Assembly (NCBI GenBank): GCA_947446885.1
Contig: CANFHZ010000007.1
Location: 1 to 48,310, forward strand
DNA from: Comamonadaceae bacterium
GTDB lineage: Bacteria; Pseudomonadota; Gammaproteobacteria; Burkholderiales; Burkholderiaceae_C
DNA: 48,310 nt
Direction of reading: 5' to 3'
Positions 1 to 48,310 of this stretch are shown in pieces. Numbering within the stretch: position 1 is the stretch's first letter; every line of letters begins with the position of its first letter. A model generated the notes under the pieces. It made no database searches. It was not told the DNA's origin and saw nothing but the letters and a program-made list of their open reading frames with translations. The position numbers and the translations under genes were made by a program.

Positions 1-141
1 CTGGCGATGGCCGCCCTGGTTCTGGACGAGCCGCTCAGCCCCTGGGTGTTGGCCGGAACCGCGCTGGTGATGACCGGTGTCTTTATTTGCAGCCAGGGGC
101 CGCGCCCCCCCATCGGACGGCCTGCGGCCCAGGTGGAGTAG
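1..141 (+). CDS. EamA/DMT-family transporter, C-terminal fragment
   Basis: Frame 1 is open from the left edge to a TAG at 139-141. The visible 46 residues contain a hydrophobic helix (about WVLAGTALVMTGVFI) followed by a short polar tail. The pattern 'ALVLDEPLSPWVLAGTALVMTGV' is the last-helix signature of drug/metabolite (EamA) transporters: a conserved acidic residue near E-P-L, then a final membrane segment. The start lies outside the window, so substrate and full length are unknown. A second EamA protein occurs at 21671-22525 and aligns in style with this tail. The family call is fairly secure and the substrate cannot be inferred. Confidence 0.7.
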   Translation: MAMAALVLDEPLSPWVLAGTALVMTGVFICSQGPRPPIGRPAAQVE

Positions 142-187
142 ATTCGGATAATCACGTTTTTGTTTATTGACTGTTATTGGAGTTTGT

Positions 188-1189
188 ATGTCCGCTTCCC
201 CCCAAACCTCGCGCTCGATCCAGGTCAAGCAATATGGCGGCCCCGAGCAGTTGGAACTGGTCACCCTGAGCGTGGGCGAGCCCGGCCCGGGTGAGGTGCG
301 CATCCGCCACCACGCCGCTGGCTTGAATTACACCGATGTGTACTTCCGCACCGGGCTGTATCCGCTGCCGGTTCCGCTGCAGCTGGGCATGGAGGCCGCA
401 GGCGTCATCGAGGCTGTCGGTGCGGGCGTGACGCATCTGAAGGTGGGCGACCGCGCGGCCTATGCCAGCCAACCTCCGGGTGCGTATTGCGAGCTGCGCG
501 TGATGCCGGCCAAATGCGTGGTCAAGCTGCCGGACGCCATCAGTTTTGAGACCGGCGCAGCCATGATGCTCAAGGGCTTGACCGTGCAGTATTTACTCAA
601 GCGCACCCAACCCCAGGGCGGTCTGCATGCGGGTGACACAGTTTTATTCCACGCGGCAGCCGGTGGCGTAGGCTTGATCTTCTGCCAGTGGGCCAAAGCA
701 CTGGGCATCAACGTAATCGGTACGGCCGGCAGCGATGCCAAGTGCGCTATGGCGCGCGAGGCCGGTGCAGCCCATGTGATCAATTACGCCACCGAGGACT
801 TTGAGGCCCGCGTCAAAGAAATCACCGGCGGCAAAGGGGTCAAAGTGGTGTACGACGCAGTCGGTAAAGACACCTGGGACAAGTCGCTGAACTGCCTGTC
901 CATGTTCGGTTTGATGGTCAGCTTCGGCAATGCGTCTGGCCCCGTGGCACCGTTCTCGCCCGGTATCCTGGCGCCCAAGGGTTCCTTGTATGTGACCCGT
1001 CCGACCCTGTTCATGCACATTTCCACCCGCGAGAGCACCCAGGAGATGGCCGACGACTTGTTCGAGGCGGTGACCAGCGGCAAAGTCAAGATCCGCATTG
1101 ACCAGACTTATAAGTTGGAAGACGCAGCGCAGGCGCACCGGGATCTGGAAGCGCGTAAGACCACCGGGTGCACGGTCTTCACGCTGTAA
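188..1189 (+). CDS. NADPH:quinone oxidoreductase (zeta-crystallin-like MDR)
   Basis: This is a 333-residue medium-chain dehydrogenase/reductase without catalytic zinc. The N-terminal GroES-like domain includes 'HHAAGLNYTDVYFRTGLYP' and 'LGMEAAGVIEAVGAGV', typical of quinone oxidoreductases. The Rossmann segment 'HAAAGGVGLIFCQWAKALG' (about residues 155-175) binds NADPH. Such enzymes reduce quinones or other activated carbonyls in the cytosol. The track begins at a TTG (167), but I prefer ATG 188 because GGAG at 179-182 lies five bases upstream and the extra residues are not family-like. The gene stands alone between a transporter tail and an outer-membrane protein. The family is certain and the physiological substrate is not. 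Confidence 0.88.
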   Translation: MSASPQTSRSIQVKQYGGPEQLELVTLSVGEPGPGEVRIRHHAAGLNYTDVYFRTGLYPLPVPLQLGMEAAGVIEAVGAGVTHLKVGDRAAYASQPPGAYCELRVMPAKCVVKLPDAISFETGAAMMLKGLTVQYLLKRTQPQGGLHAGDTVLFHAAAGGVGLIFCQWAKALGINVIGTAGSDAKCAMAREAGAAHVINYATEDFEARVKEITGGKGVKVVYDAVGKDTWDKSLNCLSMFGLMVSFGNASGPVAPFSPGILAPKGSLYVTRPTLFMHISTRESTQEMADDLFEAVTSGKVKIRIDQTYKLEDAAQAHRDLEARKTTGCTVFTL

Positions 1190-1237
1190 GCCGATGTTCT
1201 GCAAACCGGACTGAAGCCGACGACAAGGGAGCCGTAG

Positions 1238-2140
1238 ATGCACGCCACATGGATCGGATGGACGCGCTGGATCGCAGGCGCGGCGCTGGCCGCCGGTCCG
1301 CTGCTGACTGCGTGGGCGCAAAATAAAGAACCGGTGTCGGGGCCAGCCCCGGTGCCGGTGAACTTTGACAAGGCGATACAGCAGGAAGGGTCCTGGTACG
1401 CCTCCTGGGGCTACAGCCGTCAGCAGTACGCACCGTCGGACATCCATGTGACGCAGCCGGATATCAACAGTGATTTCGTGGTCCACAAAGCCCGGGCCAG
1501 CGACTTTCCGTCCAGCCCCGAGGACACGGTGAGCTCCTTGTTTAATTTGGATCTGACGAACCCGCAAGAGAACATCCGGATCGGCAAATTTTTGAATCCG
1601 GAGAAAACCTTTGCAGTTGAGCTATCCATCGACCACAGCAAATACAACGTTGACAAAGGCCAGACAGCGCGCGTGACCGGCACCGTTGAAGGTGTCGCCT
1701 ACGACCAGGACGTGGCACTGAATGCGCAGAACTTTGATTACAACTTGCACAACGGTCTGAACCACATCATGGTCAACGCGGTGTGGTTACGTCACCTTCG
1801 CGGGCCAGAGAACCAAGCGGGTGATTTGCAGCTGATCAGCCGGGTTGGCGCGGGCATTTTGCTGCCGCATGCGGACAACACCATTTTTGGTAACACCAAT
1901 GTGGTGGGGCCTAAAAACACCAATGTCTGTTGTTTCTCCAGCAGCGACTGGTGGCAGCTCAATGGCTGGACCGCCGGTGTGGAAGTCGGTCTGCGCTACC
2001 GAATTTACAAAACCATGTATTTGGAGCTGACCGCCAAAGGCGCTTACGGCGTGCTGCGCGGCGTGCCGGTCTACAAGGGCACGGCAGACCAGACGATCTG
2101 GATGAGTGAGCAGATCTTGTCGACCGGTTTTCTTTTTTAG
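1238..2140 (+). CDS. Outer-membrane beta-barrel protein of unknown function
   Basis: This 300-residue protein has a clear Sec signal peptide (charged start, hydrophobic '[17 protein letters not shown]', likely cleavage after residue 27). The mature part is rich in alternating aromatic/polar strands such as '[14 protein letters not shown]', '[15 protein letters not shown]' and '[31 protein letters not shown]', and it ends in Phe (FLF), the usual outer-membrane barrel C-terminus recognised by BamA. Two adjacent cysteines ('[11 protein letters not shown]') sit in a probable extracellular loop. I do not recognise a named family. It ends tail-to-tail with lspA, the two stop codons overlapping by four bases. 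Localisation is well supported. Function is unknown. Confidence 0.72.
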
Positions 2141-2634
2141 CCTGCCCGGCGCACCCGCAACAACTCATCCAGAATCAGGCAGGCAGCGCCCAGGGTGATG
2201 GCGCTATCCGCCAGATTGAAGGCCGGGAAATGCCAGTCGGCGGCGTAGAAGTCGAGAAAGTCGATCACATAGCCGTAGACCACCCGGTCGATCAAATTAC
2301 CGACCGCCCCGCCCAGCACACAGGCCAGCGCGAAACAGAACAGGCGCTGCCCGGCGTGGCTGTGCAGCAAATACGCAATCAGCAATGACGCGCCCGCTGA
2401 GAGGCCGGCAAACATCCAGCGCTGCCAACCCCCCGCATCGGCCAAAAAAGAAAACGCCGCGCCGCTGTTGTGCACGCGCACGATGTTGAAAAACGCGGTG
2501 ACCGGGGTGCCTTCGCCCAGCGCATAACTGCCAACAATCAGCACCTTGCTCACCTGATCCGCCAGCACCAGCACCAGCGCCAGCGCCAGCCAGTGCAGCA
2601 GTTTGAAGCCGCCCGCGCCGCCACGCCGCGCCAT
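2137..2634 (-). CDS. lspA: Lipoprotein signal peptidase (signal peptidase II)
   Basis: This 165-residue inner-membrane aspartyl protease removes signal peptides from prolipoproteins after diacylglyceryl modification. Four hydrophobic segments are visible. The catalytic aspartates lie in '[19 protein letters not shown]' and 'FNLADSAI', the hallmark motifs. The track starts 39 codons upstream, inside ileS. I use ATG 2634 because it overlaps the ileS stop as ATGA, which implies translational coupling, and because the resulting length matches the family. It is the third gene of ribF-ileS-lspA, a standard proteobacterial order. TM1 ('[11 protein letters not shown]') is encoded by a tandem hexamer repeat, described separately. 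Confidence 0.96.
2562..2591. repeat. Five tandem CCAGCN hexamers inside lspA
   Basis: On the + strand, bases 2562-2591 read as CCAGCA x2, CCAGCG x2 and CCAGCC. On the coding strand this gives the alternating Leu-Ala/Leu-Val of transmembrane helix 1 of LspA. Gain or loss of one unit would keep the frame and change the helix by two residues. It may simply reflect high-GC codon bias for Leu/Ala/Val. Confidence 0.6.
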
Positions 2635-5519
2635 CAGGCGAAGTGGCGGGTTTCGCCCGCGCCATGGAGGTTCGAGACACAGCGGCCACACAGTGCGGGG
2701 TGTTCGGTTGACACGCCGACATCTTCGCAGTAATGCCAGCAGCGGGCGCATTTCACGGCAGCCGAGGGCTTGGTGTGCACCGCCAGCGCCGTGCCGGTTT
2801 GCAGGCGGATGGCTGAGGTGATGAAGGCAAATTTCAGGTCCGCGCCAAGGCTGCTGAGCAGGGCATGGTCGGCGGGCTCCACGGTGAGGCTGACGTCGGC
2901 CTGCAGCGAGGCGCCGATATGACCGGCCGCGCGCAAGACCTCAATGTCCTTGTTCACTGCATCCCGGATCTCGCGGATGCGGTGCCACTTGGCCAAAAGC
3001 GCCTCGTCAGGCGCGTCCATACCGGTATAGGTTTCCAGAAAAATCGACTCCGAGGTGCCGATCACGCCCCAGGCCTCTTCGGCGGTGAAGCTCAGGAAAG
3101 GCGCCATCCAGCGCAGCATGGCCTGGGTGATCTGCCACAGCGCGGTCTGGGCCGAACGCCGTGCCAAGGAATCGGGCTGGGTGGTGTAGAGCCGGTCTTT
3201 GAGCACGTCCAGGTAGAACGCGCCCAGGTCTTCGGAGCAGTAAATCTGCAAGCGCGTCACCACCGGGTGGAACTCGTAGCGCCCAAAGCAGCCGCCCTCA
3301 AAAACGCCGGTGTTCGGGTTGCGCACGCCCACTATCTCGGCCTGCAACTGCGCGGCACGGGCCAGCGCATAGCGGTCGATTTCCAGCAAATCGGCGGGCG
3401 CGACCGCATGGTGGGCCGGGTCGAAATCGCTGATGTTGGCGAGCAAAAAACGCAGCGTGTTGCGGATGCGCCGGTAGCTGTCCACCACCCGCGCCAGGAT
3501 TTTTTCGTCGATGTTGAGGTCGCCCGAGTAGTCGGTCGCCGCCACCCACAGGCGGACAATTTCTGCGCCCAGCTTTTCGTTCAGTACCTGCGGCTCCACC
3601 GTGTTGCCCAGGCTTTTGCTCATCTTGCGGCCCTGGCCGTCGGTGGCAAAACCGTGCGTCAGCAAGCCGCGGTAGGGCGCGCGGTCATACAAAGCGCAGC
3701 CCAGCAGCAGCGAGCTGTGGAACCAGCCCCGGTGCTGGTCGTGGCCTTCCAAATACAAGTCCGCTTCCGGGCCTTGCGCGTGGAAGGGCGCGCGGGCATA
3801 GGCATCTTTGTGGCTGCCGCGCAGCACGTGCTCAAAGGTCGAGCCGGAGTCGAACCAGACTTCCAAAATATCGGTGCTTTTGCTGTAGTTGTCGGCATCG
3901 TCACCCGGCTGGTTCAGGATGTCGTGCGCGGTCGCGCGGCTCCAGGCCTCGATGCCGCCACGCTCCACCATGTCGGCGGCCAAGTCCAGAATCTCCATGG
4001 TGCGCGAATGCAACTCACCCGAATCCTTGTGCAGGAAAAACGGCACGGGTACACCCCAGCTGCGCTGGCGCGAGATACACCAGTCGGGCCGGTTGGCAAT
4101 CATGTCGCGCAAACGCGATTTGCCGTTCTCGGGGTAGAACTGGGTCTGGTCGATGGCATCCAGCGCGAGTTGGCGCAGGGTTGTGGGGGCTTTGTCTTTG
4201 GTGAAAACGCCCACGCCCTCGTCCATGCGCACAAACCATTGAGCGGCGGCGCGGTAAATCACCGGCGTTTTGTGGCGCCAGCAATGCGGGTAACTGTGGG
4301 TGATGGGGTGGGTGGCCATCAAGCGACCGGCGTTCTGCAGGGCTTCCAAAATGACCGGTACCGCTTTCCAGATGTGCAAACCGCCGAACAAGGGGAAGTC
4401 AGCGGCATAGGTGCCGTTGCCCTGCACCGGGTTGAGGATGTCGTTGTAGGCCAGACCATTGGCCACGCAGGAATTGAAGTCGTCCACGCCGTAGGCGGGC
4501 GATGAGTGGACGATGCCGGTTCCGTCGTCGGCGGTGGCGTAGTCGGCCAGGTACACCGGCGCGGTGCGGGCAAAACCGGCGTTCACATGGGATAGTGGGT
4601 GCTGGAATGCGATCCGGTCGAGCTTCTCGCCCAGCGCGGTGGCCACGACGATGCCGCTGAGCTGCCAACGCTCCAGGCATTTCTCCACCAGCGATTCGGC
4701 GCAGAGCATGAGGCCTTTGGGTGTATCCACCAGCGCGTAGACCAGCGCCGGGTTCAAATTCAGCGCCTGGTTGGCCGGAATCGTCCACGCGGTCGTGGTC
4801 CAGATCACGGCAAAGGCATCTATTTCCAGCGCGGGCAGGCCGAAGGCGGTAGCCAGCTTGTCGGGCTCGGCGCATAAAAACGCCACATCCAAGGTGTCGC
4901 TTTTTTTGTCTGCATATTCAATTTCAAACTCTGCCAGCGAGGAACCGCAGTCAAAGCACCAGTACACGGGCTTCAAACCCCGGTACACAAAGCCGCGCTC
5001 GATCACCCGCTTGAATGCGCGGATTTCGCCCGCCTCGTTGGCCGGGTCCATGGTGCGGTAGGGGCGGGCCCAGTCGCCCAGCACACCCAGGCGCTTGAAG
5101 TCCTCGCGCTGCTGGCCGATTTGCTCGGTGGCGAAGGCGCGGCTTTTGGCCTGCATATCGTCCCGGCTGAGTTTGCGGCCATGGAGTTTTTCAATCGCGT
5201 TTTCGATCGGCAGGCCGTGGCAGTCCCAGCCGGGGATGTATTGCGCGTCAAACCCGGCCAGTTGGCGCGACTTGACGATCATGTCTTTCAGGATCTTGTT
5301 CACCGCATGGCCGATGTGCAATTTGCCGTTGGCATAGGGCGGGCCATCGTGCAGCACAAACAGTGGCGCGCCCTTGCGGGCCACCCGCAGCCTTTGGTAT
5401 AGACCGGCCTCGTCCCATTGTTTGACCCAGCCTGGCTCGCGCTTGGGCAGGTCACCGCGCATGGGAAAGGGCGTATCAGGCAGATTCAGTGTCTTGGAAT
5501 AGTCGGTGGCGTCGGTCAT
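2634..5519 (-). CDS. ileS: Isoleucyl-tRNA synthetase
   Basis: This 961-residue class I aminoacyl-tRNA synthetase charges tRNA-Ile in the cytosol. The HIGH motif is in '[13 protein letters not shown]' (about residue 65) and the KMSKS motif in '[10 protein letters not shown]' (about residue 630). The editing (CP1) domain lies between them, with '[13 protein letters not shown]' and the '[18 protein letters not shown]' loop. The C-terminus has the zinc-binding '[12 protein letters not shown]...CGRC' motif, so this is the bacterial Zn-containing type. Length matches Escherichia coli IleS (about 938 residues). It is preceded by ribF (111 bp gap) and overlaps lspA by one base. Nothing unusual is seen. 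Confidence 0.98.
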
Positions 5520-5630
5520 GGGTGTCTCACAAAATCGATGGGCTGCTGGCCTGAGGGAGCGCAGGGGTTCACGCCGGGGGCGCTGAACGGGGGATGGGAC
5601 GCGGGGCCAGGTGCGTCGGTGCCGGCCCTG

Positions 5631-6605
5631 TCAAATTCGGGCCGCCAGCCAGGCCCGGGCGTCGTCACAGTCTTGGTGGATGCCGCGGGTCAGCGCCTCC
5701 AGGCCCTCGTATTTGCGTTCATCGTGTAGTTTGTGCAGCAGTTCCACGCGAGCAATTTTACCGTAGGCCCCCTCTGTGCCCAGGCTGGCAGGCCAGTCCA
5801 GACAATGGGTTTCGAGCAGCACGCGCCCGCCGTTGACGTCGGATGGATCGAGCGAGGGCCGCACCCCCAAATTGGCCACGCCGGGCAAGGGCTGGGCCGC
5901 AAGGCCGTGCACGTACACCACAAATATCCCGCCGGCAGCCGGCTTCCAATGGGCAAAACGCATGTTCAGCGTGCGAAAGCCCAGTTCCCGCCCCAGCTTG
6001 CGTCCGTGCACGATGTGGCCCGAGATGGCGTAGGGCCGGCCCAGCAACTTGGCCGCCTGTGCCATATCGCCAGCTGAAAGCGCCTCCCGCACCGCAGAGC
6101 TGGAGACCCGCAGCCCGTGGATTTCGTAGCTGTTCATGCGCGCCACGTCAAAGCCCTGGGCCGCACCGGCCGCGTCCAGCATGGCGTAGTCGCCCGCCCG
6201 CTTGGCTCCGAAGCGGAAGTCATCGCCGACTAGCACGTAGCGCACGCCCAAGCCCCGTACCAAAACAGTGCTGACAAAGCCCTGCGGCGGCTGTGCGGCC
6301 AGGCTGGCATTGAAGGGCAAGACGATGGTCTGGTCGACCCCGCACTGCGCCAGACCTTCGAGTTTGTCGCGCAGGGTTCCGACCCGTGCGGGTGCCAGGG
6401 CAGCTTGTTGCAAGCTATTGGCAAAGTAGTCACGTGGGTGGGGCTCAAAGGTGAGTACGCAGCTGGGCACGCGGCGGCGGCCGGCCTCGGCGCGTAGCAG
6501 GGCCAGCATGGCCTGGTGCCCGGCGTGTACCCCATCGAAATTGCCGATGGTGAGCGCGCAGGCCGGGGCCACAGTGGGATGCTGGAAACCGCGAAATACC
6601 TGCAT
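5631..6605 (-). CDS. ribF: Bifunctional riboflavin kinase/FAD synthetase
   Basis: This 324-residue enzyme converts riboflavin to FMN and then FAD. The N-terminal nucleotidyltransferase domain has 'LTIGNFDGVHAGHQAML' (G-x-F-D-G-x-H-x-G-H) and 'VLVGDDFRFGAKRAGD'. 'SSSAVREAL' closes that domain. The C-terminal kinase domain starts at 'ISGHIVHGRKLGRELGFRTLNMRF', the substrate/Mg site. In most RibF proteins this reads GFPTAN, so an Arg replaces the usual Pro while the Thr and Asn are kept. It is the first gene of the ribF-ileS-lspA unit, facing away from an HNH gene across a 121-bp gap. I see no FMN riboswitch pattern upstream. Confidence 0.96.
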   Translation of the reverse strand: MQVFRGFQHPTVAPACALTIGNFDGVHAGHQAMLALLRAEAGRRRVPSCVLTFEPHPRDYFANSLQQAALAPARVGTLRDKLEGLAQCGVDQTIVLPFNASLAAQPPQGFVSTVLVRGLGVRYVLVGDDFRFGAKRAGDYAMLDAAGAAQGFDVARMNSYEIHGLRVSSSAVREALSAGDMAQAAKLLGRPYAISGHIVHGRKLGRELGFRTLNMRFAHWKPAAGGIFVVYVHGLAAQPLPGVANLGVRPSLDPSDVNGGRVLLETHCLDWPASLGTEGAYGKIARVELLHKLHDERKYEGLEALTRGIHQDCDDARAWLAARI

Positions 6606-6726
6606 GGTGGGACGTCTCTACCTTCACGTAAACAGGGTATATTGTCTCCGACAGGGCGCAGACGGCCAGCCGCCGCCAGGGGCCCTGGATACCCGCGCAA
6701 TGTGAACCGTTTACCGGAGGCGATGT

Positions 6727-7284
6727 GTGAAAGTATTGAAGTTGTCGGCCCAAGGGCTGCCGCAATCCTGGATTTCGATGGAACAGGCGGTTGTCCATTA
6801 CGCCTCCGACGAGGTGCGCTGGGAGTCCGGCGGCGAGGTGGCGGTGTTCCGGGGCGGCCATAACGCAGTCACGGGTCTGCAGTCCGTGATCCGCGTCAAC
6901 AGCATCATCGGTACCCGTGGCGTGCCCCGCATCAATCCCTTCAACCTGCGCCCCACGCTCACCAACGCCAAGTTGTTTGTGCGGGACCGCAACGTCTGTG
7001 CCTACTGCGGCGACCACTTCCACGAAACCGAGTTGACCCGCGAACACATCATTCCCTTCGCCCAAAAGGGCGTGGACACCTGGATGAACGTGGTCACTGC
7101 CTGCCGCCCCTGCAACCACCGCAAAAGCCACCGCACGCCGGAGCAGGCGCAGATGCCGCTTTTGTACGCGCCCTACGTGCCCAGCTTGTGGGAAGACTTT
7201 ATTTTGCGCAACCGCCGCATCCTGGCGGATCAGATGGAGTTTCTGATGTCGCACGTGCCGCGCTCTTCGCGTTTGCTGATCTAG
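6727..7284 (+). CDS. HNH endonuclease
   Basis: This 185-residue protein has a C-terminal HNH nuclease fold with two zinc-knuckle pairs: C91-x2-C94 ('CAYCGDHF') and C126-x2-C129 ('CRPCNHRK'). The active-site residues are seen as 'REHIIPFAQKG' (H107), 'WMNVV' (N121) and 'NHRK' (H131). The N-terminal ~80 residues are a separate small domain. The start is GTG 6727, with GGAGG ending six bases upstream. This type of stand-alone HNH protein is widespread in Burkholderiales chromosomes and is not by itself a phage or restriction marker. It is followed after 101 bp by an exported-type ATP-dependent DNA ligase on the same strand. The biological substrate is unknown. Confidence 0.9.
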   Translation: MKVLKLSAQGLPQSWISMEQAVVHYASDEVRWESGGEVAVFRGGHNAVTGLQSVIRVNSIIGTRGVPRINPFNLRPTLTNAKLFVRDRNVCAYCGDHFHETELTREHIIPFAQKGVDTWMNVVTACRPCNHRKSHRTPEQAQMPLLYAPYVPSLWEDFILRNRRILADQMEFLMSHVPRSSRLLI

Positions 7285-7385
7285 AAGGTTTGCGGGCAGC
7301 CCCTGGCGCGCCCGCTTGTCCGCCGTGGTTGGACGGCACCCCGCACAGAAGCCCAGCAGGGCCGGCGCTTTGGTTTGGAGGAACC

Positions 7386-8306
7386 ATGTCCTTGTCCGTT
7401 CACCCCAACGATCCCCCCGTTCATAGCCTTTCCCGTCGGCGCGCGACCGCCCGTCTGTTCGCAGGCGCGTGCCTGCCTGCATGGCCTGCCTGGCTGCAGG
7501 CTGCCAGCCGTCCCACCGGGGATAGGTCGCCGGTGCAGGGCACGCTGGAACTGGCCAGCGTGTGGCACCCTGGCCGCTCACCGGCAGGATTTGCTGTGAG
7601 TGAAAAGCTCGACGGTGTGCGCGCCGTGTGGGACGGCCAGAACTTGCACTTTCGCAGCGGCCGCCCGCTGGCGGCTCCGGCCTGGTTTGTGGAGCGCCTT
7701 CCCTCCGAGTCCCTGGATGGGGAGTTGTGGATGGGCCGTGGCAGCTTTGACCGCCTCAGCGGCGCCGTGCGCAGCAACCCGGTGGACGAGGCCGCGTGGC
7801 GCGCGCTGCGTTTCATGGTGTTCGATATGCCGTCCCAGCCGGGCACTTTCGCCCAGCGCTACTCCCGCTTGCAAGCACTTGTGGCCACGGTCGGCGAACC
7901 CTGGCTGGAGGCGCTTACCCAGACGCCTGGCAGTGATGCGGCTGCGCTGGAGCAGCAGTTGCGCACACTCACGCAGCTGGGTGGCGAAGGCCTGGTCTTG
8001 CACCGCTGGGACGCACCCTGGCAGCCGGGCCGCAGCCAGACGCTGTACAAATTCAAGCTGCAGCCGGACGCGGAGGCGACCGTGATCGCCCACCTGCCGG
8101 GTCAAGGGAAATACCGGGGCCGTACCGGGGCGCTGCTGCTGGAGTCGGAGCAGGGCGCACGTTTTGCCATCGGCAGCGGCCTGAGCGACGCCCAGCGCGC
8201 CAATCCGCCACCCGTGGGTGCGCTGGTCACCTACCGCTACCGGGGCCTGAGTTCCAGCGGCCTTCCCCGGTTTGCGACGCTCTTGCGGGTGCGCGAGGCG
8301 GAATAG
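7386..8306 (+). CDS. ATP-dependent DNA ligase, minimal LigE-like, with export signal
   Basis: This 306-residue minimal ligase has nucleotidyltransferase motif I 'SEKLDGVRAVWDG' (catalytic K74), motif III 'FMVFDMP', motif IV 'GGEGLVLHR' and motif V 'LYKFKLQPDAEATVI'. These are followed by a short OB-fold domain with no extra DNA-binding domains. The first ~40 residues ('SRRRATARLFAGACLPAWPAWLQAAS') look like a signal peptide with a twin-arginine-like start, matching the periplasmic ligases (LigE group) known in Neisseria, Haemophilus and other proteobacteria. ATG 7386 has GGAGGA directly upstream; the longer track ORF would run back into the HNH gene. The role may be nick sealing on imported DNA, which is an inference. 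Confidence 0.88.
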   Translation: MSLSVHPNDPPVHSLSRRRATARLFAGACLPAWPAWLQAASRPTGDRSPVQGTLELASVWHPGRSPAGFAVSEKLDGVRAVWDGQNLHFRSGRPLAAPAWFVERLPSESLDGELWMGRGSFDRLSGAVRSNPVDEAAWRALRFMVFDMPSQPGTFAQRYSRLQALVATVGEPWLEALTQTPGSDAAALEQQLRTLTQLGGEGLVLHRWDAPWQPGRSQTLYKFKLQPDAEATVIAHLPGQGKYRGRTGALLLESEQGARFAIGSGLSDAQRANPPPVGALVTYRYRGLSSSGLPRFATLLRVREAE

Positions 8307-8370
8307 CCGCGCAGTAGCGCTGCCGCCCGCCAACAGATGGCTGGACGGTGGCGCTGCGGATAATCCACAC

Positions 8371-8973
8371 ATGCGCAACATTGTGGTTTTGATTTCGGGC
8401 AGCGGCTCCAATATGGCGGCCATCCTGCGCGCGGCGCGGCAGGAAGACTGGTCCGTCACCTTGGGTGCCCGCATCGCTGGGGTCATCAGCAACCGCGCCG
8501 ATGCGGGCGGACTGGCGCTGGCACGGCAGGCGGGTGTGGCGACGGCGGTGCTGGATCACCGGGCGTTTGCCAGTCGCGAGTCGTTTGACGAAGCGCTGGG
8601 TCGGCAGATTGCCCAATTCGATGCAGGCGCGGCGGTACCGGCGCTGGTCATCCTTGCCGGGTTTATGCGCATTCTCACCCCCGGCTTTGTGGCTGCCCAT
8701 GCGGGGCGCTTGCTCAATATCCATCCCTCGCTGCTACCGGCGTTCCCCGGTTTGCACACACACCAGCGGGCCATTGATGCCGGTTGCCGCTTTGCCGGGG
8801 CCACGGTCCACGAAGTGACGGCGGAGTTAGACCACGGTCTTATCCTGGGTCAGGCGGTGGTGCCGGTGCTGCCCGGAGACGGTGCCGACAGCCTTGCCGC
8901 GCGCGTGCTGACCCAGGAACACCTGCTCTACCCGCGTGCGATCAAGGCGTTTCTGCGTCGCCCAGGCGCATAA
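8371..8973 (+). CDS. purN: Phosphoribosylglycinamide formyltransferase 1
   Basis: This 200-residue enzyme transfers a formyl group from 10-formyl-tetrahydrofolate to GAR, the third step of purine synthesis. The N-terminal phosphate loop is 'VLISGSGSNMAAIL'. The catalytic Asn-His is in 'LLNIHPSLLPAFPG' and the catalytic Asp in 'VTAELDHGLILGQAVVPV'. ATG 8371 is chosen because MRNIVVLISG is the family N-terminus; the track extends 33 codons upstream into the ligase gene. Its last 32 bases overlap the oppositely oriented DUF1653 gene. Confidence 0.96.
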   Translation: MRNIVVLISGSGSNMAAILRAARQEDWSVTLGARIAGVISNRADAGGLALARQAGVATAVLDHRAFASRESFDEALGRQIAQFDAGAAVPALVILAGFMRILTPGFVAAHAGRLLNIHPSLLPAFPGLHTHQRAIDAGCRFAGATVHEVTAELDHGLILGQAVVPVLPGDGADSLAARVLTQEHLLYPRAIKAFLRRPGA

Positions 8974-9214
8974 AACGCGGCTGCAAGACGCCGTTCACTT
9001 CCACATCTTCAAGAAACATCGCTGCCGGGCGCACCCACAGACCGCGTTCGCCGTAGAGCGCGCGGTACAAGGTCAGGGCTTCCCGCGTCTCCGAATGGCG
9101 CACCGTGCCGATGACTTCGTAGAGATTGCCCTTGTAGTGGCGGTACAAGCCCGGCGCGGCACTTGGTGGCAGCGGGGGCAGGGCGTCGGCGGGAGGGTGT
9201 TTTTCGTTGCGCAT
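8942..9214 (-). CDS. DUF1653 domain protein
   Basis: This 90-residue cytosolic protein consists almost entirely of the DUF1653 fold: 'GLYRHYKGNLYEVIGTVRHSETREALTLYRALYGERGLWVRPAAMF', then 'VNGVLQPRFMRL'. The family is common in proteobacteria and its function is unknown. Its 3' end overlaps the end of purN by 32 bp on the other strand. It starts only 17 bp from the divergent methyltransferase gene, so their promoters must lie inside the neighbouring coding sequence or overlap. Family assignment is confident. No function is proposed. Confidence 0.9.
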   Translation of the reverse strand: MRNEKHPPADALPPLPPSAAPGLYRHYKGNLYEVIGTVRHSETREALTLYRALYGERGLWVRPAAMFLEDVEVNGVLQPRFMRLGDAETP

Positions 9215-9231
9215 GGGACAATCGGGGGCTT

Positions 9232-10503
9232 ATGCATCCAAAAGCCTTATTAGACGCCTGCTCCGAGCTGGTGCGACTGACCTTGAGGCTCGATCACCCG
9301 GCCGACGCCATCGTTTCCAAATTTTTCCGGGACAACCGGGGCCTGGGGCCGCGTGAGCGCGCCACCCTGGCAGAGACCACCTACACGGTGCTGCGCAAAA
9401 AGCTCTTGTTCGACCACCTGGCCCCCTCGGGTAGCGGCCCGAAGGAGCGGCGTTTGGCGATTCTGGGCTTTTACGGCCCCGGTGATTTTTTACGCAGCGC
9501 ACTGACCGACCAGGAGAAGAACTGGCTGGATGCATGCGAAAAGGTCAATCCCCAGGATTTGATGGAGCGCCACCGCCACAACCTCCCGGAGTGGCTGGTT
9601 GAGCCATTGAAGGCACAGGTCGGCGACGGTTTCTGGCCCCTGGTAGAGAGCCTGAACGCCGGCGCGGGTCTGGATTTGCGTGTCAACGATTTCAAGGCCC
9701 GCCGCGCCGATGTGCAAAAAGAGCTGGCGCAAACCGGCATCAAGGCCGTGCCCACGCCGTTTTCGCCCTGGGGTTTGCGCATCCAGGGCAAGCCCGCGCT
9801 GAATAAGCACGCGGCCTTTGTTCGCGGTGACTTGGAGGTGCAGGACGAGGGATCCCAACTGCTGGCCTTGCTGTTGGATGCCAAGCGGGGCGAGATGGTG
9901 GTCGATTTTTGTGCGGGTGCGGGCGGCAAGACGCTGGCCATCGGCGCGGCCATGCGCAGCACCGGACGGCTCTACGCCTTTGACACCTCGGCGCACCGTC
10001 TGGACGCGCTCAAGCCCCGTTTAGCCCGCAGCGGCCTGTCCAATGTGCACCCTGCCGCGCTGGCCCATGAGCGGGACGAACGGGTCAAACGCCTGGCCGG
10101 CAAGATCGACCGGGTGCTGGTCGACGCGCCTTGTTCCGGCCTTGGTACGCTGCGCCGGAACCCGGATTTGAAGTGGCGCCAGGGTCTGCAGGCTGTTCAG
10201 GAAATGGCGCTCAAGCAGACGGCCATTCTGGATAGCGCCGCGCGTCTGGTCAAACCAGGCGGTCGCCTGGTTTACGCCACCTGCAGCGTCTTGCCCCAGG
10301 AAAACGAGGAGATTGCTGAAATTTTCAGCACTAAGCACCCCGATTTCACACTGCTGCCGGTGGCCGGCCTGCTGGAAGGCCTCAAAGTGTCCGACCCGAT
10401 CCGCCTGTGCTCCGGGGGCGCTGCGGGCGACTACTACCTGCGCTTGTGGCCGCACCTACACGCAACGGACGGTTTTTTTGCCGCAGTTTGGCAAAAAAAG
10501 TAA
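9232..10503 (+). CDS. RsmB/NOP-family RNA m5C methyltransferase
   Basis: This 423-residue class I SAM-dependent RNA cytosine-5 methyltransferase has SAM motif I 'MVVDFCAGAGGKTLAIGAAM', motif IV 'VLVDAPCSGLGTLRRNPDLKWR' with its proline-cysteine, and motif VI 'RLVYATCSVLPQENEEI' with the nucleophilic cysteine. The N-terminal ~140 residues resemble a helical NusB-like region, though degenerate. It could be a paralogue of RsmB (16S rRNA C967), but the exact target cannot be read here, so no symbol is given. I use ATG 9232; the track start lies inside the divergent DUF1653 gene. The last codons form part of a perfect T7GCC/GGCA7 inverted repeat. Confidence 0.9.
   Translation: MHPKALLDACSELVRLTLRLDHPADAIVSKFFRDNRGLGPRERATLAETTYTVLRKKLLFDHLAPSGSGPKERRLAILGFYGPGDFLRSALTDQEKNWLDACEKVNPQDLMERHRHNLPEWLVEPLKAQVGDGFWPLVESLNAGAGLDLRVNDFKARRADVQKELAQTGIKAVPTPFSPWGLRIQGKPALNKHAAFVRGDLEVQDEGSQLLALLLDAKRGEMVVDFCAGAGGKTLAIGAAMRSTGRLYAFDTSAHRLDALKPRLARSGLSNVHPAALAHERDERVKRLAGKIDRVLVDAPCSGLGTLRRNPDLKWRQGLQAVQEMALKQTAILDSAARLVKPGGRLVYATCSVLPQENEEIAEIFSTKHPDFTLLPVAGLLEGLKVSDPIRLCSGGAAGDYYLRLWPHLHATDGFFAAVWQKK
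10473..10499 (+). terminator. Inverted repeat overlapping the methyltransferase stop
   Basis: TTTTTTTGCC (10473-10482) and GGCAAAAAAA (10490-10499) are perfect complements with a seven-base loop. They lie within the last codons ('GFFAAVWQKK') just before the stop at 10501-10503. The stem is A/T-rich at its base with a short GC top. RNA on either strand could form it. No long U-tract follows on the + strand beyond the stem, so it is a weak or atypical terminator, or an mRNA 3'-end stabiliser. Confidence 0.4.
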
Positions 10504-10518
10504 AAATGCGGGGGCATT

Positions 10519-10524
10519 TACAAT
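10519..10524 (+). promoter_or_regulatory. Possible -10 element (TACAAT) for the desaturase
   Basis: TACAAT lies 71 bp before the desaturase ATG, within 'TTTACAATGCGAG'. No convincing -35 hexamer is seen at 16-18 bp, so the call rests on the -10 only. A very similar 'GTTACAATGCGCG' precedes the rimP operon. Confidence 0.35.
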
Positions 10525-10595
10525 GCGAGCCGTCAAGAAAACCGGTCGCGCAGCAGGCGGGCTTGAAGATCAACCTACTGAAAGAACGTTAAAAC

Positions 10596-11810
10596 ATGCT
10601 TGAATCCCTTTGGATCGTGCACGATGCTGCTGTCGAATGGCTATCCCACGGTGCCTGGAGCCTGAGCTGGTGGCAAATTATTTTGTTCACCTTACTCCTC
10701 ACGCATATCACCATGATCAGCGTGACGATTTATCTGCATCGCCACCAAGCGCACCGCGCGCTGGATCTGCATCCCTTGCCGGCACATTTTTTCCGTTTCT
10801 GGTTGTGGTTAACGACCGGACAGGTCACCAAGGAGTGGGCCTCCATACACCGTAAACACCACGCCAAGTGTGAAACGGCGGATGACCCGCACAGCCCGGT
10901 GGTTTACGGTATCCGCAAAGTGCTGCTCGAAGGTGCTGAGTTGTATCGGGCCGAGTCCAAAGTGAAAGAAACCATGGACCGCTATGGCCACGGGACACCG
11001 GACGACTGGATCGAGCGCAACCTGTACACACGCTACTCCTGGCAGGGCGTGGGCTTGATGTTGATCATCAATTTGTTTCTCTTTGGCGCGCTGGGCCTTT
11101 CGGTGTGGGCAGTGCAGATGATGTGGACGCCCATCATGGCGGCCGGCATCATCAATGGCGCCGGTCACTACTGGGGATACCGCAACTTTGAAGCGGCTGA
11201 TGCCAGTACCAACATTTCTCCCTGGGGCATTTTGATAGCGGGTGAGGAGCTGCACAACAACCACCACACCTACCCGACCTCGGCCAAGCTCTCTGTCAAG
11301 CCCTACGAGTTCGATATTGGATGGATGTACATCAGCATCCTGCAAATGGCTGGACTGGCGAAAGCCAAGAAGACACCTCCCAAAGCCGCTTACGGCGATA
11401 TCCGTCCGGTGGCCGATCGCAACACACTGGAGGCATTGATCGCCAACCGCTATGAAATCATGGCGGCTTATGCCAAAGGCATGCGTGTCGCGCTGCAGTC
11501 CGAGGTGCAGACTCTGCAATCCCGCAGTGCCAACACGGCACTGATCAAAGCGGTAAAAGTATGGGCTCACCGCGATCAAGAGAAGGTTCCGGCCGCTGTT
11601 GTTGCTGATTTGGCAGCTGCTCGCAAGGTTCTGCCGGCTTTGGACAAAATGGTGGTGATGCGCGAAGAGCTGCGCCAGTTGTGGTTGAACACGGCTTTGA
11701 GCCGCGACCAGTTGGTGGTCAACCTCGCGGCCTGGTGTCATCGCGCGGAAGAGAGCGGCATTGCCGCATTGCGTGAGTTCTCGGTCAAACTGCGTACAGC
11801 CCACGCCTGA
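10596..11810 (+). CDS. Membrane fatty-acid desaturase (delta-9 acyl desaturase type)
   Basis: This 404-residue di-iron membrane desaturase has three histidine boxes: HRHQAHR (48-54), HRKHHAKC (85-92) and HNNHHTYP (220-227). Hydrophobic helices lie between (about 26-46 and 150-190), placing the active site on the cytoplasmic face. The family introduces a cis double bond into acyl chains for membrane fluidity. The region after about residue 270 is a ~130-residue hydrophilic, helix-prone extension ('AYAKGMRVALQSEVQTLQ', 'REELRQLWLNTALSRDQL') beyond the catalytic core. The gene is monocistronic: a candidate -10 lies upstream and a strong terminator 45 bp downstream. Whether the substrate is acyl-CoA or phospholipid cannot be decided. 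Confidence 0.92.
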   Translation: MLESLWIVHDAAVEWLSHGAWSLSWWQIILFTLLLTHITMISVTIYLHRHQAHRALDLHPLPAHFFRFWLWLTTGQVTKEWASIHRKHHAKCETADDPHSPVVYGIRKVLLEGAELYRAESKVKETMDRYGHGTPDDWIERNLYTRYSWQGVGLMLIINLFLFGALGLSVWAVQMMWTPIMAAGIINGAGHYWGYRNFEAADASTNISPWGILIAGEELHNNHHTYPTSAKLSVKPYEFDIGWMYISILQMAGLAKAKKTPPKAAYGDIRPVADRNTLEALIANRYEIMAAYAKGMRVALQSEVQTLQSRSANTALIKAVKVWAHRDQEKVPAAVVADLAAARKVLPALDKMVVMREELRQLWLNTALSRDQLVVNLAAWCHRAEESGIAALREFSVKLRTAHA

Positions 11811-11854
11811 AATAGCCTACGCGGCTAATTACTCCCACCAACCGGTTGTAGTAG

Positions 11855-11892
11855 CCCAACAAAAAACCCGCCGAGGCGGGTTTTTTGTTGGG
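11855..11892. terminator. Bidirectional intrinsic terminator between desaturase and rpmG
   Basis: The element is a perfect 38-bp palindrome with arms CCCAACAAAAAACCCGCC and GGCGGGTTTTTTGTTGGG around a GA centre. The GC-rich core (CCCGCC/GGCGGG) is followed by TTTTTT on both strands, so it can stop the desaturase transcript (+) and the rpmB-rpmG transcript (-). It lies 14 bp past the rpmG stop. Confidence 0.92.
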
Positions 11893-11906
11893 AAGAACCG
11901 GGCTGA

Positions 11907-12077
11907 TTACTTCAGCTTGGTTTCTTTGTAGTCCACATGCTTGCGGGCGACGGGATCAAATTTCTTGATCAACATCTTCTCGGGCATGGTTTTTTTGTTT
12001 TTGTTGGTGGTGTAGAAGTGGCCGGTTCCTGCAGTGGATTCCAGCTTGATTTTTTCGCGTCCGCCTTTGCTTGCCAT
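11907..12077 (-). CDS. rpmG: 50S ribosomal protein L33
   Basis: This 56-residue protein is below the length cut-off of the ORF track. Translation of the reverse strand gives [20 protein letters not shown] and continues through '[15 protein letters not shown]' to '[11 protein letters not shown]', a classical L33 of the zinc-free type (no CxxC pairs). AAGGAG sits eight bases before the ATG, inside the 11-bp gap from rpmB. L33 lies near the ribosomal E site and is normally co-transcribed with L28, as here. Confidence 0.96.
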
Positions 12078-12088
12078 GGTGATGCTCC

Positions 12089-12322
12089 TTATGCCTGGCC
12101 GCGCGCGCGCAGATCGGCGAGCACAGAATCGATGCCGTTTTTGTCAATGAGACGCAAGCCAGCGTTGGAGATGCGCAAACGCACCCAGCGGTTTTCCGAC
12201 TCGACCCAAAATTTGCGATATTGCAAATTGGGCAAAAAACGGCGTTTGGTTTTGTTGTTGGCGTGGGAAACATTGTTCCCGACCATGGGGCCTTTGCCCG
12301 TTACTTCACATACGCGTGCCAT
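12089..12322 (-). CDS. rpmB: 50S ribosomal protein L28
   Basis: This 77-residue protein begins '[29 protein letters not shown]', the standard L28 N-terminus, and has the conserved '[20 protein letters not shown]'. It is full length compared with E. coli L28 (78 residues). It is the first gene of rpmB-rpmG and is preceded by an approximately 115-nt leader with two hairpins and a TACAAT -10 box. A single cysteine is present, so it is not the Zn-ribbon version. Confidence 0.97.
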
Positions 12323-12355
12323 GTGGACACTCCGATACTAGAAACAGCAGGAGCT

Positions 12356-12400
12356 GGTTCGCCACTGCCTGACCTCGCCAATTTCAGGGTGGCGGTAACC
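12356..12400 (-). promoter_or_regulatory. Large hairpin in the rpmB-rpmG leader
   Basis: Bases 12356-12372 and 12384-12400 pair as GGTT/AACC, CGCCAC/GTGGCG and CCTGA/TCAGG with two small bulges and an 11-base loop, about 15 pairs in all. In the minus-strand mRNA the hairpin ends about 34 nt before the L28 start codon. There is no U-tract, so it is not a terminator. It could be a ribosomal-protein binding site for autoregulation or an mRNA-stabilising element. The structure is seen by eye; the function is inferred. Confidence 0.5.
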
Positions 12401-12414
12401 CGTTTTGCCAGCAT

Positions 12415-12431
12415 CCCGAAAGGGGTTCGGG
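12415..12431 (-). promoter_or_regulatory. Promoter-proximal hairpin in the rpmB leader
   Basis: CCCGAA (12415-12420) and TTCGGG (12426-12431) form a perfect 6-bp stem with a five-base loop, near the 5' end of the predicted rpmB transcript. Together with the larger hairpin it gives a two-stem leader. Confidence 0.4.
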
Positions 12432-12447
12432 AACAGCAAAGCCTGTT

Positions 12448-12453
12448 ATTGTA
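12448..12453 (-). promoter_or_regulatory. -10 element for rpmB-rpmG (TACAAT)
   Basis: ATTGTA on the + strand reads TACAAT on the minus strand. It would place the transcript start near 12441 and give a leader of about 120 nt before L28. A good -35 hexamer is not apparent at the expected spacing. Confidence 0.45.
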
Positions 12454-12494
12454 GCCGCAGCCCTACGCTGGGCCGGGCGCTGAGCAGCAGGGGC

Positions 12495-15873
<3,379 letters not shown>

Positions 15874-15877
<4 letters not shown>

Positions 15878-16509
15878 TGCTGCGGCACCTGCTGGTTGTG
15901 GCCGCTGCGCTGGTTTTCACCCCACTGTGGGCGGGCGGCCTCGACAGCCTGGACGCTTTTATCAAAAGTACCCGCTCCGGGCGAGCGAGCTTTGTCCAAA
16001 CCGTGACCGCACCGCCCAAAGACGGCATGGCAGCGCGACCCAAGGTCTCAAGTGGAACTTTTGAGTTTGTACGCCCCAACCGATTCCGCTTCGTCTACAA
16101 AAAGCCCTTTGAGCAGACCATCGTCGCCGATGGACAGACCCTGTGGCTGTATGACGTGGACTTGGCGCAGGTCACCGCCCGCAAGCAGGGCCAGGTGCTG
16201 GGTTCCACCCCTGCTGCCTTGATCGCTTCGGCTGTCGATTTGCGCGCCCTGGAAGCCGACTTTGAACTCAGCGACGCCCAGCCGCTGGATGGTCTGCAGT
16301 GGGTCTATGCAGCGCCCCGCAACAAGGACAGCGGCCTGTCCAACGTCCGCATCGGCCTCAAAGGCAGCACGCTGGTCAGCCTGGACATCGTCGACAGCTT
16401 CGGCCAGCGCTCGGTCCTGCGGTTCAGCGCTTTTGAGGCAAACCCGACGCTCGACCCGGGCCTGTTCCAGTTCAAACCACCGGCTGGGGTGGATGTGCTG
16501 CGCCAGTAA
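15874..16509 (+). CDS. lolA: Outer-membrane lipoprotein carrier protein LolA
   Basis: This 211-residue periplasmic chaperone carries lipoproteins from LolCDE to LolB. A signal peptide ('[21 protein letters not shown]') is followed by a LolA fold: '[20 protein letters not shown]', '[43 protein letters not shown]' and '[25 protein letters not shown]'. The Arg within 'PNRFRF' fits the conserved lid-hinge arginine of the family. It overlaps ftsK by four bases and precedes rarA by 74 bp; ftsK-lolA-rarA is a conserved proteobacterial cluster. Confidence 0.95.
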
Positions 16510-16583
16510 AGGGCTGTGGCGCTACCCGTTCGCCGTGGGGCTGCCCGCCAGGCATCTTCAGGCTGTAACCCACACTGAATAGC

Positions 16584-17888
16584 ATGTCCAAGGCCCTATC
16601 TCCATTGCCACCGCTGGCAGAGCGCCTGCGTCCCAAGTCCCTGGGTGAGGTGATCGGGCAGGCCCACGTCCTGGGTCCGGGTATGGCGCTGCGCCTTGCG
16701 TTCGAGTCGGGTCAGCCGCACAGCTGCATTTTGTGGGGACCGCCCGGCACCGGGAAAACCACGATTGCCCGGCTGATGGCCGACGCTTTTGATGCGCAAT
16801 TCATCACCATCAGTGCGGTGCTGGGTGGCGTCAAAGACATTCGCGACGCAGTGGAGCAGGCGCAGGCCGCGCGCGATGGTTTGGAGCGGCGTCGCACCCT
16901 GGTGTTTGTGGACGAGGTGCACCGCTTCAACAAAAGCCAGCAGGACGCCTTTTTGCCGCATGTGGAAAGCGGCTTGTTCACCTTTATCGGCGCGACCACC
17001 GAAAACCCATCGTTCGAGGTCAATTCGGCGCTGTTGTCGCGGGCGGCGGTATACGTCTTGCAGGCCCTGGGCGAGGATGACCTGGCGCAGATCGCGGAGC
17101 GGGCGCAGGCGATTGCCGCCGTGCCCGCCATGGACGCTGCTGCCACGGCGCGCCTGATCGCCTATGCCGATGGTGACGCCCGCCGCCTGCTCAATACCCT
17201 GGAGACCTTGGCAGTGGCGGCGGGCCAGGAAAAGCGCGCAACGATCGACGACAGCTGGCTGGTGCAGGTTCTGGGGGAGCGTCTGCGCCGCTACGACAAG
17301 GGGGGTGAGCAGTTTTACGACACCATTTCGGCCCTGCACAAAAGCGTGCGGGGCTCCGATCCGGATGCCGCCTTGTACTGGCTGGTTCGCATGCTGGACG
17401 GCGGGGCGGAACCACGCTACCTGGCACGCCGCCTGGTGCGCATGGCCAGCGAAGACATTGGACTGGCCGATCCGCGCGCGCTGCGCCTGGCGCTCGATGC
17501 GGCAGAGGTGTACGAGCGACTGGGTAGCCCCGAGGGGGAACTGGCCCTGGCGCAGTGCGTGGTGTATTTGGCGGTGGCACCCAAAAGCAACGCGGTCTAC
17601 AAGGCATTCAAAGAAGCCAAAGCCTTTATCAAGAAGGACGGAACGCGCCCAGTTCCGCTGCATTTGCGCAACGCGCCGACCCAGCTGATGAAAGACCTGG
17701 ACTACGGCACCCATTACCGCTATGCCCATGACGAGGTCGATGCATTCGCCGCCGGTGAAAACTATCTACCCGAGGGTATGGCGCCGCCCGGCTTTTACCG
17801 GCCCGTGCCGCGCGGGCTGGAATTGCGCATTGGAGAAAAACTGGAGGACCTGCGCCAGCGCAATGCGCAGGCCCGCAAACAGGGCTGA
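16584..17888 (+). CDS. rarA: Replication-associated recombination protein A (MgsA/WRNIP1 family)
   Basis: This 434-residue AAA+ ATPase acts at stalled replication forks. The opening 'PLAERLRPKSLGEVIGQAHVLGPG' is typical of clamp-loader-like ATPases. Walker A is 'LWGPPGTGKTTIARLMA', Walker B 'TLVFVDEVHRFNKSQQDAFLPHVE', and sensor 1 'FTFIGATTENPSFEVN'. The C-terminal tetramerisation region follows ('DTISALHKSVRGSDPDAALYWLVRMLDGG', 'LARRLVRMASEDIGLADP'). Length fits the family (about 440). It is the last gene of the ftsK-lolA-rarA run, and the following 206 bp hold the liv promoter region. Confidence 0.96.
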   Translation: MSKALSPLPPLAERLRPKSLGEVIGQAHVLGPGMALRLAFESGQPHSCILWGPPGTGKTTIARLMADAFDAQFITISAVLGGVKDIRDAVEQAQAARDGLERRRTLVFVDEVHRFNKSQQDAFLPHVESGLFTFIGATTENPSFEVNSALLSRAAVYVLQALGEDDLAQIAERAQAIAAVPAMDAAATARLIAYADGDARRLLNTLETLAVAAGQEKRATIDDSWLVQVLGERLRRYDKGGEQFYDTISALHKSVRGSDPDAALYWLVRMLDGGAEPRYLARRLVRMASEDIGLADPRALRLALDAAEVYERLGSPEGELALAQCVVYLAVAPKSNAVYKAFKEAKAFIKKDGTRPVPLHLRNAPTQLMKDLDYGTHYRYAHDEVDAFAAGENYLPEGMAPPGFYRPVPRGLELRIGEKLEDLRQRNAQARKQG

Positions 17889-17914
17889 ATCTTGGGGTTA
17901 ACCCGCTGGAAACG

Positions 17915-17931
17915 TGCACGGCACTGGTGCA
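17915..17931. promoter_or_regulatory. Candidate NtrC binding box upstream of livHMGF
   Basis: TGCACGGCACTGGTGCA (17 bp) matches the enteric NtrC consensus TGCACC-N4-TGGTGCA at every specified base except the sixth. Its centre is about 98 bp upstream of the start implied by the downstream sigma-54-like element, the usual range for an NtrC enhancer. A further TGCAC half-site lies at 17946-17950. The match is seen directly; binding is inferred. Confidence 0.55.
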
Positions 17932-17951
17932 ATTTCCGACGCGGCTGCACG

Positions 17952-17957
17952 TAGAAT
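17952..17957 (+). promoter_or_regulatory. Possible sigma-70 -10 element (TAGAAT) upstream of livH
   Basis: TAGAAT follows the TGCAC half-site. A promoter here would have its -35 region inside the candidate NtrC box, an arrangement like the two promoters of enteric glnA. The -35 match is poor. Confidence 0.3.
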
Positions 17958-17993
17958 CCGCCGCTTGCCCGCACATGCCTCTGCTTGGGGTGG

Positions 17994-18010
17994 CGGGCCG
18001 GGTTTTTGCT
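17994..18010 (+). promoter_or_regulatory. Candidate sigma-54 (-24/-12) promoter for livHMGF
   Basis: CGGGCCGGGTTTTTGCT keeps the two essential doublets with exact spacing: GG at 17996-17997 and GC at 18008-18009, ten bases between, with TTGCT at the -12 side. Compared with YTGGCACG-N4-TTGCW it matches 10 of 13 defined bases. The start would be near 18021, giving a leader of about 74 nt before livH. Confidence 0.42.
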
Positions 18011-18050
18011 TTGGGTCAGGGTGGGGACGTGCGCCAGCGCGCTCGCCAGC

Positions 18051-18085
18051 CTGGGCTCCGAGATGCCCAGACAAGAACTTCGGAG
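18051..18085 (+). promoter_or_regulatory. Paired elements that could mask the livH ribosome binding site
   Basis: CTGGGC (18051-18056) can pair with GCCCAG (18065-18070). CTCCGA (18056-18061) can pair with TCGGAG (18080-18085), which contains the GGAG ribosome-binding core of livH. The second pairing would hide the Shine-Dalgarno sequence and competes with the first at base 18056. Seen in sequence; regulatory use is speculative. Confidence 0.3.
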
Positions 18086-18094
18086 AATTTTTCT

Positions 18095-19024
18095 ATGGAT
18101 ATTTTGGTACAGCAGATCATCAACGGTCTGGTGCTGGGCAGCATGTATGCGCTGATTGCACTGGGCTACACCATGGTGTACGGCATCATCAACCTGATCA
18201 ACTTTGCCCACGGCGAGGTGATGATGGTCGGGGCCTTGACGAGCTGGACCATGATTGGACTGATGAAAGAAGGTATGCCCGACGCGCCGGGCTGGCTGAT
18301 TTTGATGATTGCGCTGCTGATCGCCTGCGTGGTGGCCGCCGCGCTGAATTTTGTGATCGAAAAAGTCGCCTACCGCCCGCTGCGCAACAGCCCCAAGCTG
18401 GCCCCGCTGATCACCGCTATCGGCATGTCCATCCTGCTGCAAACCCTGGCCATGATCATCTGGAAGCCGAACTACAAGTCCTATCCCACCTTGCTGCCCA
18501 GTGATCCGTTTTTTATCGGTGAGGCGGTGATTACGCCGACGCAGGTGATGATTTTGGTGTTCACCGCTATTTCGCTGGCCACCCTGATGTGGGTGGTCAA
18601 CTCCACTAAATTGGGCCGTGCCATGCGCGCCACGGCGGAGAACCCCCGGGTCGCCGGCCTGATGGGTGTCAAGCCGGACATGGTGATCTCAGCGACTTTT
18701 GTGATCGGCGCGGTCTTGGCCGCGATTGCCGGGGTGATGTACGCATCCAACTACGGCACCGTGCAGCACGCGATGGGCTTTTTGCCTGGTTTGAAGGCAT
18801 TTACGGCAGCAGTGTTCGGTGGGATCGGCAATTTGCCAGGCGCGGTGGTCGGCGCAATTTTGCTGGGCTTGATCGAGTCCATTGGCGCGGGCTATATCGG
18901 CGCGCTCACCGGGGGCGTTTTGGGTAGCCACTACTCCGATATTTTTGCTTTCATCGTGCTCATCATCGTGCTCACGCTGCGCCCATCGGGACTGCTGGGC
19001 GAACGTGTGGCCGATCGTGCCTGA
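18095..19024 (+). CDS. livH: Branched-chain amino-acid ABC transporter permease LivH
   Basis: This 309-residue inner-membrane permease of the HAAT family begins 'MDILVQQIINGLVLGSMYALIALGYTMVYGIINLINFAHGEVMMVGA', the diagnostic LivH N-terminus. It has about eight hydrophobic helices and ends 'LIIVLTLRPSGLLGE'. The cytoplasmic loop 'STKLGRAMRATAENPRVAGLMGV' contacts the ATPases. The track ORF starts 56 codons upstream; ATG 18095 is preferred because CGGAG lies nine bases before it and the family begins there. It is the first gene of livH-livM-livG-livF. No periplasmic binding protein gene (livJ/livK) is in the window, so the substrate (branched-chain amino acids, or amides/urea as in relatives) is not fixed. 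Confidence 0.95.
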   Translation: MDILVQQIINGLVLGSMYALIALGYTMVYGIINLINFAHGEVMMVGALTSWTMIGLMKEGMPDAPGWLILMIALLIACVVAAALNFVIEKVAYRPLRNSPKLAPLITAIGMSILLQTLAMIIWKPNYKSYPTLLPSDPFFIGEAVITPTQVMILVFTAISLATLMWVVNSTKLGRAMRATAENPRVAGLMGVKPDMVISATFVIGAVLAAIAGVMYASNYGTVQHAMGFLPGLKAFTAAVFGGIGNLPGAVVGAILLGLIESIGAGYIGALTGGVLGSHYSDIFAFIVLIIVLTLRPSGLLGERVADRA

Positions 19025-19036
19025 GGACCTCAGAAC

Positions 19037-20128
19037 ATGAACTTCAAAAACAATCTGCCTGCGCAACTGGCTGCCGGTGTCGCGCTGCTCGCACTGCCTT
19101 TGGTACTGCAACTGTTCGGTAATGCCTGGGTTCGTATTGCCGACATGACGCTGCTTTTTGTGCTGCTGTCGATAGGCCTGAATATTGTGGTGGGCTACGC
19201 TGGCTTGCTGGATCTCGGCTATGTGGCATTTTTTGCCATTGGAGCCTACGTCTACGGCCTGCTCAATTCCCCGCATTTGCTGGAGACTTTTGCTGGGCTG
19301 GCTGCCATGTATCCACAGGGATTGCACACCCCGATTTGGGTAGTCCTGCCCTTGGCTGCGGTGGTCGCCGGCATATTCGGCGTATTGCTGGGTGCGCCCA
19401 CGTTGCGGCTGCGCGGCGACTACCTGGCCATTGTGACGCTGGGCTTTGGCGAGATCATCCGGGTGTTCTTGAACAATATGGACAACCCGTACAACATCAC
19501 CAACGGGCCCAAAGGTGTGAGCCAGATTGATCCGTTGAATTTCTTCGGTTTGGATTTGGGCAAAAAACTGATGATCGGTGACTACAAGCTGGCTTCGGTC
19601 TCGCTGTATTACTACCTGTTTTTGGCCCTGGTGCTGCTGAGCATCGTGATTTCGCACCGCCTGGAAGTCTCCCGCATCGGCCGCGCCTGGATGGCCATCC
19701 GCGAAGATGAAATCGCCGCCAAGGCCATGGGTATCAACACCCGCAACCTCAAGCTCACAGCGTTCGGCATGGGTGCCACCTTTGGCGGCGTGTCGGGCGC
19801 GCTGTTTGCCTCCTTCCAGGGCTTTATTTCCCCCGAGTCGTTCACGCTGATGGAGTCGGTGATGATTGTCGCCATGGTGGTGCTCGGCGGTGTCGGCCAT
19901 CTGCCCGGCGTGGTGCTGGGTGCGGTGTTGCTGGCATCGCTGCCGGAAGTGCTGCGCTATGTGGCCGGGCCGCTGCAACAGCTCTCTGGTGGGCGTCTGG
20001 ATGCGTCCATCCTGCGCCAGTTGCTGATTGCCCTGGCCATGATTAGCGTGATGCTGCTGCGCCCACGCGGCCTATGGCCCTCGCCAGACCACGGTAAATC
20101 CTTGATCAACTCCGCCAAACCGGCCTGA
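19037..20128 (+). CDS. livM: Branched-chain amino-acid ABC transporter permease LivM
   Basis: This 363-residue partner permease of LivH has the LivM signature 'LNIVVGYAGLLDLGYVAFFAIGAYVYGLL'. The coupling loop is 'VSRIGRAWMAIREDEIAAKAMGINTRNLKLTAFGMGATFGGVSGALFA', and the last helix ends 'MLLRPRGLWP'. An unusually long stretch between the first helices ('NSPHLLETFAGLAAMYPQGLHTPIW') probably faces the periplasm. It starts 12 bp after livH and is followed after 21 bp by livG, so co-transcription is very likely. Confidence 0.95.
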   Translation: MNFKNNLPAQLAAGVALLALPLVLQLFGNAWVRIADMTLLFVLLSIGLNIVVGYAGLLDLGYVAFFAIGAYVYGLLNSPHLLETFAGLAAMYPQGLHTPIWVVLPLAAVVAGIFGVLLGAPTLRLRGDYLAIVTLGFGEIIRVFLNNMDNPYNITNGPKGVSQIDPLNFFGLDLGKKLMIGDYKLASVSLYYYLFLALVLLSIVISHRLEVSRIGRAWMAIREDEIAAKAMGINTRNLKLTAFGMGATFGGVSGALFASFQGFISPESFTLMESVMIVAMVVLGGVGHLPGVVLGAVLLASLPEVLRYVAGPLQQLSGGRLDASILRQLLIALAMISVMLLRPRGLWPSPDHGKSLINSAKPA

Positions 20129-20149
20129 TTGCGCTGTACCGGAAACCCT

Positions 20150-20920
20150 ATGACAGACACAGTATTGAACGTAAGTGGCGTCTCCAAGCGCTTTGGCGGC
20201 TTGCAGGCGCTCAGCGATGTGGGCATCCGCATCGAGCGGGGACAGGTTTACGGCCTGATCGGTCCCAACGGCGCAGGGAAAACCACATTTTTCAACGTGC
20301 TCACCGGTTTGTACACCCCCGACAGCGGTCGCTTCGAGTTGGCCGGTCAGGCCTATCAGCCCACCGCAGTCCATACGGTGGCGATGGCCGGTATCGCGCG
20401 TACCTTTCAAAATATCCGCTTATTTGCGGAGATGACGGCCTTAGAAAACGTAATGGTCGGTCGGCATATCCGCACCCAGAGCGGCTTGCTCGGCGCCGTT
20501 TTCCGCACCCAGAGTTTTTTGGCCGAAGAAAAAGCCATTGCGGCGCGCGCGCAGGAGCTACTCGAATACGTGGGTATAGGCCAGTTCGCAGACTACAAAG
20601 CCCGTACCCTGAGCTACGGCGACCAGCGCCGCCTGGAAATCGCCCGCGCCTTGGCTACCGACCCGCAGCTGATTGCGCTGGACGAGCCGGCCGCTGGCAT
20701 GAACGCCACCGAGAAAGTCATGCTGCGCGAACTGATTGACCGCATCCGCAAGGACAACCGCACGATTTTGCTCATCGAGCACGACGTCAAGCTCGTCATG
20801 GGCTTGTGTGACCGGGTGACGGTGCTGGATTACGGCAAACAAATTGCCGAAGGCACGCCCGCCGAGGTGCAAAAAAACCAGGCCGTGATCGAAGCCTACC
20901 TCGGCACCGCCGCACACTGA
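20150..20920 (+). CDS. livG: Branched-chain amino-acid ABC transporter ATP-binding protein LivG
   Basis: This 256-residue ABC ATPase has Walker A 'GLIGPNGAGKTTFFNVLTG', Q-loop 'GIARTFQNIRLFAEMTALENVMVG', signature 'TLSYGDQRRLEIARALA' and Walker B 'LIALDEPAAGMNATE', with H-loop 'ILLIEHDVKLVMGLCDRVTVLDYGKQIAEGTP'. The LSYGDQRR signature and the A-A-G-M-N element are typical of LivG. ATG 20150 is used rather than the TTG at 20129 because MTDTVLNVSGVSKRFGG is the family N-terminus and GGAAACCC precedes it. It pairs with LivF on the cytoplasmic face of LivHM. Confidence 0.96.
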   Translation: MTDTVLNVSGVSKRFGGLQALSDVGIRIERGQVYGLIGPNGAGKTTFFNVLTGLYTPDSGRFELAGQAYQPTAVHTVAMAGIARTFQNIRLFAEMTALENVMVGRHIRTQSGLLGAVFRTQSFLAEEKAIAARAQELLEYVGIGQFADYKARTLSYGDQRRLEIARALATDPQLIALDEPAAGMNATEKVMLRELIDRIRKDNRTILLIEHDVKLVMGLCDRVTVLDYGKQIAEGTPAEVQKNQAVIEAYLGTAAH

Positions 20921-20941
20921 AGGCCTGTAGGACCTATTGTT

Positions 20942-21661
20942 ATGACATCTCCCATCCTGCTCAAAGTCAGTGGCCTGCAAGTGGCCTACGGTGGCATTCA
21001 GGCCGTCAAAGGCGTTGATTTCGAGGTTCGCGAAGGCGAACTGGTCTCCCTCATCGGCTCCAACGGTGCGGGTAAGACCACCACCATGAAAGCCATCACC
21101 GGAACCCTGCCCATCCACGCCGGTGACATCCAGTACCTGGGTAAAAGCATTAAAGGGCAGGGGCCCTGGGATCTGGTGCGCCAAGGCCTGGCCATGGTGC
21201 CCGAAGGTCGGGGCGTATTCACGCGCATGACCATCGTCGAGAACCTGCAAATGGGTGCCTACATCCGCGACGATGATGCCGAGATTGCCCGCGATATGGA
21301 CAAAATGTTTGCCATCTTCCCGCGCCTTCAGGAGCGGCGTGCACAGCTCGCCGGAACCATGTCGGGTGGCGAGCAGCAAATGCTGGCGATGGCGCGCGCG
21401 CTCATGAGCCGACCTAAAGTGCTGCTCATGGACGAGCCTTCGATGGGCTTGTCGCCTTTGATGGTGGACAAGATTTTCGAAGTGGTACGCGATGTTTTCG
21501 CGCAGGGTGTCACTGTCTTGCTGGTGGAGCAAAACGCCAGCCGGGCCTTGTCCATCGCGAACCGCGGTTACGTGATGGAGTCCGGTCTGATCACCATGAC
21601 CGGTGACGCCAAAACCATGCTCAACGACCCCAAAGTGCGCGCCGCCTACCTGGGCGAATAA
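20942..21661 (+). CDS. livF: Branched-chain amino-acid ABC transporter ATP-binding protein LivF
   Basis: This 239-residue ABC ATPase has Walker A 'LIGSNGAGKTTTMKAITG' and the LivF-specific 'GLAMVPEGRGVFTRMTIVENLQMGAY'. The signature is 'GTMSGGEQQMLAMARALM', Walker B 'VLLMDEPSMGLSPLMVDKIFEVV' and the switch region 'VLLVEQNASRALSIANRGYVMESG'. It is the last Liv subunit. An EamA transporter starts nine bases after its stop, probably in the same transcript. Confidence 0.96.
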   Translation: MTSPILLKVSGLQVAYGGIQAVKGVDFEVREGELVSLIGSNGAGKTTTMKAITGTLPIHAGDIQYLGKSIKGQGPWDLVRQGLAMVPEGRGVFTRMTIVENLQMGAYIRDDDAEIARDMDKMFAIFPRLQERRAQLAGTMSGGEQQMLAMARALMSRPKVLLMDEPSMGLSPLMVDKIFEVVRDVFAQGVTVLLVEQNASRALSIANRGYVMESGLITMTGDAKTMLNDPKVRAAYLGE

Positions 21662-21670
21662 AGCGCGCGG

Positions 21671-22525
21671 ATGCGCTACCGCTACCCCGCGCTCCTGCTG
21701 CTGGTGACAGTGGTCTGGGGTCTGACTTTTCCTGTGCTCAAGGTCGCCACCGGGCAGCTCTCCGGGGTGGAGATCACCACCCTGCGTTTTCTGATTGCCG
21801 CAGCCTGCATGGGCCCCATGGTGCGTGGCGTTCCGCTGCCCACCTGGCGTGACGGACTGATTCTGGGCGCGCTGGGACTGGCATCACTGGTTGCGCAGGC
21901 CTACGGTTTGCAATTCATCAGCGCCAACCGCAGCGCGTTTCTGACCAGCTTGAATGTGCTCATGGTTCCGCTCATCGGATGGGCTGTGGGTGCCCGGCCG
22001 GGCTGGATGGTGTTCTGCGCTGCGGTACTCGCCTGCGTCGGTGTGGGTCTGATGTCTTTTGATGTGCAGGGCGATTTTTGGGCTGACCTTGCCACGCTCG
22101 CTGCAGCCCTGACCTATGCGGCCTACACCATTCTGATGTCCGCCCGCGCCAAAAACCACGCCCCTGCGCAGCTGGCGGCGGCGCAGATCAGCTGCATGGC
22201 TGTGCTAGGTGCGTGCTGGATGCTGGCCGACAGCGGCGCCGCCCGCGTGCTGTCCTTGCCCGGGCTGCTGGATGCGGAGGTTTGGTGGGGCTTGCTGTAT
22301 CTGGGCGCTGTGGCCTCGGCAGCCACTTTTTTTCTGCAAGCCCTGGCGCAGTCCCATGTGTCTGCGGCGCAAGCGGCCGTCATCTACGCCATGGAGCCTG
22401 TGTTCGCCGCAGCATTCGGCTGGTGGTACATCGGTGAGCAGATGACGCCGCTGGCGCTGCTGGGCGGCGCGCTGGTGATTGCCGCGGTAATCTTGAGCCA
22501 GCGGGCCGAATCGGCCACGCCGTGA
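21671..22525 (+). CDS. EamA/DMT-family transporter
   Basis: This 284-residue membrane protein has ten predicted helices in two EamA repeats. The first is 'YPALLLLVTVVWGLTFPVLKVATGQLSGVEITTLRFLIAAACM'. The second begins near 'DLATLAAALTYAAYTILMSARAKNHAPAQLAAAQISCM', with 'SAAQAAVIYAMEPVFAAAFGWWYIGEQMTPLALLGGALVIAAVIL' at the end. The family usually exports amino acids, metabolites or drugs. The gene lies nine bp after livF with no clear ribosome binding site, which suggests translational coupling and shared control with livHMGF. The substrate is unknown. Confidence 0.9.
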   Translation: MRYRYPALLLLVTVVWGLTFPVLKVATGQLSGVEITTLRFLIAAACMGPMVRGVPLPTWRDGLILGALGLASLVAQAYGLQFISANRSAFLTSLNVLMVPLIGWAVGARPGWMVFCAAVLACVGVGLMSFDVQGDFWADLATLAAALTYAAYTILMSARAKNHAPAQLAAAQISCMAVLGACWMLADSGAARVLSLPGLLDAEVWWGLLYLGAVASAATFFLQALAQSHVSAAQAAVIYAMEPVFAAAFGWWYIGEQMTPLALLGGALVIAAVILSQRAESATP

Positions 22526-22537
22526 GAGCTGCCGTGC

Positions 22538-23575
22538 TCAGTGTTTGTCGGCCTCTGAGGTGAACGCGTCGGCGAAAAATTCGGCCTCGTCCAAGCCTGC
22601 CAGGTCGCTGAAGTCGCGCTGGGCTGAATCCACCACCACCGGTGCGCCGCATGCATACACCTGGTAAGCCGACATATCCGGAATGTCCTCCAGCACCGCC
22701 TGGTGGACAAATCCGGTGCGTCCGCGCCAGTTGTCCTCGGGCAGGGCATCGGAGACCACGGGCACGTAGCTGAGATGGGGCATTACGGCGCATTGGGCGC
22801 GCACCCAGTCGTCCACATACAGGTCATGGGGTCGGCGCCCGCCCCAGAACAGGGTGGCTGGGCGGGTGATCCGGCGCTCCTGCATGTGTTCAATCAATGC
22901 CTTGATGGGTGCAAAGCCCGTACCGGAGGCCAGCAGCACGATGGGCTTATCGCTGTCTTCCCGCAAAAAGAAGGAGCCCATCGGCCCCTCGATGCGCACG
23001 ATGTCCCGCTCTTTCATGCTGCCAAAGACCAGATCGGTGAAGCGTCCGCCGGGCATGTGGCGGATGTGCAGTTCCAGACCCGGCCCGGTGTGCGGCGCAT
23101 TGGCCATGGAATAGCTGCGCCGTGCCCCGTCGCGCAGCAGCACATCCAGGTACTGCCCCGCGCGGTACTGAAAGGACTCGCTGGCCGGTAATTGCAGTTG
23201 CAGCCGAATCACGTCGGGCGACATGCGCTCCAGGCTGCTGACGCGCGCGGGCATCTTGCGCACCGGCAAAGCGCCCTCTAGCGACACCTGGCGCGACTCC
23301 AGCACCAGGTCGCTGGTGGCCGTGGCGCAGCAGGTGAGCACCATGCCAGCCACTTCTTCGGCGGCGCTCAGCGCCTTGTCCTGGTGATTGCCGTGGATAA
23401 CCGTGCCAGAGATTTTTTTGCATTTGCAGGAGCCGCAAGCCCCGTCCTTGCAGCCATAGGGCAGGCCAATGCCCTGGCGGATTCCTCCGGCAAGCAGGGT
23501 TTCTGTGGCCTCTACGCTGAACGCCCGCCCGCTGGGCTGCACCAAAACCGAAAATTGCGACGCGCTCGCGCTCAT
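22538..23575 (-). CDS. 2Fe-2S/FAD/NAD(P) reductase (CDP-6-deoxyglucoseen reductase-like)
   Basis: This 345-residue three-domain electron-transfer flavoprotein has an N-terminal plant-type ferredoxin ('GIGLPYGCKDGACGSCKCKKISG...LTCCATATSDL': C-x4-C-x2-C...C). Next is a ferredoxin-reductase FAD domain with 'YRAGQYLDVLLRDGARRSYSMANAP', where RSYSMA binds flavin. The NAD(P) domain has 'PIVLLASGTGFAPIKALIEHMQ' and ends 'YQVYACGAPVVVDSAQRDF'. Proteins of this layout are often annotated as CDP-6-deoxy-delta-3,4-glucoseen reductase, but the same architecture serves oxygenase and reductase systems. No partner oxygenase or sugar genes are adjacent, so the acceptor is unknown. Confidence 0.86.
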   Translation of the reverse strand: MSASASQFSVLVQPSGRAFSVEATETLLAGGIRQGIGLPYGCKDGACGSCKCKKISGTVIHGNHQDKALSAAEEVAGMVLTCCATATSDLVLESRQVSLEGALPVRKMPARVSSLERMSPDVIRLQLQLPASESFQYRAGQYLDVLLRDGARRSYSMANAPHTGPGLELHIRHMPGGRFTDLVFGSMKERDIVRIEGPMGSFFLREDSDKPIVLLASGTGFAPIKALIEHMQERRITRPATLFWGGRRPHDLYVDDWVRAQCAVMPHLSYVPVVSDALPEDNWRGRTGFVHQAVLEDIPDMSAYQVYACGAPVVVDSAQRDFSDLAGLDEAEFFADAFTSEADKH

Positions 23576-23645
23576 ACAGTGGTTATCCTTGTTCTATGTG
23601 TGCCCCAGCGAAGCCCCAGGCATCCGAAAACGAAGCCGCGATTCT

Positions 23646-23665
23646 GCCCGCAATCCCCTGCGGGC
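23646..23665. repeat. Perfect hairpin between the reductase and SDR genes
   Basis: GCCCGCA (23646-23652) and TGCGGGC (23659-23665) pair perfectly around ATCCCC, 27 bp upstream of the SDR start and within a divergent intergenic region. No U-tract follows on either strand. Confidence 0.35.
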
Positions 23666-23692
23666 TACCCCGGCTGCCGTTTAGTCTCTGAT

Positions 23693-24703
23693 ATGCGATA
23701 CCAGCGCACATCCCTTGGACCTGGAAACAGGCGGCCCGCGAACCCCGCCCGTTGGGGCGCAGCACGGCTACCGGGGGGCAGTTTGCCTGCCCGTTTCCGG
23801 CGTGAGCGGGTGCTGGTGGTGGGTTGCGGCGACGTGGGCCAGCGCCTGCTGCGCGACCACCGCAAGGCTGGCGGCGGCCCCCGCTGGCTGGCTCTGACCA
23901 GCCAAGCGGACAAGCGCGCCGCCCTGCGTGCCCTGGGCGCGGCAGCACTCCTGGGCAATTTGGATCAAGCCCCGACCCTGCGCCGTCTGGCAGGGCTGGC
24001 GCATCGCATCGTCCATCTGGCGCCGCCGCCGGGCGAGGGCGAACGGGATCCGCGCACCGCTAACCTGCTGCGCAGCCTGCGCCGCGCGCGCATGCCACGT
24101 TCCTTGGTCTACGGATCCACCAGCGGCGTGTACGGCGACTGCGGCGGTGATTGGGTGGCAGAACCCCGGCCGCTGCGGGCCACCACCGCACGCGCGCGCA
24201 GGCGGGTGGATGCCGAGGCCCGGGTGCGCAGCCTGCCCGCTGCGACGCGCAGCAGCGTGTTGCGCATTCCCGGCATTTATGCCCCGGATCGTGTGGGCGG
24301 CACGCCACTGCCCCGCCTGCAGCGCGGCAGCCCCGTGTTGATGGCTGATGAGGATGTCTACACCAACCACATCCATGCCGACGACTTGGCCCGCGCCTGC
24401 TGGCTGGCCCTGTGGCGCGGGCGCGCACGGCGGGTGTACAACATCAACGATGACAGCCAACTGCGCATGGGTGACTACTTTGACGCGGCAGCACAGCTGT
24501 ATGGGCTGCCACCGCCGCCGCGCGTGTCACACGCGCAAGCGGCGCAGGAACTCAGCGCCGTGCAGATGAGTTTCATGTCGGAGTCGCGCCGCCTGCGCAA
24601 TATCCGCATGAAAAAAGAGTTGGGTTTGCGGCTGCGTTATGCGGATCCTTTGTCCGGATTACGCGGGGCTTCCTTGGGTGGCTACCAGCCTGCGACCTCG
24701 TAA
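23693..24703 (+). CDS. Atypical extended SDR / NAD-dependent epimerase (YeeZ-like)
   Basis: This 336-residue Rossmann-fold protein has the nucleotide motif 'ERVLVVGCGDVGQRLLRDH' (G-x-G-x-x-G) at about residues 42-58, then 'VHLAPPPGEGERDPRTANLL'. The central motif 'SLVYGSTSGVYGDCGGDWVAE' has the Tyr of the SDR family but not the usual Y-x3-K lysine, as is typical of the YeeZ group. 'VLRIPGIYAPDRVGG' and 'NHIHADDLARACWLALWRG' are further conserved blocks. The protein is very Arg-rich. I use ATG 23693. The N-terminal 40 residues are not conserved-looking, so a start further downstream remains possible. Function is unknown. Confidence 0.8.
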   Translation: MRYQRTSLGPGNRRPANPARWGAARLPGGSLPARFRRERVLVVGCGDVGQRLLRDHRKAGGGPRWLALTSQADKRAALRALGAAALLGNLDQAPTLRRLAGLAHRIVHLAPPPGEGERDPRTANLLRSLRRARMPRSLVYGSTSGVYGDCGGDWVAEPRPLRATTARARRRVDAEARVRSLPAATRSSVLRIPGIYAPDRVGGTPLPRLQRGSPVLMADEDVYTNHIHADDLARACWLALWRGRARRVYNINDDSQLRMGDYFDAAAQLYGLPPPPRVSHAQAAQELSAVQMSFMSESRRLRNIRMKKELGLRLRYADPLSGLRGASLGGYQPATS

Positions 24704-24773
24704 AGCGGGTGCAAAGCCTGTCAACGTGAGCCCATCGCCCCCGTTGATTAAGCATCCCACACAGGAGCGCCGC

Positions 24774-25424
24774 ATGCAGCACATTGGAATTGCCCTCGTA
24801 CTAGCCAGCGCCGCCTTGGCCGCCAGCGCAGAGGAATTCGGTCGTGTCGTTTCCGCCACGCCGGTCATTCAGCAAGTTGTCGTACCCCGGCAAAGTTGCA
24901 CGGTCGAAAAAGTTCTGGTCCCCGGGCGCAAGTCCGGAGCCGGAGCGGCGGTAGGCGCGATTGCGGGTGGTTTCGCCGGTAGTGCATTGGGCGGAGGCGG
25001 GCGGGGCGGTGCCGCTGCTGCCGTACTCGGTATGGTGGGCGGCGCCGTCATCGGTGACCGGTTTGAAGAAGCCAGCCCGTCCTATGTGCAGGATATCCAG
25101 CGTTGCAGCGTGCAAAACGTGGTCGAAAACCGGGTGTCTGCGTACACCGTGACCTACGAATTCAACGGCACGCTGTACACCGTCCAAATGCCCCACGATC
25201 CAGGCCCCACCATTGCGCTGCGTCTGCTGCCGGCAGATGCCCCGGCCACTGTGTTGGACACGCCCAATGAGACGATCACCTACGCCGCGCCGCCGCTTAT
25301 GCAAGCGCATGCAGCGCCGCTGATCGTCTACCAAGCACCGTTTTACCCCAGCTACCGTTCGCCGCTTGGCATGATTCGCTGGGGTGATGGCTGGGGCCAT
25401 AGGCACCACCGCGATTGGCATTGA
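24774..25424 (+). CDS. Glycine-zipper envelope protein with His-rich tail
   Basis: This 216-residue protein has a signal peptide ('MQHIGIALVLASAALAASA', cleavage near residue 19). A glycine-zipper 2TM segment runs at about 60-95 ('GAGAAVGAIAGGFAGSALGGGGRGGAAAAVLGMVGGAVIG'), as in the Rickettsia 17-kDa antigen family. Two cysteines ('RQSCTVEKV', 'IQRCSVQNVVE') flank the zipper in the mature chain, and a beta-rich domain follows ('YTVTYEFNGTLYTVQMPHDPG'). The tail ends 'GWGHRHHRDWH', a possible metal-binding cluster. There is no lipobox at the cleavage site. GGAG precedes ATG 24774. Periplasmic or envelope location is likely and the role is unknown. Confidence 0.82.
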   Translation: MQHIGIALVLASAALAASAEEFGRVVSATPVIQQVVVPRQSCTVEKVLVPGRKSGAGAAVGAIAGGFAGSALGGGGRGGAAAAVLGMVGGAVIGDRFEEASPSYVQDIQRCSVQNVVENRVSAYTVTYEFNGTLYTVQMPHDPGPTIALRLLPADAPATVLDTPNETITYAAPPLMQAHAAPLIVYQAPFYPSYRSPLGMIRWGDGWGHRHHRDWH

Positions 25425-25454
25425 GCTGCCCATCCGGGTGACGGGGCAACAGGA

Positions 25455-28400
25455 CTACAGGCTTGGGGCGGTAATCGGTCCTTTGCCGCTGAAACGTTCC
25501 AGTGCCAGATACAGAACCGGGGTGATAAACAGCGTAATCGCCTGTGAAAACAGCAGGCCGCCCACCACGGCCAGGCCCAGAGGCTGGCGCAACTCCGCAC
25601 CTGCGCCCCAGCCTAAGGCGATGGGTAAAGCGCCAACGAGCGCGGCCAGCGTCGTCATCATGATGGGACGGAAGCGCAGCACGCAGGCTGCGTGAATCGC
25701 CTGCTCCGGGCGCATGCCTTCGTGCCGTTGCGCCTCCAGCGCAAAGTCAATCATCATGATGGCGTTTTTCTTCACGATGCCGATGAGCATCACGATGCCA
25801 ATGGTGGCGATCAGGGTCAAGTCCTGGCCGAAGAGCATCAAGGTTCCCAGCGCGCCCATGGCCGCCGAGGGCAGGCCAGCGAGGATGGTGATGGGGTGGA
25901 TATAGCTCTCGTAGAGCACGCCCAAGAGCACGTAAATGACCACCAGCGCGGCGATAACCAGAACCAGTTGACTACCTTGCGAGTTCTTGAAAACCGCGGC
26001 GTCACCGCCGTAGCTGGTGATGACCGAGCTGGGCATTTGAATCGCTTCGCGTGCTTGGTCGATCTTGGCGGTGGCGTCACCCAAGGCGGTTCCCGGTGCC
26101 AGATTGAAAGACACCGTGACCGCTTGCAGCTGCCCGACATGGTTGATGGCGGTCGGGCTGGAGCTGCGTTCCACTGTGGTGAAGCTGGAAATCGGCACCA
26201 GCGTGCCGGAGTTAGCGCGCACATAAATGCTGTTGAGCGCAAATTCGTCCTGCTTGGCCTCGGGCGCAAGCTCCATGATTACCTGGTAGGTGTCGGTGGG
26301 CAGATAAATGGTGGAGACCTGCCGCTCGCCAAAGGCGCTGTACAGGGCGGAGCGCACCGCCTCCATGCTCACGCCCAGCACATTGGCGCGGTCGCGGTCA
26401 ATCTTCAGCTGGGCTTGCAGCCCACGCATCTGCGCGTCGCTGGTCACATCGCGGAAGATGGGGTCAGCGCGCATTTTTTCCTGCAACTTCGCCGACCAGC
26501 CGCCCAGCTCCTCAGGCCGCAGGCTTTGCAGGATGTACTGGTACTGTGCTTTGCTTTGGCGTCCGCCGAGCTGCAGGTTCTGTACCGGACGCATGAAGAC
26601 GTTGATGCCGGCCACCGCACGCAGCTTGCGGCGCAGGCCCTCAATCACTTTTTTCGCCGGCACCCGCTGATTTGCAGGCTTGAGTGAGATAAACATGCGG
26701 CCAATGCTTTGGCTGTTGCTGCCGCCGTTGAACGAATTGACGGCGGCCACGTTCTCGTCAGCCCGAATGATGGCTGCCGCACGTTCCTGCAGCTGCACCA
26801 TGGCCGGGAAGGAGATGTCCTCGCCGCCCTCGGTGGTGACGATGATTTGCCCGATGTCTTCCTCCGGGAAAAAACCCTTGGGGATGACGTTGACCATGTA
26901 GAGCGTTCCAGCCAGCGTGCCCAGCGCGATCAGCAAGACCAGTTTGCGCCAGCGCAAGGCCAGATTGAGGGCACGGGTATAGCCCGCCAGCAGCAGATTA
27001 AAGCCACGTTCAAACAAGCGCACCACCACGCCCGGCGCCTTTTTATGCGCCTCGTCGGTCAAAAACCGGCTGGCCAGCATGGGCACCAGCGTGAGCGATA
27101 CAAAAGCCGAGACCAGAATCGCCAAGCCCACCACCACCGCAAACTCATGGAACAGCAGGCCGATAACGCCTGGCATGAAGAAAATGGGGATAAACACCGC
27201 CACCAGCGATGCCGATATGGAAACAATCGTGAAGCCCACCTCGCGCGCGCCACGCAGCGCCGCGCTGAAAGGTTCCTCGCCTTTTTCGACGTGGCGGATG
27301 ATGTTCTCCAGCACCACGATCGCATCGTCCACAACCAGGCCTACGGCCAGGGTCAGGCCCAACAGCGAAATATTGTCCAGGCTGTAATTCAGGCCCCAGA
27401 GCAGGGCCAGCGCACCCATGAGCGAAATGGGCAGCGACAAGGTGGGGATGATGGTGGCGACAAAGCGGCGCAGAAACAGAAAAATCACCAGAACCACCAG
27501 GGCAATCGTCCCGGCCAGGGTCAGCGTCACATCGTGCAGGGCCTCGCGCACCGAAGCGGACCGGTCATTGATGGGCGTCATTGATACCGAGGCCGGCATC
27601 TGCGCCTGCAAATCGGGCAGCGCGGCGCGAATCGTGTCCACCACTTTGACGGTGTTGGCACCTGGCTGGCGCTGAATCGCAATCGTGATCGAGGTATCGC
27701 CGTTGAAGGTGGCCCAGGTGCGCAGGTTTTCGATGCTGTCTTCCACCTTGGCCACGTCCCGCAGACGCACCGGAAAACCACCTTTGGTGCTGATGATGAG
27801 ATTGCCAAAATCGCGGGCGTTGGTGAGCTGCTTGTTGGCCTGCAGGATCAACGACTGCCGGGGCCCGTCCAGCGTGCCCACCGGCGTGTTCACGTTGGCC
27901 GCGCGCAGGGCTGCGCTCAGTTCGTCCAAGCCGATATTGCTGGCCAGCAGTGCGTCGGGTTTGACGCGAACCCGCACTGCAAAGCGCTTGGCCCCGTAAA
28001 TATTCACCTGCGCCACACCATCCACTGTAGACAGCGTGGGTGAGACCAGATGGTCCGCGTAGTCCTGCAGTTCCTGTGGCGACAGCGAGGGCGATGTCAT
28101 GGACAAAAACAGAATCGGTGCGTCCGCCGGATTCACTTTGCGGTAAGAGGGCGGGTTGGTCATGTCCTGCGGCAGCGCGCGCTGGGCCCGCAGCAACGCG
28201 GCTTGCACGTCCACGGCGGCGGCATCAATGTCGCGCCCTTCCTCAAACTCCAGCGTGATGGACGTGCTACCCAGTCCGCTGCTGGAGCTGATGGTGCGCA
28301 GCCCGGGCACGGTTTGAAATTGCTTTTCCAGCGGCAGTGCCACCGAGGTAGCCATGGTTTCCGGGTTGGCGCCGGGCAGCGAGGCCGAGACATTGATCAC

Positions 28401-28529
28401 CGGTGTGTCGTAGCTGGGTAGCGCCGACACCGGGATATTCCGAAAGCCGATGACGCCGGCTGCGACGATGGCCACGTTCAGCAACACCGTCATCACAGGA
28501 CGGCGTACAAAAACTTCTGAAAAATTCAT
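25455..28529 (-). CDS. RND efflux pump inner-membrane permease (HAE1/MdtBC type)
   Basis: This 1024-residue proton-driven exporter opens with '[45 protein letters not shown]', typical of tripartite RND pumps. Twelve membrane helices are arranged in two halves, each with a large periplasmic porter domain. The proton relay in TM4 is '[27 protein letters not shown]' with the paired Asp. The second half has '[28 protein letters not shown]'. The overall sequence is closest in feel to MdtB/MdtC/MuxB rather than AcrB. It overlaps the adaptor gene by four bases (ATGA). No outer-membrane channel gene is adjacent, so a TolC-type partner must be encoded elsewhere. Confidence 0.94.
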   Translation of the reverse strand: [1024 protein letters not shown]

Positions 28530-29914
28530 GGCGTAGCCCGAGGCCTGGAGCCTGCGTCGGCAGCACCGGGAGCTGCGGACGCACCGGGGTTCGCGCCCGC
28601 AACCGGGTTGGCCGGGGCAGCTGCGCCGGCGGCACCCGGCGCGGCGTCTTTGGGATCCTTGGCGCGTTCGACCACGGCGCTGCCGGGGCGCAAGTTCTGT
28701 TTGCCCTCCAGCACCACAGATTCACCGATCTCCACGCCGGTGATGGCGACCTCTGCACCTTGCGGTTGCACAACTTTCACCGGGCGCACGACCGCTTTGC
28801 CGTTCTCCACCACATAGACCGTGGTGCCCCGGGCGCCGTAAATCACCGCCGCTTGCGGCACCACCAGCGCGTCCTTGACCTCGCGCAGGTTCTGCTGGAT
28901 TTCGACAAATGCGCCCGGCCATAGCTTTTCGTCATCATTCTGGAAGTAGGCCTTGGCCTTGACCACACCGGATGCGGGATCGACTGCGCTGTCCACAAAC
29001 TGCAGTTTGCCTTTGAAAACGCCGCCGTTGTCGGCCAGGGTGGCGGTGACGGCAACGCCGCCTTCCTTGAGGCCGGTCAGCGCATCGGCAATATTGCGCT
29101 GTGGCAGTGTGAAGGTTACGGCAATCGGACTGATTTGGGTGATCGTCAGCAGGACTGTTTTGTTGGCCTCTAACGCCGAGCCCACGGTCACATTAACCAC
29201 CCCAACCCGGCCCGCCTGGGGCGCGCTGATCCGGGAGAAGGACTGCGCTACCCTGACTGCATCGATCGCTGCCTTGTCGGCGTTCACGGTGGCCTGCCAG
29301 CTTTCGACGGCTGCCAGGTTGGTGTCGACCGAGCCCTGCGAGATGAACTGGCGCGCAAGCAAATCCTGCGCCCGCTTGAGCTGGCGCTGCGCGTCGGCCA
29401 GCGCCGCAGAGTCTTTGGCGAGCTGCGCCTGCGCTTTGGCGATGTTGGCGTCCTCGGTGCGCGCATCCAGCACAAACAGCAATTCGCCTGCCTTCACGTA
29501 CTGTCCGTCGCGCACGTTGACCTTGGTCACGATTGCGCTGACCTGGGGTTTGACATCCACAGTGCGTATGGGTGTGACCACGCCGGCCGAACGCAAGCGC
29601 ACAGCCAGGTCTTTTTGCTCGACCTTGACGGTGGTAACCGTCACCGGCGGGGCCGGGGGTGCCGCCGCACCCGCCGCACCCGCTGTACCCGCTGCGGGCG
29701 GGGCAGCGGTGCCGCTGCTGCTGCTAGCACCACTGGAGGTTCCGGCACCAGTCTGTGCCGCCCCGGCCGGGGCGGCACCATTGGCCGGGCTTGGTGCCGC
29801 TAGGGGTGCATCAGCCCCGTCTTTTTTGCCGCAGGCGGCTAGAAAAGCGCCTGCCGCCAGAAGCGCCATGCTCCAGCCTGCCACTGCAAGCGTCTGCCGA
29901 AAAATCTTGCTCAT
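28526..29914 (-). CDS. RND efflux periplasmic adaptor lipoprotein (HlyD/MFP family)
   Basis: This 462-residue membrane-fusion protein has a signal peptide ending in a lipobox ('GAFLAAC', Cys28), so it is inner-membrane anchored. An unusually long Ala/Gly/Ser/Pro-rich linker follows (about 33-90). The lipoyl domain is split as 'VDVKPQVSAIVTKVNVRDGQYVKAGELLFVLD' and 'SFSRISAPQAGRVGVVNVTVGSALEANKTVLLTI', flanking an alpha-hairpin ('KAQAQLAKDSAALADAQRQLKRAQDLLARQFIS'). Barrel and membrane-proximal domains follow, then a second Ala/Gly/Pro-rich tail (about 425-462). It is the first gene of the adaptor-permease operon. The low-complexity ends are longer than usual. Confidence 0.93.
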   Translation of the reverse strand: MSKIFRQTLAVAGWSMALLAAGAFLAACGKKDGADAPLAAPSPANGAAPAGAAQTGAGTSSGASSSSGTAAPPAAGTAGAAGAAAPPAPPVTVTTVKVEQKDLAVRLRSAGVVTPIRTVDVKPQVSAIVTKVNVRDGQYVKAGELLFVLDARTEDANIAKAQAQLAKDSAALADAQRQLKRAQDLLARQFISQGSVDTNLAAVESWQATVNADKAAIDAVRVAQSFSRISAPQAGRVGVVNVTVGSALEANKTVLLTITQISPIAVTFTLPQRNIADALTGLKEGGVAVTATLADNGGVFKGKLQFVDSAVDPASGVVKAKAYFQNDDEKLWPGAFVEIQQNLREVKDALVVPQAAVIYGARGTTVYVVENGKAVVRPVKVVQPQGAEVAITGVEIGESVVLEGKQNLRPGSAVVERAKDPKDAAPGAAGAAAPANPVAGANPGASAAPGAADAGSRPRATP

Positions 29915-30037
29915 CGTGCATCCGAGTTCAAAAGTTCATACCGCCCGCTCCCGTCCAAGCTCGGGTCTTTCGCGGGCACATCCGGCGCATCTTATCGGCA
30001 CAAACGCCCGTGGCGGTGCAGCCGGGTGCGTGGGGAA

Positions 30038-31036
30038 TCAGACGGCCGCCCAGGTGCCGCTTCGCTCGGACGCGAATAAGGCGTCTATCACCCGCATATT
30101 GGCAATGGCATCTTCCACACCGTAGGGCAGGGCAATTTCGCCGCGCACTGCACGGGAAAAAGCGTCGCCTTGCAAGCCGTACTGGTCGCAGGCGGCAATG
30201 GTTTCGGGCTGCACCGAGCCACCATCGAGTTGCGAACCGTCGTCGCTGAAGATGCGCGTGCTGCCACCCAGTGGTGCGTTAAAGGGAATTTGTACCTCGA
30301 TGCGCTTGGACGTTCCGCAGACCTGTACCCGCTGGTAGGGCACGGACTGGGTTGAGACGGTGAAGTCCAGCCTGCGCCCTTGGCCGAAATCCAGCAGCGC
30401 GCTGACCAGGCGGTCGGTCTTGAATTCCGGGTCACGCTCCACCAGCGCGATGGCGCGCACCGGCTCGCAGCCGAACAGCAAACGGGCGGTGACGATGGGG
30501 TAGCAGCCGATGTCGTAGAGCGCGCCACCGCCGGTGGCGGGCTGGTTGCGGATGTTGGCCGCATCTCGGTTGAAGTAGGAAAAGTAAGACTGGATAGAGC
30601 GCAAATCCCCCAGCGCCCCGCTGCGTACCCGGTCCCGCACGGTCAGCCACTGCGGATGAAAGCGCACCATAAAGGCTTCCATGATGTGCACCTTGCCCGC
30701 CACCTCGCGCAGTTGCGCCGCCTCGGTGGCGCTCATGGCCATAGGCTTTTCGCACAGCACGTGCTTGCCCGCCCGCGCAGCCATCAGCGTCAAGGGAATG
30801 TGCTGGTCATTGGGCAGTGGGTTGTAAACGGCCTCGATCTCGGGGTCGGCCAGCAGTTCTTCGTAGCTGCCGTAGGCCCTGGGAATTCCGAGTTTGTCGG
30901 CCAGCGCGCGGCCACGCCCCAGATCGCGTGAAGCGATGGCGCGGATCTCGCAGTGCTGCGCGGCTTGCATGCCCGGTATCACTTTTTCCCAGCCGATGCG
31001 GGCGGTGCTGAGCACGCCCCAGACTACTTTTTTCAT
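30038..31036 (-). CDS. Gfo/Idh/MocA-family NAD(P)-dependent sugar oxidoreductase
   Basis: This 332-residue oxidoreductase has an N-terminal Rossmann fold ('KKVVWGVLSTARIGWEKVIPGMQAAQHCEIRAIASRD') and the family hallmark 'GKHVLCEKPMAMSATEAAQL', whose EKP lysine is catalytic. The C-terminal substrate domain includes 'GGGALYDIGCYPIVTARLLFGCEP', the usual D-x-G-x-Y-P block. It is 23 bp downstream of xylA in the same orientation, so it belongs to the xylose operon. Gfo/Idh members include D-xylose 1-dehydrogenases and anhydrofructose reductases. A pentose or related sugar substrate is likely, but this is an inference from context. Confidence 0.88.
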   Translation of the reverse strand: MKKVVWGVLSTARIGWEKVIPGMQAAQHCEIRAIASRDLGRGRALADKLGIPRAYGSYEELLADPEIEAVYNPLPNDQHIPLTLMAARAGKHVLCEKPMAMSATEAAQLREVAGKVHIMEAFMVRFHPQWLTVRDRVRSGALGDLRSIQSYFSYFNRDAANIRNQPATGGGALYDIGCYPIVTARLLFGCEPVRAIALVERDPEFKTDRLVSALLDFGQGRRLDFTVSTQSVPYQRVQVCGTSKRIEVQIPFNAPLGGSTRIFSDDGSQLDGGSVQPETIAACDQYGLQGDAFSRAVRGEIALPYGVEDAIANMRVIDALFASERSGTWAAV

Positions 31037-31059
31037 GGTGTGTTGGCCTTAGCGGGTAA

Positions 31060-32379
31060 TTACAAATAGGAGTTGAGCAGGTTTTCCAGATATTCCTGGC
31101 GGCCCGATACGGGGGCGGTGTCGCGGTTGGCCGCCAGCACCTGGTCGGCCAAAGCGTCCAGGCCCAGGCTGCCGCCCATGATCTGCTGGCCCAGCGGGGT
31201 GTTCCACCCGGCGTAACGCGCCTCAATGTGCGCAGCCAGCTTGCCATCCAGCAGCATCTGTTCGGCAATCAGCAGAGCCCGTGCAGACACATCCATGGCA
31301 CCCACGTGGCCGTAAAACATGTCTTGCGGATCGATGGACTGGCGGCGCACCTTGCTGTCAAAGTTCAGGCCGCCGGTCGTGAATCCACCGCCTTGCATGA
31401 TCAGGTACAGCGCGAGTGCGGTCTCGGCGATGCTGTTGGGGAACTGGTCGGTGTCCCACTGGCATTGCATATCGCCCCGGTTCATGTCGATGGAGCCGAA
31501 GATGCCCAGATCGATGGCGCTGGCAATTTCGTGCTCAAAGCTGTGGCCCGCCAGGGTGGCGTGGTTGGCTTCAATGTTGACGCGGATCTCTTTTTCCAGC
31601 CCGTGCTTTTGCAAAAAGCCAAACACGGTTGCCACGTCAAAGTCGTACTGGTGCTTGGAAGGTTCGCGCGGCTTGGGTTCCAGCAGGATGGTGCCCTTGA
31701 AGCCGATCTTGTGTTTGTAGTCCACCACCATGTGCAGAAAGCGGCCCATCTGGTCGAGTTCCTGTCCCATGCGGGTGTTGAGCAGCGTTTCGTAACCTTC
31801 GCGTCCACCCCACAGCACGTAATTGGCACCACCCAGTTTGAGGGTGGCGTCCATGGCCTCTTTGACCTGCACGGCTGCGAGAGCAAAAATTTCCGGGTCG
31901 GGGTTGGTGGCAGCGCCCGCCATGAAGCGGCGGTGGCTGAAGAGATTGGCCGTACCCCAGAGCAGGCGTATGCCGCTGGCCTCTTGTTTGGCTGCCAGCA
32001 CATCGACCATGGCACGCAGGTGGTTCACGCTCTCGCGCGGGCTGCTGCCCTCGGGTGCGACGTCGCGGTCATGGAAGCAGTAGTAGGGCGCGCCAAGGGT
32101 GCTGAAAAATGCGAACGCGGCGTCCGCCTTGGCGCGTGCCGCGGCCATGGGGTCGGCCATGTGCTGCCAGGGGCGCTCGAATGTGCCGTCGTAGCCAAAA
32201 GGATCAAACCCGTTCCAGGAAAAGCTGTGCCAGTAGCACACCGCAAAGCGCAACTGCTCTTCCATGCGCTTGCCCAGCACCATGCGGTCTTTGTCGTACC
32301 ACTTGAAGGCCAGCGGGTTCTGGGATTGCGGTCCCTCAAAGCGGATAGGCTCTACGCCGTGAAAGTAGGTGCTGCTCAT
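31060..32379 (-). CDS. xylA: Xylose isomerase
   Basis: This 439-residue metal-dependent enzyme converts D-xylose to D-xylulose. The catalytic His/Asp pair is in '[15 protein letters not shown]'. Metal ligands are in '[21 protein letters not shown]', '[18 protein letters not shown]' and '[20 protein letters not shown]'. The length equals that of E. coli XylA (440), so this is a class II isomerase with the N-terminal extension '[25 protein letters not shown]'. AGGAA precedes the ATG. It is the second gene of xylB-xylA-oxidoreductase, 55 bp after xylB. Confidence 0.97.
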
Positions 32380-32434
32380 GGAAATTCCTGCCGTTTGAAA
32401 GTGAAGGTAACGATAAAGATAAAAAGTTCAGGGT

Positions 32435-33895
32435 TCAAGCAATGCCGTGCAAGGCCGGGTACAAGGCCCGGAAACGCATAAACCGGGTGGCCAACATCGC
32501 ATGCTCTGCGGGGTCGCTGCGGTAGGTCTGGGCAATGCCGGGTTTACGGCAAACCTGCGCCACCGGTGCGCCGGTAGCCAGCCAGCCCAAGCGGGCCGCG
32601 CCGAGTGCCCCACCGGCTGCCGACTCCGGGTGGGTCACGATGGTCAGGTCCAGTGCAGACGCCAGTTGCTGTGCCCAAAACGCGCTGCGCGCACCACCGC
32701 CCACCAGCGATAGCTGGCGTGGTGCGCTACCGGCGGCTTGCAGCGCGCGCAGCCCGTCGTTCAACCCGAAGCTCACACCTTCCATGACGGCGTAGGCCAA
32801 AGCGGCCTGGTCGGTGCTGTGGCTCAGACCGTGAAAGCTGCCGCGTACATGGGCGTCGTTGTGCGGTGTACGTTCCCCGCTCAAGTAGGGCAAAAACAGC
32901 GGAGCCTGCGCCTGTTCCTGCGCAGACAGGCTGGCAGCTTTAGCCTCAACCGCAGCAGCAGACTCCAAGCCCAAAGCGCCAGCCGCCCATTGCAGGCAGC
33001 TGGCCGCCGACAGCATCACGCTCATCTGGTGCCAACGTTGGGGCAGGGCGTGGCAAAAAGCATGGGTCGCGCTGGCTGCGTTCGGTTGGTAGCTGGGGGT
33101 TACCACAAACAGCACGCCGCTGGTGCCCAGCGACAAAAAGCCTTCGCCTGCGTCGACTGCGCCCATGCCGACTGCGCTGGCCGCGTTGTCGCCCCCGCCA
33201 CCGGCCACCACGATGCCCGCAGGCAGGCCCAGCGCGGCTGCGGTCTCGGGCCGCAAGCTGCCGCCGGCGTGGCTGCCTTCGACAAGGCGCGGCATCTGGT
33301 TCTCCCGCAAACCGGTCAGCGCCAGCAGCGCGGGCGACCAGGTGCGCTTCTCCACATCCAGCCACATGGTGCCGCTGGCGTCAGACATGTCGCAGACATA
33401 GTCGCCGGTGAGTTGCAGGCGCACATAGTCCTTGGGCAGCAGCACTTTGGCGATCTGGGCAAAAACCTGGGGTTCGTGCCGCTGAATCCAGCGCAGCTTG
33501 GGCGCGGTGAAGCCGGGCATCGCCATTGAACCAGCGATCTGTGTGAGGGCGGGCAGCTCCCGCATCATGTTCAGGCACTCCTGGTCGCTGCGCACGTCGT
33601 TCCACAAAATCGCCGGACGCAGCACCCGGTCGGCGGCGTCCAGCAGCACCGCGCCGTGCATCTGGCCGGACAGGCCAATGGCCCGCACCGACGCATAGGC
33701 CGCTGGATGTTTGGAGCGCAGCGCAGCCAGGGCAGCGCAGGTGGCACTCCACCAGTCGGTCGGGTTTTGCTCGCTGTGTCCGGGGTGCGGTCGGCTGACT
33801 TCCAGCGTGCTCCCGGCGGTGTCAATGACGCGGTGGTCCTCGTCCAGCAGCAGCGCTTTGACCTCTGAGGTGCCGACATCAATGCCCAAAAACAT
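32435..33895 (-). CDS. xylB: Xylulokinase
   Basis: This 486-residue FGGY-family kinase phosphorylates D-xylulose to xylulose 5-phosphate. The N-terminal ATPase fold is 'MFLGIDVGTSEVKALLLDEDHRVIDT' and the substrate loop 'RAIGLSGQMHGAVLLDAADRVLRPAILWNDVRS'. The C-terminal domain has 'YLSGERTPHNDAHVRGSFHGLS' and 'LSLVGGGARSAFWAQQLASALDLTI', the second phosphate motif. AAGGAG lies six bases before the ATG. It is the first gene of the operon; a 317-bp non-coding region with a 15-bp palindrome lies upstream. No xylose transporter or regulator gene is next to it in this window. Confidence 0.96.
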   Translation of the reverse strand: MFLGIDVGTSEVKALLLDEDHRVIDTAGSTLEVSRPHPGHSEQNPTDWWSATCAALAALRSKHPAAYASVRAIGLSGQMHGAVLLDAADRVLRPAILWNDVRSDQECLNMMRELPALTQIAGSMAMPGFTAPKLRWIQRHEPQVFAQIAKVLLPKDYVRLQLTGDYVCDMSDASGTMWLDVEKRTWSPALLALTGLRENQMPRLVEGSHAGGSLRPETAAALGLPAGIVVAGGGGDNAASAVGMGAVDAGEGFLSLGTSGVLFVVTPSYQPNAASATHAFCHALPQRWHQMSVMLSAASCLQWAAGALGLESAAAVEAKAASLSAQEQAQAPLFLPYLSGERTPHNDAHVRGSFHGLSHSTDQAALAYAVMEGVSFGLNDGLRALQAAGSAPRQLSLVGGGARSAFWAQQLASALDLTIVTHPESAAGGALGAARLGWLATGAPVAQVCRKPGIAQTYRSDPAEHAMLATRFMRFRALYPALHGIA

Positions 33896-34212
33896 GGTTT
33901 GCTCCTTGTGATAGAGGGCCCAGAAAACGGCCTAAGACCAGGGCCACGGTGCCAAAGCCTAAGCCCGCAGGCCACGGCGTGGCGCGCGGAGTTGGCTGGT
34001 GGGCATGCTGGGTCGGCTGGTGTACTGCGCCAAGATGGCCGAGACCCGCATAAACCGGCCTCGACATTGCCCGCAAATTGTGCCACGCCGCATGACGGCG
34101 CCGGAGTTGAACGCTTCAACATTTGGCATGAATAGTGCTGTGCACGTGCATACAGCGGCAAAGTCCTGACACCCGTACCACGGGGCCCAGCCGCATCAAC
34201 CGGAGCAGCAGC
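33896..34212. other. Non-coding divergent region upstream of xylB
   Basis: This 317-bp gap lies between xylB (-) and a small hypothetical gene (+). Near xylB it holds only the ribosome binding site (33902-33907). A GTTGAACGCTTCAAC palindrome is at 34106-34120. Two short ORFs on the track (33899-34135 + and 33879-34076 -) overlap the xylB start, have no ribosome binding site I can defend and show no family resemblance. No convincing -10/-35 pair is seen. Confidence 0.5.
34106..34120. promoter_or_regulatory. 15-bp palindrome, candidate operator of the xylose operon
   Basis: GTTGAA-CGC-TTCAAC has perfect six-base arms. Read on the xylB strand it is GTTGAAGCGTTCAAC, with a central CG flanked by A/T-rich half-sites, as in operators of LacI/GalR-family regulators. 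It lies about 210 bp upstream of xylB and about 90 bp upstream of the divergent gene. The palindrome is seen; the regulator is inferred and not in the window. Confidence 0.35.
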
Positions 34213-34599
34213 ATGGCACCTGATATCCACCTTTCCTCGGCGGTCAGCGCACGGCCACAGGGTGGCGCGCATCCACAGGGTGACGCGCGCAAGCACGCGC
34301 GCGCGGCGCGCCTGCGCAGCCTCTTGCTGGCAACCCAGAGTGGCCCGGTCGACGCGGCCCGGCTGGCTTTCACCGCCTTGACCACGCATGACCTGGAGCT
34401 CAGCCACCACCCGGTGATCGCCCGAATCGGGGCGGCCCTGCAAAGCAGCCAACTGCCAGAAGCCTGGCGGTTTGCGCAGGAATTGCGCGCTGAATTTCCG
34501 CTGGCGTTTGCCGCTGCGACCGCCACCATTGCTGTACGGCCCACGCCACGCGGATTTTTTGGTGGCTTGAGCGGACGCCGCTTCGATCTGTCGGCCTGA
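34213..34599 (+). CDS. Hypothetical protein, 128 residues
   Basis: Not recognised. ATG 34213 is chosen over the track start because GGAG lies seven bases upstream. The protein begins with a polar, Arg/Ala-rich stretch ('HPQGDARKHARAARLRSLLLAT'). A helical, Ala-rich middle follows ('TALTTHDLELSHHPVIARIGAALQSSQLPEAWRFAQELRAEFPLAFA'), and it ends 'PTPRGFFGGLSGRRFDLSA'. No signal peptide or membrane helix is evident, so it is probably cytosolic. It lies 83 bp before the ABC/FtsX/lipocalin operon and opposite the xylose operon; neither context gives a function. It is likely a real gene given the ribosome binding site and good codon pattern. Confidence 0.6.
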   Translation: MAPDIHLSSAVSARPQGGAHPQGDARKHARAARLRSLLLATQSGPVDAARLAFTALTTHDLELSHHPVIARIGAALQSSQLPEAWRFAQELRAEFPLAFAAATATIAVRPTPRGFFGGLSGRRFDLSA

Positions 34600-34682
34600 G
34601 GAAGCGCCGCGGCCTTGAGGTCCCACGGCAGCGTCGCGCTTCCGATACCGCAGACCGCAGCGCCAGGGCCTACCATCGGCCC

Positions 34683-35375
34683 ATGACGCCCTACGCCAAC
34701 CAGCCGGTACTCGACATTCGCGCATTGCGCAAAACCGTTCCGGGAGGGCGGCTGCTCTTCGAAGGTTTGAACCTGTGTTTGCAGCCCGGCGAAATCGTGG
34801 CGGTCATGGGCGAGTCGGGCGCAGGCAAATCCAGCCTGCTCAATTTGGTGGCGGGTCTGGACGTGCCGGACGCCGGGGACATCCTGGTTCAGGGCCAGGC
34901 GCTGGCGGACCTTGATGACGATGCCCGCACGACGCTGCGGCGCGACCACATTGGTTTTGTATTTCAGGCCTTTCACATCCTGCCGCATCTCAGCCTGGCG
35001 CAGAACGTCGCGCTCCCGCTGGTGTTAGCGGGCCACGGTGGGGCGGCGGCCCTGGCACGGGCACAGGCCATGCTCGATGCCGTGGGGCTGGGCGGGCGGG
35101 GCGCGGACTTTGCCGCGCAGCTCTCGGGTGGCGAGTTGCAGCGCATTGCCATTGCCCGCGCCTTGGTGCACCAACCCGCGCTGATCCTGGCGGACGAGCC
35201 CACTGGCAATCTGGACCCGGAGACTGCCGCCCGGATTCTGGAACTCTTTGCCCGCACGGTTCGCCAGTCGGCAGTGGCCGCGCTCATCGTTACCCATTCC
35301 GAACGCGCAGCCGCCGTGGCCGACCGGGTGCTGGTGCTGACTGCGCACGGCCTGCGTGCACATGATGCAGCGTGA
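34683..35375 (+). CDS. ABC transporter ATP-binding protein (LolD/MacB/YbbA type)
   Basis: This 230-residue ATPase of the type-VII (MacB/LolD) group has Walker A 'VAVMGESGAGKSSLLNLVAGL', the group-specific 'DHIGFVFQAFHILPHLSLAQNVALPLVLAG', signature 'AQLSGGELQRIAIARALVHQPALILADEPTGNLDPETA' and H-loop 'VAALIVTHSERAAAVADRVLVL'. It overlaps the following FtsX-like permease gene by 14-20 bp, so the two subunits are made together. Such ATPases drive mechanotransmission rather than transport across the membrane. With the permease and the downstream lipocalin they form a three-gene unit. Confidence 0.94.
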   Translation: MTPYANQPVLDIRALRKTVPGGRLLFEGLNLCLQPGEIVAVMGESGAGKSSLLNLVAGLDVPDAGDILVQGQALADLDDDARTTLRRDHIGFVFQAFHILPHLSLAQNVALPLVLAGHGGAAALARAQAMLDAVGLGGRGADFAAQLSGGELQRIAIARALVHQPALILADEPTGNLDPETAARILELFARTVRQSAVAALIVTHSERAAAVADRVLVLTAHGLRAHDAA

Positions 35376-37974
35376 TCGACAGGTGGGAAGCAAACAGGCT
35401 GTGAACCCGGCAGGGGCTTGGCAAATCCTGGCCCTGCGCTGGATGGCTGTGGCCGAACTGCGCGCCCACCCGGCGCGCTGGCTGACGGCTGCGCTGGCTA
35501 TTGCCATCGGGGTTGCGCTGGGCTATGCGGTGCATCTGGTGAACCTCTCGGCATTGGGTGAATTTGCCCGCGCTGTGCAGACGGTTAACGGGTCTGCCGA
35601 CCTGCAGGTACAAGCCACGCAAGCGCGGGGGTTTGACGAAAACCTGTACCCCGTGCTGGCCCGTATTCCCGGTGTGGCCCAGGCCAGTCCGGTAGTGGAG
35701 GCAACGCTGCTGCTATCCGAACACCGTCGACTGACCGTGCTCGGGCTCGACGTACTGCGTGCCGCCCGGACCACGCCGACCTTGTTGGGGCGGCCTTTTC
35801 CGGGTGATGGTTCGGGCACGGGCGCAGGCCTTATCTCCGGGCTGTTTGCCGGGGACGCGGTCTACCTCTCCAGCGCGGCTGCCACGGCGCTTGGCGCACA
35901 GCCGGGGCAGCGGGTGGTTCTGGATGCCGCCGCGCCGCACACGCACTGGACCTATCGCGGAACCCTTCCAGGCGCGTCCGAGAACCGCCTGCTGGCGGTC
36001 GTGGATATTGCCGCGGCCCAGTGGCGGCTGGGCACTTTAGGGCGCTTGCAACGGATTGACCTGGCCCTGCAAACTGGTGCTGACAGCGCAGCAGTGCAGG
36101 CAGCGGTGCGTGCCGTTTTGCCGCCCGATGCGCAACTCGTTACACCGGAGTCGCAGGCGCAGCGCAGCGACAGCCTGTCGCGCGCCTACCGGGTGAATCT
36201 GGAGATGCTGGCCATGGTGGCGCTGCTCACGGGTGGGTTTCTGGTGTATTCGGCGCAGTCTTTGTCGGTGGTGCGGCGGCGCGCGCCTTTTGCCCTGTTG
36301 CGGGTACTGGGTTTGCGCCGCAGCGCCTTGCTGCGGCAGTTGCTGATAGAGGGCGCGGCACTGGGTGTGCTGGGTGCACTGCTGGGTCTGGCGCTGGGCG
36401 CAGTCCTGGCTGCGCTGGCCTTGCAGTTTTTGGGAGGCGACCTGGGCGGCGGCTATTTCGCAGCCACCCGGCCCGCACTGCGCCTTGCCCCCGGCGCGGC
36501 GCTGGTGTTTTTGTTCTTGGGTGTGCTGGTAGCCATTGCCGGCAGCCTGTGGCCCGCGCTGCAAGCCCTGCGGGTGCAGGCGGCGGTGGCGCTGAAGTCG
36601 GGCCAAGACGCCAGCGACCCCCGCCAGCGGCCGCGCCTGCGTGCTGCCGCGCTGCTGCTCCCCCTGGGCGCGTTAGCGGCGTGTGCGCCGCCGGTCGCGG
36701 GCTTGCCGCTGTTCGGCTACGCCGCGATTGCCATTATTCTGGCCGGTGGTATTGCGGCAACCCCTTGGCTGGCGCGGGCGCTGCTCGCACCCTGGCAGGC
36801 TGCGGTCGAGGCGCGGGCCACACGGTCTGCGGCACTGTATCTGGCGCTCAAGCGCCTGTGGGGCGCACCCGGCCAGGCTGCGGTGGCTTTATCCGGGGTG
36901 GTCGCCAGCACCAGCCTGATGGTGGCCATGGCGCTGATGGTGTCGAGCTTTCGCGGCTCGGTGGACGAGTGGATGCACAGCATTCTTGCTGCCGATGTGT
37001 ACCTGCGCATCGAGGGTGCGGAAAACGCAGGCCTGAGTCCGGCGGCGCAAGCCCGTCTAGCCGCCACACCGGGTGTTGCCCATTTCGCCTTTCGCCGCAC
37101 GCTGCTTTTGCGTCTGCAGCCGGAGCGTGCGCCGGTGGCGCTGCTGGCGAGTCCGATAGATGCAGCGAACCCGCAGCGCAGCCTGCCCCTGGTCGACGCG
37201 GCGCAGGTGGTGCCGCCGGGCCGGATTGCGGTCTGGGTATCAGAACCCTTCGCCCTGCTGTACGGCGCAGTGCCGGGGGACATGCTGTCTCTGCCCTTGG
37301 GTGGGCGTGCGCAGAGCCTGTTTGTGGCCGGGGTTTGGCGCGATTACAGCCGCCAGTTCGGCGCGCTGGCCATGGATGCGCGCGATTACCAGACGCTCAG
37401 TGGCGACGCAGACCGCGCTGAGGCGGCTATCGACTTGCAAGCCGGTGCGCCGGTTGCAGCCACGATAGAAGCTTTGCGCCAGGCATTGCCTGCAGAGCTG
37501 GCAGAGCGCGCCGAATTCGCCCGTCCCGGTGAGATACGCGCCATTGCGCTGAAGATTTTTGACCGCAGCTTTGCCGCGACCTATGCCCTGGAGGCGATTG
37601 CGATTCTGGTCGGCATGGCGGGCGTGGCGGCGACGTTTTCGGCGCAGACCTTGGCGCGTGCCCGCGAGTTCGGCATGCTGCGCCATATTGGTGTGCTGCG
37701 CCGTCAGGTGCTGGTCATGCTTGCCTTAGAGGGCGCTTTGCTGGGCGGCGTGGGCGGTGTGGCCGGGCTGGCACTGGGCGCGGCGATGGGCCAGGTGCTG
37801 ATCCAGGTGGTCAATCCGCAGTCCTTCCACTGGACCATGGACACCCGCTGGCCCCTGGGGCTGTTTGCGGCCCTGTGGCTGGGATTGGTACTGGCCTCTG
37901 CGCTGACTGCCGTGCTGGCTGGGCGCAGCGCACTGTCTGCTGACGCCCTGCGTGCGGTGCGGGAGGACTGGTGA
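35362..37974 (+). CDS. FtsX-like ABC permease with two FtsX domains
   Basis: This protein of about 870 residues belongs to the YbbP/AttF-like class. It has an N-terminal helix ('RWLTAALAIAIGVALGYAVHL') and a large periplasmic domain. A first FtsX domain follows ('LEMLAMVALLTGGFLVYSAQSLSVVRRRAPFALLRVLGLRR'), then further central helices, a second periplasmic domain, and a second FtsX domain at the end ('VGMAGVAATFSAQTLARAREFGMLRHIGVLRRQVLVMLALEGALLGGVGG'). About ten membrane helices are visible. Start choice is uncertain: GTG 35356 (track), ATG 35362, ATG 35365 or GTG 35401 are all in frame. The stop overlaps the lipocalin start (TGATG). Confidence 0.9.
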   Translation: MMQRDRQVGSKQAVNPAGAWQILALRWMAVAELRAHPARWLTAALAIAIGVALGYAVHLVNLSALGEFARAVQTVNGSADLQVQATQARGFDENLYPVLARIPGVAQASPVVEATLLLSEHRRLTVLGLDVLRAARTTPTLLGRPFPGDGSGTGAGLISGLFAGDAVYLSSAAATALGAQPGQRVVLDAAAPHTHWTYRGTLPGASENRLLAVVDIAAAQWRLGTLGRLQRIDLALQTGADSAAVQAAVRAVLPPDAQLVTPESQAQRSDSLSRAYRVNLEMLAMVALLTGGFLVYSAQSLSVVRRRAPFALLRVLGLRRSALLRQLLIEGAALGVLGALLGLALGAVLAALALQFLGGDLGGGYFAATRPALRLAPGAALVFLFLGVLVAIAGSLWPALQALRVQAAVALKSGQDASDPRQRPRLRAAALLLPLGALAACAPPVAGLPLFGYAAIAIILAGGIAATPWLARALLAPWQAAVEARATRSAALYLALKRLWGAPGQAAVALSGVVASTSLMVAMALMVSSFRGSVDEWMHSILAADVYLRIEGAENAGLSPAAQARLAATPGVAHFAFRRTLLLRLQPERAPVALLASPIDAANPQRSLPLVDAAQVVPPGRIAVWVSEPFALLYGAVPGDMLSLPLGGRAQSLFVAGVWRDYSRQFGALAMDARDYQTLSGDADRAEAAIDLQAGAPVAATIEALRQALPAELAERAEFARPGEIRAIALKIFDRSFAATYALEAIAILVGMAGVAATFSAQTLARAREFGMLRHIGVLRRQVLVMLALEGALLGGVGGVAGLALGAAMGQVLIQVVNPQSFHWTMDTRWPLGLFAALWLGLVLASALTAVLAGRSALSADALRAVREDW

Positions 37975-39134
37975 TGCCGCGCGTCCCATTAGCCCGCATA
38001 GCCGGTTTGCGTCGTGTATGGGGGTGCTGCCTGGGGCTGTTGCTGGCTGGCGCAGCGATGCTTGCGCAGGCGCAGCCCGTGACCCCGGTGCGGCCTGGTG
38101 TGGCCATTACGTTTCCCCGCGACCACGGCGCGCACCCGGATTTCCGCACCGAATGGTGGTACCTGACTGGCTGGTTGAAGACCCCTGAGGGCCAGGATCT
38201 GGCCTTTCAGGTGACGTTTTTCCGCAGCCGCGCAGACCTCGATTCCGCCAACCCCAGCCAATTCGCGCCGCGCCAGATAGTCTTCGCCCATGCGGCTTTG
38301 AGCGACCCCGCATTGGGTCATTTGCTACACGGACAGCGGGTGGCACGCGCGGGTTTTGGTTTGGCCCAAGCGGCTCCGGGCGACACCGCTATCACGCTGG
38401 ACGACTGGCATCTGCGGCGCGAGGCGTCCGGGCGCTTCAGCGCCCAGGTCGGCACGGCAGACTTCACGCTGGATCTGGCGCTGGAGCCGACCCAGCCGGT
38501 TGTGCTCCAGGGCCGGGCCGGTTTCAGCCAGAAGGGCCCGTCTCCCGCGCAAGCCAGCCATTATTTCAGTCTGCCGCATTTGCGGGTGGCCGGAACCCTG
38601 ACCCGCCATGGCAAACCTCTTGCCGTCGTCGGCCAGGCCTGGCTGGATAGGGAGTGGTCTTCCACGCTGCTGGACCCCGCAGCGGTGGGCTGGGACTGGC
38701 TGGGCTTGAATCTGGATGATGGCGGTGCGCTCATGGCCTTTGTGGTGCGCGACGCGCAGGGCCTACCGTTATGGGCCGGCGGCTCGCTGCGCAGTGCGGA
38801 CGGCGCATTGCGGGTGTTGGGCCCGCAGGATGTACGCATGTCGATGCCTGCAAAAAGCACCTGGTGGCGCTCGCCACGTACGGGCGCGGCCTATCCGGTG
38901 CAGCGCAGCGTGGAATTGCGCACCGCCCAGGGCTGGCGCAGCTGGACGCTGCAGCCGCTGATGCCCGATTCGGAACTCGACAGCCGACCGGCTGGCCCGG
39001 TGTACTGGGAAGGCGCGGTACGGGCGCAAGAGCAGGGCGCGCCGGGTGGGGTCAGCGGGACGGGCGCGCCCAGCGCAAGCGGCGGCAAAGGCTTTCTGGA
39101 GCTGACCGGCTACCTTGCGCCACTCAAGCTCTAA
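37974..39134 (+). CDS. Exported CrtC/AttH-type lipocalin-like protein
   Basis: This protein of about 386 residues has a signal peptide ('VWGCCLGLLLAGAAMLAQAQ'). The mature chain belongs to the carotenoid 1,2-hydratase/AttH lipocalin-like family: 'FPRDHGAHPDFRTEWWYLTGWLKTPEGQDLAFQVTFFRSR', 'ASHYFSLPHLRVAGTL', 'GQAWLDREWSSTLLDPAAVGWDWLGLNLDDGGALMAFVVRD' and 'GFLELTGYLAPLKL'. No carotenoid genes are present, so hydratase activity is unlikely. The link to an ABC ATPase and FtsX permease resembles the att-type loci of other proteobacteria. It probably binds a hydrophobic ligand in the periplasm. ATG 37974 overlaps the permease stop. Confidence 0.87.
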   Translation: MPRVPLARIAGLRRVWGCCLGLLLAGAAMLAQAQPVTPVRPGVAITFPRDHGAHPDFRTEWWYLTGWLKTPEGQDLAFQVTFFRSRADLDSANPSQFAPRQIVFAHAALSDPALGHLLHGQRVARAGFGLAQAAPGDTAITLDDWHLRREASGRFSAQVGTADFTLDLALEPTQPVVLQGRAGFSQKGPSPAQASHYFSLPHLRVAGTLTRHGKPLAVVGQAWLDREWSSTLLDPAAVGWDWLGLNLDDGGALMAFVVRDAQGLPLWAGGSLRSADGALRVLGPQDVRMSMPAKSTWWRSPRTGAAYPVQRSVELRTAQGWRSWTLQPLMPDSELDSRPAGPVYWEGAVRAQEQGAPGGVSGTGAPSASGGKGFLELTGYLAPLKL

Positions 39135-39184
39135 GGCCGCAAGCGGCGCACAGCCAGGACGCCGCTGCGGGACGCGTCGGCCGT

Positions 39185-39976
39185 CTACCAATGGTTGCGC
39201 AATTCGCGCAACTTCAAGAACACGGTTCGCGCGTCGGGTTGCTCGGGCAAATCAGGAAAGGCCTGGCGCAAGCGGTCTATGACGACCGGGCTTTGCAGCC
39301 GGAAAAAGGCATTCACCTCGCGCTCGCGTCCCAGGGTGCTGACAAAGGGCTGGTCCAGGTTTTGGCCGCTGACCGTGTCTAGCAGTTGCTGCGCATCCCG
39401 GTTGCCGGGCTCGCGGTCCAGCGTGAAGCGCAAGTTGTTCTCAATGTAATCGTGGCCTGGGTATAGCAAGGTATTTTCAGGTAATACATGAAGTTGATCT
39501 GCAAAGGTCTGGTACATCGCGGCAGGGCTTCCGCCGTTGTGGCAGTTGCCCGCGCCGGCGTTGAACAGGGTGTCGCCCGAGAACAGCGCGGGCTGGTCGG
39601 TATGGGCGCGCAGGCAGATGTGGCAGAAGGTGTGGCCGGGCGTATCCAGTGCTTCGAGCTCGACAGTTTTGCCGACTTTGATGATGTCGCCAGCCGACAG
39701 GCCGCGCGTCATGCCGGGAATGCTGTCCTTGGCCGCATGGTGGGCCAACACTGCGGCTCCGGTTTTATCCACGATGGCCTGGTTGCCGCCGATATGGTCG
39801 TGGTGTTCGTGGGTGTTGAGGATTTGGGTGATCTCCCAGCCCGCGTCTTCGGCGGCGTCCAGGCATTTCTGGCTGTCCAGTGGATCAATTGCGAGCGCTT
39901 CGCCGGTCTCCGAACAGGCTACGAGGTAGTTGAAGTTGCGGTAGGAATTACCGGTCCAGATTTGCTTGACGAGCAT
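39185..39976 (-). CDS. gloB: Hydroxyacylglutathione hydrolase (glyoxalase II)
   Basis: This 263-residue metallo-beta-lactamase-fold enzyme hydrolyses S-lactoylglutathione to lactate and glutathione in methylglyoxal detoxification. The dinuclear metal motif is 'ILNTHEHHDHIGGN' (T-H-x-H-x-D-H). Further ligands are in 'ALDTPGHTFCHICL' and 'LFSGDTLFNAGAGNC', and 'LLYPGHDYIENNLRFTL' supplies another. The C-terminal glutathione-binding domain ends 'DARTVFLKLRELRNHW'. It is on its own, converging on the lipocalin gene and divergent from the decarboxylase gene. Confidence 0.96.
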   Translation of the reverse strand: MLVKQIWTGNSYRNFNYLVACSETGEALAIDPLDSQKCLDAAEDAGWEITQILNTHEHHDHIGGNQAIVDKTGAAVLAHHAAKDSIPGMTRGLSAGDIIKVGKTVELEALDTPGHTFCHICLRAHTDQPALFSGDTLFNAGAGNCHNGGSPAAMYQTFADQLHVLPENTLLYPGHDYIENNLRFTLDREPGNRDAQQLLDTVSGQNLDQPFVSTLGREREVNAFFRLQSPVVIDRLRQAFPDLPEQPDARTVFLKLRELRNHW

Positions 39977-40079
39977 GGGGGCCTCTCAACGGTGGTGGGG
40001 TGCCGGCACGGGCGGGCGAGGCCCGAAATGTAAACCGCTGCCGAATGGCCAGCCCCCTGGAAGCATCACGCTTTGTCCT

Positions 40080-40116
40080 TACACTCGCGTGCCCCCTCAG
40101 GGGGCCCGCACTTTTT
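40080..40116 (+). promoter_or_regulatory. Leader with terminator-like hairpin upstream of the decarboxylase
   Basis: TACACT (40080-40085) could be a -10 box. Immediately after it, GTG-CCCCC-TCA-GGGGG-cccg-CAC (40089-40111) forms a hairpin followed by TTTTT (40112-40116), 20 bp before the decarboxylase ATG. The stem has a four-base bulge. It could act as an attenuator or a weak terminator. The -35 is poor. Confidence 0.35.
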
Positions 40117-40136
40117 CCTATCCCGGAGTCCCCGCC

Positions 40137-42425
40137 ATGAAGTTTCGCTTCCCCATCATCATCATCGACGAGGACTTTCGCTCGGAGAATACGTCCGGCC
40201 TGGGCATCCGGGCGCTGGCCCAGGCCATTGAGACCGAAGGTTTTGAAGTCTTGGGCGTGACCAGCTACGGCGATCTCAGCCAGTTCGCCCAGCAGCAAAG
40301 CCGGGCCAGCGCCTTTATTTTGTCTATCGACGACGAGGAATTCACGCCCGGCCCGGACCTGGATCCGGCGGTGCTCAATTTGCGCCAGTTCATTGAAGAG
40401 GTGCGGCGCAAAAACCTGGACGTACCGATTTACGTCTATGGCGAGACCAAGACCAGCCGCCATATTCCGAATGACATCCTGCGCGAGCTGCACGGCTTTA
40501 TTCATATGTTTGAGGACACGCCGGAGTTCGTGGCGCGCCACATCATCCGCGAGGCCAAGGGCTATCTCGAAGGCGTGCAGCCACCGTTTTTCAAGGCGCT
40601 GCTCGACTATGCAGAAGACGGCTCGTATTCCTGGCACTGCCCGGGCCACTCGGGTGGCGTAGCGTTTTTGAAGAGCCCGGTGGGGCAGATGTTCCACCAG
40701 TTTTTTGGTGAAAACATGCTGCGCGCCGACGTGTGCAACGCGGTGGAAGAACTGGGGCAGTTACTGGACCACGACGGGGCGATTGGCGCCAGCGAGCGCA
40801 ATGCGGCGCGCATCTTCAATGCCGACCACTGCTTTTTCGTCACCAACGGCACCAGCACCAGCAACAAAATGGTCTGGCACCACACGGTGGCACCCAATGA
40901 CATCGTGGTGGTCGACCGCAATTGCCACAAGTCCATCTTGCACGCCATCATCATGACCGGCGCGATTCCGGTGTTTTTGAAACCCACGCGCAACCATTTC
41001 GGCATCATTGGGCCCATTCCCAAAGAAGAGTTCGAGCCCGCCACCATCCGCGCCAAGATCAAGGCCAACCCACTGGTCGCCGAGCATCTGGCCGGCGTCG
41101 ATACCGCCAGCATCAAACCGCGCGTGATGACGCTGACCCAATCGACCTACGACGGCGTGCTCTACAACACCGAGACCGTCAAGAAAATGCTGGACGGCTA
41201 CGTGGAAAACCTGCACTTTGATGAAGCCTGGTTGCCGCACGCAGCATTTCACCCTTTCTATGGCACCTACCACGCCATGGGTAAAAAACGTGCGCGCCCC
41301 AAAGAAGCGATGGTGTATTCCACCCAGTCCATCCACAAGTTGTTAGCCGGTATCAGTCAAGCCAGCCATGTGCTGGTGCAGGACTCGCAAACCGTCAAGC
41401 TGGACAAGCACCTCTTCAACGAGGCGTATTTGATGCACACCAGCACCAGCCCGCAGTACAGCATCATCGCCAGTTGCGATGTGGCCGCCGCGATGATGGA
41501 GCCCCCAGGCGGCACGGCACTGGTTGAAGAAAGCATCATGGAAGCGCTGGACTTCCGCCGCGCCATGCGCAAGGTGGACGAGGAATACGGACAGGACTGG
41601 TGGTTCACGGTCTGGGGGCCGGAAATCCACGCCGAAGAGGGCATAGGCACCGCCGACAACTGGATCATCAAGGCCGAATCGCGCAGCGCCAAAAACGGCG
41701 TCCACTGGCACGGTTTTGGCAAGATGGCCAGCGGCTTCAACATGCTGGACCCGATCAAGTCGACCATCGTCACACCGGGCATGGACCTGAACGGCAGGTT
41801 CGCCAAGACCGGCATTCCGGCCAGCATCGTCACCAAATTCTTGGCCGAGCATGGCGTGGTGGTTGAGAAAACGGGGCTCTACAGCTTTTTCATCATGTTC
41901 ACCATCGGCATCACCAAGGGCCGCTGGAACAGCATGCTCACGGCCTTGCAGCAGTTCAAGGACGATTACGACAAAAACCAGCCCATGTGGCGCGTGCTAC
42001 CCGAGTTCTGCAAAAAGTATCCGCGCTACGAAAAAATGGGCCTGGCAGATTTGTGCCAGCACGTGCACCATCTCTACGCCAAGTACGACATCGCGCGCCT
42101 GACCACCGAGATGTACCTGAGCGACCTGACGCCGGCCATGAAGCCCAGCGACGCCTATGCACACATCGCGCAGCGCCTGACCGAACGCGTGGGTATTGAC
42201 GCGCTCGAAGGCCGGGTCACGGTCGGCCTGATTACGCCGTACCCGCCTGGAATTCCCTTGCTCATCCCCGGCGAGGTGTTCAACCGCCAGATCGTTGACT
42301 ACCTGAAATTTGCCCGCGAGTTCAACGCGTTGTGCCCCGGATTCGAGACCGATATCCACGGCTTGGTGGAAGAGCAGGACGCCGACGGCAAGACCCGGTA
42401 TTTCGCGGACTGCGTGCGGGCTTGA
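40137..42425 (+). CDS. Orn/Lys/Arg decarboxylase, PLP fold type I (AdiA/LdcC-like)
   Basis: This 762-residue PLP enzyme of the large bacterial basic amino-acid decarboxylase family has an N-terminal response-regulator-like wing domain (about 1-130). Core motifs include 'SWHCPGHSGGVAFLKSPVG', 'VVVDRNCHKSILHAIIMTGAIPVFL' and 'LHFDEAWLPHAAFHPFYGTYHAMG'. The Schiff-base lysine lies in 'STQSIHKLLAGISQASHV'. The C-terminus has 'TPYPPGIPLLIPGEVF'. Length is closest to AdiA (756), but the substrate (arginine, lysine or ornithine) cannot be fixed by eye. No antiporter gene is adjacent, unlike acid-resistance loci. ATG 40137 is chosen (CGGAG eight bases upstream); the track start lies inside gloB. Confidence 0.93.
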   Translation: MKFRFPIIIIDEDFRSENTSGLGIRALAQAIETEGFEVLGVTSYGDLSQFAQQQSRASAFILSIDDEEFTPGPDLDPAVLNLRQFIEEVRRKNLDVPIYVYGETKTSRHIPNDILRELHGFIHMFEDTPEFVARHIIREAKGYLEGVQPPFFKALLDYAEDGSYSWHCPGHSGGVAFLKSPVGQMFHQFFGENMLRADVCNAVEELGQLLDHDGAIGASERNAARIFNADHCFFVTNGTSTSNKMVWHHTVAPNDIVVVDRNCHKSILHAIIMTGAIPVFLKPTRNHFGIIGPIPKEEFEPATIRAKIKANPLVAEHLAGVDTASIKPRVMTLTQSTYDGVLYNTETVKKMLDGYVENLHFDEAWLPHAAFHPFYGTYHAMGKKRARPKEAMVYSTQSIHKLLAGISQASHVLVQDSQTVKLDKHLFNEAYLMHTSTSPQYSIIASCDVAAAMMEPPGGTALVEESIMEALDFRRAMRKVDEEYGQDWWFTVWGPEIHAEEGIGTADNWIIKAESRSAKNGVHWHGFGKMASGFNMLDPIKSTIVTPGMDLNGRFAKTGIPASIVTKFLAEHGVVVEKTGLYSFFIMFTIGITKGRWNSMLTALQQFKDDYDKNQPMWRVLPEFCKKYPRYEKMGLADLCQHVHHLYAKYDIARLTTEMYLSDLTPAMKPSDAYAHIAQRLTERVGIDALEGRVTVGLITPYPPGIPLLIPGEVFNRQIVDYLKFAREFNALCPGFETDIHGLVEEQDADGKTRYFADCVRA

Positions 42426-42443
42426 GGCCGCGCGCAGGGCCTC
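42424..42443. terminator. Hairpin between convergent decarboxylase and fabI genes
   Basis: GAGGCC (42424-42429) and GGCCTC (42438-42443) pair around GCGCGCAG in the 20-bp gap between the two stop codons. It is GC-rich but lacks a T-run on either side, so it may be a weak bidirectional or Rho-assisted terminator. Confidence 0.4.
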
Positions 42444-42445
42444 GA

Positions 42446-43228
42446 TTACTCGGTGATCACGCCCATGGTCTTATTGAAGCCCCCGTCCACATAGGTGATT
42501 TCGGCTGTCACACCCGCTGCCAGGTCGCTGAGCAAAAAGGCGGCGACGTTGCCCACGTCTTCAATCGTGACGTTGCGGCGAATGGGCGAGGCATCGGCAA
42601 CGACCTTGAGCAGCTTGCCGAAATCTTTGATGCCGCTGGCAGCCAGGGTTTTGATCGGACCGGCGCTGATGCCGTTGACGCGGATGCCATGGGGACCTAA
42701 TGCTTCGGCGGTGTAGCGCACCGAGGCCTCCAGCGAGGCTTTGGCCAGGCCCATGGTGTTGTAGTTGGGAATGATGCGCTCCGAGCCCAGGTAGGTCAGG
42801 GTCAGTAAAGCCGATTTGTCACGCAGGTAAGGCTGGGCAGCCTTGGCCATCGCAGGAAAGCTGTAGGCGCTGATGTCGTGGGCGATTTTGAAAGCCTCGC
42901 GGCTCAGACCTTCCAGAAAATTACCGGCGATGGCCTCGCGCGGAGCAAACCCGATGCTGTGCACGAAACCATCAAACTGCGGCCAGTGGACGCTCAGGTC
43001 GGCAAATAGTTTTTCGATCTGCGCGTCATCGCCTACGTCGCAGTCAAAAATCAGCGTGGAATTGAAATCGGCGGCAAACTCGGTGATTCGGTCTTTGAAA
43101 CGCTCGCCCACATAGCTGAAAGCCAGTTCAGCCCCTTGTGCATGGCAGGCCTTGGCGATGCCATAGGCAATAGAGCGGTTGGACAACACGCCGGTTACCA
43201 GAATCTTTTTGCCACTGAGAAAACCCAT
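42446..43228 (-). CDS. fabI: Enoyl-[acyl-carrier-protein] reductase (NADH)
   Basis: This 260-residue SDR catalyses the last reduction in each cycle of fatty-acid elongation and is the triclosan/isoniazid-type target. The N-terminus is '[39 protein letters not shown]', the FabI nucleotide-binding pattern. The FabI-type active site '[23 protein letters not shown]' has Tyr and Lys spaced by six residues (Y-x6-K). '[20 protein letters not shown]' forms the substrate-binding loop. GGGA precedes the ATG. It is single-gene, divergent from the rimP operon. Confidence 0.97.
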
Positions 43229-43328
43229 TGCGTCCCCTTATCAGGTCTGTGCGTCGAAACGAAAAAGGAATTGTCGCACGCAGCCTGATGTGGGGCCGGG
43301 CGGCGCGTTCCCGCGTGAATATGTCAGT

Positions 43329-43334
43329 TACAAT
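43329..43334 (+). promoter_or_regulatory. -10 element (TACAAT) for rimP-nusA-infB
   Basis: TACAAT within 'GTTACAATGCGCG' lies 119 bp before the rimP GTG. It would start transcription near 43341, just before the leader terminator hairpin. A weak GTTCCC-like -35 is at the expected distance. Confidence 0.5.
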
Positions 43335-43348
43335 GCGCGCTCACGACC

Positions 43349-43380
43349 AAACGGGCGGGTAACTACCGCCCGTTTTTTTT
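43349..43380 (+). terminator. Intrinsic terminator/attenuator in the rimP-nusA-infB leader
   Basis: AAACGGGCGG (43349-43358) and CCGCCCGTTT (43366-43375) form a perfect ten-bp stem with a seven-base loop, and T runs continue to 43380. It lies about ten bases after the predicted start and 72 bp before rimP, with no gene in between. It therefore looks like a premature terminator that RNA polymerase must pass to express nusA and infB. Rfam lists a rimP leader of this general kind in gammaproteobacteria; I cannot test membership here. Confidence 0.7.
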
Positions 43381-43452
43381 GGTCGATTGTTTTTCAAGCT
43401 GCCGCATAAAGCAGTGCTTGATCAGGTGAATTTTTAGGGATTGTGCACAGAC

Positions 43453-44052
43453 GTGGCGCTTCAGGACATTGTTGAACAGATCGTGACCGGCTTCGGGTTG
43501 GAGCTGGTAGATATTGAGCGTTCAGCCGGTGGTTTGTTGCGTGTGACGATTGATGTGCCTTGGAACCCGCAGGCTGCGGTCCCTGAACTGGTCACGGTGG
43601 AAGATTGCGAAAAAGTCACTCGCCAACTGCAGTTCAGCTTGGAAGTGGAGGCGATTGAGTACCGCAGGCTGGAGGTGTCCTCGCCCGGTATTGATCGACC
43701 CTTGCGCACGCCACAGGATTTCGAGCGTTTCACCGGGGAGGTGATTGACGTCACGCTCAAGGCGCCCATGGGCGAGCAGGCTGCGGGCCAGGTTCGGGCA
43801 AACCGCAAAAAGTTTCGCGGAACGCTGGAGAAGGTTGTGGATGCGCAGGGTGTTGCGGGCTGGCAAATCGTCTGGAGCGACGCTCCACCCCCCAAGCCCG
43901 GGCAACGGGTCAGCAAAAAGCGCGCACCAGCCCCTGTGCAGGCTTTGGGTTTTACTTTGGATGAGTTACGCGAGGCGCGGCTGGCGCCGCTGGTGAATTT
44001 CAAAGGCCGGCAGGCCGCTGCGGGCGCGCTCGACGGCGTGACGCAGGAGTGA
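43453..44052 (+). CDS. rimP: Ribosome maturation factor RimP
   Basis: This 199-residue protein is needed for 30S maturation. The N-terminal alpha/beta domain is 'VEQIVTGFGLELVDIERSAGGLLRVTIDVP' and the conserved 'YRRLEVSSPGIDRPLRTPQDFERFTGEVIDVTLK' is diagnostic. The C-terminal Sm-like domain is interrupted by a basic insertion ('PPKPGQRVSKKRAPAPVQ'), making it longer than E. coli RimP (150). The start is unclear: TTG 43441 has no space for a ribosome binding site, so GTG 43453 with AGGGA 12 bases upstream is preferred. It is the first gene of the conserved rimP-nusA-infB operon. Confidence 0.93.
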   Translation: MALQDIVEQIVTGFGLELVDIERSAGGLLRVTIDVPWNPQAAVPELVTVEDCEKVTRQLQFSLEVEAIEYRRLEVSSPGIDRPLRTPQDFERFTGEVIDVTLKAPMGEQAAGQVRANRKKFRGTLEKVVDAQGVAGWQIVWSDAPPPKPGQRVSKKRAPAPVQALGFTLDELREARLAPLVNFKGRQAAAGALDGVTQE

Positions 44053-44095
44053 GTGGTTTCGGTATGGCACACAGTGATTTTTGGAGAGTTCAGGC

Positions 44096-45598
44096 ATGAA
44101 TCGCGAATTGTTGATGTTGGTTGAGGCGATCTCCCGCGAGAAAAACGTGGAGCGCGATGTGGTTTTGGCTGCGGTGGAAGCCGCCTTGGCGCAGGCCACG
44201 AAAAAACTCTACGCGGGTGATGTGGATATCCGCGTTGCACTGGACCGCGACAGCGGCAACTACGAAACCTTCCGCCGCTGGCATGTGGTTCCTGATGAGG
44301 CGGGCCTGCAGCTGCCGGATCAGGAAATTCTGCTCTTTGAAGCCAAAGAGCAAATCGAAGACATTGAGGTGGACGAATACATCGAAGAAGCCATCGAGTC
44401 GGTGCCCATCGGGCGCATTGGTGCGATGGCGGCCAAGCAGGTCATCTTGCAAAAAATCCGCGATGCAGAGCGCGAGATGCTGCTCAATGACTTTATGTCA
44501 CGCGGGGACAAGATTTTCACCGGCACGGTCAAGCGCATGGATAAAGGCGATCTGATTGTCGAGAACAGCCGCGTTGAGGGCCGTTTGCGCCGCACCGAGA
44601 TGATCCCCAAGGAAAACTTCCGCACCGGCGACCGCGTGCGCGCCATGATCATGGAAGTGGACCTGACGCTGCGCGGAGCGCCCATTGTGCTGTCGCGCTC
44701 ATCGCCCGAATTCATGATCGAGTTGTTTCGCCAGGAAGTGCCCGAGATTGAGCAGGGCGTTTTGGAGATCAAGTCCTGCGCCCGCGATCCGGGTTCGCGC
44801 GCCAAGATTGCCGTGTTTTCGCATGACAAGCGTGTCGACCCCATCGGTACGTGTGTGGGTGTACGGGGTACGCGGATCAACGGCGTGACCAACGAGTTGG
44901 CCGGCGAGCGGGTGGACATTGTGTTGTGGAGCGAAGACCCGGCGCAATTTGTGATTGGCGCACTTGCTCCAGCGAACGTCAGCTCCATCGTTGTGGACGA
45001 AGAGCGGCACGCGATGGATGTGGTGGTTGATGAAGAAAACCTGGCGATTGCCATCGGGCGCGGCGGCCAGAACGTGCGCCTGGCCTCCGAGCTGACGGGT
45101 TGGAAAATCAACATCATGGACGCTGTCGAGTCGGCCCAAAAGCAGGCCAACGAAACCGATGCCGGTCGCCGCCTGTTCATGGAAAAGCTGGATGTGGACG
45201 AAGAGATCGCTGACATCCTGATCGCCGAAGGCTTCACAAGCCTAGAAGAAGTGGCCTATGTGCCCATCCAGGAAATGTTGGAAATCGAATCCTTTGACGA
45301 AGACACGGTGCATGAACTGCGCAACCGGGCGAAAGACGTGTTGCTGACCATGGAAATCGCGCAGGAAGGCAGCACCGAAGCAGCAATCGTGTCCCAGGAC
45401 CTGCACGACATCGAGGGGCTTGACTCCGGAACGATTGCGCAGTTGCAAGGCGGTGGCGTCCGTACCCGCGACGATTTGGCAGATCTTGCTATTGACGAAC
45501 TTATTGATATCACGGGCCAGTCACAAGACGACGCCCGCGCCCTGATCATGAAGGCCCGCGCACATTGGTTCGCCGATGACGCAGCCCCTCAAGAGTAA
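44096..45598 (+). CDS. nusA: Transcription termination/antitermination factor NusA
   Basis: This 500-residue RNA-polymerase-binding factor has an N-terminal domain beginning '[34 protein letters not shown]'. An S1 domain follows ('[35 protein letters not shown]'), then two KH domains ('[33 protein letters not shown]', '[32 protein letters not shown]'). The C-terminus has two acidic helix-hairpin repeats (about 355-495), as in E. coli NusA (495). ATG 44096 is used; GGAG is about ten bases upstream. NusA could act on the leader terminator of its own operon. Confidence 0.98.
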
Positions 45599-45622
45599 TG
45601 GCCATGAAAGGTTACACACAAC

Positions 45623-48310
45623 ATGTCCATCACCACTGTTTCCGAGTTCGCTAATGAGCTCAAGCGGCCCACAGAAACGCTGCTTGAGCAGTTGAAAGCC
45701 GCTGGCGTGCCCAAAGCCGCCGCCGCTGACACGCTGACTGACGCCGACAAGCACAAGCTGCTGGCGTTTTTGCAAAGCAGCCACGGCACCGCCGGTGCCG
45801 AGCGTAAAAAAATCACGCTGGTTAAAAAGCAGACCACCGAGATTAAGCAGGCCGACGCATCCGGTAAGGCACGCACGATCCAGGTGGAGGTACGCAAGAA
45901 GCGCACTTTTATCCGGCGTGAAGATGGAAGTGACGGCCTTGCCGATGCATCCGTTTCGGCAATCCCGCAAGCACCCCTGATCGACGAGGCAGAACTGGCT
46001 CGCCGCGAAGAGGAAGCCCGCCGCCAGGCCGAATTGCTGCGCCGCCAGGAAGAAGAGTTGGCGCAACGGCGTCGCGAACGCGAAGAAGCAGAAGCGCGCG
46101 ATCGCGCCGCTGCCGAGCAGGCTGCAGCACAAGAGATCGCAACACAGGCCAGCGAAGCGACTGTGACACCGGCACCACGGCGAGTCGGCAACAAAATCCA
46201 ACCATCCGCTGAAGAACTGCAGGCCCAGCAAGCCAAGGAAGACGCCAAGGCCGCTGCCGAGCAGGCGCGTCTGGACAGCCTGGCCCAAGCTGCTGCGGCC
46301 TCTAAAGCGGCCTCTGAAGAAGACGCGGCGCGCGCCGCCGAATTGGGCGACCGTCGCCGCAAGGCCGAGGCTGAAGCCTCCGCCATCCGGATGATGATGT
46401 CCACGCCCAAGAAGGTGCTGGTTGCCAAGAAGCCGGAAGAAGTCAAGCCCCCAGTGGATGCCAAGTCCGCCGTCAAAGGCACTTTGCACAAGCCTGCGGC
46501 CGGTAGCACCGTGGCCAAGGCCAAGCCGGGTGGCGCACCAGGCGCCGGTACGGGCAAAGAGGTCAAATCCGCCAAGCTCTCCAGCAGCTGGGCAGGCGAT
46601 ACGGCCAAGAAAAAAGAGATCAAAACCCGTGGAGACACGGGTGCTGGTACCGGACGTTCAAGCAACTGGCGCGCCGGCCCACGTGGCAAACGCGGGCACG
46701 ACCGCGATGAGCACCAAAGCGCATCCGCCCCCGTCGAAGCGCGTGTGATCGAGGTTCACGTTCCGGAGACGATTACCGTGGCCGAGTTGGCCCACAAAAT
46801 GGCCATCAAGGCCAGCGAGGTGATCAAGCAGCTGATGAAGCTGGGCCAGATGGTCACCATCAACCAGCCGTTGGACCAGGACACCGCCATGATCGTGGTG
46901 GAAGAGTTGGGCCACACCGCCGTGATCGCGGCGCTGGACGACCCGGAAGCCTTCACCGACGACGAGGTGCAATCCCATGCGGAGTCACTGCCGCGTGCGC
47001 CGGTGGTAACCGTGATGGGCCACGTTGACCACGGCAAGACCTCGCTGCTGGACTACATCCGCCGCGCCAAAGTCGCCTCGGGTGAGGCGGGCGGTATCAC
47101 CCAGCACATCGGGGCTTACCACGTCGAGACCGCGCGCGGCATGGTGTCCTTTTTGGATACGCCTGGACACGAGGCTTTCACGGCCATGCGTGCCCGCGGC
47201 GCGCAGGCAACGGATATCGTGATCTTGGTGGTGGCTGCTGATGACGGTGTCATGCCGCAGACCAAAGAAGCGATCAAGCACGCCAAGGCCGCGGGCGTCC
47301 CCATCGTGGTGGCGATCAACAAAATCGACAAGCCCGATTCCAACCCTGAGCGCGTGAAAAACGAGCTGGTGGTCGAAGAGGTGGTGCCGGAGGAATTCGG
47401 CGGCGAGTCGCCTTTTGTCAGTGTGTCTGCCAAAACCGGGCAGGGCATTGATGATCTGCTGGAACAGGTCTTGTTGCAGGCCGAGGTGTTGGAGTTGCGT
47501 GCGCCGGTGGACGCCATGGCCAAAGGCCTGGTGATTGAGGCCAAGCTGGACAAGGGTCGCGGACCTGTGGCAACGGTGTTGGTTCAATCCGGCACGCTGA
47601 AGGCGGGCGACGTGGTTCTGGCTGGCCAGACCTATGGCCGCGTGCGCGCCATGCTCGACGAAAACGGCAAGCCCGCCAAGACTGCAGGGCCTTCGATCCC
47701 CGTGGAAATCCAGGGTCTGACGGAGGTTCCGCAGGCGGGTGACGAGTTCATGGTCATGTCCGATGAGCGGCGCGCCCGGGAAATTGCGACCTACCGTGCC
47801 GGCAAGTTCCGTAACACCAAGCTGGCCAAGCAGCAAGCCGCCAAGCTGGATTCGGTGTTTGCCGACATGACCTCGGGCGACATCAAGATGTTGCCCATCA
47901 TTGTCAAAGCCGATGTACAGGGTTCGCAAGAGGCGCTGGCCGCGTCCCTGCTCAAACTCTCTACCGAGGAGGTCAAGGTACAGATGGTCTACTCGGCTGT
48001 GGGCGGCATCAGCGAGTCCGACATCAACCTGGCGATTGCGTCCAAGGCCATCGTCATCGGCTTTAACGTGCGGGCCGATGCCGGAGCGCGCAAGCTGGCC
48101 GAAGGCAATGGCGTGGACATCCACTACTACAACATCATTTACGACGCGGTCGATGAGTTGAAAGCAGCCATGTCTGGCATGCTCGCGCCCGAGAAGCGCG
48201 AAGAGGTCATCGGCATGGCCGAGATCCGCACCGTGTTCGTGGCGTCCAAGATCGGTACCGTCGCAGGCTGCATGGTCACCGCCGGCTTTGTCACCCGCAG
48301 CGCGCATTTC
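45623..48310 (+). CDS. infB: Translation initiation factor IF-2, 3' end cut by the window edge
   Basis: The ORF track omits this gene because it runs off the right edge; 896 codons are present. The start is ATG 45623 with AAAGG upstream. Domains in order are: IF2_N ('[28 protein letters not shown]'); a long charged Ala/Glu/Arg/Lys linker (about 100-370, e.g. '[24 protein letters not shown]'); a second IF2_N-like module ('[25 protein letters not shown]'); the GTPase G1 '[17 protein letters not shown]', G3 'DTPGHEAF' and G4 'AINKIDKP'; then domains II-III and part of IV. About 50 residues of the C-terminal fMet-tRNA-binding domain are missing. It recruits initiator tRNA to the 30S subunit. Confidence 0.97.

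Follow-up and report, generated by a model that had tools for sequence, protein, structure and literature searches.

The control region upstream of livHMGF in a Comamonadaceae bacterium: a conserved palindrome, a leader hairpin element and a private NtrC-like box

Introduction

Is the livHMGF operon of a Comamonadaceae bacterium under nitrogen control? The question is raised by the intergenic region between a rarA-like gene and livH on a 48,310-nucleotide stretch of DNA (the window; assembly GCA_947446885.1, contig CANFHZ010000007.1). An original prediction, made from the letters of the window, had placed there an NtrC box and a GG-N10-GC string of the sigma-54 type with a TAGAAT -10 box between them. 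This arrangement was read as a glnA-like dual promoter, which would make the liv system a nitrogen-scavenging uptake operon. Among the papers searched, no report linking livH with NtrC and RpoN was found. In B. cenocepacia, which belongs to a different genus, the NtrC regulon table includes a single ATP-binding gene for branched-chain amino-acid transport, at -2.4; no site data accompany it (PMC5491218).

On comparison with relatives, this attractive but weak argument for nitrogen control fell away. What emerged instead was a control region for the uptake of branched-chain amino acids across Comamonadaceae that is sharply delimited and open to test: a single-target palindrome with helical phasing, and a leader element that is conserved. 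Identifying the regulator of the palindrome would explain the control of amino-acid uptake in common freshwater bacteria.

Results

The four genes downstream of the intergenic region resemble the high-affinity branched-chain amino acid ABC transporter LivHMGF in gene order and in their best matches (LivH, LivM, LivG and LivF). They differ from it in that their scores lie under the NCBIfam equivalog cut-offs and in that no binding-protein gene is adjacent to the operon. The features of the region are listed in Table 1.

Table 1. Position, strand and basis of assignment of the features discussed, numbered along the window.
Feature	Position	Strand	Basis and remarks
rarA-like AAA ATPase, upstream gene	16584..17888	+	ORF; best named match is a RarA-type AAA ATPase
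Palindrome GGGTTAACCC (family form GGGTAAACCC)	17895..17904	.	Conservation and spacing; gap to the -10 is 47 bp
NtrC-like box TGCACGGCACTGGTGCA, private to this genome	17915..17931	.	Sequence and comparison with relatives
TAGAAT, conserved sigma-70-type -10 (TASAATC in relatives), without conserved -35	17952..17957	+	Comparison with relatives
Leader hairpin GCCCGC...GCGGGC	17967..17998	+	Fold and relatives; expected start just upstream, ~17964
TGGCGGGCCGGGTTTTTGCT, homologue of the conserved TGGCRGGTTTTTTGCTA (hairpin 3' arm and T-tract, -24/-12 layout)	17991..18010	+	Comparison with relatives; includes the predicted sigma-54 string
CTCCGAG...CTTCGGAG, possible hairpin	18056..18085	+	By eye and stem listing, window only
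livH, permease	18095..19024	+	ORF and best family match; start is ATG 18095
livM, permease	19037..20128	+	ORF and best family match
livG, ATPase	20129..20920	+	ORF and best family match; likely start 20150
livF, ATPase	20942..21661	+	ORF and best family match

The predicted NtrC box is present in the window, with one mismatch to TGCACCN5GGTGCA, and the arithmetic that centred it near -98 of the sigma-54 start was correct. The window contained four matches to TGCACN6GGTGCA at up to one mismatch, two places each counted on both strands, where 2.8 would be expected. In the genome the exact box pattern occurred in only three places: upstream of livH, at glnA, and next to a rubrerythrin-like ORF, either within its upstream end or immediately before it. 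The GG-N10-GC string was also found, as CGGGCCGGGTTTTTGCT at 17994-18010 (with GGGCCGGGTTTTTGCT at 17995-18010). It has three mismatches to TGGCACGN4TTGCW, and the window held 110 such matches compared with 128 in shuffles. On sequence alone, neither the box nor the string goes beyond chance.

The region was compared with 80 livH loci from other genomes (79 usable) and with a second set of one livH upstream region per genus from 80 genera; counts across these relatives are of sequences with shared ancestry and not of independent trials. An NtrC box at up to one mismatch was found in none of the 79 related livH upstream regions and in 1 of the 80 genera, where it was differently placed (36 bp before livH). 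At up to two mismatches it was found in 2 of 79 loci and 1 of 80 genera, where shuffles averaged 1.35 and 1.7, respectively. The best boxes of the three nearest relatives (L040-L042), whose livH is 97-99% identical, had 3, 5 and 4 mismatches. The box was therefore in no relative, the three nearest included; it is probably a private near-match of chance origin, and the comparison gives no support for NtrC control of livH.

As a positive control, the NtrC/sigma-54 test was repeated at glnA in 19 genomes of the same genus, this one included. All 19 had an NtrC box at up to two mismatches, and a TGGCA[CT]-N6-TGC sigma-54 promoter lay ~62-74 bp before glnA in every one of them, so the method does see such regions where they are present. 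In this genome the glnA box lies beside a TATAAT region (L002 1501-1517, contig C21), and the sigma-54 promoter TGGCATAGAAACTGCT, kept across the genus, is at ~1626-1641 of L002. The livH region shares with the glnA control region of enteric bacteria and of this genome a sigma-70-like -10, an NtrC-like box and a GG-N10-GC string within one intergenic region. It differs in that the glnA box and promoter are conserved in 19/19 genomes, whereas the livH box is private and the livH string disrupted. The genome encodes RpoN (one rpoN), and an NtrB-NtrC pair, with an NtrC score above the family cut-off, sits on the glnA contig. With RpoN, NtrB and NtrC all present, the idea of nitrogen control was a reasonable one.

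The TAGAAT box proved real and conserved family-wide. Its conserved form before livH is TSGCTASAATC, and no conservation was seen in the -35 region. In the clade of the window the TSGC ahead of the -10 is altered and the gap between the palindrome and the -10 is 47. The palindrome itself begins 6 bp after the stop codon of the rarA-like gene. Its family form GGGTAAACCC was exact in 25 of 80 genera (shuffles 0) and present at up to one mismatch in 51 of 80 (shuffles 0.55). Among 106 distinct spacers the gap from palindrome to -10 was 35-37 in 90, 45-47 in 14, 27 in one and 58 in one; one further locus (L167) had a gap of 38. The gap classes differ by steps of about one helical turn, as predicted for a protein that always binds the same side of the helix. 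The combined pattern of palindrome and -10 occurred at most once per genome, in 18 of 37 and in 45 of 401 genomes, with zero control matches. All 47 of the 47 loci inspected lay 104-222 bp before livH on the same strand. That the palindrome belongs to a terminator of the upstream gene was considered and rejected, since it keeps a fixed spacing from the -10 rather than from that gene.

Other places with the pattern GGGTWWACCC in this genome (nine in all) gave no clear shared regulon. Elsewhere, in L121 and L128, GGGTAAACCC was flanked by a nitronate-monooxygenase-like ORF and an MsbA-like ABC transporter, each assigned by eye. These loci, at the ends of contigs C10 and C139, have one sequence in common, in opposite orientations, and so look like overlapping ends of one locus. 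GGGTTAACCC was also seen upstream of a peroxiredoxin-like ORF, again by eye (L122 1501-1510). Among the papers listed in literature searches, none relevant to GGGTAAACCC, GGGTTTACCC or GGGTTAACCC as a bacterial operator was found.

In relatives the expected transcript starts almost directly with a hairpin, typically AACCCGCC...TGGCGGGTTTTTTGCTA, followed by a T-tract. Other versions were ACCTGCC/GGCAGGT, CCCCGCC/GGCGGGG and AATCGGC/GCCGATT, and compensatory stem changes were found in most leaders. The relatives' leaders have the shape of an intrinsic terminator, a GC-rich stem directly followed by a T-tract. In the window CGGG stands between stem and T-tract, unless an extended stem forms. An Rfam scan of the window region and 18 leaders gave no family over the gathering score. 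Many genera (leaders L206-L265) carry a second conserved leader motif, GCYCACAAGGC, a short GCC/GGC hairpin ~10-25 nt past TTGCTA; it was not seen in the window.

The sigma-54-like string coincides with the 3' arm of this hairpin and its T-tract, an overlap that the original prediction had missed. TGGC-N7-TTGCT is conserved in 41 of 80 genera, and its spacing is disrupted in the window, where the ancestral TGGC (17991-17994) and the TTGC (18006-18009) are pushed apart by 4-5 inserted bp. The GG-N10-GC of the window consequently uses another GG than that of the relatives. In the three nearest relatives the whole TGGCRGGTTTTTTGCTA-type element is absent.

Across the family, an exact GG-N10-GC was found in 31 of 34 leader terminators and in 3 of 150 other terminators from the same DNA. 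In a sequence logo, the rows of which were chosen by similarity to the motif, conservation had abrupt limits at TGGC and TTGCTA. In the 11 genera (of 40) whose hairpin partner is unable to pair, the first G was kept in 11 of 11 and the T in 10 of 11. The -24/-12 layout is thus conserved beyond the needs of base pairing, and a sigma-54 role across the family is possible. None of 78 loci showed TGGCAC at the liv-leader position, whereas the glnA promoter retains TGGCA[CT]. Six loci (L073, L214, L219, L223, L243 and L257) kept hairpin and T-tract and lost the GG, the GC or their spacing; in L257 a compensatory change preserves the stem and abolishes the GG. Of 75 genomes, 72 gave a match to rpoN; the three without one include fragmented drafts, so loss of rpoN is uninformative as a test of sigma-54 dependence.

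Discussion

We consider it fairly probable that livHMGF has a sigma-70-type promoter served by a protein at GGGTAAACCC, the candidate regulator, together with a leader hairpin that has decayed in this clade. Transcription would be directed by the conserved TAGAAT, in a promoter that lacks a -35, and start near 17964. The promoter would depend on a putative DNA-binding protein at GGGTTAACCC, most likely an activator. The transcript would open with the hairpin and T-tract, which probably attenuate or pause early transcription and have a good intrinsic-terminator shape in the relatives, decayed here. The NtrC-like box would then be a private near-match, probably of chance origin, and the sigma-54-like string the decayed 3' portion of that hairpin. 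The comparison shows the conservation and spacing of the elements, their specificity for livH and the covariation of the hairpin; the activator role, the start site and attenuation are inferred from these. With its gap of 47 and changed TSGC, the copy in the window may work differently from those of its relatives. Leader attenuators are known for amino-acid operons such as leu and ilv, and the livH leader is like them in having a hairpin and then a T-tract in an untranslated leader. It is unlike them in that its T-tract comes ~40 nt after the expected start, which leaves too little space for a leader peptide. A T-tract at 40 nt is unusual for an attenuator and speaks against this explanation, as does the conservation of the TGGC and GCTA edges beyond pairing, which the hairpin alone does not account for.

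These edges also weigh on another account of the element, in which it is an intrinsic terminator or pause hairpin only and GCTA serves pausing or release of RNA polymerase. The covarying stem with its T-tract and the compensatory change in L257 agree with this account, whereas the asymmetric conservation of TGGC, like that of GCTA, does not; we regard it as a real possibility, if short of probable. The same edges, the enrichment of GG-N10-GC in leader terminators, the G and T kept without a pairing partner and the wide occurrence of rpoN would fit a family-wide dual promoter. There, TGGCRGGTTTTTTGCTA would be a true sigma-54 core promoter in most Comamonadaceae, located downstream of the sigma-70 promoter and under an enhancer-binding protein independent of any conserved NtrC box, and the copy in the window would be degraded. 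No conserved enhancer site at a fixed position goes with it, TGGCAC is missing where glnA has TGGCA[CT], and six loci keep hairpin and T-tract at the expense of the layout; this reading is doubtful, though not implausible. A specific form of it appears unlikely to us: the leader terminator hairpin would double as a sigma-54 core promoter in Comamonadaceae, 3' arm and T-tract acting as -24 and -12, downstream of a sigma-70 promoter under a liv-specific candidate regulator at GGGTAAACCC. If it were true, one sequence would serve the termination of one transcript and the initiation of another.

It is very improbable that a sigma-54 promoter at 17994-18010 is activated by NtrC bound to 17915-17931 and that liv is a nitrogen-scavenging operon here. 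The box is well placed and one base off consensus, its regulators are encoded, and a new box could be a recent gain in this lineage. However, no relative has it, yet these genomes do keep a box at glnA; the -24 reads GGGCCG, unlike the TGGCA[CT] of glnA; and the spacing to the ancestral TGGC is broken in an element that the three nearest relatives lack. The central claim of the original prediction, an NtrC enhancer that makes this a nitrogen-scavenging operon, did not survive the comparison, with its box private and its sigma-54 spacing broken, and nitrogen control of the liv operon is judged unlikely from the conservation pattern. The glnA-like dual promoter fared better in part. Its -10 is conserved, and its sigma-54-like string is homologous to the family-wide -24/-12 element, which gives the idea some substance.

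Closer to livH, the possible hairpin CTCCGAG...CTTCGGAG could fold across GGAG, the ribosome-binding site of that gene.
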